Below, one piece after another: positions 1 through 36,873 of a stretch of 36,873 bases of DNA. The stretch comes from a virus. The notes under the pieces were generated by a model that worked only from the letters and a program-made list of their open reading frames with translations, searched no databases and was not told the origin of the DNA. Where the stretch lies: positions 1-36,873 of IMG/VR virus record IMGVR_UViG_3300007609_000047. One strand, given 5' to 3'. The position numbers were made by a program, and so were the translations under genes. The number at the start of each line of letters is the position of its first letter. Position 1 is the stretch's first letter.

Positions 1-519
1 CTCTAAGGCACGCTGTTTGTCATTCCGAGCATCACGCATTAACTGCTCAGCCGAATTCATAGCAAATGCTTCTATTTCATCATCTACGCTAAAGTAAGGC
101 TGTGATTTATCTCTTGCGTATGCACTTCCACGTTCAGACTTTCTGTCATAACCACGATCCTGCCTTGAACGCTCTTGATCTTTGTGTAGCAGTTCGTGGT
201 GCAGTGTGTCCTGTATGCTTCTGATGAATTGCTTTCTGTTTTTGTTGTTCCAGGTTATTTCTTCATCGGGACTGTCAAACAACAGTTCTAAGCCTACAAT
301 TCCTTCGTGGTCGTCTGTCGGCGGGTCATAAAATCCTGAGGTAATTGCCATATCTGGACCCATATCATATATGGGTGAATTTCTTCTAATAACCCTAACA
401 TCTGGAAACTGATCTCCAACTATGTCTGCTACTTCATCGTGTGTCATTGTGCCCACTAACTTGCGACTGAGTGGTGCTACATTTACTTTTTGAGGTTGTG
501 TGAGTTCTGCTATTCTCAT
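1..519 (-). CDS. HExxH metallopeptidase-like protein, C-terminus cut by window edge
   Basis: The reading frame starts at ATG 519 and is still open at base 1, giving 173 residues. It contains HELLH at residues 108-112 (HExxH zinc motif) and, about 35 residues later, DDEIEAFA at 146-153. This spacing resembles metallopeptidases of the M78/IrrE type, where an acidic residue in such a segment is the third zinc ligand. The start overlaps the stop of the upstream gene as ATGA, so translation is probably coupled. The N-terminus MRIAELTQ resembles the leaders of its neighbours but lacks the final Glu of the L-x-E site. The zinc motif is seen; protease activity and substrate are inference. The C-terminus lies outside the window. 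Confidence 0.6.
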   Translation of the reverse strand, partial: MRIAELTQPQKVNVAPLSRKLVGTMTHDEVADIVGDQFPDVRVIRRNSPIYDMGPDMAITSGFYDPPTDDHEGIVGLELLFDSPDEEITWNNKNRKQFIRSIQDTLHHELLHKDQERSRQDRGYDRKSERGSAYARDKSQPYFSVDDEIEAFAMNSAEQLMRDARNDKQRALE

Positions 520-1013
520 CCTTTTAAACTCCAGACCCTTATGTTTTCGTCCCCACGCAACAGTGCCGCTATCATTCTGCCCACGCCGAATATAACGTCT
601 CCGTTCGCCATAACGCTGGGTTTGGCAGTGTCAGCACTCATCTTTGCGTATTTGAAAAATCTATCTGGATTTCGATCATACACGGTGCCGCCCTTGAAGT
701 CTGTGCCCCAGCGTTTGTTTATGGCATCTACAACCGGTTGTGGAGTTCTTGATACTGATCCCCGCATCCAAGGCTCACGCAACAGTGCTTTTGTGCTTAC
801 TTCAACGGGTTTATCGCTGGTTAGCCGAAGTTTTGTAAATACGTCTATGTCTTCTTGATCTGGATTGGGACGTTCGTCTATAAACTCCTGTGCCAGTTCT
901 GTTGGCAAGGTGCGTATCCACTCACTCCATTCTTCGGGGGTGTTTTCAAGTGCTGTATCTATGTTGATGGCACCCATCTTGTCTGTTTCGATAACAAACT
1001 CCGAGATTCTCAT
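516..1013 (-). CDS. Conserved phage protein with ParB-like C-terminal segment
   Basis: 165 residues. The leader MRISEFVIE ends in a V-I-E triplet close to the T4 prohead-protease consensus. The C-terminal segment around GDVIFGVGRMIAALLRGD recalls the G-x-G-R-x-x-A-A core of ParB/sulfiredoxin-like domains, but the rest of that domain is not obvious. No transmembrane segment is seen. It lies 3 bp downstream of the 227-residue gene and overlaps the metallopeptidase-like gene by 4 bp, so it belongs to the same operon. Function unknown; internal virion protein is my working inference from the leader. Confidence 0.65.
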   Translation of the reverse strand: MRISEFVIETDKMGAINIDTALENTPEEWSEWIRTLPTELAQEFIDERPNPDQEDIDVFTKLRLTSDKPVEVSTKALLREPWMRGSVSRTPQPVVDAINKRWGTDFKGGTVYDRNPDRFFKYAKMSADTAKPSVMANGDVIFGVGRMIAALLRGDENIRVWSLKG

Positions 1014-1016
1014 TGA

Positions 1017-1700
1017 TCACCTTTGACTGTCGTAGTATGCTTTGAATGCAGGTTTTATATAGGCACCGCCTGTGCCTGGCTTAGCACCTGCCTTCTCTGC
1101 CATCGCCGAAAGATATCGAAGACTCTGTTTTCCGTTTCTTTTTTCTAACTCTTTGACTAACTTTTTCAGTATGGATTGATCTATCTCGACCTCTTCACCT
1201 TTAGGTAGCGGATTTTTTACTTTTTCAACTTCAACTTCCACTGCACCTTCTGGAAACATGTTTTCTATGTCACTCTTGAGTTGGTCACCATCTCTTATAC
1301 CGTAAGTATCATAGTTTTTGGTTAGGCTACCTTTGCCTGGGATTGTTATTTTGGTCTTATAGTATTCGTATCCTGGCTTTTCTAGGCTTGATTTCTTTGC
1401 CTCTACGGGTGCTTTTTTCATCTGTATCTTGCCAAGATCCTGTTGTTGCCCCGCATCTTTTTGAACCATTGTTGAAGTCTGTTGATCCGGCAGGGGACTG
1501 GTGTTGGTGTCCATACCGAACGCTTTGGCTACAGGTGCTAATCCCATCATTACAGCAAGAGCACCAGCACCTACTCTTTGTGCGAGACTTGCTTCTTCCA
1601 GTGTGTTCAAATATTCAATGTATTCGTGTAAGTCTTCAAACTGATATTCTCTGTCTTTGATTTGGTTTGTGCTTTCTGCGAGTATTTCTGCAATCTTCAT
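1017..1700 (-). CDS. Putative internal virion protein with two predicted prohead-protease sites
   Basis: 227 residues, no recognised enzyme domain. The leader MKIAEILAE|ST matches the T4 capsid-targeting pattern (L-x-E cleavage). A second L-E-E|A occurs near residue 36, followed by a hydrophobic Ala/Gly-rich helix (roughly residues 42-62). The same arrangement (L-x-E, Ala, hydrophobic helix) occurs in the upstream SOD fusion gene. The middle is Gln/Lys/Pro-rich and probably disordered; the C-terminal third is charged. The start overlaps the SOD gene stop by 4 bp (ATGA). Presence as a gene is well supported by tight operon packing; the role is inferred. Confidence 0.65.
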   Translation of the reverse strand: MKIAEILAESTNQIKDREYQFEDLHEYIEYLNTLEEASLAQRVGAGALAVMMGLAPVAKAFGMDTNTSPLPDQQTSTMVQKDAGQQQDLGKIQMKKAPVEAKKSSLEKPGYEYYKTKITIPGKGSLTKNYDTYGIRDGDQLKSDIENMFPEGAVEVEVEKVKNPLPKGEEVEIDQSILKKLVKELEKRNGKQSLRYLSAMAEKAGAKPGTGGAYIKPAFKAYYDSQR

Positions 1701-3121
1701 TTCTTTTTCCTTTTCTTGGGAAACAGTTTCTTAACATTTTGATATTCACCGCCTACAGGAACATCAGCCGTGGCATTCTGTTTGGTCACTATGCCAACAC
1801 CTGCGGCTTCTTCTTTTACATTTTCTTTGAGAGTAATAACACCACAGGCCAGTCTATCACCAGCATTACCTGTCTTTAATGATTCTGCATCACCGCCCTG
1901 GCCTAGATCGTCTTCATCGCTGTGTACAATTATAGAACGACCCACTACACTACGATCGCCAGCAAGGTCAACACGCTCTGCAATAATTTTCACAACAGCA
2001 ACACCATTTTCATCGGCTGTGATATTCCCCAAATCGCCTACGTGACCTTGTTCTAAATCACCGTGATCTACTCCATCTGGATTATAGTGTGCACCAGCAC
2101 TTTCACAACCCTTTGATAAGTCGCCGTATTCGTGAATATGGAATCCGTGTTCGCCAGGCTCTAATCCTGTAATCTTGCCTGCGATAAAAGTAGGTCCAGA
2201 GCCAGTCTGCTTAAAGAGCATAGTGCCTTTAACAGTATCAGAATGTTCTAATACACACACAGCAGACAGTGTATCGCTGTCTTCTGACAATTTGTTAACG
2301 CTTTCACACTGACAGTTTGTTGCCTTTGTTCTAGGACATCCGGATTCCTGTATTGGTTTTAGCAATGCAAATGCTTGATCGATATCTTCTTTGGTAATAA
2401 CAAATTTGTTACCTCTGGAATGTATTTGCTGTCCTACAGTCTGTCTAAGAAGATCCGCTAACCTGTCTACGTCCTGTTCAGTTTCAACCCAGTCAACGAT
2501 AGCATCTTTAATGTAACTAACAAGTTGTGTTCTGTTCACAACTAGATCGCTTTCTGTTATACCGTATTCTTTTTCAAATGCGTCAATGATTTCTTGATTC
2601 TCTGGACTGTTTTCTGACTTCAAATAATCATACAGTTTTTTGCCGCCGTAAAGTGCCGCAATAACAGCCGCCGCAGGAATCCCATAACGAACAATAACTT
2701 TAGCCACTGTAGGAACAAGAGCGTCATCTAGTCCGATGTCTTCTAGAAAATTGATAGCACTGTTTACGGTATCCCATATTTCGTATGCACCGTATGCCGC
2801 TGCCGTTTTGCCTGGATTTTTAACCACTGCCTTGCCTGTTGCTAATGCGGCTTTGCCTGCATTTTTAGCAACACCCTTGGCGACCTGTTTTGCACCTTCT
2901 CGGCTAAGAAGACGACTAACAACCGGAGCTCCTAAACGAACAGCGGTGGCCAGTGCTGGAACCAGCAGAGGAAATGCTTCGTTCAGTTGTTGTGTATCTT
3001 CGTTGGTTTTCTTTTTGCGTCCAGCACAATGAGCTTTCTGGCTGAAGCCTTTTGGGTTAGAGCAATTGATAGAGTCTTTGTACTTCTTGCTCCATTTTTC
3101 TGTTAGTTCAGTTGCTTTCAT
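1697..3121 (-). CDS. Cu/Zn superoxide dismutase fused to an N-terminal hydrophobic virion-like domain
   Basis: 474 residues. Residues about 285-430 form a full Cu/Zn SOD: copper and zinc ligands appear as GFHIHEYGD (H328, H330), AHYNP (H345), DHGD (H353), GHVGD (H360, D363) and VHSDED (H400). The disulfide pair C339/C426 and the active-site Arg R423 in GDRLACGV are present. The enzyme would dismutate superoxide to oxygen and peroxide. The first 280 residues are unrelated: leader MKATELTEK, a Cys-containing basic segment (C20, C32, NPKGFSQKAH) and two hydrophobic helical stretches (about 50-72 and 135-160). L-N-E|A (residue 48-49), I-Q-E|S (259-260) and L-S-E|D (280-281) match the T4 gp21 site rule and could free the SOD. 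The C-terminus is poly-Lys. SOD identity is firm; packaging is inference. Confidence 0.9.
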   Translation of the reverse strand: MKATELTEKWSKKYKDSINCSNPKGFSQKAHCAGRKKKTNEDTQQLNEAFPLLVPALATAVRLGAPVVSRLLSREGAKQVAKGVAKNAGKAALATGKAVVKNPGKTAAAYGAYEIWDTVNSAINFLEDIGLDDALVPTVAKVIVRYGIPAAAVIAALYGGKKLYDYLKSENSPENQEIIDAFEKEYGITESDLVVNRTQLVSYIKDAIVDWVETEQDVDRLADLLRQTVGQQIHSRGNKFVITKEDIDQAFALLKPIQESGCPRTKATNCQCESVNKLSEDSDTLSAVCVLEHSDTVKGTMLFKQTGSGPTFIAGKITGLEPGEHGFHIHEYGDLSKGCESAGAHYNPDGVDHGDLEQGHVGDLGNITADENGVAVVKIIAERVDLAGDRSVVGRSIIVHSDEDDLGQGGDAESLKTGNAGDRLACGVITLKENVKEEAAGVGIVTKQNATADVPVGGEYQNVKKLFPKKRKKK

Positions 3122-3770
3122 TGTCCATTAACTTTATTAATAATTCTAGTTCATCTATGCGTTTTTCTAGATCTAACAGTTTTTCGTCGTGTTCGCTATC
3201 TTCTGAATCACTGCGTTTTGATACTGTGGTAAGGTGCTTCAACAGTGCCGCTAATTCGTTTGGAGCATTTGGATATTTTGTTTTGAGCTGTATTAATGCT
3301 TTTGTGGTTTGCTGATCGAACCCTTTCATATAATCGTCTGCACGATCGTCTTCGTCATCTTCTTCTTTCTTTTCTCTTACTAAAGATTCAAAATTTCCCT
3401 GAATTCTTTCTTGTTGTATGTTATTTTTTTGTGCGTATTCGTCTACTGCTTTTGCCAGTGCAAAGTCTAGGATAGTAAGACTGTTTGTGTCTGAGGTGGT
3501 AGTTTTAACAGTTACTTCTGCAACATCCTGAACAACTTCAGCAAAGTGATCTAGGTACTCTGACACACGATTAATAAAGTCCACAAATTCTACAGCGTGT
3601 CTGTGATTTTCAGCAAAGTATTTTGCGGTAAGAATTCTGTGGTCTAGCATTTCCCAATCTGGAACAGTCTGTTCTTTCATATTCATTAGAGTTTCTTTAT
3701 CCATAACAGCTTCTTCGCTTGGATTCTTTCTGAATTCTCCAACATTTTCCAGAATGGTTTTTATTTTCAC
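3108..3770 (-). CDS. Putative internal virion protein with C-terminal coiled coil
   Basis: 220 residues, not matched to a named family. The leader MKIKTILEN has an I-L-E triplet of the prohead-protease type. The central part is helical, a very acidic stretch lies near residues 133-145, and the last 35 residues (LLDLEKRIDELELLIKLM) have a heptad pattern typical of a coiled coil. Overlaps the SOD gene by 14 bp and the upstream gene by 4 bp, so it is cotranslated with them. Coiled coil plus acidic region would suit a scaffold or core protein, but this is only suggestive. Confidence 0.6.
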   Translation of the reverse strand: MKIKTILENVGEFRKNPSEEAVMDKETLMNMKEQTVPDWEMLDHRILTAKYFAENHRHAVEFVDFINRVSEYLDHFAEVVQDVAEVTVKTTTSDTNSLTILDFALAKAVDEYAQKNNIQQERIQGNFESLVREKKEEDDEDDRADDYMKGFDQQTTKALIQLKTKYPNAPNELAALLKHLTTVSKRSDSEDSEHDEKLLDLEKRIDELELLIKLMDNESN

Positions 3771-4186
3771 TGTGTTCGATCCTTGTCGTCAATAGCTCCG
3801 CCACTCACCCACGCTGTACACGAACGAGTTCCGGCACATTTAAAATGCAGGAAGTTGCAATATCCCAAATCTGACTTGTGAATAGTGGCCATAACATCAG
3901 CATCTTTTTCGTCGCCTTGTGCACCGCTTTCAATGCAAGACCACATTTTGTCTGAAACGTCAAATGCCGCACAGTTATTGCACTGCATTGTTTTAGCCGT
4001 CTTTTCGTCTATGTCCCAGGTCTTGGCGGCTTCTTTCCAGTAGTTGCCGGGCTTGTCAGGATTAGCAGGACCATAATGATAATCGTCAATGGCTTTTTGA
4101 CGATTTTTTAAGTTTACATCTATGTCTTGTGTAGCAATGGGGCAGCCTTTTTCAGCTGCCTCTACTAATCTGATATACTGTCTCAT
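3767..4186 (-). CDS. Small cysteine-rich protein, possible HiPIP-like fold
   Basis: 139 residues. Begins MRQYIRLVE|AAEKGCP, again an L-x-E|A leader. The second half has spaced cysteines: C-x2-C (QCNNCAAFD), then WSC, then GYCNF, then KCAG and RSC, with an aromatic/glycine end (AWVSGG). The spacing loosely recalls high-potential iron-sulfur proteins or a structural zinc/disulfide domain; I cannot decide which. Similar small proteins recur in marine T4-like phages as far as I recall. It lies directly upstream in transcription of the coiled-coil protein and SOD fusion, which makes a redox role tempting but unproven. Confidence 0.6.
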   Translation of the reverse strand: MRQYIRLVEAAEKGCPIATQDIDVNLKNRQKAIDDYHYGPANPDKPGNYWKEAAKTWDIDEKTAKTMQCNNCAAFDVSDKMWSCIESGAQGDEKDADVMATIHKSDLGYCNFLHFKCAGTRSCTAWVSGGAIDDKDRTQ

Positions 4187-4188
4187 AG

Positions 4189-5652
4189 TTATTTTTTGAT
4201 TTTAACACAGTTGTCAACACGCTTGCCACCTTTCATTTTGGTGCCCATACGCTTGTAGCCTTTCCAACAAACCTTGCCGTCGATGCCTTTTTGCTTTTCT
4301 TCATTGATATTTTCGTATGTTGCTTGAATGTTTTCAGGCATAGTGACAAACATTGGCTTACCGCAATCCGAACAGTTTTCTGGTAAACGATCTGGGTTAC
4401 GAGTGTTTGGACTTGCACGAAGACTGCCAGGTGCCTTTACACCTTTTTCTTTGGCTTTCTTGCGAGCCTTGGCTGTGTCTAACACACCAATGCCAAGTCC
4501 TTTTTTGTCTGCACCTGGATCTAGATCTTTGTTCATCTGTTTTGTTTGATCGGCTTGCTTCTTCATCATATCAGCGGCAGCACCACCTTTAACAGTATAA
4601 CCTATACGCTTTGAAAAGTTTCTGTCAAATTTGCTATCTTCTTCAAGATCGTCGTTAAGACCATACTTGCCTTCTTTGCCTTCAATGTATGCGTGTAGCG
4701 TCATCATCGTGCCGTGTACTCTGGCCAATTTGTTCTGGAACCATTCCTTCATTGGAAAATTTTGAAAATGTTCTTCTAACTCATCGCAAGCATACTTGAT
4801 AAACTCTAGTTGTCCCATAGCCATTTCGATTTCAGCGTGAGGACCATCGTCGCTACGATCGTAATCGTCGTCGTTGCCTTCTCTAAACTTGTCCACTCCG
4901 GATCCAGCCCCTTTGGTTTGACTCATAGCAAACTTTGCAAACTTTATAAAGCCGTCTCTAGTACCAATCATATTCAATACTTTTCTTTTGTTTTCTTCGT
5001 TGAGAGCGTCAAACACTTTGGTAACAGCACTGGCGGTAAACATATCTACTTTGGATTTGCCGTCCATAAAACGTACTTCTTTTGCAGACTTGTCGCGAAC
5101 AATAGCTTTTAACATTTGGATAACAGCAATGCCATCTTGATACTTAGAACCTTCGTCTATGCCTTCTTTAGGCTCTTCGTCCTCGTCAGCATCACCTACG
5201 TCGATGATTTTATCTTCATCGTCGTCTGCAAATTCGTTATCTTCTTCGTCGTCGAGCATATCTTCGGTATCCTGAGCTTTAACAGCAGGATCATCAGTAA
5301 ACTTTTTAGCATAATCTACCAATTGGTCAATTATTTCTAATGACACACCGGTGCGATCTTCTAATTGCTCTGGTGTTCTAGCACCTGTGTTTGTACCAAA
5401 CGCAGTAAGTTCATTACCTACTGTAGACATCACACCAGAAAGTTTTTCATCTTTCTGTGTAACTGCCTTGTCCATTAAGATTCTTCCAATTTTGGCTAAA
5501 TCTGAACCTGAGTCTCTGTCGGCTTCAAATTGCATTGCTTTCCCCTTGTGTTTTTGCTCGCCACGCTTTACAGCTTGTTTTTTGTCTTTATGAGTTGCCG
5601 GTCTGTTGAATTTATTTAGATTCTTCGCTACTGGATTCTTCTTCGGATTCAT
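4189..5652 (-). CDS. Large acidic-linker virion-like protein
   Basis: 487 residues. The N-terminus is basic and Asn/Lys-rich (NKFNRPATHKDKK), without the L-x-E leader found in its neighbours. Residues about 135-180 form a very acidic Asp/Glu linker. The middle is helical, and the C-terminus carries a CxxC pair (NCSDCGKPM) and a basic Cys-containing tail (GKVCWKGYK, NCVKIKK). Such basic Cys-containing tails recur in proteins of marine myoviruses. Overlaps the cytidylyltransferase gene by 41 bp in another frame. No enzymatic motif seen; a structural or scaffold-related role is inferred from composition and position. Confidence 0.6.
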   Translation of the reverse strand: MNPKKNPVAKNLNKFNRPATHKDKKQAVKRGEQKHKGKAMQFEADRDSGSDLAKIGRILMDKAVTQKDEKLSGVMSTVGNELTAFGTNTGARTPEQLEDRTGVSLEIIDQLVDYAKKFTDDPAVKAQDTEDMLDDEEDNEFADDDEDKIIDVGDADEDEEPKEGIDEGSKYQDGIAVIQMLKAIVRDKSAKEVRFMDGKSKVDMFTASAVTKVFDALNEENKRKVLNMIGTRDGFIKFAKFAMSQTKGAGSGVDKFREGNDDDYDRSDDGPHAEIEMAMGQLEFIKYACDELEEHFQNFPMKEWFQNKLARVHGTMMTLHAYIEGKEGKYGLNDDLEEDSKFDRNFSKRIGYTVKGGAAADMMKKQADQTKQMNKDLDPGADKKGLGIGVLDTAKARKKAKEKGVKAPGSLRASPNTRNPDRLPENCSDCGKPMFVTMPENIQATYENINEEKQKGIDGKVCWKGYKRMGTKMKGGKRVDNCVKIKK

Positions 5653-6241
5653 CTTTACCCAACCCCATTCCTTTTCTTACAGCGGCATACAGATCTTCTG
5701 TGTGCTCGCCGGCTCCTGTCGCTTTTGCAAAAGCCTTGATATCACCTTCTGCGGCTGCCGCTCTAGCACCGCTGGCACTAATGCCACTTATGCCTTCAGC
5801 ACCGTCTTCTCTTTCGCCACTGCTTTCAAAATCCAATGTTTCGAAATTGTAGTAGCCGTGTTCTTTTCCTTCAACACCGTTATATGTTTTAAGCATTTTT
5901 TGCATTGCTTCGAATCGATCGCTTCCTGCAACGAATGTTGCGTGTTTATAACCCTGATCGTACAAATAACTTGCGGCATTCAGTGCTGTTCTAATATTGG
6001 TATCTTCCACAATGTTGCCAGCAAAATCCGGAAACATTTTTCTTAAAAAATCCATTTTGACATCATACGATAACGGATTTTTTTTTCGATCCTGGCTCTG
6101 GCTGGCAAAAATTCGATAGTCGCCGCCAACACCCTTTACGGTATCTAATAATTTTTTATGCCCCAGCGTGGGAGGATTCAGTCTTCCGAAACAGAATGCA
6201 ACGTGTTTTTCTTCTGATTCAAAAAGATCCTTAATTCTCAT
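5612..6241 (-). CDS. Cytidylyltransferase/NMN-adenylyltransferase-like protein with capsid-type leader
   Basis: 209 residues. After the leader MRIKDLFE|SEE comes a nucleotidyltransferase Rossmann fold: FGRLNPPTLGHKKL holds the (H/T)xGH motif, ATFVAGSDR forms a later strand, and ISGISASGAR matches the second nucleotide-binding motif (ISxTxxR type). The family transfers CMP or AMP to phosphorylated acceptors, for example NMN to NAD. The substrate cannot be read from the sequence. The C-terminal 20 residues are Glu/Ser-rich, with the 3' end overlapping the next gene. Start at ATG 6241; overlaps its upstream gene by 11 bp. Enzyme superfamily is well supported; exact reaction unknown. Confidence 0.8.
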   Translation of the reverse strand: MRIKDLFESEEKHVAFCFGRLNPPTLGHKKLLDTVKGVGGDYRIFASQSQDRKKNPLSYDVKMDFLRKMFPDFAGNIVEDTNIRTALNAASYLYDQGYKHATFVAGSDRFEAMQKMLKTYNGVEGKEHGYYNFETLDFESSGEREDGAEGISGISASGARAAAAEGDIKAFAKATGAGEHTEDLYAAVRKGMGLGKDESEEESSSEESK

Positions 6242-6569
6242 AATCGCCTCTGGCTATGTGTTTGTTTTGTTCTTCGGCAATTCTTTTAGCCAATGCAATT
6301 AGAGACCCTTTGGGGAATTTCTTTTCTGGTTCGTCAATTTGAAATTTGTCACAGTATGATTTCACACACTTTTGCACGGGCCTAATATATATTTTGTAAG
6401 CCTTTGGATGATTGCGATATTCTTGATGCTTACGAACTGCCGGGAATAGATTTTTAGTTAAAACATCACGATCGTTGTCGATATAAAACTTGAGATCGTC
6501 AATCCAATCTATATCTCCTGCTTCGTCTTTCGGTGCACCAATCGGTGAAAACATTTCTTTTAATAACAT
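6231..6569 (-). CDS. Conserved phage protein, unknown function
   Basis: The frame is open further upstream, but I chose ATG 6569 (MLLKEMFSPIG) because it lies two bases from the stop of the upstream gene (6571) and a longer start would run deep into that gene. This gives 112 residues: soluble, charged, with YIRPVQKC and KSYC cysteines and a helical C-terminus (LIALAKRIAEEQ). I recall similar short proteins next to head-gene clusters of marine myoviruses, but cannot assign a role. Confidence 0.65.
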   Translation of the reverse strand: MLLKEMFSPIGAPKDEAGDIDWIDDLKFYIDNDRDVLTKNLFPAVRKHQEYRNHPKAYKIYIRPVQKCVKSYCDKFQIDEPEKKFPKGSLIALAKRIAEEQNKHIARGDYEN

Positions 6570-6570
6570 A

Positions 6571-6945
6571 TTACCATTTCCTACAGGACCAATATCTTGC
6601 TTTATGTCTCGGTCCAGGATTATCACAATTGTGTCTAGCACGGAAGCTCTTGCGTCTTGCTGGATTACTTTTTTTAATTTTCATATTCGGATCGCCGAAA
6701 TTTACTTTAACTACATTACCTTTGGGATTTTTGACATAGACTTTAAACTTTTTAACATCGCCTCTAGTCGGCTTGCCTAGTTTAACTTTACGGCCTTGAT
6801 ACTCCGCTTCTTCTAATTCTTCATCTTCTAACCACGGAAGTTCGCCGTAGGTTTCATAAAAGTCATTTCCAGAGTATGTTTCTTCCAACCACTCTTCTGT
6901 AATTGTATTTTCTATTAGATACAGTTTTTCCAATAGGTCTCGCAT
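6571..6945 (-). CDS. Virion-like protein with conserved C-terminal RHNCDNPGP...YWSC domain
   Basis: 124 residues. The leader MRDLLEKLYLIE|NT contains an L-I-E prohead-protease-type site. The first half is acidic (ELPWLEDEELEEAE). The second half is a basic domain: KFKVYVKNPKG, KVNFGDPNMKIKK, FRARHNCDNPGP and ARYWSCRKW, with two cysteines. I recognise this C-terminal domain as recurring in many marine and other tailed phages, often attached to head-region proteins, but no biochemical function is known to me. First gene of the cassette downstream of a late-promoter-like box at 6970-6977. Confidence 0.7.
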   Translation of the reverse strand: MRDLLEKLYLIENTITEEWLEETYSGNDFYETYGELPWLEDEELEEAEYQGRKVKLGKPTRGDVKKFKVYVKNPKGNVVKVNFGDPNMKIKKSNPARRKSFRARHNCDNPGPRHKARYWSCRKW

Positions 6946-6969
6946 AGTATTTCCTATAAGGTTATACTG

Positions 6970-6977
6970 TATTTATC
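6970..6977 (-). promoter_or_regulatory. Putative T4-type late promoter, start of the left cassette
   Basis: Minus strand reads GATAAATA, one base from the T4 late consensus TATAAATA. It sits 24 bp upstream of ATG 6945, in the only gap (44 bp) between the left cassette and the 119-residue gene. A single promoter here could drive all ten genes to the left. Confidence 0.45.
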
Positions 6978-6989
6978 GTTTGACGCAGA

Positions 6990-7349
6990 TTAGAAATTAT
7001 AACGAATTTGTGTGATGGTGCCGTTGCCGATGTTGTATGCGGCACGGATCCAAAGAAACTGTCCAGTAAAGTTGCCAGTTACAGATCCGCTTTGGAACAA
7101 GGTACTGTCATTGTAAGCATCTACGAGTGTGTCGTCAATATCAACCCAGTCTGCTTCGCCGGGATACATTTCTAATGTACCTTGCAATTTAATTGTGCCC
7201 ACAAAACTGTCAGTTTGATAAACAAAGGTATGCACACCGTTATTAACACGATGAAATCCTGCACCTTTGTTTTTATCTGAATAAGCAAATGTCGAATCAG
7301 ATGCTTCTGTGGCAATATTTTCTACTAGTACTCGTGATTCAATGGACAT
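6990..7349 (-). CDS. Probable small structural protein
   Basis: 119 residues, beta-rich by appearance (alternating hydrophobic strands, many Gly/Thr/Asn), with no charged helices or signal peptide. The composition and ending (GTITQIRYNF) resemble small virion or decoration proteins of marine myoviruses. The start ATG 7349 is 3 bp after the stop of the 229-residue gene; no Shine-Dalgarno is visible, so initiation may depend on coupling or on a leaderless transcript from the box at 7354-7361. Confidence 0.6.
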   Translation of the reverse strand: MSIESRVLVENIATEASDSTFAYSDKNKGAGFHRVNNGVHTFVYQTDSFVGTIKLQGTLEMYPGEADWVDIDDTLVDAYNDSTLFQSGSVTGNFTGQFLWIRAAYNIGNGTITQIRYNF

Positions 7350-7352
7350 ACA

Positions 7353-8042
7353 CTATTTATCGGTTAATACGTATTTGTTAACCTTGCCTACCGCCTGTGT
7401 ATTCTTTAGACGCATCATTAACAGTGTGCCTTCGTCTTCCACAAGCACATATCTTCTGTCCCAATTAATGTTAGAATATCTAAACCAACTTTCAACCGCA
7501 TCAGTAAACGTGACCCTTGGACGTTGCTCTTTCATCCACGCAATGAAACTTTCTTTGCTGTCTCTGTCTCTGACCTTGTGCGGAGTAAGATACACACGGT
7601 ATTGATATCTGCCCTTTGGCAGTTTTTCTACAACACACACTCTTTCTTCTAACAGTTCTACAGTTTCTGGCTTTGGTTCGTATCTATGAACTAAAATAGC
7701 TGAGAATTTATGACTCAGTGTGTGATACAGATTCTCATCGTTAGTATAGATGTCTATCCAACAGTTTTCTACTCTTGTGCCGTAGTCCTTTTTTTCTTCG
7801 TATCCTGAAAGAACGCCAAATAAATCTAAAACATCCTGCTTGTTATTCCAAAGATTGTATTTAGATCTGCTAAACAGCCATCTACCAGGTGCAGGTGCAG
7901 GTGCAGGACCAGCGAGAAACTCTAACACTTCTTTTTTAGAGAATATCCTGGTAGCACTAATACCAGGAATATCCAGTGTTACTTTGTACAACCATTTGTT
8001 ATAAAACTTTTTTGTGGTTGTTTTAGTTAACTTGTTCAGCAT
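7353..8042 (-). CDS. Conserved phage protein, unknown function
   Basis: 229 residues, soluble, rich in aromatic residues (NKWLYKVTLDI, SWFRYSNINW). Residues about 45-51 are a PAPAPAP linker encoded by an AGGTGC hexamer repeat. No catalytic motif recognised. It overlaps the end of clpA by 20 bp in another frame, so it is cotranscribed with the ClpA-deformylase-DnaJ block. Proteins of this kind occur in marine T4-like phages as far as I recall, but none has a known role. Confidence 0.6.
   Translation of the reverse strand: MLNKLTKTTTKKFYNKWLYKVTLDIPGISATRIFSKKEVLEFLAGPAPAPAPGRWLFSRSKYNLWNNKQDVLDLFGVLSGYEEKKDYGTRVENCWIDIYTNDENLYHTLSHKFSAILVHRYEPKPETVELLEERVCVVEKLPKGRYQYRVYLTPHKVRDRDSKESFIAWMKEQRPRVTFTDAVESWFRYSNINWDRRYVLVEDEGTLLMMRLKNTQAVGKVNKYVLTDK
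7354..7361 (-). promoter_or_regulatory. Late-promoter-like GATAAATA overlapping a stop codon
   Basis: Minus strand GATAAATAG contains the last Lys codon and TAG stop of the 229-residue gene and lies 4 bp before ATG 7349. If used like a T4 late promoter, transcription would begin at or next to the ATG. It may equally be chance at a Lys-stop junction. Confidence 0.25.
7887..7907. repeat. Short in-frame hexamer repeat encoding Ala-Pro
   Basis: Plus strand shows three and a half copies of AGGTGC inside the 229-residue gene, giving alternating Pro-Ala. Being a multiple of three, copy-number slippage would change linker length without a frameshift. Confidence 0.7.
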
Positions 8043-10314
8043 CGGTTTTTTCTTTCTTACGCAATTGTTTAAAAGTAAAATCTAATTCATCCTTCTTAAC
8101 GGTGATACGTACTTCGCCGCCGTCTACTAATTCGCCGAACAGTACTTCACGACTCAACGGGCTCTTGACTTCTTTATCAATTAAACGAGCCAGTGGACGA
8201 GCACCCATTTTAGGATCGTAACCTCGTTCAGCTAACCAATCTTTGGCTTTTGTGTCGATTTTGATTTGAATTTCTTTATCACCTAACTGATCATTCAGCT
8301 CACCGATAAATTTATCCACAATCGCACAAACGAATTCTTGACTGAGTTTGTTAAACTTAATTACAGAATCTAGTCTGTTACGGAACTCTGGCGGGAAGAA
8401 CTGTTTGATAGCTTTGTCGTCTTCCCCACTTCTTTCTAGGTCGCCAAATCCAATGGTGTTTCTTTCATTGTCTGCCGCACCTAGGTTACTGGTCATAATT
8501 AAAATACAGTTTCGACCATCTGCTTGTTTGCCGTTTGAACCTGTTACAAAACCATTGTCCATAAACTGTAGTAAAATATTACTCACGTCCGAGTGTGACT
8601 TTTCGATTTCGTCTAGCAACAACACACAATTAGGGTTTTCTTGTAGCTTGGTAATTAACTGTCCAGCATCTTCTTCATAACCTACATAACCCGGAGGTGC
8701 ACCGATTAACTTGGCAACACTGTGTTTTTCCTGATACTCTGACATATCAAAACGTACCAACGGCATACCCATCTTTTCACTTAGCTGTTTTGCCGTTTCG
8801 GTCTTACCACAGCCTGTTGGACCTAAGAATAAAAAACTACCCACAGGACGGTTCGGAGACTTCAGTCCACTCTGCGAAATAAAGATTTTGTCTAACAATA
8901 CATCTACAGCATCGTCTTGTCCAAACACAGAGGCTTTCATATTCTCTTCAAGCCCAGATAGGTTTTTGCTTTCTTTTTGTGCTACAGTTTCCAACGGCAT
9001 ATGAATCATTTTTGAAAGTTCGTACGTTACCTGCTCGATATCTACAATCTGTGTAATTCCTTCCTCTGCGGCATCAACGTCTCTGAGTTTGTAACGAGCA
9101 CTTGCACAGTCGATAATGTCAATAGCCTTGTCGGGCAGTTTCTTGTCTGCCATATACTTGACCGACAGTTTTACAGCCTGCTCAATCGCCGCATCAGTAA
9201 TGTTTACATTGTGATGCTCTTCGTAATATTTCTTAATGCCTTGGATAATTTCCACGGTGAGCTCTGCTGTAGGCTCATCGACGGTTACTCGTTGGAATCG
9301 ACGCATAAGAGCACGATCCTTTTCAAAATACTTGCGATACTCTTCCCAAGTAGTACTCGCAATAACTTTTAGATTGCCTTTGGTAAGTGCTGGCTTAAGC
9401 ATATTGCTGAGATCGTTGGCATTTTGTGTGCTTGATCCAGCACCACTCATCATATGAGCTTCGTCAATAAACAGAATTGTTTTGCCTTTTTTGTCTAATG
9501 CTTTTAGAACAGCCTTGATACGTTCTTCAAAATCTCCACGATACTTGGAACCTGCTACTAACGATCCGATGTCTAAACTGATAACTTCGTGGTCTTGAAT
9601 AAATTTAGGAGCATTACCTTCGTAAATGTTTCGAGCAAGACCTTCAGCGATAGCAGTTTTGCCCACGCCCGGATCTCCTACCATTAATACATTTGCTTTG
9701 TTACGGCGAGCAAGAACAAGCTGAATTTCTTCGATTTCTGTGTCTCTGCCGATAACAGGATCGATCTTGTCTTTGCGAGCCTTTTCAGATAAATTATCAC
9801 AGAATTGATCGATAATCTTGTCAGGCTTTCCTGAGCTGGTCATTTGTTCAATTGAGCCTTGTTCGTATTCTTCATCGCCTGTTAGAACTTCTCGAAAGTG
9901 TTCAACAAATTTTTCTTTTGTAATTCCGCCCTTTTGCAGAAAATAATACGCAAAACTGTTTTTCTCTCCAAGCACACTAATAATAACATCAGCTACTTCT
10001 AACTCGTTCCTGCCGCTGAATAGAACCTGTGTGAAACATCTATTAAGCACTCGCTCTACTGAATTAGTTTTTTCTGGTTTTGTAACAGGATCCTCAATTC
10101 GAATGTCGTTTAAATTGTTTTTGAGATAATGATCTAGATTTTGTTTAATGTAATCAACATCGGCACCGTATTCTTTTAGTGCTTCGTATGACTCATCATC
10201 TGCAAAAATAGAATAAACTAAATGTTCAATGGTGATATATTGATGCCCTAACTGTTTTGCATTGTCAACAGCGGAATCAAAAATTTCTTGCAGCTTTGCA
10301 CTGGGTTCAATCAT
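8023..10314 (-). CDS. clpA: ClpA-type AAA+ unfoldase with ClpP-docking loop
   Basis: 763 residues, full ClpA length with no ClpB-type middle domain. An N-terminal Clp_N repeat domain (1-145) is followed by AAA1 with Walker A GDPGVGKT (213-220), pore loop KYRG (257-260) and Walker B LFIDEAH (281-287). AAA2 has Walker A GPTGCGKT (498-505), pore loop GYVG (542-545), Walker B LLLDEIE (565-571) and Arg-finger region FRNRLD (644-649). An IGF tripeptide at 621-623 sits where ClpA/ClpX carry the loop that docks ClpP; ClpB lacks it. It would unfold substrates for the host ClpP, since no clpP is in this window. It ends 20 bp inside the next gene and starts 1 bp after the deformylase stop. Identity firm; target unknown. 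Confidence 0.95.
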   Translation of the reverse strand: MIEPSAKLQEIFDSAVDNAKQLGHQYITIEHLVYSIFADDESYEALKEYGADVDYIKQNLDHYLKNNLNDIRIEDPVTKPEKTNSVERVLNRCFTQVLFSGRNELEVADVIISVLGEKNSFAYYFLQKGGITKEKFVEHFREVLTGDEEYEQGSIEQMTSSGKPDKIIDQFCDNLSEKARKDKIDPVIGRDTEIEEIQLVLARRNKANVLMVGDPGVGKTAIAEGLARNIYEGNAPKFIQDHEVISLDIGSLVAGSKYRGDFEERIKAVLKALDKKGKTILFIDEAHMMSGAGSSTQNANDLSNMLKPALTKGNLKVIASTTWEEYRKYFEKDRALMRRFQRVTVDEPTAELTVEIIQGIKKYYEEHHNVNITDAAIEQAVKLSVKYMADKKLPDKAIDIIDCASARYKLRDVDAAEEGITQIVDIEQVTYELSKMIHMPLETVAQKESKNLSGLEENMKASVFGQDDAVDVLLDKIFISQSGLKSPNRPVGSFLFLGPTGCGKTETAKQLSEKMGMPLVRFDMSEYQEKHSVAKLIGAPPGYVGYEEDAGQLITKLQENPNCVLLLDEIEKSHSDVSNILLQFMDNGFVTGSNGKQADGRNCILIMTSNLGAADNERNTIGFGDLERSGEDDKAIKQFFPPEFRNRLDSVIKFNKLSQEFVCAIVDKFIGELNDQLGDKEIQIKIDTKAKDWLAERGYDPKMGARPLARLIDKEVKSPLSREVLFGELVDGGEVRITVKKDELDFTFKQLRKKEKTDAEQVN

Positions 10315-10315
10315 G

Positions 10316-10810
10316 TTATTTCTTTTTCCTTAGTTTCTTCATAGCTAATTTTAACTTCAATGGGGATACAATGTCAACAAAACATACACCATTTAGGTGA
10401 TCTAATTCGTGTTGAAAACATTTTGAAAGATAGCCGTCAATTTTGACTTCTCGATAATCGCCCTTGGCATCTTGATATCCAGCAACAACCCAACTAGGTC
10501 TTTTAATGTGTAGATATAATCCGGGATAACTTAAACATCCTTCTTGGTCTAAAACCATTTCTTCGCTGGACTCAATGATGGCTGGATTAAACAGAGCAAA
10601 TGGTTTTGGAAATCCTGGAATGTCTCTAGCACCCATTGTAAACACACGTTTGGTTATTCCAATTTGGTTCGCCGCTAACCCGATGCCTCTGTTGTTTAAC
10701 ATAAATTGGCACATTTCGTGCTCTAATTGTTCAGAATCTTGATCCAACCCGAAATCCCACGGAGTGCTAGATTGGGTTAAACTTTCGTGAGGTCCTAGTT
10801 TAAATTCCAT
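10316..10810 (-). CDS. def: Peptide deformylase
   Basis: 164 residues. All three metal-site motifs are intact: GIGLAANQIG (42-51), EGCLSYPG (90-97, metal ligand C92) and QHELDHLNG (133-141, ligands H134 and H138, catalytic E135). It removes the formyl group from N-terminal fMet of nascent proteins. Phage versions are usually shorter at the C-terminus than bacterial ones; this one has a short Lys-rich tail. It overlaps dnaJ by 11 bp and abuts clpA, forming a chaperone/processing block. Marine phages often carry deformylase, in cyanophages thought to favour turnover of photosystem proteins; here the host is probably not photosynthetic. Confidence 0.95.
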   Translation of the reverse strand: MEFKLGPHESLTQSSTPWDFGLDQDSEQLEHEMCQFMLNNRGIGLAANQIGITKRVFTMGARDIPGFPKPFALFNPAIIESSEEMVLDQEGCLSYPGLYLHIKRPSWVVAGYQDAKGDYREVKIDGYLSKCFQHELDHLNGVCFVDIVSPLKLKLAMKKLRKKK

Positions 10811-11612
10811 GTTTAATTTCCTTGATTTTTTCTATCTGTTCGGCTGACAGATTTTTAGGTATTTCAACCTTTATTTTAACATGAAGATTGCCTTTTTTCC
10901 TAGATCTCATATCGGGTAATCCTTCATTCTTACAACTTAAAAGAGTATTCGGTTGAACTCCTTTAGGAATTGTAATATTAAGATTTTTGCCTTCTAGAGT
11001 TTTTATATCTATAGAACCGCCAATCATAGCTGTGAACGCATCAACTTTTACTTCAGTTTCTATATTGCTTCCTTTTCTAATAAATCTACTATGAGGAAGT
11101 ACAATAATGTTTAGCATTAAATCCCCAGGAGGAAGTTGCCGTATAGCTTGCTCGCCCATACCTTGATATCTAATACTTTGGCCGTGTTCGATTCCTGGAG
11201 GAACACTTACATTTACTAAATTCTTTTTCCCGTCAGGCATAATTATCTCTGCATTTATGTCCTTGCCTCTAAGGACATCTTCTAGGGTAATTTCTATACC
11301 TACATTTATTGTTTTATTTTTACGTGCCTGCCCTTGAAAACCAAATCCAAAATCATGAAAAGGGTCGCCAAAATGAAATTCAAACGGTCCTTGACGATAA
11401 CCTCCGCCTTGCTGGTTAGGATCAGCACCCATGTCGTACATTTGTTTTTTCTGAGGATCAGTCAGTATATCATAAGCTGATTGTATCTCTGCAAATTTAC
11501 GGTCGTCACCTCCGCGATCGGGGTGATGCTTCATCGCTAGTTTGCGATAAGCTTTTTTAATTTCATCTGGAGTGGCGTTTTGAGAAACGCCTAAGGTGCT
11601 GTAATAGTCCAT
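10800..11612 (-). CDS. dnaJ: DnaJ/CbpA-type J-domain co-chaperone
   Basis: 270 residues. The J-domain spans 1-65 with the Hsp70-stimulating HPD at 30-32. A Gly/Phe-rich linker (about 68-95, GFGFQGQ) follows, then two substrate-binding beta-domains (IEITLEDVLRGKDI; VPPGIEHGQSIRYQGMGEQ). There is no CxxCxGxG zinc finger, so it is the class II (CbpA/DnaJ-B) type. It would deliver unfolded proteins to host DnaK. Full length for a compact class II member. The start at ATG 11612 is the only one giving an intact J-domain. An unusual inverted repeat encloses the start codon (11591-11633), hinting at translational control. First gene of the dnaJ-def-clpA block. Confidence 0.93.
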   Translation of the reverse strand: MDYYSTLGVSQNATPDEIKKAYRKLAMKHHPDRGGDDRKFAEIQSAYDILTDPQKKQMYDMGADPNQQGGGYRQGPFEFHFGDPFHDFGFGFQGQARKNKTINVGIEITLEDVLRGKDINAEIIMPDGKKNLVNVSVPPGIEHGQSIRYQGMGEQAIRQLPPGDLMLNIIVLPHSRFIRKGSNIETEVKVDAFTAMIGGSIDIKTLEGKNLNITIPKGVQPNTLLSCKNEGLPDMRSRKKGNLHVKIKVEIPKNLSAEQIEKIKEIKHGI

Positions 11613-11633
11613 ATAATATACTTAGCACCTTAG
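11591..11633 (-). promoter_or_regulatory. Inverted repeat enclosing the dnaJ start codon (possible RNA switch)
   Basis: In the mRNA, CTAAGGTGCT (11633-11624) can pair perfectly over 10 bp with AGCACCTTAG (11600-11591, within codons 5-8). The ATG sits in the 23-nt loop. The only purine-rich AAGG near the start lies in the 5' arm. Such a hairpin would hamper initiation until melted or unwound. Confidence 0.5.
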
Positions 11634-11652
11634 ACAATGCATTTAAAAATTA

Positions 11653-12006
11653 TTACTTAGACGGTGTGTCTTTTTTGCCTTTCTGTGCAATAGCATCAGC
11701 ACCAAAGAACGCCGAAACTAATACAGCAATTGACGCAAAGTATGTTGGCGCAATGTCAGCAATAAGTTGAGCGGCCGTATCTAGCCCGAATGCTGATGTT
11801 AGGAAAATACCAATTGGGTAAAGTAATAGTCCGAACAGTGCAAACCATGCCATTTTACGAATAGCATCGCGTTGTGCATCTGCATCTTCTAGTTCCTTAC
11901 GCTTGAATTCCAAGTGCATCTCCATTTCTTCTTTAGAGATATGTCCGTCGCCGTTTGCGTCCATACCTTCAACGCATTCTGCGTCAATAGTTTTAGTATC
12001 TGCCAT
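11653..12006 (-). CDS. EF-hand membrane protein, holin candidate
   Basis: 117 residues. A canonical EF-hand loop DANGDGHISKEE (16-27, with D16, N18, D20, S24 and E27 at coordinating positions) precedes a charged helix (28-48) and two hydrophobic segments (about 50-72 and 82-104), with a Lys-rich tail. The topology would place the calcium-binding N-terminus in the cytoplasm or in the periplasm; this cannot be told from sequence. It lies at the end of the lysis region and has its own promoter-like box and a good GAGGAG ribosome site. Holin is a plausible role from size, two membrane segments and neighbours, but the EF-hand is not typical of holins. Confidence 0.7.
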   Translation of the reverse strand: MADTKTIDAECVEGMDANGDGHISKEEMEMHLEFKRKELEDADAQRDAIRKMAWFALFGLLLYPIGIFLTSAFGLDTAAQLIADIAPTYFASIAVLVSAFFGADAIAQKGKKDTPSK

Positions 12007-12035
12007 TATAAATCGCTCCTCTTCAATGGTATATG

Positions 12036-12043
12036 TATTTATT
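12036..12043 (-). promoter_or_regulatory. Putative late promoter for the EF-hand membrane protein
   Basis: Minus strand AATAAATA, 29 bp before ATG 12006 and overlapping the stop codon of the 91-residue gene. A GAGGAG ribosome site follows about 10 bases before the ATG, giving a normal short leader. Confidence 0.4.
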
Positions 12044-12314
12044 TTTCTAACTTAGCAATCCGAGCTTCTAACTCGTCTATTTTTTTAGTAACATGTGGAT
12101 ACTTTTTACGCCAAGCATCCGTTGGTTGTTCTAACCAAGCCCAGCCATATCTTTCAACCAAGAAGTCGAGATATTGATCTACTTTGCCGTAGAACCAAAT
12201 ACCTGCTCTTGTGTCTTTGAGATATGCTAGTGCAATAGCACCAATGATAGAACCGCCAATAGCAGTCCAAATCCATAGTGTATCGCTGAACATTCTGTCA
12301 ATCATTTCTAACAT
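12039..12314 (-). CDS. Small single-span membrane protein, possible lysis protein
   Basis: 91 residues. One membrane segment near residues 12-32 (LWIWTAIGGSIIGAIALAYL), then an aromatic amphipathic stretch (IWFYGKVDQYLDFLVERYGW) and a C-terminal coiled coil (KKIDELEARIAKLEK). It lies between the spanin pair and the EF-hand membrane protein, has its own late-type box, and could be the holin or antiholin. No family recognised. Confidence 0.65.
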   Translation of the reverse strand: MLEMIDRMFSDTLWIWTAIGGSIIGAIALAYLKDTRAGIWFYGKVDQYLDFLVERYGWAWLEQPTDAWRKKYPHVTKKIDELEARIAKLEK

Positions 12315-12336
12315 AACAAACCCTCGTTGTTATGTA

Positions 12337-12344
12337 TATTTATT
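12337..12344 (-). promoter_or_regulatory. Putative late promoter for the 91-residue membrane protein
   Basis: Minus strand AATAAATA, 22 bp upstream of ATG 12314, overlapping the stop codon of the o-spanin gene. GAGGG about 8 bases before the ATG could serve as ribosome site. Confidence 0.4.
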
Positions 12345-12762
12345 GGTTAAGTGGAGTTTCTGAGACCACAGTATCGTCTGCATTGGGATCCACAGCATCT
12401 TCGTAGTATACAATGATCTGTGTTTGTTGATTTATAAATCTACGCATCTCTGCAATGTTAAGCGCAAGGTTTTCATAGTCTTTCATTGATAGCGCGACAA
12501 AGGCAACTTCACCATGACGTTCTTTGAACTCCGCAAGGAAGTCGTCTAGTATACGTTCGTTAACAACATACACTCTTACATCATTGAGCTGTACTGGCTT
12601 CGGACGGCTCACTGTCGGTACTTGCGTCTTCTCCACTTTGGTTACTACTTTGATCTCCGGCTCTGGGCTGGGTATCAGACTGCAACCAGTTAGGTAAAGG
12701 GCGGTTAGCATCGCCGCCAGTATCTTCAATGATGCCGCGCCATAGTTTTGCTGTAGCGCCAT
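12340..12762 (-). CDS. Outer-membrane spanin lipoprotein (Rz1-like)
   Basis: 140 residues. A signal peptide with hydrophobic core (LKILAAMLTALYL) ends in the lipobox L-T-G-C, giving lipidated C27. Ser28 at position +2 favours outer-membrane sorting. Pro-rich segments follow (IPSPEPE, RPKPVQ), as is usual in Rz1 proteins, though at about 114 mature residues it is longer than lambda Rz1. The first 182 bp lie inside the 3' end of the i-spanin gene in another frame, the classic overlapping spanin layout. Together with the i-spanin it would join inner and outer membranes and fuse them at the last lysis step. Start ATG 12762 gives the complete signal peptide. Confidence 0.85.
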   Translation of the reverse strand: MALQQNYGAASLKILAAMLTALYLTGCSLIPSPEPEIKVVTKVEKTQVPTVSRPKPVQLNDVRVYVVNERILDDFLAEFKERHGEVAFVALSMKDYENLALNIAEMRRFINQQTQIIVYYEDAVDPNADDTVVSETPLNQ

Positions 12763-13087
12763 TCATCTTCCCTTCTAAGGTTTCTGCATCTCGTAATGCA
12801 TCTTGTACAAGATCTAATCTATTCAATTTGCTTTGTAGTTCGTCGCCATATGCTTCTGCGGCTTGTAGATCTGCTTGCAATTGTTGATTTAGTTCTTGAA
12901 ATTTCGCCATGTCTTGTTGAAGCATTTCTATGCTTGCTTCTGATATTTCAACGGCTGTTTCTAGTTTTGCGTTATTCTCACGCAGTGTAGCGATTGTTGC
13001 TTGTGTAGTATCATAATAGTACTTGGCACCATATGCAAAGGTGCCAAGCACACCTACTATAATTAATATAGCATATATCTTGAGCAT
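12581..13087 (-). CDS. Inner-membrane spanin (Rz-like)
   Basis: 168 residues. The N-terminal membrane anchor (IYAILIIVGVLGTFAYGAKY) is followed by a long periplasmic coiled coil (about 28-110, many Gln/Glu/Leu heptads), then a Pro/Ser/Asp-rich tail. This is the standard i-spanin plan. The 3' third overlaps the o-spanin signal and Pro-rich region in another frame. Its ATG overlaps the stop of the 33-residue microprotein by one base (TAATG), so the lysis genes are translationally coupled. Confidence 0.85.
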   Translation of the reverse strand: MLKIYAILIIVGVLGTFAYGAKYYYDTTQATIATLRENNAKLETAVEISEASIEMLQQDMAKFQELNQQLQADLQAAEAYGDELQSKLNRLDLVQDALRDAETLEGKMNGATAKLWRGIIEDTGGDANRPLPNWLQSDTQPRAGDQSSNQSGEDASTDSEPSEASTAQ

Positions 13088-13188
13088 TACTTTTTCAGTC
13101 GTTTTACAAAGTCGATAATGCCGTCAAGTTTCCAACGGATAACCCAACCTAGGCCAAACCCAACAATGAATCCTAATGTCATAAACAT
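13087..13188 (-). CDS. 33-residue membrane microprotein in the lysis operon
   Basis: Reading frame ATG 13188 to TAA, 33 residues: a glycine-rich hydrophobic span (MTLGFIVGFGLGWVIRW) and a basic amphipathic tail ending VKRLKK. It is joined at both ends by TAATG one-base overlaps, to the endolysin stop and to the i-spanin start, so it fills the gap exactly. This exact fit argues for a real gene. Possible roles: pinholin/antiholin-like peptide or spanin regulator. An alternative ATG at 13182 would give 31 residues. Confidence 0.6.
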   Translation of the reverse strand: MFMTLGFIVGFGLGWVIRWKLDGIIDFVKRLKK

Positions 13189-13652
13189 TATGCATTGATC
13201 CCCACTGAGTATTCAGTCTTGCCGTCGATGCGAGTTGCTGTCAAGCACTCACCGCGATTGTCGCCGTCTGCAAGATATGAAACGTGTACCCAACCTGAAT
13301 CAGGGATGCCTGGAGTATAAAACTCGAGGATCAGTTGATCGAATTCTAGGTTGTCACGAATCCATTCTGCAAGCTCTGCATTTGGCACACCCGGTACTTC
13401 AATGTCAGCCGCTTCACCTTTGCAATGCTGTGAACGTGAACTGCCGCCTACCGCTTCGTTAAGTTCTGGCGAACGATAGCCACTGTTGAGCACAGTAGGA
13501 CCAAAATGATCTCTTACCTTTTGCACAACATTTTCAAACAGTGCAACTGCGGCATCTAGGTGCTCGCCTTGTGGTGTGTTGTCAATACCCTTTCTTTCTG
13601 CTGTTTGGCTCTTTGTAAACTCAGCCATTGTGAAATTTTCTGATAAACGCAT
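13188..13652 (-). CDS. Endolysin, M15-type peptidoglycan peptidase
   Basis: 154 residues, one peptidase M15 (VanY/Peptidase_M15_3-like) domain. The zinc triad is H76 (SRSQH), D83 (EAADIEV) and H123 (GWVHVSY), with the family motif NSGYRSPELN (56-65) and a probable catalytic Glu near 110 (LILEFY). The family cuts D-Ala or L-Ala-D-Glu bonds in peptidoglycan. No signal peptide, so it needs a holin to reach the cell wall. Its ATG overlaps the upstream stop as TAATG, and AGGAGG inside the last codons of the upstream gene is an excellent ribosome site. Next to spanins and small membrane proteins, it completes a lysis cassette. Confidence 0.92.
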   Translation of the reverse strand: MRLSENFTMAEFTKSQTAERKGIDNTPQGEHLDAAVALFENVVQKVRDHFGPTVLNSGYRSPELNEAVGGSSRSQHCKGEAADIEVPGVPNAELAEWIRDNLEFDQLILEFYTPGIPDSGWVHVSYLADGDNRGECLTATRIDGKTEYSVGINA

Positions 13653-14380
13653 TATATCCTCCTCTTTAGTAGCATTGCCTTATCTTCGTTGGTAAACAAA
13701 AAACTGTTACCATACTTACTTATTCCGTAGTCTCCTAAAACTTTAGTCAACCAAAACATTTCGGCGGTGGCGGTGTCGTCCATAGCTTCTGCACCTTCCA
13801 GTACACTCTGCGGATCGTCAACATCTATTTTTTCTAGTTGTATCTCTACACCAAACGGCTTTTTAATGGTAATAATGTTATCTTCTAGAACCAGATCGTC
13901 CATGAGAGTTTTATTGAAGAACGATTTAACTTCTTCAGTCTTTACTTTCTGAACAACATTTTCGTACATTTCTTTTGATGTGGGAATTTTGTTTTGTAAA
14001 TTTTCTGTGGTAGCTTTCAACGCTTTTTTATCTTTGTAATAACGGAAGCCCCATTCGTCGATTCCCGTTAGCTTAGATGCACCATCGAGAATTTCTTCAA
14101 TGTGATTTGCAAGATCTTTGGATCTGTCAATCTCTACAAATATGCTATATTCTCCGTCGTTATTTTCTCCAGAACTTATGTCGGCGTCTAACACAAAGTT
14201 ATAACCTTTTTCCACAAACTCCATAAAATCTTTTGCAGGATAACGATCTTTAGAGCGGAAGGTAAGCACACATACGTCTGCATCTTCCCCCATTTTAGAT
14301 TTAAATGCATCAATGTCAAAAACAGGTTTCACAAGATTTTTTAGATCGTTCTGTCTTAGACCTTCGTTTAACTTAGACAT
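13652..14380 (-). CDS. Conserved T4-like marine phage protein, unknown function
   Basis: 242 residues, soluble, acidic. It begins MSKLNEGLRQNDLKNLVKP; I recall close relatives of this protein in cyanophages and pelagiphages, always unnamed. Features seen: DVCVLTFRSKDRYPAKD, a glycine/acidic turn (SSGENNDGEY) and alternating strands. No catalytic signature. The last codons (Arg-Arg) hold the ribosome site of the endolysin, and it overlaps the upstream gene by 8 bp. Probably a virion or assembly protein by conservation, but this is not shown. Confidence 0.65.
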   Translation of the reverse strand: MSKLNEGLRQNDLKNLVKPVFDIDAFKSKMGEDADVCVLTFRSKDRYPAKDFMEFVEKGYNFVLDADISSGENNDGEYSIFVEIDRSKDLANHIEEILDGASKLTGIDEWGFRYYKDKKALKATTENLQNKIPTSKEMYENVVQKVKTEEVKSFFNKTLMDDLVLEDNIITIKKPFGVEIQLEKIDVDDPQSVLEGAEAMDDTATAEMFWLTKVLGDYGISKYGNSFLFTNEDKAMLLKRRI

Positions 14381-14903
14381 TAGGAACTTCTCCTTCTGGA
14401 GCTGCCTGTTCTACAGGTTCTGGTTGCATAGCGGTAGCGTTGATTGCTCCGTGATCTAGCATATCCTGAACTTTGTTTCGATCTAGCTGTTGGTATCCTC
14501 TTTGAATATTATGCATTAGTCTTTTAGGCATACAGATTTTAATCATCCAAACAGGTTCTAGGTCAATCTTTCCTTTTTTAGTCCCAGGACGAATGTCTCC
14601 TGGTTTTTTAATTTTTCTAACCGTTGAAAATATACTTTCTGCAAATTTAATTTCGCATCCATAATCCTTGAGTTTGACTCCTCCTCTAGGATCGGGCATT
14701 TTTTCTTTTGGCCACATAAATGTGCATTCAACAAAATAACGAGATTCTGCAGGTCCTTGCACAAGTTCTCCATCGAACCAGTTGTCGTAGACATAGATAT
14801 CTAATTCATCTAGTACTCGCTCGAAGTCTTTGAGAATATTTAAGCTATTGTTCGAACCATAAATCTGTTCTACGTTAGCAATTACGTCTTTAATATCGGT
14901 CAT
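14373..14903 (-). CDS. Conserved T4-like marine phage protein, unknown function
   Basis: 176 residues. Mixed alpha/beta, with FVECTFMWPKEKMPDPRGG, a Lys/Gly-rich patch (VRKIKKPGDIRPGTKKGK) and an Ala/Pro/Glu-rich tail ending EGEVPNV. It forms a conserved pair with the downstream 242-residue gene. First gene of the operon leading into endolysin and spanins, under the late-type box at 14920-14927 with a clear GCAGGAG ribosome site. Function unknown. Confidence 0.65.
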   Translation of the reverse strand: MTDIKDVIANVEQIYGSNNSLNILKDFERVLDELDIYVYDNWFDGELVQGPAESRYFVECTFMWPKEKMPDPRGGVKLKDYGCEIKFAESIFSTVRKIKKPGDIRPGTKKGKIDLEPVWMIKICMPKRLMHNIQRGYQQLDRNKVQDMLDHGAINATAMQPEPVEQAAPEGEVPNV

Positions 14904-14919
14904 AGTTTCTCCTGCATAG

Positions 14920-14927
14920 TATTTATC
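14920..14927 (-). promoter_or_regulatory. Putative late promoter for the lysis-proximal operon
   Basis: Minus strand GATAAATAC, 16 bp upstream of ATG 14903, with GCAGGAG between. It lies in the divergent gap to phoH and would transcribe two conserved genes, endolysin, microprotein and spanins. Confidence 0.5.
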
Positions 14928-14977
14928 GTCAAAACATTATATTAAACTATAATTTTTTCCTTACCTTGTTAAATACT

Positions 14978-15029
14978 TTTGTGTTCGATCGCGGACACAG
15001 CTAAAAACAAGGTCCGTGTCTAACACAAA
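14978..15029 (+). promoter_or_regulatory. Structured leader upstream of phoH
   Basis: TTTGTGTT (14978-14985) is complementary to AACACAAA (15022-15029), 8 bp. Inside, CGGAC (14992-14996) pairs with GTCCG (15012-15016), or GACAC (14994-14998) with GTGTC (15016-15020); the two inner stems exclude each other. The structure ends just before the AAGGAGG ribosome site (15031-15037). GTTAAATA at 14968-14975 is a possible promoter box. The rest of the 146-bp divergent gap shows nothing else clear. Confidence 0.4.
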
Positions 15030-15049
15030 CAAGGAGGACATACCTTTAT

Positions 15050-15766
15050 ATGAAGCGAAAAAACAAACAAGCAGGTAACACTGCTGAAAACATTCATTTC
15101 ATGGATTCTCACAGATCCAATAAGAAACGAGTTCAAATATATCCAAAGAACATAAGCCAAGAAAACTATCTATTAAAACTTAATGAGGAGGAAAAACATA
15201 TTGTATTTGCCATTGGTCCAGCAGGAACGGGCAAAACTATGTTGGCTGTTCAGTGGGCTATTGATGAATTAAAATACGGAGATGCTGATAAAATCGTTAT
15301 TACTCGCCCTGCGGTGAGTGTAGACGAATCACACGGTTTCCTACCAGGTGATCTAAACCAAAAAATGGAACCGTGGACCAAACCCATCTTTGATGTATTC
15401 GCTGAAAATTTTTGTGCCAAAGAAGTAGAGAGACAAGTTCGTGAGGGGGTGATTGAGACGAGTCCACTGGCATATATGCGAGGAAGAACATTTAAGAATG
15501 CTGTCATCATTGCTGATGAGATGCAAAATGCCACGCCAAGTCAAATGAAAATGCTATTGACTAGACTGGGCCAAGGAAGCAAAATGATCGTGACCGGTGA
15601 TCTACAGCAGGCCGATCGACCAAGCAATAATGGATTACTCGAATTCCTTGGGTTGTATAACAACTTCCAGAATCACCGCTATGTAGATATCTGTCATTTT
15701 ACGGTGAATGACATTGAAAGACACGAAGCAGTTAAAGAAATTTTGGCAATCTACGGGGAGGATTAA
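15050..15766 (+). CDS. phoH: PhoH-like P-loop ATPase
   Basis: 238 residues. Walker A GPAGTGKT (56-63), Walker B region VIIADEMQN and a helicase-like motif (IVTGDLQQAD) identify a PhoH domain covering nearly the whole protein. PhoH is an RNA-binding or helicase-related ATPase often carried by marine phages; the link to phosphate starvation is not general. The basic N-terminus (KRKNKQ) may bind nucleic acid. It is the only plus-strand gene in the first 34 kb, with its own leader and terminator. The AAGGAGG site lies 12 bases before the ATG, longer than usual, and no better start codon exists. Confidence 0.93.
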   Translation: MKRKNKQAGNTAENIHFMDSHRSNKKRVQIYPKNISQENYLLKLNEEEKHIVFAIGPAGTGKTMLAVQWAIDELKYGDADKIVITRPAVSVDESHGFLPGDLNQKMEPWTKPIFDVFAENFCAKEVERQVREGVIETSPLAYMRGRTFKNAVIIADEMQNATPSQMKMLLTRLGQGSKMIVTGDLQQADRPSNNGLLEFLGLYNNFQNHRYVDICHFTVNDIERHEAVKEILAIYGED

Positions 15767-15772
15767 ACAGGA

Positions 15773-15790
15773 AAGGGGCTTCGGCCCCTT
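15773..15790 (+). terminator. UUCG-tetraloop hairpin after phoH
   Basis: AAGGGGC-TTCG-GCCCCTT, a perfect 7-bp GC-rich stem with an extra-stable tetraloop, 6 bp after the phoH stop. Past one mismatch, three more pairs (AGG/CCT) extend it. No T-run follows on the plus strand, so it may act as an RNA 3' end stabiliser or factor-assisted terminator. It also lies just past the stop of the minus-strand gene at 15793, so it may serve both directions. Confidence 0.65.
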
Positions 15791-15792
15791 GC

Positions 15793-15951
15793 CTACCAAA
15801 TACCCAATACTCGACCGTTGCCTGTGATAATAGCAAGACAAGTGACGATATGCAATATCACCCAACCCGTTCTTATAATAGCGACACGGTCTGCTTTGTG
15901 ATCTTCGTCATAAGCCTTTTGGCCTATTGCTTTGCACCAGTACTCCCACAT
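15793..15951 (-). CDS. 52-residue small membrane protein
   Basis: ATG 15951 to TAG 15793. It begins MWEYWCKAIGQKAYDEDHK and has one membrane segment (WVILHIVTCLAIITG), ending NGRVLGIW. I recall near-identical short proteins in marine T4-like phages. Its start overlaps the stop of the 22-residue frame by one base (TAATG), and it ends next to the phoH terminator hairpin. Function unknown. Confidence 0.65.
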   Translation of the reverse strand: MWEYWCKAIGQKAYDEDHKADRVAIIRTGWVILHIVTCLAIITGNGRVLGIW

Positions 15952-16019
15952 TAGGTATCGGCAATCATTTTAGCCAGAAGAAAAACAATACCAATGATTA
16001 ACAATGTAAATCCGTCCAT
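15951..16019 (-). CDS. 22-residue membrane micropeptide
   Basis: ATG 16019 to TAA 15951: MDGFTLLIIGIVFLLAKMIA plus DT, almost all one hydrophobic span. TAATG overlaps join it to both neighbours. Its exact fit into the operon supports translation; otherwise it would leave a 67-base untranslated spacer. Role unknown. Confidence 0.5.
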   Translation of the reverse strand: MDGFTLLIIGIVFLLAKMIADT

Positions 16020-16318
16020 TATCCTTCACGCTCCAAGTCCCACTTTACGCGATTAGGTGGGGCAGGCTCTGACGTTTTGCGTTCTGCGGTGAACACAAAG
16101 AATGTGAAGAACACACAGGTGATCAGAGCAATGTGCCCAATGATGTTGTAGCCAATGAACAACAACTCTGCTGTGTAGATACCAAAACCAATACACCACA
16201 TAGCTGCCAGCAGATTGCTAACCAGATACTTGTATTCCATGGGTGCGGTTTTTAGTGCGTTTTTTGTGCCATCCAATAGCCCATAGGCAAATGTGCCCAA
16301 GTTAATCCAACCAGTCAT
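16019..16318 (-). CDS. Conserved small membrane protein
   Basis: 99 residues, with two or three hydrophobic segments (about 32-55 and 56-78: LVSNLLAAMWCIGFGIY; GHIALITCVFFTFFVFTA) and a charged tail with APPNRVKWDLEREG. Belongs to a string of four or five tiny membrane proteins between phoH and ferredoxin that I recall as conserved in marine myoviruses. No known role; modification of the host inner membrane is a guess. The ATG is 3 bp after the stop of the 33-residue gene. Confidence 0.65.
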   Translation of the reverse strand: MTGWINLGTFAYGLLDGTKNALKTAPMEYKYLVSNLLAAMWCIGFGIYTAELLFIGYNIIGHIALITCVFFTFFVFTAERKTSEPAPPNRVKWDLEREG

Positions 16319-16321
16319 ATG

Positions 16322-16423
16322 CTATTTCCTCTTTGATTTGTGTTTGTTCGTATCATAGACGTATCCGCCGACGAACACGCCTAGCAGTATACCTACTATT
16401 AATACTATAGCCAACACGGCCAT
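16322..16423 (-). CDS. 33-residue single-span membrane micropeptide
   Basis: ATG 16423 to TAG 16322. N-terminal hydrophobic span MAVLAIVLIVGILLGVFVGG, then a basic tail ending HKSKRK. Sits 3 bp after the stop of the 67-residue gene and 3 bp before ATG 16318, with AGAGGTTG upstream as a moderate ribosome site. Clean fit between neighbours supports it as a gene; function unknown. Confidence 0.55.
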   Translation of the reverse strand: MAVLAIVLIVGILLGVFVGGYVYDTNKHKSKRK

Positions 16424-16426
16424 GTG

Positions 16427-16630
16427 TCAACCTCTTAGAAAGATAGGCAACACAAAGATAAGAAAAACCAGCAACCAAAAGTTTAGATAAAGTCTATCCA
16501 ATTTGTCACTCATTTTCTTGATGCGAAATACTTCACCTTCGATGTATTTCTGCAGGGTAGGATCATCCGTGGTCCGACGTGCTACTTCTTGTGCTTCTCG
16601 TTCATACTCATCGTCTGTTTGACCAAACAT
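16427..16630 (-). CDS. 67-residue tail-anchored membrane protein
   Basis: The soluble N-terminal half is charged (MFGQTDDEYEREAQEVARR; KKMSDKLDRLY) and a C-terminal hydrophobic span (LNFWLLVFLIFVLPIFL) anchors it. Conserved in marine T4-like phages to my recollection, unnamed. It begins 1 bp after the ferredoxin stop, so it is in one operon with ferredoxin and the small membrane proteins. Confidence 0.65.
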   Translation of the reverse strand: MFGQTDDEYEREAQEVARRTTDDPTLQKYIEGEVFRIKKMSDKLDRLYLNFWLLVFLIFVLPIFLRG

Positions 16631-16631
16631 A

Positions 16632-16958
16632 TTAGCCTCCGGGTTTTTTACTGAACAGTTCAGTTTTGTTTTCTATAGCAGAATATTTTTCGTATTCAGG
16701 TAACGGATCTTTTTCTTCGGTGATGTTAGGCCAGATCTGAGAAAAATATTCGTTGTGCTTGTACCACTTGTCCTCTGCGTCGTCTGTTGCATAAATTGCA
16801 AGCTCAGGACATTCTGGTTCACATACGCCACAATCGATACATTCGTCTGGATTGATTACCAGCATATTCTCACCTTCGTAGAAGCAATCGACTGGACAAA
16901 CGGAAATACAGGTAGTGTGTTTGCACATGATACATTTATCATCTACTACATATGCCAT
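16632..16958 (-). CDS. fdxA: 7Fe ferredoxin, FdxA type
   Basis: 108 residues. The cysteine pattern fits a [3Fe-4S][4Fe-4S] ferredoxin: C9, C17 and C50 for the 3Fe cluster, and C21, C40, C43 and C46 for the 4Fe cluster. Two extra cysteines are C12 and C25. The segments [15 protein letters not shown] and [14 protein letters not shown] and the C-terminal extension ([15 protein letters not shown]) match the FdxA family widespread in Alphaproteobacteria. It is a soluble low-potential electron carrier. In a phage it is an auxiliary metabolic gene, perhaps supplying electrons to ribonucleotide reductase, Fe-S assembly or desaturases. Starts by TAATG overlap after the 104-residue gene. The closeness to bacterial FdxA suggests acquisition from a host. 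Confidence 0.92.
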
Positions 16959-17272
16959 TATTTTACCTCAAAAAATTTATTAAATATTTCATCAGGAACT
17001 TCGTACCATTGTTCTGCATCTTCGTAAATAATTTTAAAAGGATGTTCAAAAAACATCATGGTATGTCTGCTATTAGGATTCATAAAAAACGTTATTTCTA
17101 TATGTGATTCAGTAAAAGGTCTACTATAATTTCGGCCTAAATACCAAGACTGTTCTGTATGTTCTTTGTTCCAATCTGGACCAAATTGTTTAGTTAAGTA
17201 TTCGTACATCTCTTCGACAGAAGTTTTACGATTCTTAAGATGGACTGTGAAACTTTTTATAATTTTAGGCAT
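16958..17272 (-). CDS. Unknown protein between clamp loader and ferredoxin
   Basis: 104 residues, aromatic-rich and soluble ([32 protein letters not shown]). TAATG one-base overlaps link it to gp44 upstream and ferredoxin downstream. In T4 the gene after 44 is the clamp-loader small subunit 62, but I see no similarity to that family and length is short. Function unknown. Confidence 0.6.
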
Positions 17273-18186
17273 TATAATCTCCCTAGTTTAATTAAGGTTG
17301 CTGCAAGATTAATTTCCGGATCAGCTACAAGTGTGTGATCTACTAAACCCTGCTTGATGATCAATACAGCCTTGTCTTGATTTTCATCTTCACCGAAGAT
17401 TTCTAGGTTGTCATACAGCCAGCGATAGACTTCTTCCATTTCCTCTGCTCGAATTTTACCACACAGTAGTTTTCTAGCATCTTGGATCTTTCCAGCCTTG
17501 AAAAGTTCCACCATTTCGAACTTCCAATCTGCTTCCCCTTCATCTCCTTTGCTGGGTGCGTGTAATTCGCCACCGGAGACATTTTGCTGTACCATATTGA
17601 TACACTTGCGAAGATCAGGATACGCAACCTTAACATAATTATCCAGTGTATCCAGATCAAATGCAACGTTCTCTTCTACAAGGATAGTTGCTACTCGTGC
17701 TGTAAATTCAGTTTGATCAATTCTTTCGATGTGGAATCCTTGACAACGACTGTGAATAGCAGGAATAATTCTGTTAGGATAGTTACAGGTTAAAATAAAT
17801 CTAGCAGTTGCGTGATATTCTTCCATTACTCCGCGCAGAGCTGCTTGTGCGTTCGGCGACAAATAATCAGCCTCATCCAACAGCACAACTTTGAATGGAC
17901 CAAACGGAATCATTTGTACAAAGTTTGTGATCTTATCTCGAACATCTTCCACTGAGTTTGTGCGACTAGCGTTAATCTCTAGCACATCATAGTCCTCAAT
18001 GCCTAATTCGTTGATAAGTACCTTGGCCATTGTGGTCTTACCAATACCTGCCGCACCGCTAAACAGCAAATGCGGAATCGACACATCCTCAACCCAAGAT
18101 CTAACCTGCGATCTTTGATGCTCGTCTCTAAAAACATAGTCTTCAATTGTTTTAGGCCTGTACGCCTCAACCCATAATTCTTTCAT
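17272..18186 (-). CDS. 44: Clamp-loader ATPase subunit (T4 gp44/RFC-like)
   Basis: 304 residues from ATG 18186. AAA+ motifs: the YRPKTIEDYV entry segment, Walker A GAAGIGKT (44-51), Walker B VVLLDEADYLS, sensor-1 ILTCNYPNRI and the SRC motif (IHSRCQGF) that supplies the arginine finger in RFC-type loaders. It loads the sliding clamp onto DNA for the replicative polymerase. A longer frame from TTG 18201 exists, but ATG 18186 has AGAGG 6 bases upstream and forms an ATGA overlap with the DUF2452 gene, so I prefer it. The partners gp62 and gp45 are not in this window. Confidence 0.92.
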   Translation of the reverse strand: MKELWVEAYRPKTIEDYVFRDEHQRSQVRSWVEDVSIPHLLFSGAAGIGKTTMAKVLINELGIEDYDVLEINASRTNSVEDVRDKITNFVQMIPFGPFKVVLLDEADYLSPNAQAALRGVMEEYHATARFILTCNYPNRIIPAIHSRCQGFHIERIDQTEFTARVATILVEENVAFDLDTLDNYVKVAYPDLRKCINMVQQNVSGGELHAPSKGDEGEADWKFEMVELFKAGKIQDARKLLCGKIRAEEMEEVYRWLYDNLEIFGEDENQDKAVLIIKQGLVDHTLVADPEINLAATLIKLGRL

Positions 18187-18560
18187 TCTTGCCTCTGCCA
18201 AGTGTTGTTTGTACTGTGAATAAATGCTCCTGCAAATTCGTATTTGTTCCAGCGTTCTGGTTCAATAAGCGAAAGCAAATATTCTTCTCCTGTCCAATAT
18301 AGATAATAAGTTTCTCCTACTATTGGTATAAAGTTATACTTTGCATTATAGCAAAGTTCTGTGTCTTTTGCAAGATCTAATAGCTCATTATATTCTTTTT
18401 TGATTTCTTCAAGTCGTCGGTACAAATGATGATTCGCTAGTGGCACTCGTTCCTTGAACTTTGCTACATCAGGCACAGTGATAGCAGGGGCACCAACGTT
18501 GCTGCCGTATGGCAACATCATCGGATTATCTGCTACTCGATCAGGTTTTTTATTCGACAT
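18183..18560 (-). CDS. DUF2452-family protein
   Basis: 125 residues. The pattern PYGSNVGAPAI...DVAKFK, then NHHLYRRLEEIKKEYNEL and YNFIPIVGETYYLY, fits the DUF2452 family, found in T4-like phages and scattered bacteria and eukaryotes, with no known function. Overlaps mazG by 11 bp and gp44 by 4 bp, placing it within the replication gene group. Confidence 0.75.
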   Translation of the reverse strand: MSNKKPDRVADNPMMLPYGSNVGAPAITVPDVAKFKERVPLANHHLYRRLEEIKKEYNELLDLAKDTELCYNAKYNFIPIVGETYYLYWTGEEYLLSLIEPERWNKYEFAGAFIHSTNNTWQRQE

Positions 18561-18903
18561 ATGGACTGAGATTAGGAGGAGTCCATCCCTCGGGCTTTAA
18601 TACTTTCCCGTCTTCACGCTTGCGTACCTTGCCCGTGTCTGGATCAATCTTGGCAAAGTTAGTACGCATTACTTCCTGCCAGGCACCTTCTCCGTCCCAC
18701 CCTGCGGCACGAATAGCACCCATAGTAACAACAAGAATGTCAACTAGAGCATCTAGCTGTTCAACACGATCATTATCTGCTACAGCATCTACAAGTTCAC
18801 GCATTTCTTCTTGAATAAGATCGAGATACATAGCATAGTTTTCTTCACTGGGCTCTTGGTCACACGCTGTTTGAAACGTGTCAATATCTTCGAATGGATT
18901 CAT
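18550..18903 (-). CDS. mazG: MazG-like nucleotide pyrophosphohydrolase
   Basis: 117 residues. An all-helical MazG/PRA-PH core holds the metal-binding pattern: EEMRE (32-36) and, after a short spacer, DALVD (51-55), followed by TNFAKIDPDTGKV with conserved Asn and Lys. Such enzymes hydrolyse (d)NTPs, dNTP analogues or ppGpp-like nucleotides. Phage MazG was proposed to lower ppGpp, though measured activity for cyanophage MazG favours dGTP/dCTP. The sequence does not decide the substrate. Single-domain length is complete. Lies 9 bp after the gp31-like gene. Confidence 0.85.
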   Translation of the reverse strand: MNPFEDIDTFQTACDQEPSEENYAMYLDLIQEEMRELVDAVADNDRVEQLDALVDILVVTMGAIRAAGWDGEGAWQEVMRTNFAKIDPDTGKVRKREDGKVLKPEGWTPPNLSPYVE

Positions 18904-18912
18904 TAATACCTC

Positions 18913-19314
18913 TTATTGATCTACAAACAAACTAGGGTCGACATCAAATCCTTGACCGTCGTTATATTCGTTGCCGATGTAATTTGTATCTGGCTTGCCT
19001 TCGCCGTTCCAAATGCCTAAAACACAGTCAGGATCGATTTTTTGAATTCCAATTTCGCCGTCACCGCTGTCTACTTTGATTTTTCGACTCCATCTTCCGT
19101 GCTCGATTAAAATCCATTGTCCGACAGAAAATTCTTTTTGTTCTGGACCTACATCGAATACCTTTGCCCATCTAGGTTTTACACCGTGATTTTTTCCGTC
19201 ATCTGATCCTATGATAATACCGCTCTCGGTTTTTATCTCGCCAAATTCCATTTCTGTTACAAGAACATCTTCTCCAATTGCTTTGATATTTCCTTGAATT
19301 GTATATAATGACAT
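18913..19314 (-). CDS. GroES/gp31-like co-chaperonin
   Basis: 133 residues. The N-terminal two thirds follow the GroES layout: an IKAIGEDVLV strand, a mobile-loop-like stretch EIKTESGIIIGSDDGK (III where GroES has the GroEL-binding IVL), AKVFDVGPEQ, then FSVGQWILIEHGRWS and a closing strand DPDCVLGIW. A 25-residue Asn/Asp-rich tail follows. T4 gp31 replaces GroES to fold the major capsid protein inside GroEL; this gene likely plays the same part. Fold assignment rests on pattern alignment, so moderate certainty. Confidence 0.7.
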   Translation of the reverse strand: MSLYTIQGNIKAIGEDVLVTEMEFGEIKTESGIIIGSDDGKNHGVKPRWAKVFDVGPEQKEFSVGQWILIEHGRWSRKIKVDSGDGEIGIQKIDPDCVLGIWNGEGKPDTNYIGNEYNDGQGFDVDPSLFVDQ

Positions 19315-19323
19315 AGTTATACC

Positions 19324-19533
19324 TTATTTCCCGTCTTTGATCGATCTTGGATTTTTCTTGTAGTAATCGTCTAAAATTTCTTCTCTGGTTCTAACAACTT
19401 TTCCACCTTTTCCAATTTCATCGCCACGGGCATTAACTTTCATATTGCCAACCGCAGGCGTTGTTTCATTTTTGAGGTTAAGTTTTTCCATGTCAACTTC
19501 TTTACCTCTCATACTTCTTACAATTCTAGCCAT
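19324..19533 (-). CDS. Small basic conserved protein
   Basis: 69 residues, highly charged (RSMRGKEVDMEKLNLKNE; VNARGDEIGKGGKVVRTREE), no membrane segment. I recall relatives in marine T4-like phages, unnamed. A small nucleic-acid- or polymerase-binding protein would fit the composition, but nothing specific supports it. Overlaps the polymerase-like fragment by 8 bp. Confidence 0.6.
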   Translation of the reverse strand: MARIVRSMRGKEVDMEKLNLKNETTPAVGNMKVNARGDEIGKGGKVVRTREEILDDYYKKNPRSIKDGK

Positions 19534-19999
19534 TTGTTTCTCCTTTAAAGAATTCTTCTATGGGTATGTCGTATTTTATGCTGTCAATTTTATGAACTCC
19601 GAGCAAGAATAGAACATAACTTGCCACGCTTGAACCACGACCCACACCCCACACTATGTTGTTTTTTCTAAGTGTATCTATCACGTATTTAATAGCCTGT
19701 AGCACAGGAATAAAATTATTTTCTCTGTATAATTCTAACTCTAGTTCTACCCTGTTCCTTTCTTTTTCTGTCACACACAAATCCAAACAAAATTTTTCAA
19801 CGTCAAGCGATTTGTACTCTTCGGGAATAAACCAGTTTGAAGGATCTACGGTTGTCTGTGGTACGGGATAGTCTAGATATTCTTCGGATATTCTGTCTAG
19901 GTATAGTTTGACATCGTCAGCGGTATTGCATCTTTCTAAAATGTCGACACCGTGTGTTATTATACCTTCAACTAGCTGATCTGTTGTGTTAGTCCACAT
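19526..19999 (-). CDS. Short protein resembling a segment of DNA polymerase III alpha (DnaE)
   Basis: 157 residues. The C-terminal 70 residues (about LELYRENNF to EEFFK) align by eye with bacterial DnaE where the palm begins: VWGVGRGSSVASYV corresponds to the VGPGRGSxxGSLV motif, and LLGVHKIDSIKYDIPIEEF to the ...LDPLxYDLLFERF stretch. The frame stops just before the catalytic PDxDxDF motif, so polymerase activity is not expected. The N-terminal half has no recognisable PHP motif. Conserved operon context and a clean frame argue for a functional small protein, perhaps one that binds clamp, nucleotide or polymerase, rather than decay. Confidence 0.6.
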   Translation of the reverse strand: MWTNTTDQLVEGIITHGVDILERCNTADDVKLYLDRISEEYLDYPVPQTTVDPSNWFIPEEYKSLDVEKFCLDLCVTEKERNRVELELELYRENNFIPVLQAIKYVIDTLRKNNIVWGVGRGSSVASYVLFLLGVHKIDSIKYDIPIEEFFKGETNG

Positions 20000-20225
20000 T
20001 AATTAGTTGATCCAAATCGTCGTCGTTGTTGTCTGATAATTTTCTCTTCATAGCACGTGATTGTAGTTCATCTCTATATATTGTAATAAAGTTTTGAACC
20101 TGTGTCAAGAGATTATTATTGCCAAGACGAGCAATTTGGTAGTATTTTTTTGTAAGCTCTGAAATCTTTTGATCTAGATCAGTTTCAGAAAGCTGTGATA
20201 GATCTTCCATGAAAGGATTAATCAT
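19989..20225 (-). CDS. Small helical conserved protein
   Basis: 78 residues, predicted helical (LSETDLDQKISELTKKYYQI; QVQNFITIYRDELQSRAMKR) with an Asp-rich tail. Overlaps neighbours on both sides (4 and 11 bp). I recall similar short proteins in T4-like phages beside fibre genes. Function unknown. Confidence 0.6.
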   Translation of the reverse strand: MINPFMEDLSQLSETDLDQKISELTKKYYQIARLGNNNLLTQVQNFITIYRDELQSRAMKRKLSDNNDDDLDQLINVD

Positions 20226-20812
20226 TCGCTAAACTGTCCTACATACTTCATAAACAGTGTATTCGAAACAGGATGTCTCCACACGTCGACTATAATTGGA
20301 TCAGTAGTACTATTAACAGTTAGTGTCCCAGGAAAGTCAGCATCTTTTTTAATAATAGTACCTGCAGATGTTACAAAATTAATAGTCCAAGATCCGCCAG
20401 TGCTGTATAATTCTAAGATTACATGCCCAGCTCCGTTTTCTACAGTTTCAGTGCCTGCAGGATCTCCAGGGAAGTTTGTAAATTCAAATGTTTTATTAGA
20501 ATTTATATTAATAATGTGATAACTACCTGATGTAAAATCGATTTCTATAGTAGAGACACTCGGATCAGGAGTTCCTCTATCATTTGCTAACATACTGGTA
20601 TTTTGAAACACAGCATTTTCTATGATATTTGAATTAAAATTATTGTTTTGGTCTAACCTTGCACCGTTATCTTCGATATCTGTAATTTCTTCTTTTGAAA
20701 TTCTAAGACTGTTTTTGATGGTGTCAAAGTTGTCTCTGAAAACCTGTGTATCATTATCTTGTCCTGCTACAGGAAAGTTTTCATTAATGCTTAGGTAATT
20801 TATTTCACTCAC
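20222..20812 (-). CDS. Small virion/fibre-associated protein
   Basis: 196 residues. The N-terminus (SINENFPVAGQDNDTQVFRD, then NFDTIKNSL) is a divergent version of the attachment module shared by the downstream fibre proteins: Arg, Asn-Phe, hydrophobic, Leu. The rest is beta-rich (SGSYHIININSNKTFEF, GSWTINFV, PVSNTLFMKYVG), typical of fibre or baseplate-rim proteins. Overlaps the Ig-domain gene by 4 bp (ATGA). Confidence 0.65.
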   Translation of the reverse strand: MSEINYLSINENFPVAGQDNDTQVFRDNFDTIKNSLRISKEEITDIEDNGARLDQNNNFNSNIIENAVFQNTSMLANDRGTPDPSVSTIEIDFTSGSYHIININSNKTFEFTNFPGDPAGTETVENGAGHVILELYSTGGSWTINFVTSAGTIIKKDADFPGTLTVNSTTDPIIVDVWRHPVSNTLFMKYVGQFSE

Positions 20813-23274
20813 GGTAATTTTTCTCCACGTTGCGGAAATGCAAGGTATTTATCCTCAAATTCTCCGTCTATTACATCTATTATATATCTATCTGCTACAA
20901 AGTCAATAGATTTAAAATCAAAGCTACTTGCTCTGATTCTTGCCATTATGCTGTCTCCTCTACCCGGCTTGGCATAGCATAAAACTAGAGCCTTGGTATA
21001 ACCTAATTCGTATTGTGCGGTATCTTGAATACTTCGCATCCATAAAGGAAGATATGTTCTATCTTGATCTCCAACACTTTCTATTCTTTCGCGCATATTT
21101 CTAACACTGTTAGGAAATATTCTTTGATGATCTGCATCACTTACGAACGGAATATCACTATCTATACTAATTGCATCATAGCTTACTAATACTTTGCTTT
21201 CTATGTTATCTTTTAACTCTACTGTATCCTTTATACTTTTTCCGTTTTTTTCGTATTCATCGATTACATCCACATATATAACTTCGTATATCGTCTCTTG
21301 TGTCGTAAGGTCTTTTGCTTTGGCTTTTCTAAGATTTCCAAATCGAAAACGTTTTCTGTAATGGTTTCTGCTAATAGCCTGAACATAATTTACAGCTTCT
21401 ACACTTTCTATGCCGGCATAAATTAAAACTTTTAAATCTGATTGCACACTAAAGTTTGTATCTCCGTACCTGAAAAGATCGTTAGGCTCAAAAATAGTAG
21501 CATCGGTAATAAAATTAAACCAATCAAGTCTTTTTTCTTTAGATTGTAACGCTCGTAAATATAAATTCGCAAAAGTTTTTTCGCCTTCTGCATTTACTGT
21601 GATAGCGAAAGTTCGACTTTCTTCTGCAAAATTAGCATAGTCGGATGCTTTTATTGTAATGTCAAATTTTCTATCAAATGTTGTAGTAGCTCCGTCGAAT
21701 GTGGTATTAAAAGTTCGTGAACCGCTAGAATCAACCAGACTCGAATCAGCATCGTAAAATCTAGTTAACCCTAAGCTGTCATCATCTGCAAACTGTTGTA
21801 CTTTTCCTTGTATTACGCCTGTTGGTAAAAATGAAAGCCCAGGAGGAAGATCTCCGTCTACTAATTCATAGTTCACTCGTCCTCCATAAATTGTCGATTC
21901 TGCTTCAACACTTAGCAAACTAGGACGATTTGGTTGAATAGTTCCTAGGTCCGAATCTGTCTTCCAAGTTATTGTGCTTTCAAGTTCTCCTAGCAGGTCA
22001 AGAGTGAATGTGCGAGAAGCAGACGAAAATTCCGGAATCCAATATTCTGTATCAGTATTCGGCGGAATATTTCTATGTTCCTGAATACATATGTAAATTA
22101 GTCCTAGAAATCTAACAGCTTGATCGGGTTGATATGTTTCCTGTGAACTCCAGTCTCCAACTAGTGTGTAATCTGTTGTTACTGTGGCATCTAAATTTAT
22201 CGCAACTACTGTAAATTTATATGATTTTGTAATAGCAGATTGGTACGGGACAGCACCTGAAATATCGCCAGTAACACTATCTAATGATACACCCGGCGGC
22301 AACGTGCTAACACTTCCGTCAGGATTCGATTCTTGTAACAAATACGCTGTTGTTCCTCTTAAACTAGGAGGATCATATACATCTAACGGAATTGTGAGAT
22401 AGTTATTCGCTCGCCATCTTCCCAAATACGGATCAGTGATCCAGAATGGAAGTCTATCAGAAGTATTATCTGCTTGAAATAGATTGGTATCGACCTGAAC
22501 AATATTGTTATCTGCTTTTAAAAATTCTTCAGTAACTACATAAATTTTAAACAAACGAGTTACCACATTCCTACCATCAGTGACGGCAACAGTAAATGCA
22601 TATGCTCTACTTAATTTTCTTGGAACTCTGCTTGTTTCTGTATAATCGAAATTATTAAGATCGTACAAATACGAATCATAGCCGTTGGTATTTAAATTTC
22701 CTATGTCTAGAGGAGCAACATCAAACGAACCTGTGTCGTATGCACCTGTGTTATCATTGTTAAACACGATAGAAAATACCGGATCGGTAAATCCGGAAAT
22801 TCTTCCGGATCGTGAAATGCTTAGTCCTGGTGGTAATTGCCCTGCATTTGGAAACAAATAAAATTCCAGGCTGTCTCCGGCAACAATGTCCGGGTCAACC
22901 ACTTCAAGTTGAAAGTCTACAAAAGCGTTATCTAAAACAAAGTAGGCATCGCCGTTGCCAACATTTAGAAATCCTTCCGGAGTGACCCATTCTGGAGCAT
23001 CAGAACCATCAACTGAAATTTTAAATGTTCTATCTTTTTCGTCAATTCCGTCACTTGCACGAATAACAAATCGACTCTCGGTAAATTTTGTTACTTCAAC
23101 CGGAGTTCCTACTATTAAAGAATTAAAAATTCTTAATCCTCTAGGAAGATTGCCAGCAATGATGGTATAAGTTACCGGACCAGAATCAGATGTTGCAGAA
23201 ATAGGAATGCTTACGGTTTGTCGTTCGGCGTATATCCCTAAGTCGCCTGCTGGAGTAACCCAATTAACTGCCAA
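20809..23274 (-). CDS. Virion protein with tandem Ig-like (He_PIG/cadherin-like) domains
   Basis: 821 residues. At least four Ig-like repeats carry the He_PIG hallmark LPxGLxxxxxGxIxG: LPRGLRIFNSLIVG, LPPGLSISRSGRISG, LPPGVSLDSVTGDISG and LPPGLSFLPTGVIQG, each followed by a strand ending in a Thr-Phe-x-I/V repeat (DRTFKISV, SRTFAITV). The C-terminal 250 residues are different (LDWFNFITDATIFEP; NHYRKRFRFGNLR), mixed alpha/beta. Ig-like domains on phage virions bind cell-surface glycans or strengthen fibres. Lies in the tail-fibre region; structural identity is strong, exact position on the particle unknown. Confidence 0.8.
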   Translation of the reverse strand: MAVNWVTPAGDLGIYAERQTVSIPISATSDSGPVTYTIIAGNLPRGLRIFNSLIVGTPVEVTKFTESRFVIRASDGIDEKDRTFKISVDGSDAPEWVTPEGFLNVGNGDAYFVLDNAFVDFQLEVVDPDIVAGDSLEFYLFPNAGQLPPGLSISRSGRISGFTDPVFSIVFNNDNTGAYDTGSFDVAPLDIGNLNTNGYDSYLYDLNNFDYTETSRVPRKLSRAYAFTVAVTDGRNVVTRLFKIYVVTEEFLKADNNIVQVDTNLFQADNTSDRLPFWITDPYLGRWRANNYLTIPLDVYDPPSLRGTTAYLLQESNPDGSVSTLPPGVSLDSVTGDISGAVPYQSAITKSYKFTVVAINLDATVTTDYTLVGDWSSQETYQPDQAVRFLGLIYICIQEHRNIPPNTDTEYWIPEFSSASRTFTLDLLGELESTITWKTDSDLGTIQPNRPSLLSVEAESTIYGGRVNYELVDGDLPPGLSFLPTGVIQGKVQQFADDDSLGLTRFYDADSSLVDSSGSRTFNTTFDGATTTFDRKFDITIKASDYANFAEESRTFAITVNAEGEKTFANLYLRALQSKEKRLDWFNFITDATIFEPNDLFRYGDTNFSVQSDLKVLIYAGIESVEAVNYVQAISRNHYRKRFRFGNLRKAKAKDLTTQETIYEVIYVDVIDEYEKNGKSIKDTVELKDNIESKVLVSYDAISIDSDIPFVSDADHQRIFPNSVRNMRERIESVGDQDRTYLPLWMRSIQDTAQYELGYTKALVLCYAKPGRGDSIMARIRASSFDFKSIDFVADRYIIDVIDGEFEDKYLAFPQRGEKLP

Positions 23275-23284
23275 GTTGGTCTCC

Positions 23285-23941
23285 TTACCCTATTACGCCG
23301 CAATCTAAAACAAGAGTACCTTCGAATGTTAAAGTTCCGAAATCGATATTAGAAGTCGCAAGAGATAATTGAGTAGTATACTTATATTGTGCATCTGAAT
23401 CAAAATTTGTAGCAGGAGTTGCTGATTCTCCAGGAAGAGGCACTGGGTTGCCTCCGGGAGCTGTGACTTCTCCTAACGGACCAAAATCGTAATATGAAAT
23501 TATTTCTGTAAAAGGAAGACTTGTTGTAAATCTTATGTCTGACCCGCCATTGGTGCTTACAATAATATCTTTGGTTTCGGTAATCGCTGTTGCAGAAGCT
23601 CTACCTCCCATCGTTAGTCTAGGAAAAGCAGATGCTCTTACAGTACCAGAATCAGTGTCAATTTGTACAAATGCATCAGGTGCATCGTTGTTTATAATAA
23701 TACTTTCGGGGTTATCTACTAAATTAATATTATCGCCGCCGACGATGCTTTTAAATTCTAAATTTCCGTCAACTTTTTGTCTAAAAACACCAGCACCATT
23801 AATTCCAACATTGCTAGCTGTAAGACTGAGTTCGGTATCTAACTCGCTAAAGTTAGCATTAACTTTCTCAAATGCGGTGCGTAGATCGTCGCCTAGTCCG
23901 TCATTTACTCTGTTGCCGATGTTTATTGTTTGAATTGCCAT
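23285..23941 (-). CDS. Tail-fibre-like protein with shared N-terminal module
   Basis: 218 residues. Starts MAIQTINIGNRVNDGLGDDL, then RTAFEKVNANFSEL, the same module found in the next three genes. The remainder is beta-rich with a Gly/Pro-rich region near residue 160 (GGNPVPLPGES) and a small terminal domain. Probably a short fibre or fibre-tip subunit. A GGTAAATA box and AGAGAG site precede it. Confidence 0.75.
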   Translation of the reverse strand: MAIQTINIGNRVNDGLGDDLRTAFEKVNANFSELDTELSLTASNVGINGAGVFRQKVDGNLEFKSIVGGDNINLVDNPESIIINNDAPDAFVQIDTDSGTVRASAFPRLTMGGRASATAITETKDIIVSTNGGSDIRFTTSLPFTEIISYYDFGPLGEVTAPGGNPVPLPGESATPATNFDSDAQYKYTTQLSLATSNIDFGTLTFEGTLVLDCGVIG

Positions 23942-23960
23942 TTATATGCTCTCTTTATAG

Positions 23961-23968
23961 TATTTACC
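23961..23968 (-). promoter_or_regulatory. Putative late promoter for the 218-residue fibre gene
   Basis: Minus strand GGTAAATA, 19 bp upstream of ATG 23941 and just after the stop of the 326-residue gene; AGAGAG lies between. Confidence 0.35.
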
Positions 23969-23969
23969 G

Positions 23970-24950
23970 TTAAGTTCCTATCACCATAAAATGAAAACTA
24001 TAACTACCGATGCTTTCATCTTGGAAAGGCACAACGGTCCCGCCACCCGGACCTATAGAATCAGTTACAACTCGCCATGCCTGGATTCTAAAACCGTTAG
24101 TTGATAAAGAATAAACTCCGCTAAATCTAGGTTGCGCGCCAGTATCCATAACAACATTAACCACATAGTCGTCGTTGCTCATTGGAGTATCGAAACTAAT
24201 GAGCAAGTCGTTGCCAACCGTCGATACTGTAAAATTGCCTGAACTATTTCTTATACTAGTACCGTCGAGTTTGCCCCAGTGTGTAATGATATTTCTACCT
24301 TCAACATTGGCAGGAATTGTGCCAGTTAAATTATCTGCTGAAATTGTTCCATTCACACCATCCACCAATACGGTGCTGTCATCTGCAAACACGCTACCTT
24401 CTATATCTAGTGTTTGTGTAGGTAATACTGGAAGTCCGTTATTTTGTATTGCGACGCCTACAATAGAAGCATAATCTAGATCGTTTGTGAGATCGCTCAG
24501 AGCACTAGGTATAGTAGGAGTGTCGGTGATTTCATCGTAGCTTACAGTGGCTCCAACATCTGCACCGCCTATTTGCAGTTTACCGTCTACAATGCTAAGG
24601 GTAGTGCCGCCTAGGTCAATAGTGCTGCCACTAAGGTATAGATCACGGAAACGGTTTGTTGCACTGCCTAAATCTGCATTCAAATTTCCTGTAGGTAAAA
24701 TATCTCCACCTACAGTTAAGTTGCTGGTTATTGTGGTTGCTTGATCTATGACTACGGCACTGCTATCAGTTGTGGTAAGTGTGCTGCCTGTAAATTCAAA
24801 AGCACCTAGATTTAGATCTGTATCTAAATTTAGTCCTAGTTCTGTGTATAGTTCATCGAAATTAGCATTAATTTTAGCAAAAGCAGAGCGTAAATTATCA
24901 CCTGTTCTATCGTTTGCTGAAGTTCCTACGTTTACAGTTTGTTTTGTCAT
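23970..24950 (-). CDS. Tail-fibre protein with shared N-terminal module
   Basis: 326 residues. The N-terminal module VNVGTSANDRTGDNLR, then AFAKINANFDELYTELGL, is followed by a fibre shaft (LGSATNRFRDLYLSGSTIDL), one copy of the FADDSTVLVDGVNGTI repeat (about residues 189-205) and a unique beta-rich C-terminal domain ending FHFMVIGT that may contact the receptor. It lies 3 bp after the 732-residue gene. The shared module suggests it docks to the same baseplate or fibre site as its paralogues. Confidence 0.8.
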   Translation of the reverse strand: MTKQTVNVGTSANDRTGDNLRSAFAKINANFDELYTELGLNLDTDLNLGAFEFTGSTLTTTDSSAVVIDQATTITSNLTVGGDILPTGNLNADLGSATNRFRDLYLSGSTIDLGGTTLSIVDGKLQIGGADVGATVSYDEITDTPTIPSALSDLTNDLDYASIVGVAIQNNGLPVLPTQTLDIEGSVFADDSTVLVDGVNGTISADNLTGTIPANVEGRNIITHWGKLDGTSIRNSSGNFTVSTVGNDLLISFDTPMSNDDYVVNVVMDTGAQPRFSGVYSLSTNGFRIQAWRVVTDSIGPGGGTVVPFQDESIGSYSFHFMVIGT

Positions 24951-24953
24951 TTA

Positions 24954-27152
24954 TTACGCTCCAGTTCCGCCGTTCAATGCTTTCACAAGTGTTGCTAATC
25001 TATCTAATGCTTCACCTACAGTTGTTGGAGCATCACCGTTCCAATCACCAGGTGTTGCAGGATAATATGTTAACGTTCCATCAATTCCATTTACCAACAG
25101 TGTCGAGTCATCGCCAAAAACTGATCCTATAAATGATCCTCTGATATCGTCAGAATGTACAGGACCTACTATTAATCCTTCAGCACCATCTACAAGTTTG
25201 GTAGAGTCATCTGCAAACACCGATCCGGTCATATCTCCTGTGTGATAACCGGTTAAGTTCCCTGTGATTACTGCATTAGCAATATTGACCAAAGATGTAT
25301 TTGATGTTCCTATATTGATAACGCCGTTTTCTACACTGCCAGCACCACCTACTATAGTGACGCCGCCACCGTTACCAGCACCACCTGTGCCGCCACTTAT
25401 TGTTGTTAGACCACCGTTACCTGCACTTCCGACACCTCCGCCGAAACTTGCATTACCGCCCACTGAACCAGTCCCTCCGGAAATAACTAATCCGCCGCCT
25501 GGACCGCCCGACCCAGTTCCACCGCCAATGCTTACCACGCCGCCAGTTCCTGCTGTTCCTGTACCGCCTCCTATAACAACCTGACCTCCAGTATCAGTAC
25601 CGTTAGCGGCTCCTATAGTAATTGTTTGCCCGGTAGCATTTAAATTTCCGCCTTGACTAATAATAAGATTGGTTTCTATTACACTTGTGTCTACATTACC
25701 AACAATCTTACCTTCGACTGCATCTACCAGTTTAGTACTATCATCAGCAAATATTGATCCTGTAACATCGCCTGTATGATAGCCAGTTAAGTTTCCTGTT
25801 ACATTACCTGTTACATTTCCAGTTAGGTTGCCCGTGATGTCTCCTGTAACATTTCCGATTAAATCACCAATAAATCCGCCAGGGGCATATATTTCTTGAT
25901 TTGTAGCATCAACTAAAATAGACGAATCATTTGCAAAAACACTTCCGGAAATATCAATGTTCGGATCAACCCCAACGGTCAACGTATCAGTAGCAGCATC
26001 ACTACTCATAACTATTCCGTAGCCTTGTACAAATGTAAATGTGTCGTTTACAGAATCCGATTCGATAGTGTTTATCAGTAAATCGCCCGAGATTACAAAT
26101 CGAGTAAATGCCGATGTAGGGACCACCCCTGGATTTACCTGTATCTGCACCTCGCCGTCTGTTGTGTTCGCACTGATACCGAAGCTGCCAGTTACTGATA
26201 AAATACCTGTGTTTGTTATTTCTATATCACCCGATGTGCTATCTACTACAATTCCGCTTCCGCTTGCTCTAGAATCCGGCAGAGTAGTACTATTAGTCAC
26301 ACTAGTTACACCACTATTTGTAACAGTGATACTACCGGTTGATGTGTTAACATTTATTCCTGAACCTGCTATTAATTCAGTAACACCGGTGTTGTCGATG
26401 GTAATGCTTTCTGCCGAACTATCAACAGTCAGTTGTATAGCGGTTCCGCTTATCAGATTCAAACTATCTACGAATTCGTCAGCAACAATTACTTGATCAT
26501 TGTCAACTTGTACTTCTTTGAAGAATGTTTTGTTTAAGTCAATTATTAATTGTCCATCAACAGTTGAATTAAGTGGAAGATCTACAGTTTCCCCAATTCC
26601 TTTAATTTGAGCGGCACCTAGCCATAATCCGTTAGTTTCGCCTATGTCTTCGATATATTCTCCAAGATGCAATTCTTTCCATCTATAAAAAGAACTTCCC
26701 AAACTTAGTGTTGTTGTTTCGCCTGGTATGATGCTTGATTCGAAATTTTCAAAGTCGAGTGCGGTAAAATCAGTCAGTCCTTGAATGGTGCCGCCGCCGG
26801 AAGCGTATGCATCAAAGCCTGAGCCGTCTACTGGAGCGGTTTGAGAAGAATCGGTATAAAGATCAACTTCGTCCTCGCTAACTCGTCCGGCATAGTATGT
26901 ATTTCCGTCTAATTGACTTATTCCTGTGTTGTTTATAAACACCTGCTGTCCGCTAATAATGCCGGATTGATTTGAAGTTAATACAATTCGAACCGGATTA
27001 TCTAGTTCAACATGTGCAATATCAAATGCAATTGTTCTTCCTAAAGAACTTCCAATTATTGTGAAGTTTTCATTAATTTGTTGAAAAGCTTCATAAACAT
27101 TGCTCCAAAGAATCGGTGGTGCACCAATGCCGATGCTATTATCGTATGCCAT
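24954..27152 (-). CDS. Glycine-rich tail fibre/adhesin with repeat modules
   Basis: 732 residues. A variant N-terminal module (LWSNVYEAFQQINENFTIIG) is followed by alternating beta-structured repeats (ITVTNSGVTSVTNS), a run of NVTGNLTG-type repeats, four copies of the F-A-D-D-S-T-x-L-V-D module and a glycine-rich stretch (about residues 515-605: VVIGGGTGTAGTGG and related). Regular Gly-rich runs of this kind form polyglycine-II sandwiches in the gp38 adhesin of T2-like and S16 phages. The last 40 residues are helical (TTVGEALDRLATLVKALNGG). Likely part of the host-recognition apparatus. Starts 1 bp before the giant fibre gene's stop. Confidence 0.8.
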   Translation of the reverse strand: MAYDNSIGIGAPPILWSNVYEAFQQINENFTIIGSSLGRTIAFDIAHVELDNPVRIVLTSNQSGIISGQQVFINNTGISQLDGNTYYAGRVSEDEVDLYTDSSQTAPVDGSGFDAYASGGGTIQGLTDFTALDFENFESSIIPGETTTLSLGSSFYRWKELHLGEYIEDIGETNGLWLGAAQIKGIGETVDLPLNSTVDGQLIIDLNKTFFKEVQVDNDQVIVADEFVDSLNLISGTAIQLTVDSSAESITIDNTGVTELIAGSGINVNTSTGSITVTNSGVTSVTNSTTLPDSRASGSGIVVDSTSGDIEITNTGILSVTGSFGISANTTDGEVQIQVNPGVVPTSAFTRFVISGDLLINTIESDSVNDTFTFVQGYGIVMSSDAATDTLTVGVDPNIDISGSVFANDSSILVDATNQEIYAPGGFIGDLIGNVTGDITGNLTGNVTGNVTGNLTGYHTGDVTGSIFADDSTKLVDAVEGKIVGNVDTSVIETNLIISQGGNLNATGQTITIGAANGTDTGGQVVIGGGTGTAGTGGVVSIGGGTGSGGPGGGLVISGGTGSVGGNASFGGGVGSAGNGGLTTISGGTGGAGNGGGVTIVGGAGSVENGVINIGTSNTSLVNIANAVITGNLTGYHTGDMTGSVFADDSTKLVDGAEGLIVGPVHSDDIRGSFIGSVFGDDSTLLVNGIDGTLTYYPATPGDWNGDAPTTVGEALDRLATLVKALNGGTGA
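25340..25610 (-). repeat. Glycine-rich repeat block (possible polyglycine-II sandwich)
   Basis: Encodes about 90 residues with G-G-G-T-G and I/V-S-G-G-T-G units repeated seven or eight times in the 732-residue fibre. Visible on the plus strand as repeated CCRCC-rich segments. Variation between units is in the spacer residues. Confidence 0.7.
25785..25875 (-). repeat. N-V-T-G / N-L-T-G short repeats in fibre gene
   Basis: About eight near-tandem 12-base units encoding GN[VLI]TG or GD[IV]TG, giving a regular beta-type shaft. The same gene resumes the motif (GNLTGYHTGDMTG) near 25230-25262, so it frames the glycine-rich block on both sides. Confidence 0.7.
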
Positions 27153-30100
27153 TTATGATCTCCCTACCGCTACTTCAATTGTGCCAACATGTTCTGAATT
27201 ATAGTTTTCCAATGCTTTTCCTAATATTGTACCTGTCTTTGCGTCACCTATTACAGCACATGCAACACCTTGGATTTCGCTTGTGGTAATAAGATCACCT
27301 TTTTCGATTTTGCCAACCACTTTGCACAACACTCGTCCTGCTAGTGCTAAAAGATTTTTATCTCCTGGACATGCACCATTCATAATGTATGCTGCATTAT
27401 TAGAAATAACCCCGGCTACTTTTGTATCTGCATATTTTGTTGTTGTAGTGACTTCTTTATCGCCACCGAATATTAACACAGTGCCTGCTTCGTATACAGC
27501 ATCGCCTTCATAATATTCTGCAAGATCAGCAGCATATGTAGCTTCAAATGTACTGTTCCCGACCAGTGTCCACGAGCCTTCTATAGATCCAGCTTCACCT
27601 TCGCCTCCGGTTGTAATTGCGGTTGTATTAACCTGCGAACACTCTATAGGTGCTAAACCTTCACCGTTCTGAGATCTAAAAATGTGATCGTCGTTCCAAT
27701 ATTCATTTCTGGCATCACTAGCAAACTCGCCATCGAATAACAATATACCGCCAGCTCCGGGAGTAGCGTCAGCAACCTCGCCTCCGTAGGTATACATTTG
27801 ATTGTAACCACCACTTGCAGTTGTAGAACTATCAATTACAGGGAATCCATCTATATGTAGTTCTGATAAATCTGCAATTCTTGCACCAAAATCTCCATTT
27901 ACATTTCTAACTATAAGTTTACTGGCTTCTGGCGCCGCCGCGGTTCCTACAGCCATATCTATTATAGAATAGTCTCCGTCACTCGAAGACGAAGAAGAAT
28001 TGACTCTTCTAAGGAATCCCGTACTTCCGTATTGATTTTTCTTGATTGCCCCACCGAGGTCAACAACATTAGCGAACGTTACTTCACCGACATCGCCGGG
28101 AGTAGTAGCAGAATTACCAAGAACTGATCTTGCAGCTAGTGTTTCTAGTTTACCTCTTACAATTCCGTTATCTGTAAGTTCAATCCAACCATCTGTATCA
28201 TCAAATTCGGCACTATTAAAGCTTGCTATGCCTAGGGTTGCTTGAATAGTCTGTTCGTCTCCAGTTTGTGCCGAAGCTCTAGTACCAGCTTTATTCATAT
28301 TAAGTTTACTTTGCAATATAGCTTCTGAAGTAAACTCTGTATTGTCTGTTGGAAGTTTTATATTTGCATCGATTATGGTGTCATTATTAATTTGAACATT
28401 GATTTGATTCAACGAAGAATCAACTCCTGTCCTTAAATCAAACGTAATATCTCCAATTACCGTTGCATTTACTGAATTATTTCCATCGCCCGTAAAGACT
28501 AAAATATCTGATGAAGACGTATTGTTGCCTGCGTAATCTTGGAAATTTTCAAATGTCAAACTTCTTAAATTTACAGCATCTTGCGGATTTGCTGGATCTG
28601 ACAATAATACAATTTTGTTATTGCCCAGGCTCATGTTTTCACGCATTGGCAATTGACCAGACAACGCCATGAAACCACCAGTTAACGATGGAATCATATT
28701 TTCATCTGGAACAAGTGCGCCGCTGTGTGTGACACCTAGCCGTTTGTCGATATAACCTCTAACAGCGTTTTCTGTAGGAACAGTATCAGTTGCATTGTCT
28801 ACAAAGGTATTGTCGACTGAAAATTCAGATACCGCAACACCTCTTTTAAATCCAATACCATCTAAATTTGATAATGCGATTGCCGCAGAAAATGTAACTC
28901 GACCAGTTCCTTGATCTACAGTAAAGAACGGTCCAACACGGAAATTACCAAATTGGTCAGTGGTTACGTAGAATACACGACCAACATCTCGCTCGTCAAC
29001 TTCGCCTTCTTGGTCGACAGGGTTAACCGGACCTCCGAAAATTTCATTAGGATAGTTTGTGTCTGCATATGATCCTGTTCCTATTTCTAATAGATCATGA
29101 GAAGTAACACGAGTTAACGAAATTCTAATAGTAAGTCTGCCTTCGGCGCCCAAAGTTCTAATAGGAACTGCACCTTTTGCATTGTAAGAACCTTCGTACT
29201 CTATTAATGAATCAACTAACGGTCTATTTAGAGTTACTCGCCCAAATGCTTCACCAGTAGCCACTGTATTTTCATACGCAGTTACAATATATTCTTCTCC
29301 TTTAAAGAGAACTTTACACCCGAGTACTCGAGATTCTTCTTCTACAGGAACGGCTGTAACCGCAAAAAATTCGTCGCCTGGACGACCGTATATGAGTCCT
29401 ACCTTAGCAGAACTGGTATTTCCGCCTCCCTCAGTAATAATTTCTTCTGTTCCGGCTAAATTAGGCGGAGCAAAACTAATAGTAAACTTAGTCGATCCGG
29501 CCCCTACACTGTCGGGGTCGGGATCAAATACAAAGTACTTTAATTGATTCGATAGCCCAGTCGGAAAAATATCTTCATCGTTATTGGTAGCAAACCCGAT
29601 CGAATCGCCCTGACTAAAACCGTGAGCACCGGATGTTGTAAATACTGCAGGGTTAGGAGCACTATCAGTTTGAATTGTAACATCGGTAAGTGATACAAAT
29701 TCACCAGGTTGCGCTAAAGTAAGATCTATATAATCATAATTTTCTCTTAATATTGTGTCGGTTATTCCGTCCACACTATAAACATGCTTTCCTGAACCAG
29801 TATCATCTAAACTTACAGGTGCGCCATCTCTGGTCTCTGCTATTCTAAAACTTAATGTTTCTAATCCCTCCGGAGAAACAAAATACACCGTGTCGTTGTC
29901 TATACCAACAGGAAGTGTTCCTGAACTATCGAAAATCAGTGAGTAGTTTACTGTTAATTTATGAGGAACAACAAATTTAGTTGTAAAAATACCCCCTGTT
30001 AATGTTAACGCACTGCCGCCGACAGCAGCACTGAGTTTTACTCTTTGATAGTCTACTAATTCTGTAACAAAATATGTTACTCCCTCAGTTAACCCGTTAG

Positions 30101-33100
30101 CTGTGGTTTGCGGAATCACCGGATCGTCTAAACGAAGACCAGTATTAAATTCAAACACAACGGTCTCATTGTCACTTTCTATTTCTGTTGCCTGTGCAAG
30201 AACGGTAACATCTGTAGGACTTGTATCTGTAAACTCTACTTCGAAAGGACCTCTTTCGTCTTCAACTGCATCAAATTGTAACACTCGATATACAGTATCC
30301 GGTTGCCCTTCTCTATTGCTGGTTTCTGTCAATACCAAACCAGTTGACGGTCTTACCGCAACATCTTCCAAGCCGCCAGTAAGCACAATTTTAGAATTAG
30401 ATCTAATGGACATTTTTGTTCCGTTTGGAACAATAGCAAATAGTCCGTCACTAGATGCCTGTCCTTCATCTTCCTCATCTTCGCTAGACAAGTTTAATCT
30501 GGCTACGCCTTCAGGCAATCCCGATGTATCCACACTCGTAACTGGGTATCTAAAAATTAAATTTCCGTGATCTACTTCTAATTCTGCATTACCTCTCGGA
30601 ACATAGTCATAGTTGAATACAAATATTTCTTTACCGCCTGCCTCATTTTTGTAGGTAGCATTTGGAAAATAACAATCTACTCTCTGTGCCAAGTCAAAAA
30701 ACAAAGAGGTAGGAGTTGGAACTTCTAATGGATCCGAACCTTCTGCAACTAATGCATATACACCGTGAGCAGATGAGCCGCCTACCGAACGTATTTGCGC
30801 ACCGTTTATGCTCATATAAGATGTATAACAATAGTATGTAAACATAGATACAGCTTCAGTTAGTCCGCCGTTTGTTGCCAACAGTCCATACCCCATATCT
30901 GCTATCTGAGTAAAGTCGTTGGATAACATAGATCTATTACCAGGCATCAGGATTTCAAAAAGATTTGCATTTTCATCAACAAAATCAATAACTTGACTTT
31001 GAATTGAGCTTTTTTCAGTCAACAGTGTAGTTCTAGAACTTTTTGCAATCGTAGGATAAGTGTACGCATCTAGATCAGGATATACAATTGTTGGCGCTGA
31101 GCCTGTACCGTTATTAACAATATCACTTGTATCAGCAAGAAGTGTTTCAATTTCAGATTGAATAGTAGCATCTGATGCAGGCAAACTGGTATCTTGAGGG
31201 ACACTACTGTAATTAACACCAGGAGCACCATTGACGATTACGGTCTTTGCAAGATCCTTTAGATAATCAATCGAATCTACATATTCGTCCTTGAGATCTG
31301 AATCAATCTGTAGTTGAATCGCATCTCCAACGCCGTCGTAGTATTTTAGTCCGGCATCAACAGTTTGACTATTACCTCCATACAGTACATCATACACGAG
31401 TGCTTCTATAATATAGCGCATATCTCTTTTAAATGTGCTGATGTTTATATCTATGGTCGGGTAGGTGGTCTGCAGATATCCTGCAACTTCTTCCTCGATG
31501 AATTGGAAATTTGCTAACAAAATATCTTTTGCATTCGATATGTTAGAAGCAACACCTGTGGGTTCTGTAAATGTGAGAGGAGAAGCAAAAAATGCACCTC
31601 TATTAATCACGGTAGTAATCAAGTCTCCGGATAAAATTACCTGATCAGCGAGAGCCGGATTTACTTCCTCCGCTGCTAATTCGTGTGCAAGTGTAATTGC
31701 TCTTGCTGTTATATCTTGTTGATTTTCAATTACTTCGGCAGCATTTGCTAATCGATATGTAAGAGCAGATTTTCTAGAGTTGTAGTTGGTTCCTAATACT
31801 AGATCGTAGCCTAGTCCGTCTAAAATTAAACCAACATCTCGACTGCATATGTCGTCGTTGTACTGGAATACAGGAAACGGATACGGAGTTGTTTCATCGA
31901 GCACTAACGTTGCTGTTGAACCGCTCGGCGAGTAAGTAAAATCTCTTACGTAGTTTATACGATAAATTGTATCGCTAACAATAAATGATGCCGGAAGCTC
32001 TGGGAACCGGTCTAAGCCGCCTACTCTCAAACGTGTGTTTGAATCTTTTGATAATATTTGGAATTCTAAATTACCAGCAAATCCGTCAACAAACATTCCT
32101 CCTGCAAATATTTGAGCATCAATTGATCTAGAAAAACTTGCACACTCTTGTGCATACGGAGATTTAGCAAGAATCTGTCCTTGTGGGTCGAGCACAAGCA
32201 TGAATCCACCATGGCCTTGACAGGTAATTGCCTGCCATCGTACTGTATCGTTAGCAAGGAAAACGTCCATGGCATTGTTTTCTTTAGGATAGTTAACACT
32301 TCCGCTGCCGTCGATTACATCTATAAATGAATCGTGTAAAAACCCAATAACATCATTTATACCGTCCTTGGAAATAAATGCACCGTCAATTATTTGCGGT
32401 TCCTCGGTTTGCGAAAGACTGGTAATTTCAGAGTTTTGTGTTATAAATTCTAATAAAGATTTTAATCTATTGAATGCAGCGGTAGTTTGCGATAGTTGCT
32501 CGTTGATAAACTTTCTGCCGCCAGCGTCTTGATAATATTTTAAGCCCGACGATATAGTTCTATTATACTCTCCGTATCTTAAATCAAATATATAGGAATC
32601 GACAAGGATTCCTATATTTGTTTTAAATTGTTCAGAATCATACTCGAAAGATGCAGTAAACGGAGCAGTTTCGTTTTCAACTTGATCGGCAATCCAGGCG
32701 ATTATTTCATTTTGTAAGAATTTTTTGTTAAGAGCGATTAAGTCAGCTCCTTTATCAAAACCTCCCGGATTGTTTATTTTAGGATAAACCGGCTGACTAG
32801 TATCTTGTAGATAATGATAACCAAAAAATCTATCAGTAACCTGTAACCCGTCAATGACAGGATCTCTTCTAAATTTTTGGAAAGCCCATGGCGAGCTGGA
32901 GGTGCCTGATCTTGGGCGGACGATCACTCGTCTAAATTCATCACCTACAATTGAAGTATTGGTAGGCACTTTCAGCGGCATATTTTCTTCATAAATGCCG
33001 CTTTCTACCAATACAGTAATTTGAATCTGCTTGGCTCTGTCACCGTAAGTTATAGGTTCGTCTATTTCGAAGTTACCAAACTGAATATCAACATCAAAAA

Positions 33101-34613
33101 ATTCTCTACCTTGCGAATCCAACTCGCCGTTGTGTCCTACAATTTGAGCCAATGCTCCGGAATTAACCCCTCTAAGGAAGAGTCCTTCTCTAATGTCTCT
33201 AGACCTAAATGCCTCTGGAGTTTCTGTTACAACATCGCCTGTGAAGTCAGTCCTAAACCCGTCGGTCCGTAATAAAAATCTAGGTATGTCAGCATTTACC
33301 GTCGGAATAGATGTAAATCCTGTGCCAGCGTCGGTAATTTCAATAGCGGTTATCTGTCCGCTATCAACCGTTGCAACACCAAATGCTCCGGTACCGTCAT
33401 CACCGGTAATTCTAACCGAAACTAAACTATAACCGCTACCTGGATTTGTAATTGTAACATTGCTTACACTATAGGTAACATCAAATGTAGCACCAACTCC
33501 GTTAGTATCAGCTCCGTCGTCGATGGCATTTACAAGCGAAACAGTAGTGCCTGGAAGAACAGAGTATACCCCGGTAGAAATTAATCTAAATGTAGTTATA
33601 GGACCAAATGCTCCGTTGGTGCTTAAAACTTCTATTGTTGCGGCGGTTCCTGTGCCGCCTTTAATTTGTATTATTTCTCCTGGATTGTATCCACTTCCTG
33701 ATGTTTTAAGAGAAATTGTAGATACACTCATAGTCGGAGTTCCTACAAATCCTGTTCCAGAAACAGGCGATGAAGAAATTTCGTCAAGAGTAGCAATACC
33801 GGCACGGTTATTAAATGTTAAAAGTTTTTCGTAAGGGCCAATTTCATTTTGTGATTCTAGAACAAGTTCTTCGGCACGTTTAAGAGCAGCTTCTAGTGTC
33901 CTAAAAGCATAAGCTAGTGCTCTACCTTGCAGGCTGGTATCAACATCAGGTCGTTCATCTTGCCCGCTGGTTGCCACATATAAGTTTACACTACTTCCAA
34001 ATGCTGCATTATCGACGTATGATTTTGTGGCAGCAATAAGTCCGTCAAATCTATTATCATCGTCTGCTGTGGGATTCCTAGATAGGATCAACGGACCGGA
34101 CATTTGACCAAACGCTGAATTGGTTGCATTTGTTTCAGGATCTATAGCATCTACACCTGCCAGCGATATTTTTGTATCGGTGTAACTTTTTGTCGACGCT
34201 TCATTGTCTGTTATAGGAGTAGCGAGATTATTAATTCTATACTGAACACCACCGAAAACCGCATTGAGATTTCCGCCCAGTTGTGGTGATTTATCAGCAG
34301 AGATTTCAGAAAATTCTGAACTTATGCGAATCTCGTTAGCATTTGTATCAGTATCAATAGCAATACCTACATCGCCTACAATCTGTTTAAATACTACACT
34401 GTCGGCCGTGCGATTAACGGTTAGAACAGCATCTTCATTACCAGCAAATGCGTCCGGAGTATCGCCTAGTCCTAAAAATGTAAGTCTTTCTCCGAGACCT
34501 AACGAACTATATAATTCTCGAAAGTTGTCATTTACTTTGCGAAATGAATCACGAATACTGTCACCAGTTCCGTCATTTCCAATTGTCCCGATATCAATAG
34601 GTTTTCTTGCCAT
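27153..34613 (-). CDS. Giant tail-fibre protein (2486 residues)
   Basis: N-terminal module IDIGTIGNDGTGDSIR, then SFRKVNDNFRELYSSLGLG, shared with three downstream genes. Next comes a probable beta-helix region (VNLYVATSGQDERPD; YAFRTLEAALKRAEEL), G-S-G-Y/G-T-G repeats (VTITNPGSGYSLVSV), and at least three copies of a helical module of the YDxxYGxN...AGLxYY kind (residues about 670, 970 and 1110). The last 150 residues (YAADLAEYYEGDAVYEAGTV; VAGVISNNAAYIMN) resemble C-terminal domains found on many marine phage fibres that act like intramolecular chaperones. It is the largest gene here, starts after a palindromic late-type box, and is the likely long fibre or baseplate-attached sensor. Confidence 0.85.
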   Translation of the reverse strand: MARKPIDIGTIGNDGTGDSIRDSFRKVNDNFRELYSSLGLGERLTFLGLGDTPDAFAGNEDAVLTVNRTADSVVFKQIVGDVGIAIDTDTNANEIRISSEFSEISADKSPQLGGNLNAVFGGVQYRINNLATPITDNEASTKSYTDTKISLAGVDAIDPETNATNSAFGQMSGPLILSRNPTADDDNRFDGLIAATKSYVDNAAFGSSVNLYVATSGQDERPDVDTSLQGRALAYAFRTLEAALKRAEELVLESQNEIGPYEKLLTFNNRAGIATLDEISSSPVSGTGFVGTPTMSVSTISLKTSGSGYNPGEIIQIKGGTGTAATIEVLSTNGAFGPITTFRLISTGVYSVLPGTTVSLVNAIDDGADTNGVGATFDVTYSVSNVTITNPGSGYSLVSVRITGDDGTGAFGVATVDSGQITAIEITDAGTGFTSIPTVNADIPRFLLRTDGFRTDFTGDVVTETPEAFRSRDIREGLFLRGVNSGALAQIVGHNGELDSQGREFFDVDIQFGNFEIDEPITYGDRAKQIQITVLVESGIYEENMPLKVPTNTSIVGDEFRRVIVRPRSGTSSSPWAFQKFRRDPVIDGLQVTDRFFGYHYLQDTSQPVYPKINNPGGFDKGADLIALNKKFLQNEIIAWIADQVENETAPFTASFEYDSEQFKTNIGILVDSYIFDLRYGEYNRTISSGLKYYQDAGGRKFINEQLSQTTAAFNRLKSLLEFITQNSEITSLSQTEEPQIIDGAFISKDGINDVIGFLHDSFIDVIDGSGSVNYPKENNAMDVFLANDTVRWQAITCQGHGGFMLVLDPQGQILAKSPYAQECASFSRSIDAQIFAGGMFVDGFAGNLEFQILSKDSNTRLRVGGLDRFPELPASFIVSDTIYRINYVRDFTYSPSGSTATLVLDETTPYPFPVFQYNDDICSRDVGLILDGLGYDLVLGTNYNSRKSALTYRLANAAEVIENQQDITARAITLAHELAAEEVNPALADQVILSGDLITTVINRGAFFASPLTFTEPTGVASNISNAKDILLANFQFIEEEVAGYLQTTYPTIDINISTFKRDMRYIIEALVYDVLYGGNSQTVDAGLKYYDGVGDAIQLQIDSDLKDEYVDSIDYLKDLAKTVIVNGAPGVNYSSVPQDTSLPASDATIQSEIETLLADTSDIVNNGTGSAPTIVYPDLDAYTYPTIAKSSRTTLLTEKSSIQSQVIDFVDENANLFEILMPGNRSMLSNDFTQIADMGYGLLATNGGLTEAVSMFTYYCYTSYMSINGAQIRSVGGSSAHGVYALVAEGSDPLEVPTPTSLFFDLAQRVDCYFPNATYKNEAGGKEIFVFNYDYVPRGNAELEVDHGNLIFRYPVTSVDTSGLPEGVARLNLSSEDEEDEGQASSDGLFAIVPNGTKMSIRSNSKIVLTGGLEDVAVRPSTGLVLTETSNREGQPDTVYRVLQFDAVEDERGPFEVEFTDTSPTDVTVLAQATEIESDNETVVFEFNTGLRLDDPVIPQTTANGLTEGVTYFVTELVDYQRVKLSAAVGGSALTLTGGIFTTKFVVPHKLTVNYSLIFDSSGTLPVGIDNDTVYFVSPEGLETLSFRIAETRDGAPVSLDDTGSGKHVYSVDGITDTILRENYDYIDLTLAQPGEFVSLTDVTIQTDSAPNPAVFTTSGAHGFSQGDSIGFATNNDEDIFPTGLSNQLKYFVFDPDPDSVGAGSTKFTISFAPPNLAGTEEIITEGGGNTSSAKVGLIYGRPGDEFFAVTAVPVEEESRVLGCKVLFKGEEYIVTAYENTVATGEAFGRVTLNRPLVDSLIEYEGSYNAKGAVPIRTLGAEGRLTIRISLTRVTSHDLLEIGTGSYADTNYPNEIFGGPVNPVDQEGEVDERDVGRVFYVTTDQFGNFRVGPFFTVDQGTGRVTFSAAIALSNLDGIGFKRGVAVSEFSVDNTFVDNATDTVPTENAVRGYIDKRLGVTHSGALVPDENMIPSLTGGFMALSGQLPMRENMSLGNNKIVLLSDPANPQDAVNLRSLTFENFQDYAGNNTSSSDILVFTGDGNNSVNATVIGDITFDLRTGVDSSLNQINVQINNDTIIDANIKLPTDNTEFTSEAILQSKLNMNKAGTRASAQTGDEQTIQATLGIASFNSAEFDDTDGWIELTDNGIVRGKLETLAARSVLGNSATTPGDVGEVTFANVVDLGGAIKKNQYGSTGFLRRVNSSSSSSDGDYSIIDMAVGTAAAPEASKLIVRNVNGDFGARIADLSELHIDGFPVIDSSTTASGGYNQMYTYGGEVADATPGAGGILLFDGEFASDARNEYWNDDHIFRSQNGEGLAPIECSQVNTTAITTGGEGEAGSIEGSWTLVGNSTFEATYAADLAEYYEGDAVYEAGTVLIFGGDKEVTTTTKYADTKVAGVISNNAAYIMNGACPGDKNLLALAGRVLCKVVGKIEKGDLITTSEIQGVACAVIGDAKTGTILGKALENYNSEHVGTIEVAVGRS

Positions 34614-34638
34614 AGTTTTCCCTAGCTGTTAATGTACT

Positions 34639-34652
34639 GATAAATATTTATC
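34639..34652. promoter_or_regulatory. Palindromic bidirectional late-promoter box
   Basis: GATAAATATTTATC is a perfect 14-bp palindrome that presents GATAAATA on both strands, 25 bp before ATG 34613 (minus) and 28 bp before ATG 34681 (plus). It could direct divergent late transcription. AGGG precedes the minus start; no clear ribosome site precedes the plus start. Confidence 0.5.
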
Positions 34653-34680
34653 CGTATATTTTAAAAGCATAATGTAAATC

Positions 34681-34968
34681 ATGTTCCTCAAAACAAAAAA
34701 AGTTACTACAAAGTATATTCGAGCTAGCAAACTCGGTAATCCGCACGAATATAAAAGATGCAAAACTGTTGCTGTATTGCAGTGTGACAATTGTGATAAT
34801 ATATTTGAAAGAGATTTAAAAAAAATTAATCGTAAGAGACTTAGCAACAATTATTTTCATGTTTGTTCAAAATGCGATGCAAAAAGATTTGCTCAAAGAA
34901 AAGGTGTAGAACAGAAAAAGATTTGGGATATGCCAGCTAGTATTGATTTGCCAGTTTCTAAATATTAA
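34681..34968 (+). CDS. Zinc-ribbon-like small protein
   Basis: 95 residues. Two CxxC pairs, CDNC (residues 35-38) and CSKC (62-65), separated by a basic segment (RDLKKINRKRLSNN), suggest one structural zinc site. The C-terminus (FAQRKGVEQKKIWDMPAS) is basic then short hydrophobic. I recall relatives in marine T4-like phages. A nucleic-acid-binding role is likely by composition. The 59 bp after it, to the convergent SGNH gene, contains AT-rich sequence with no clear terminator. Confidence 0.7.
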   Translation: MFLKTKKVTTKYIRASKLGNPHEYKRCKTVAVLQCDNCDNIFERDLKKINRKRLSNNYFHVCSKCDAKRFAQRKGVEQKKIWDMPASIDLPVSKY

Positions 34969-35027
34969 AATTATAGTTGATATCAAATACAGATTCTTTA
35001 ACAATTTTGAATAAGTTTGTCAACGTT

Positions 35028-35720
35028 TTAAATGCTATCAAAGTAGTACTTTAGTCTAAAATCTTTTTTAGACAAGATAAGATCGTGTAATTTCTGTATC
35101 TTCTGTTTGTCTATTTCTAGTTTAAGGTTGAGATTTTCAGCAACTTTTTTTGCAAGATTGTAATGTTGCATCACGGTCGGATGTTCGTCGACAGCTGCAT
35201 TTTTTTTGTTCTTTCTTACCCAAGGCTGATAATAAAATTTATAAGAACCTGCATAGTTGTCCCATAAATTATTTTCTAAAAAATTTTTATCGTGGTCTTT
35301 GATAGGGCTCAAACTCATTTGTAATATTTTACAACCTAAATTCTGTGCAATACTCTCAAAACAAATTTTATAGTTCACAGTTTTTTCAAATTCGTAGTCC
35401 GGGTTATACCAATCTTTAATTTTGCTGTAAACAAATAATCCTTCCCGGTCATGTTCATTTAGAACATTTCCTACGCTGTACCAATTATCCGGGCCGTTCA
35501 AATAATCAAATCTAGTTAATCCGCTCCATTGCATAATAACAATATCTTCACTGGATATTTTGTTTGATCTGTAATCTTCCATAAAGTAATAGAAGATTCT
35601 TTCATTTCCTGAGCCAGACGCACCTCTATTTTTCACATCATATTGCAATCCTAGGATATCTGCATAAGTAGGCCATTTACCATAATTTGTAAAACTACAG
35701 CCGTATGTATGTATCTTCAT
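35028..35720 (-). CDS. SGNH/GDSL hydrolase-like protein
   Basis: 230 residues. Block I is GCSFT (residues 8-12, nucleophile Ser10), the glycine block is NRGASGSGNERI, and a late DEHPTVMQHYNLA supplies the Asp-x-His pair with Pro, as in block V (DxxH or DGHP forms). No signal peptide or membrane segment. The family hydrolyses esters, often O-acetyl groups on sugars. Next to fibre genes it could modify surface polysaccharide or the virion. Similar small SGNH proteins occur in marine phages. Start ATG 35720 with ACGGAG upstream. Fold well supported; substrate not. Confidence 0.75.
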   Translation of the reverse strand: MKIHTYGCSFTNYGKWPTYADILGLQYDVKNRGASGSGNERIFYYFMEDYRSNKISSEDIVIMQWSGLTRFDYLNGPDNWYSVGNVLNEHDREGLFVYSKIKDWYNPDYEFEKTVNYKICFESIAQNLGCKILQMSLSPIKDHDKNFLENNLWDNYAGSYKFYYQPWVRKNKKNAAVDEHPTVMQHYNLAKKVAENLNLKLEIDKQKIQKLHDLILSKKDFRLKYYFDSI

Positions 35721-35738
35721 TTATTACTCCGTTGGAAA

Positions 35739-35770
35739 ATATTTATTGTAAATAATATTTATTGTAAATA
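35739..35770. repeat. Perfect 16-bp tandem duplication in a divergent promoter gap
   Basis: ATATTTATTGTAAATA occurs twice back to back. Each unit carries AATAAATA on the minus strand (toward the SGNH gene) and GTAAATA on the plus strand (toward the HeH gene), so the duplication doubles a late-type box in both directions. It fills most of the 73-bp gap between the two divergent genes. Confidence 0.65.
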
Positions 35771-35793
35771 CGTGTCCTTAAGGAGAATAAAAA

Positions 35794-36162
35794 ATGTTTG
35801 GATTTTTAAAGAAACTTTTCGGTGCAGAAGAATCATCTCTGTACACCACACCAGAAAGTGAGAGTAGAGTCGGAATTGATAAACCTAAAGTAACTCCCAC
35901 GATCGATGAAAAACAGACCAAAAAATATAGCGATATTATAGGTCAGACAGAAGGTAAAGAAACAAAAGCAAAACCTGCACAGGTCAAACAAGAAGAACCG
36001 AAGAAGCGTGGTCGTAAAAAAGCCGGTATTACAAAAACCGATCTTAACAAAATGACCAAAGACGAGCTAGAAGCTTATGCTAAGAAGGAACACAAAGTTG
36101 ATCTCGACAAGCGTAAAAAGAAGGCAGATCTTGTTGAGGAAGTGTTGAAGCTTGCGAAGTAA
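35794..36162 (+). CDS. AT-hook plus HeH/SAP-like DNA-binding protein
   Basis: 122 residues. N-terminal hydrophobic helix (MFGFLKKLFG), then a disordered Lys/Glu/Thr region, an AT-hook-like KKRGRKKAG (about residues 71-79), and a C-terminal helix-extended-helix pattern: LNKMTKDELEAYAKKE then VDLDKRKKKADLVEEVLKLA, as in HeH/SAP/LEM-type domains. Probably binds AT-rich DNA; T4-like phages use such proteins for transcription or genome organisation. Start supported by TAAGGAG 8 bases upstream. The last 83 bp overlap the 3' end of the UvsE gene on the other strand. Confidence 0.75.
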   Translation: MFGFLKKLFGAEESSLYTTPESESRVGIDKPKVTPTIDEKQTKKYSDIIGQTEGKETKAKPAQVKQEEPKKRGRKKAGITKTDLNKMTKDELEAYAKKEHKVDLDKRKKKADLVEEVLKLAK

Positions 36163-36873
36163 ATTCTTCGTAGAGCTTCATGCTCGCTAAGTTCTTGCAC
36201 TTCGACTCAACCATGATGTCCGAGTATTCCCAAAACTCCTTAGCCCACGCATTACAGGCTGTATTCCACATATAGTCTGAGTGGGCACGGAGTTTTTGCT
36301 TTTTGTATCCCCATTCTAATAGTTCTGCCATATCTGGACGTTGATCTGTGGGATGAAGATTAAGCAAATCCTCTCTGCTTAGTGAATAATGAATAACAGG
36401 ACGAACACCTCGCCAGGAATCCACTATACGCTTATATTGATCTGATTCGGGTGTAATGTAATGTCCTTCACGGACCCACTCATGGTGTATATCCAGAACG
36501 AGGGCAAGGTCGTCGGCAAGTTCGAGACTGGCATCTGTGCCCCAGCACATTTCGTCATTTTCGATTGTGATGATGTTTCGTGCTTCTGTTGAGAGTCGTG
36601 GGAGGACTTCTTTAATACCCTGTGGCCCTTTTCTACCCGATATGTGTACATTGCATTTAAAGTCTTGAAACGATTGACCGTAGCCCATCCATCGTGCCAT
36701 ATCAACATGATATTCAAACTCCTCGATACTTCTATTTACTATATCGGGATTTTCGCTAGCAAGTACAGTAAACTGACCAGGGTGAAAAGATAAACGCACG
36801 TCAAGATTGCGAGCAACATCCCCAACCCTTGCAAACGCTCGTTCGCAATAGTCGCGCACGTCGCCACGCTTCC
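36080..36873 (-). CDS. uvsE: UV-damage endonuclease (UvsE/UVDE), N-terminus cut by window edge
   Basis: The frame is open to base 36873, so the N-terminal part is missing; 264 residues are visible. TIM-barrel metal-site motifs of UVDE are seen: LSFHPGQFTVLASE, EYHVDMARWMG, NVHISG, ITIENDEM, LVLDIHHEWV and VIHYSLSR, with ESKCKN near the end. The enzyme nicks DNA 5' to UV photoproducts. A GTG at 36859 is internal, not the true start. The usual family end is near LYEEF; the final 22 residues run antisense into the HeH gene. Confidence 0.9.
   Translation of the reverse strand, partial: KRGDVRDYCERAFARVGDVARNLDVRLSFHPGQFTVLASENPDIVNRSIEEFEYHVDMARWMGYGQSFQDFKCNVHISGRKGPQGIKEVLPRLSTEARNIITIENDEMCWGTDASLELADDLALVLDIHHEWVREGHYITPESDQYKRIVDSWRGVRPVIHYSLSREDLLNLHPTDQRPDMAELLEWGYKKQKLRAHSDYMWNTACNAWAKEFWEYSDIMVESKCKNLASMKLYEEFTSQASTLPQQDLPSFYACRDQLCVPS

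Follow-up and report, generated by a model that had tools for sequence, protein, structure and literature searches.

A minus-strand cassette of an uncultured T4-like phage probably encodes enzymes carried inside the virus particle

The cassette and its leaders

The window analysed here is a whole virus record of 36,873 bases with T4-like genes, including those for a clamp loader, a GroES-like head morphogenesis protein, and ClpA-like and DnaJ-like proteins. Positions 1-6945 hold a cassette of ten genes, all on the minus strand, which adjoins the ClpA, PDF and DnaJ genes; the positions and N-termini given for the ten in a first-pass annotation were correct. That annotation had noted a short leader ending in hydrophobic-x-Glu on seven of the ten adjacent genes. 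Leaders were scored with a strict pattern, M-[KR]-x(2-8)-[LIVMF]-x-E, which was fixed prior to inspection of relatives. The features are as follows.

496..519, minus: leader-like start MRIAELTQ of a putative HELLH metallopeptidase gene (1-519) that runs off the window; a relative has MRFFEFKRMRIAELTQ
987..1013, minus: leader MRISEFVIE of gene 516-1013, body of unknown function; strict pattern
1674..1700, minus: leader MKIAEILAE of gene 1017-1700, unknown function; strict pattern; relatives have MRISEILTE and MKISEMLTE
1697..3121, minus: 474-aa SOD fusion, consisting of leader, cationic two-Cys module (residues 9-38), middle region, CPRTKA-CQCE tag, LSE site, Cu/Zn SOD domain (residues ~285-431) and basic tail
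2282..2290, minus: internal L-S-E (residues 278-280) immediately before the SOD domain, a predicted second cut that would free the enzyme
3098..3121, minus: leader MKATELTE of the SOD fusion gene; strict pattern
3108..3770, minus: pterin-4a-carbinolamine dehydratase (PCD) fold (residues 30-111) with acidic C-terminal extension; Pfam 8.9e-14, PDB 2ebb 1e-7
3747..3770, minus: leader MKIKTILE of gene 3108-3770, GTG start; hydrophobic-x-E in 90% of 41 distinct homologous N-termini
4160..4186, minus: leader MRQYIRLVE of gene 3767-4186, Cys-rich, unknown function
4189..5652, minus: leaderless modular protein with a DUF7230 module near the N-terminus and a CWKGY module at the C-terminus
5612..6241, minus: cytidylyltransferase/NMNAT-like enzyme; phrog_3041 3.8e-53, phrog_395 1.7e-40
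6218..6241, minus: leader MRIKDLFE of the cytidylyltransferase gene; hydrophobic-x-E in 92% of 48 distinct homologous N-termini
6546..6569, minus: leader-like start MLLKEMFS of gene 6231-6569, Ser replacing Glu; hydrophobic-x-E in 0 of 37 homologous N-termini
6910..6945, minus: leader MRDLLEKLYLIE of gene 6571-6945, whose C-terminus is a cationic RARHNC module; phrog_7595 4.7e-12

The strict pattern matched seven of the ten cassette genes versus one of the 33 other window genes (Fisher p=2.8e-5), with 0.19 expected from body composition. The seven leaders claimed earlier were thus confirmed, and the enrichment over the rest of the window, proposed at that time as a check, was found. The leader of 516-1013 ends in V-I-E, and the other six have L or I at that position. 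Two further cassette genes have leader-like starts minus the Glu, MLLKEMFS and MRIAELTQ; the latter had rightly been called close to a leader. The gene with the former was listed as 6231-6641, and its start was corrected to 6569 (MLLKEMFSPIGAP); its homologues begin M[LK]L.E[ML]FS, again with Ser in place of Glu. The description of the leaders as K/R-rich was too strong: K or R is usual at residue 2, but usually at residue 2 only, and net charge is -1 to +1.

The loose form, hydrophobic-x-E by itself, occurred in 8/10 cassette genes and 9/33 other window genes and was rejected as a marker because it is too common; the K or R as second residue and the close spacing of the motif therefore matter. 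The strict pattern in turn matches 13 of 240 called T4 genes, several of them non-virion, which was counted against leader specificity. These two background counts are what speaks for chance as the explanation, hydrophobic-x-Glu being frequent near the start of lysine- and glutamate-rich phage proteins. Given the enrichment in the window, the recurrence within families and the independent test on virion proteomes described below, we regard chance as barely credible.

Enzymes, homologues and modules

Two of the enzymes named in the first-pass annotation proved solid. The SOD domain of 1697-3121 matched Pfam Sod_Cu at 4.3e-45 and PDB SODs down to 2e-47 for single-domain chains, and alignment to SOD1 showed the His ligands, the Asp and both Cys to be retained. 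The cytidylyltransferase call holds equally (PHROG 4e-53), and relatives of 5612-6241 are held by 544 phage records. The call of a metallopeptidase-like protein was overstated; the HELLH motif is visible, but the match is weak (E=0.048) and below cut-off. The pterin-dehydratase-fold gene had been overlooked. The catalytic His cluster of pterin-4a-carbinolamine dehydratase is made up of an HHP motif and the His of THD. In 3108-3770 the residues opposite the HHP of 2ebb are of HFA type, with one His kept, and scores are far under the NCBIfam cut-offs; judged from the sequence, the protein may be inactive as an enzyme. A search of annotated phages for this PCD-like gene gave no match. The Cys-rich protein of 3767-4186 gave no Pfam, PHROG or NCBIfam match, and an AlphaFold model was discarded as a means of naming its function (mean pLDDT 39). 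Its Glu-9 is invariant across 14 aligned homologues, and the sequence and length of the leader vary.

Homologues were gathered from IMG/VR contigs. In the three best-sampled single-domain cassette families (PCD-fold, cytidylyltransferase and Cys-rich), hydrophobic-x-E lay near the start in 90-94% of distinct N-termini, and leaders as different as MKITDILE, MNIRELIDIVE and MRQWIDIIE stand before the same body. The strict leader was present in 39-54% of distinct homologues in five cassette families, the leader families of 1-519, 516-1013 and 1017-1700 having too few homologues for this count. It was absent (0%) from the neighbour families with good sampling, namely ClpA, DnaJ, PDF, n11, n12, n21, n22 and phoH; a leader equally common in clpA homologues had been named at the outset as evidence against the capsid. 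The loose form does occur in 90% of the n21 family (13652-14380, classed by PHROG as a virion structural protein), but K/R is lacking at position 2. Across the genomes of six relatives, a nine-residue leader form was found at 21/1223 N-termini versus 2/5223 internal Mets, a descriptive and partly circular count, the form having been selected after the leaders were known. The leader motif also turns up on genes within the region of relatives that encodes the head.

For the SOD proteins the evidence lies elsewhere. The strict N-terminal leader was found in 13/57 of them only, so the SOD case rests mainly on the internal site. There, [LIVM]xE was present in 57/57 distinct viral SOD linkers versus ~51% of shuffles, nearly always ending 5-6 residues before the domain and with a variable middle residue. 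The cationic module of the fusion is common to cyanophage hypothetical proteins, and homologous starts before this module include MRAFEFLTE, MRANEFITE and MRSKDLLPE. Modules m5-m8 were picked after the leader proteins were known, with seeds partly from them, and the module tests that follow are therefore partly circular: LxE lay near the upstream edge of three shuffled modules in 37/38, 37/38 and 16/17 cases, never for RARHNC and hardly ever for GEKARM; and module-bearing proteins in the six relative genomes began with hydrophobic-x-E in 14/14 cases, against a background of 227/1209. In S-CREM2 two proteins only have such modules, and both were detected by MS.

Prohead protease and virion proteomes

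Mullaney and Black are said to have described, in 1996, a capsid-targeting sequence (CTS) on the T4 internal proteins IPI-III and Alt that gp21 cuts. A review likewise gives IPI-III and Alt a capsid-targeting sequence cut by gp21 (PMC9026906). Our T4 controls behaved as expected: IPII and IPIII begin MKTYQEFIAE, and gp24 begins MAKINELLRE. Neither gp21 nor gp23 is present in the 36,873 bases of the window, which is a fragment. The nearest relative record likewise gave no gp21 or gp23; it is probably a fragment too, since the S-SM1 portal, tail sheath and DNA polymerase also found no match in it. Among 13 cassette-carrying relatives, seven have the T4-type prohead protease gp21 (PF03420). The gp23 of relatives contains KYLAE or KYLSE followed by SATAGATSAGN; close to the cassette, a small gene has MKIRDILE directly ahead of the same SATAGATSAGN (alignment z=8.5), so that the leader ends exactly at the capsid protein's presumed maturation cut. 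T4 has an analogous pair in gp61.1, where MKTFKEFIKE precedes a stretch that resembles gp23 past its cleavage site (z=12.7).

These observations bear on the possibility that the leaders are docking peptides for some other assembly, such as a replication or chaperone complex with ClpA and DnaJ, and that the proteins stay in the cytoplasm. The ClpA, PDF and DnaJ genes next door would suit such a role, as would the obvious cytoplasmic substrates of the enzymes. We nevertheless consider it very unlikely, given that the motif fits the specificity of gp21 and the gp23 site, is also found on head-region genes of relatives, and tracks virion detection.

Published virion proteomes of three marine T4-like cyanophages contain a homologue of the cassette's cytidylyltransferase. 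The cytidylyltransferase T4-GC190 was detected in S-SM1 virions (Sullivan et al., PMC3037559), and its gene starts MKKFSAFLNE; the virion-detected NMNAT of S-SCSM1 starts MKSFLQFLKE. The S-CREM2 virion proteome lists four non-lytic enzymes, a SAM hydrolase, a Cas9-like nuclease, a kinase and a cytidylyltransferase (PMC10665884, Table 3), and a leader is present on 4/4: MKDFDSFLEE, MKRFDAFLTE and MKNFSSFLTE start the SAM hydrolase, kinase and cytidylyltransferase, respectively, and RFASFMAE stands behind a 17-residue N-terminal extension of the nuclease. A nuclease start at the leader itself was rejected, as the codon there is CTG; the annotated extension stands. When the pre-fixed strict pattern was applied to 198 S-CREM2 genes, with the genome end left out, it was found in 6/26 MS-detected proteins without an assigned structural role versus 3/155 undetected genes (p=3e-4). 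The authors of the S-CREM2 (PMC10665884) and S-SCSM1 papers left co-purification of enzymes with virions possible, and none of the S-CREM2, S-SM1 and S-SCSM1 proteome authors drew a connection between detection and a leader. In the literature searched, no report of SOD or the PCD-fold protein from cyanophage virions was found.

Finished virions that yield leader-bearing enzymes also bear on a second alternative, that the leader brings the proteins into the prohead as parts of its core or scaffold, where they help to shape the head and are mostly degraded or expelled in maturation rather than delivered as enzymes. T4 gp22, gp67 and gp68 are cut by gp21 to many pieces that are mostly removed (PMC9026906), and multiple LxE sites occur in many of the proteins here. 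Cleavage at the conserved site ahead of the SOD domain, however, would free that domain whole. We judge the core or scaffold role unlikely.

Probable capsid targeting and its possible wider use

Taken with the virion MS of homologues, the sequence makes it very likely that the leaders are T4-type capsid-targeting propeptides, with enzymes packed in the head and gp21 cutting after L/I/V-x-E and between fused parts. The enzymes of the cassette, then, probably travel inside the particle. The capsid-interior reading first put forward for these genes is supported in that the leader is gene-specific, the Glu recurs, gp21 and the gp23 site are present in relatives, and leader-bearing homologues are found in virions. 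In such a pathway the leader would bind the new protein to the prohead core, and gp23 assembling around the core would enclose it. The T4-type prohead protease gp21 would then cleave past the leader's L/I/V-x-E, and in several proteins would make second cuts at LxE between fused domains and modules. Mature SOD, the cytidylyltransferase/NMNAT-like enzyme, the PCD-fold protein, the Cys-rich protein and possibly the peptidase would remain in the head, where the small cationic modules perhaps keep them near the DNA, and they would probably be ejected together with it. We infer packaging and cleavage in this phage, the holding of enzymes near the DNA by the modules, delivery to the host and the roles of the enzymes there.

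The leaders share with the T4 CTS an N-terminal position, a length of ~7-10 residues, an L/I-x-E end, attachment to unrelated proteins and a T4-type protease in relatives, and they resemble the gp24 propeptide MAKINELLRE and gp61.1 MKTFKEFIKE. They are slightly shorter than in T4, modules are fused, and LxE lies between domains; and whereas T4 has small internal proteins of the anti-restriction and related kinds together with the ADP-ribosyltransferase Alt, the proteins here are metabolic-type enzymes. The virion enzymes of S-CREM2, S-SM1 and S-SCSM1 include a homologous, leader-bearing cytidylyltransferase detected in the particle. The capsid-targeting signal of phage P1 DarB is likewise N-terminal and packages a protein for delivery, but it is >9 and <=30 residues long, with no consensus among Dar N-termini (PMC9024508). 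Prohead protease also cleaves packaged head proteins after Glu in phiKZ and SPN3US (PMC5694885, PMC7411985), but these belong to a giant-phage group with a diverged protease and no shared short leader on an enzyme cassette.

Since use of the CTS by T4-like phages to take in various proteins has already been suggested (PMC9026906), the principle is known. No prior link of CTS leaders to cyanophage enzymes was found in the open-access literature, most subscription papers being outside the search; within the literature searched, what appears new is the set of enzymes, their modular architecture and the connection with virion enzymes of cyanophages. There is perhaps an even chance that environmental T4-like phages, marine and other, share a general export-to-capsid code of leader plus shuffled cationic Cys modules with LxE sites, by which cargo polyproteins cut in the head would supply the host with a first-minute set of enzymes for metabolism and defence (SOD, NMNAT-like, SAM hydrolase, kinase, Cas9-like nuclease). 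Were this so, virion cargo could be predicted from sequence via the leader, and some 'auxiliary metabolic genes' would be reclassified as encoding injected effectors, not merely as genes acting once expressed in the infected cell. Proteomes of cyanophage virions repeatedly include enzymes that their authors could not class as either cargo or contaminants; a leader that predicts detection makes the question testable with existing MS data.

The sole leaderless gene of the cassette is 4189-5652. In the window it and the cytidylyltransferase gene are in different frames with a 41 nt overlap. In the nearest relative its counterpart is fused behind the leader-bearing cytidylyltransferase, as the C-terminal part of an 866-aa ORF that starts MNLRNLISE.

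Boundary of the cytidylyltransferase gene

The window's cytidylyltransferase gene shares 41 nt (5612-5652) with the gene after it, which is read in a different frame; in the nearest relative, a single ORF spans the counterparts of both. The two window genes may be truly separate, or a frameshift or a mistake in the assembly may have divided them.

In the window protein encoded at 3108-3770, the PCD-like domain retains the known catalytic His cluster only in part, and the C-terminal extension is strongly acidic, with a charge of -21 after the leader.

CTS-like and other sequences at protein termini

A textbook CTS-like sequence, MKTF[KT]EYL[AT]ES, forms the N-terminus of a conserved uncharacterised protein, a candidate internal protein, in four relatives:
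G004:C1:150904-151467
G006:C1:135978-136565
G002:C1:74384-74950
G010:C1:87859-88446

The virion-detected Cas9-like nuclease of S-CREM2, gp12 (L388:7704-10313), carries the CTS-like RFASFMAE close to its N-terminus and KTFRDFLN at its extreme C-terminus. The S-SCSM1 virion protein L392:41627-41836 ends in KRTFKEFLEYIE.

PHROG classes the family of window 13652-14380 as a virion structural protein. In 90% of its homologues a short N-terminal segment contains LNE or LDE (QNNQQLNEGLR), with no K/R at position 2.

Copies of a gp23 peptide

The peptide downstream of the gp23 cleavage site (e.g., GPTAGYDPL) is copied in these small or modular proteins:
L222:18966-19130, T4 gp61.1
L392:43122-43307, an S-SCSM1 protein
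S-CREM2 gp160 (L390)
S-SM1 SSM1_197 (L158)

These copies may mimic the mature capsid N-arm. Two of the four listed proteins were detected in virions by MS.

Follow-up and report, generated by a model that had tools for sequence, protein, structure and literature searches.

A phage membrane hairpin with a strictly conserved EF-hand loop shares its gene positions with holins and may be controlled by calcium

Holins set the burst time of the phage-infected cell, and the nature of their trigger has long been debated. The window analysed here, an IMG/VR viral fragment of 36.9 kb (36,873 nucleotides, the whole stretch of DNA under study) to which no host is assigned, contains a short gene, hereafter the EF gene, whose product joins a calcium loop to two membrane spans. 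The initial annotation suggested that this protein could be a calcium-gated holin or lysis timer, which would be new, and that membrane damage could act as the trigger, marine calcium being high outside the cell and low inside. In seawater, Ca2+ stands at about 10 mM outside the cell and is sub-micromolar inside. The locus thus raises the questions of whether the EF protein belongs to the lysis machinery and whether calcium has a part in its function.

The architecture claimed for the protein, in which 117 residues hold a canonical EF-hand loop, then a charged helix and then two membrane spans, is confirmed by the agreement of the ORF, the motif pattern, hydropathy and an AlphaFold2 model (Table 1). 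D, N or S ligands occupy loop positions 1, 3, 5 and 9, together with Gly at position 6, a hydrophobic residue at position 8 and Glu/Asp at position 12. The PROSITE EF-hand pattern has a single match among the 43 window ORFs of at least 100 aa, where shuffles expect 0.12, and a stricter loop pattern is observed once against 0.0 expected. The window protein falls short of the curated Pfam EF-hand cut-off (EF-hand_5, E 6.8e-5, 22.6 vs 25.9 bits), and a profile of its family recovers calmodulins and EhCaBP1 from the PDB over residues 10–51 (best E 6e-8). With the EF-hand proteins represented by PF13202, PF00036, EhCaBP1 and calmodulin it shares the canonical 12-residue loop, all of its ligands and the helix that comes after it, but it differs from them in having a single loop, a first helix that is short or missing in the model, and a membrane hairpin fused to this module. 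An unpaired EF loop that lacks a clear first helix is often a weak Ca2+ binder. The loop of the EF protein would nonetheless very likely bind Ca2+.

Table 1. Features of the EF gene and of its neighbours in the window
Feature	Position	Strand	Evidence
Clp-type AAA+ ATPase	8023..10314	(-)	Walker motifs; named from sequence, not library scan
Peptide deformylase, phrog_2890	10316..10810	(-)	PHROGs profile
DnaJ-like protein, far border of the EF slot	10800..11612	(-)	
EF-hand hairpin membrane protein, 117 aa	11653..12006	(-)	ATG start
Membrane span 2, about residues 85-105, DIAPTYF at its start, Lys-rich tail after	11692..11754	(-)	hydropathy, AlphaFold2, charges
Membrane span 1, about residues 53-72	11791..11850	(-)	hydropathy, AlphaFold2
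Charged helix, residues 28-52, continuous with span 1 in the model	11851..11925	(-)	AlphaFold2
EF-hand loop DANGDGHISKEE, residues 16-27	11926..11961	(-)	sequence and conservation
Shine-Dalgarno GAGGAG of the EF gene	12016..12021	(-)	sequence
TM91, of 91 aa, with a single N-terminal membrane span and a coiled coil	12039..12314	(-)	profile scan, hydropathy
o-spanin, phrog_812, E 1.2e-14, lipobox LTGC	12340..12762	(-)	PHROGs profile
i-spanin, phrog_739, E 4e-7	12581..13087	(-)	PHROGs profile
Endolysin, M15 peptidase, PF08291, phrog_894	13188..13652	(-)	profiles

The AlphaFold2 model, built with 63 relatives (mean pLDDT 76.5, pTM 0.40), consists of the loop and two helices, residues 25–72 and 76–112, that form a hairpin, the first helix running from the loop into the membrane. 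Hydropathy puts the two hydrophobic segments at about residues 55–73 and 89–107, and the spans are called from it plus this one model. A PDB fold search with the model gave nothing informative (VIA-align top Z 5.1, Vipp1, which is noise level for long helices), and a BFVD search returned one match, an unnamed viral protein of 84 aa (E 3e-5). An MCU-like uniporter (PF04678) was rejected, as the DIAPTYF stretch resembles DIMEPVTYF but the filter Glu is missing, there is no WDxxEP and PF04678 itself is unmatched.

At least 594 relatives of the EF protein were found by an IMG/VR scan. Cultured carriers comprise Pelagibacter phage HTVC008M (two accessions), four Melnitz isolates, Roseobacter phages CRP-1, CRP-9, CRP-207, CRP-345 and CRP-810, and Limnohabitans phage DC31, and the proteins of these marine and freshwater phages are 29–50% identical to that of the window, 29% being also the lowest identity among relatives. 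The canonical loop with all Ca2+ ligands is kept in each of the 157 unique relatives collected, four seemingly loop-less ones being start-codon artefacts. Across 36 members of less than 80% mutual identity, E40 and D47 of the charged helix are invariant; in the loop, D1, G6 and E12 are invariant, and every member has an oxygen-bearing residue at positions 3 (D/N), 5 (D/N) and 9 (S/T/D). With this pattern as a whole, the loop is not a chance resemblance. Every annotated copy that was opened is labelled a hypothetical protein. The family has no PHROGs entry of known function, it matches no holin family in Pfam at the curated cut-off, and our literature search found nothing on calcium-gated holins or on this hairpin family. 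The diverged members of CRP-1 and CRP-9 match phrog_27150, of unknown function (E 9e-12 and 5e-11, respectively), whereas the window protein does so weakly (E 0.02). A single profile scan of 84,980 genomes gave nine matches, all on metagenome-bin contigs and possibly binned phage; the family is unannotated and restricted to phages.

The spanins and endolysin that had been named as neighbours of the gene were likewise identified by profile, and the order on the minus strand of the window is M15 endolysin, overlapping i-spanin and o-spanin, TM91, EF, DnaJ, peptide deformylase and Clp-type ATPase. The two spanin genes use different reading frames where they overlap, the o-spanin gene covering the 3' portion of that for the i-spanin (window 12340–13087). 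TM91 (12039–12314) has a weak XhlA match (E 0.0033) and keeps its position regardless of the hairpin in the adjoining slot, and the dnaJ–pdf–clp block (window 8023–11612; L420–L544) is conserved beside lysis genes in many phage contigs of marine and freshwater origin. Across the family, the EF gene is found at several types of locus, namely between gp51 and the tape measure gene of T4-like phages, in the spanin–TM91–EF–dnaJ order of the window, in a phoH/deoxyribonucleotidase/glycosyltransferase block, and in small phages near the terminase. A recognised lysis gene lies within 3 kb in only 16 of 82 non-redundant loci. Since most relatives are therefore not near lysis genes, the argument from location is weak, and closeness to spanins and endolysin was dropped as proof of a lysis role; what backs this part of the initial annotation is the exchange of the EF gene with PF11351 holins described below. 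Exact T4-type late promoters (TATAAATA) stand within 80 bp upstream of 12 of 86 non-redundant EF starts, where about one is expected from mononucleotide shuffles, an approximate figure, and such promoters would fit the status of a late gene.

In three unrelated neighbourhoods, the EF protein trades places with the curated Pfam holin family GTA_holin_3TM (PF11351) or with a protein here called W (phrog_10198). Firstly, in the hub slot, gp51–X–tape measure, X is EF in HTVC008M and Melnitz and W in Mosig. Among 79 such loci, fetched by hub proteins alone and including nine too short to judge, the position is filled by EF in 12, by W in 23 and by a PF11351-like protein in 4, with mostly nothing elsewhere, so that the identified fillers are EF, W or PF11351-like and the slot is empty in cyanophage-like relatives. 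The possibility of a tail-hub component, which this position would allow, was rejected, given that the same protein is found beside endolysins elsewhere and that the slot also holds PF11351-like proteins. Secondly, in the slot of the window, spanins–(TM91)–X–dnaJ–pdf–clp, EF is found in the window itself, in L544 and in L493 (two spanin-like genes, EF, dnaJ), W in L497, and PF11351 in L449 (TM91, PF11351 holin, dnaJ) and L482 (i-spanin, o-spanin, PF11351 holin, small ORF, dnaJ), gene orders being as given; L497, with i-spanin, o-spanin, TM91, W, dnaJ, pdf and clp, is an exact one-gene swap relative to the window. TM91 occurs in this neighbourhood with any of the three, EF, W or PF11351. Thirdly, beside the M15 endolysin, the end of the EF gene is the start of the endolysin in CRP-1 and CRP-9, and in CRP-345 the EF gene precedes a u-spanin and the endolysin, while the related CRP-13 has W and the small membrane protein phrog_2524 upstream of the endolysin, and CRP-823 and ctQRb9 have a phrog_3427 (PF11351-type) holin directly before a homologous endolysin. 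The curated PF11351 cut-off is exceeded in L385, L449, L450, L467 and L482, with L366 just under it; L375 and L386 were assigned as PF11351-like by eye.

The interchange with PF11351 holins in three slots provides the lysis role with support that is independent of gene proximity. The exchange shows that the positions are equal and makes an equal function likely, and by position the EF protein probably belongs to the holin class, as a holin or as the partner of one. The interpretation offered initially is thus partly supported and on firmer footing than before. A function outside lysis, such as superinfection exclusion, calcium homeostasis or the anchoring of tail or hub assembly to the membrane, would be conceivable if these slots merely tolerated small membrane genes, and many relatives do adjoin gp51/tape measure or the phoH/deoxyribonucleotidase/glycosyltransferase block, away from lysis genes. 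However, the identity of the hub-slot fillers, the empty slot of cyanophage-like relatives, the exchange of the same families within lysis cassettes, and the position beside the endolysin in CRP podoviruses, where an assembly factor is not expected, make this explanation quite improbable.

The families with which a holin-class EF protein can be compared resemble it to different degrees. GTA_holin_3TM (PF11351/phrog_3427) is a small late inner-membrane helical protein that occupies the same three slots in related phages, but its model has three spans, it lacks the EF loop and its sequence shows no similarity to EF proteins that could be detected, PF11351 having no match at E ≤0.1 in 63 EF members. 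Phage_holin_3_6 (PF07332, holin superfamily III) gives a weak match across the hairpin of diverged members (E 0.0019 for L493 and 0.024 for CRP-9), with a best score of 18.7 bits vs a curated cut-off of 28.4 bits. In a likeness confined to topology, we take the EF protein to resemble class II holins such as S21 of lambdoid phage 21, which would share its pair of spans and the predicted cytoplasmic location of both termini; both the two-helix hairpin, which hydropathy and AlphaFold2 indicate, and the interchange with PF11351 in three holin slots would be expected of that class, whereas the long charged helix and the Ca2+ loop set the EF protein apart from it. Against a holin, conservation of the hairpin is unusually high for a protein of this class. 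HTVC008M has endolysins and an inferred spanin pair and lacks an annotated holin, and the paper on Melnitz proposes curli pores as pinholin analogues, the word holin being absent from its text (PMC9004378). The EF protein is a holin candidate for these T4-like phages of SAR11 and OM43.

How often the exchanging families meet in one locus bears on whether the EF protein acts as the holin or beside it. EF and W are found together in none of 545 loci, W and PF11351 in 11, and EF and PF11351 in two (CRP-810 and L243), where they directly adjoin; these loci were drawn from searches with selected queries on the basis of similarity, are partly redundant and mostly span a few kb, and the exclusivity is a local one. 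For HTVC008M and Melnitz, the exclusivity of EF and W is genome-wide as far as tblastn reaches. Since a PF11351 holin is the direct neighbour of EF in CRP-810 and L243, as it is of W in 11 loci, the EF protein may be a partner and not the holin. It could then be an antiholin or a second holin-like protein that tunes a separate holin, in analogy to LysF1a and LysF1b, two holin-like proteins that act as a pair in F1 mycobacteriophages (PMC13056207), and the entry of Ca2+ would release or impose the brake. Small membrane proteins, TM91 and XhlA-like ones among them, lie close by in several contexts, which is consistent with such an arrangement. Nevertheless, EF substitutes for PF11351 one for one in the hub and dnaJ slots, and the lysis cassettes of CRP-1, CRP-9 and CRP-345 are without another clear holin, a 56-aa two-span protein being found elsewhere in CRP-345, so that a partner of this kind is unlikely.

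Regarding calcium, proteins without the loop occupy the same positions. A hairpin homologue lacking the EF module (26 bits) lies between an XhlA-like gene and Rz in Limnohabitans phage DC33 (L252), and in DC31 the EF form sits upstream of Rz, where DC33 has the EF-less homologue; a hairpin-only search of IMG/VR found no EF-less close relatives. The DC33 hairpin ORF is unannotated (L252:1841–2158), and the record is classed in the Inoviridae although its gene set, of 39 kb, is like that of a tailed phage and includes Rz and an M15 endolysin. Since neither the phrog_10198 and PF11351 proteins that are interchangeable with the EF protein nor the EF-less homologue have the loop, calcium cannot be essential to the basic function and would at most add a layer of control. 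Where the loop occurs, its strict retention shows that this module is of importance.

The side of the membrane on which the loop lies can be approached through the distribution of charges. The balance of K+R against D+E is 0.5/2.1 in the inter-helix loop, 3.1/0.5 in the C-terminal tail and 5.1/4.8, that is, balanced, in the N-terminal flank. The acidic turn and the Lys-rich tail favour an N-in/C-in topology, and since the charges thus place the turn outside and the tail inside, the EF loop probably faces the cytoplasm, the side with little Ca2+ before a leak, which a calcium trigger would demand. A single cytoplasmic loop, probably of low affinity, would be suited to report a leaking membrane with 10 mM Ca2+ outside. 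The preferred reading as a whole, that of a holin-class hairpin with a cytoplasmic EF loop and Ca2+ control of triggering, is given a probability of roughly 0.4. Following this reading, the hairpin would insert into the inner membrane with both ends in the cytoplasm and oligomerise late in infection, the oligomer either forming the lesion that frees the endolysin or setting the timing together with another holin. The EF loop would stay empty until the membrane starts leaking; in turn, entering Ca2+ would fill the loop and pair or reorder the N-terminal helices, and this filling would make triggering abrupt. Once the other steps are granted, the odds of Ca2+ control are about even, and taken by itself a triggering role for calcium is plausible, if short of an even chance. 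The fullest version of the proposal, in which Ca2+ entry triggers or sharpens lysis through the EF-hand fused to the hairpin, making this the first family of calcium-gated holins, one that would have changed places with ordinary holins and so spread over unrelated phages of marine and fresh waters, is doubtful as a complete account.

The slot-exchange evidence would equally suit a holin-class protein whose EF loop is structural, with constitutively bound Ca2+ or Mg2+ stabilising the oligomer and no sensing involved, the N-terminus being perhaps periplasmic and saturated in seawater. Where W or PF11351 fills the slot, the phage manages without the loop, and the balanced charges of the N-flank make the topology less than certain. 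However, the Lys-rich tail and the acidic turn favour N-in/C-in, and the fact that unrelated phages retain the loop so strictly points to more than a brace that could be replaced, for which reasons this explanation is not very likely. The EF family is widespread, occupies holin slots and conserves its calcium loop strictly, and it thereby makes an ionic trigger open to direct test.

The same comparison of slots also points to W as a holin-class family. W (phrog_10198, catalogued as of unknown function) is a two-helix hairpin with the pattern WKxxPR...WFMxLPDP..., and its gene often touches a lysozyme or endolysin gene; in HMO-2011 and CRP-406, for example, it abuts or overlaps the lysozyme gene. 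EF and W hairpins are of similar size, occupy common slots and are mutually exclusive, but W has no EF loop and an hhalign comparison of the two is not significant (probability 10.9%). W would be a probable second unannotated family of the holin class. Its members number in the hundreds among marine phage contigs and also occur in HMO-2011, Mosig, KVP40 and Vibrio T5-like phages (L253:4893–5165, L247:1224–1469, L261–L340). A membrane-anchored protein that PHROGs lists as a tail assembly chaperone, phrog_1158, adjoins spanins and EF or W genes (L140:2410–2994, L273:2348–2938, HTVC008M 116428–117033) and may be a member of the lysis module. Moreover, an N-terminal leader MPRKK.EDL is common to the EF proteins of L544 and L487 and the W proteins of L490 and L497, as if the hairpin had been swapped inside the gene.
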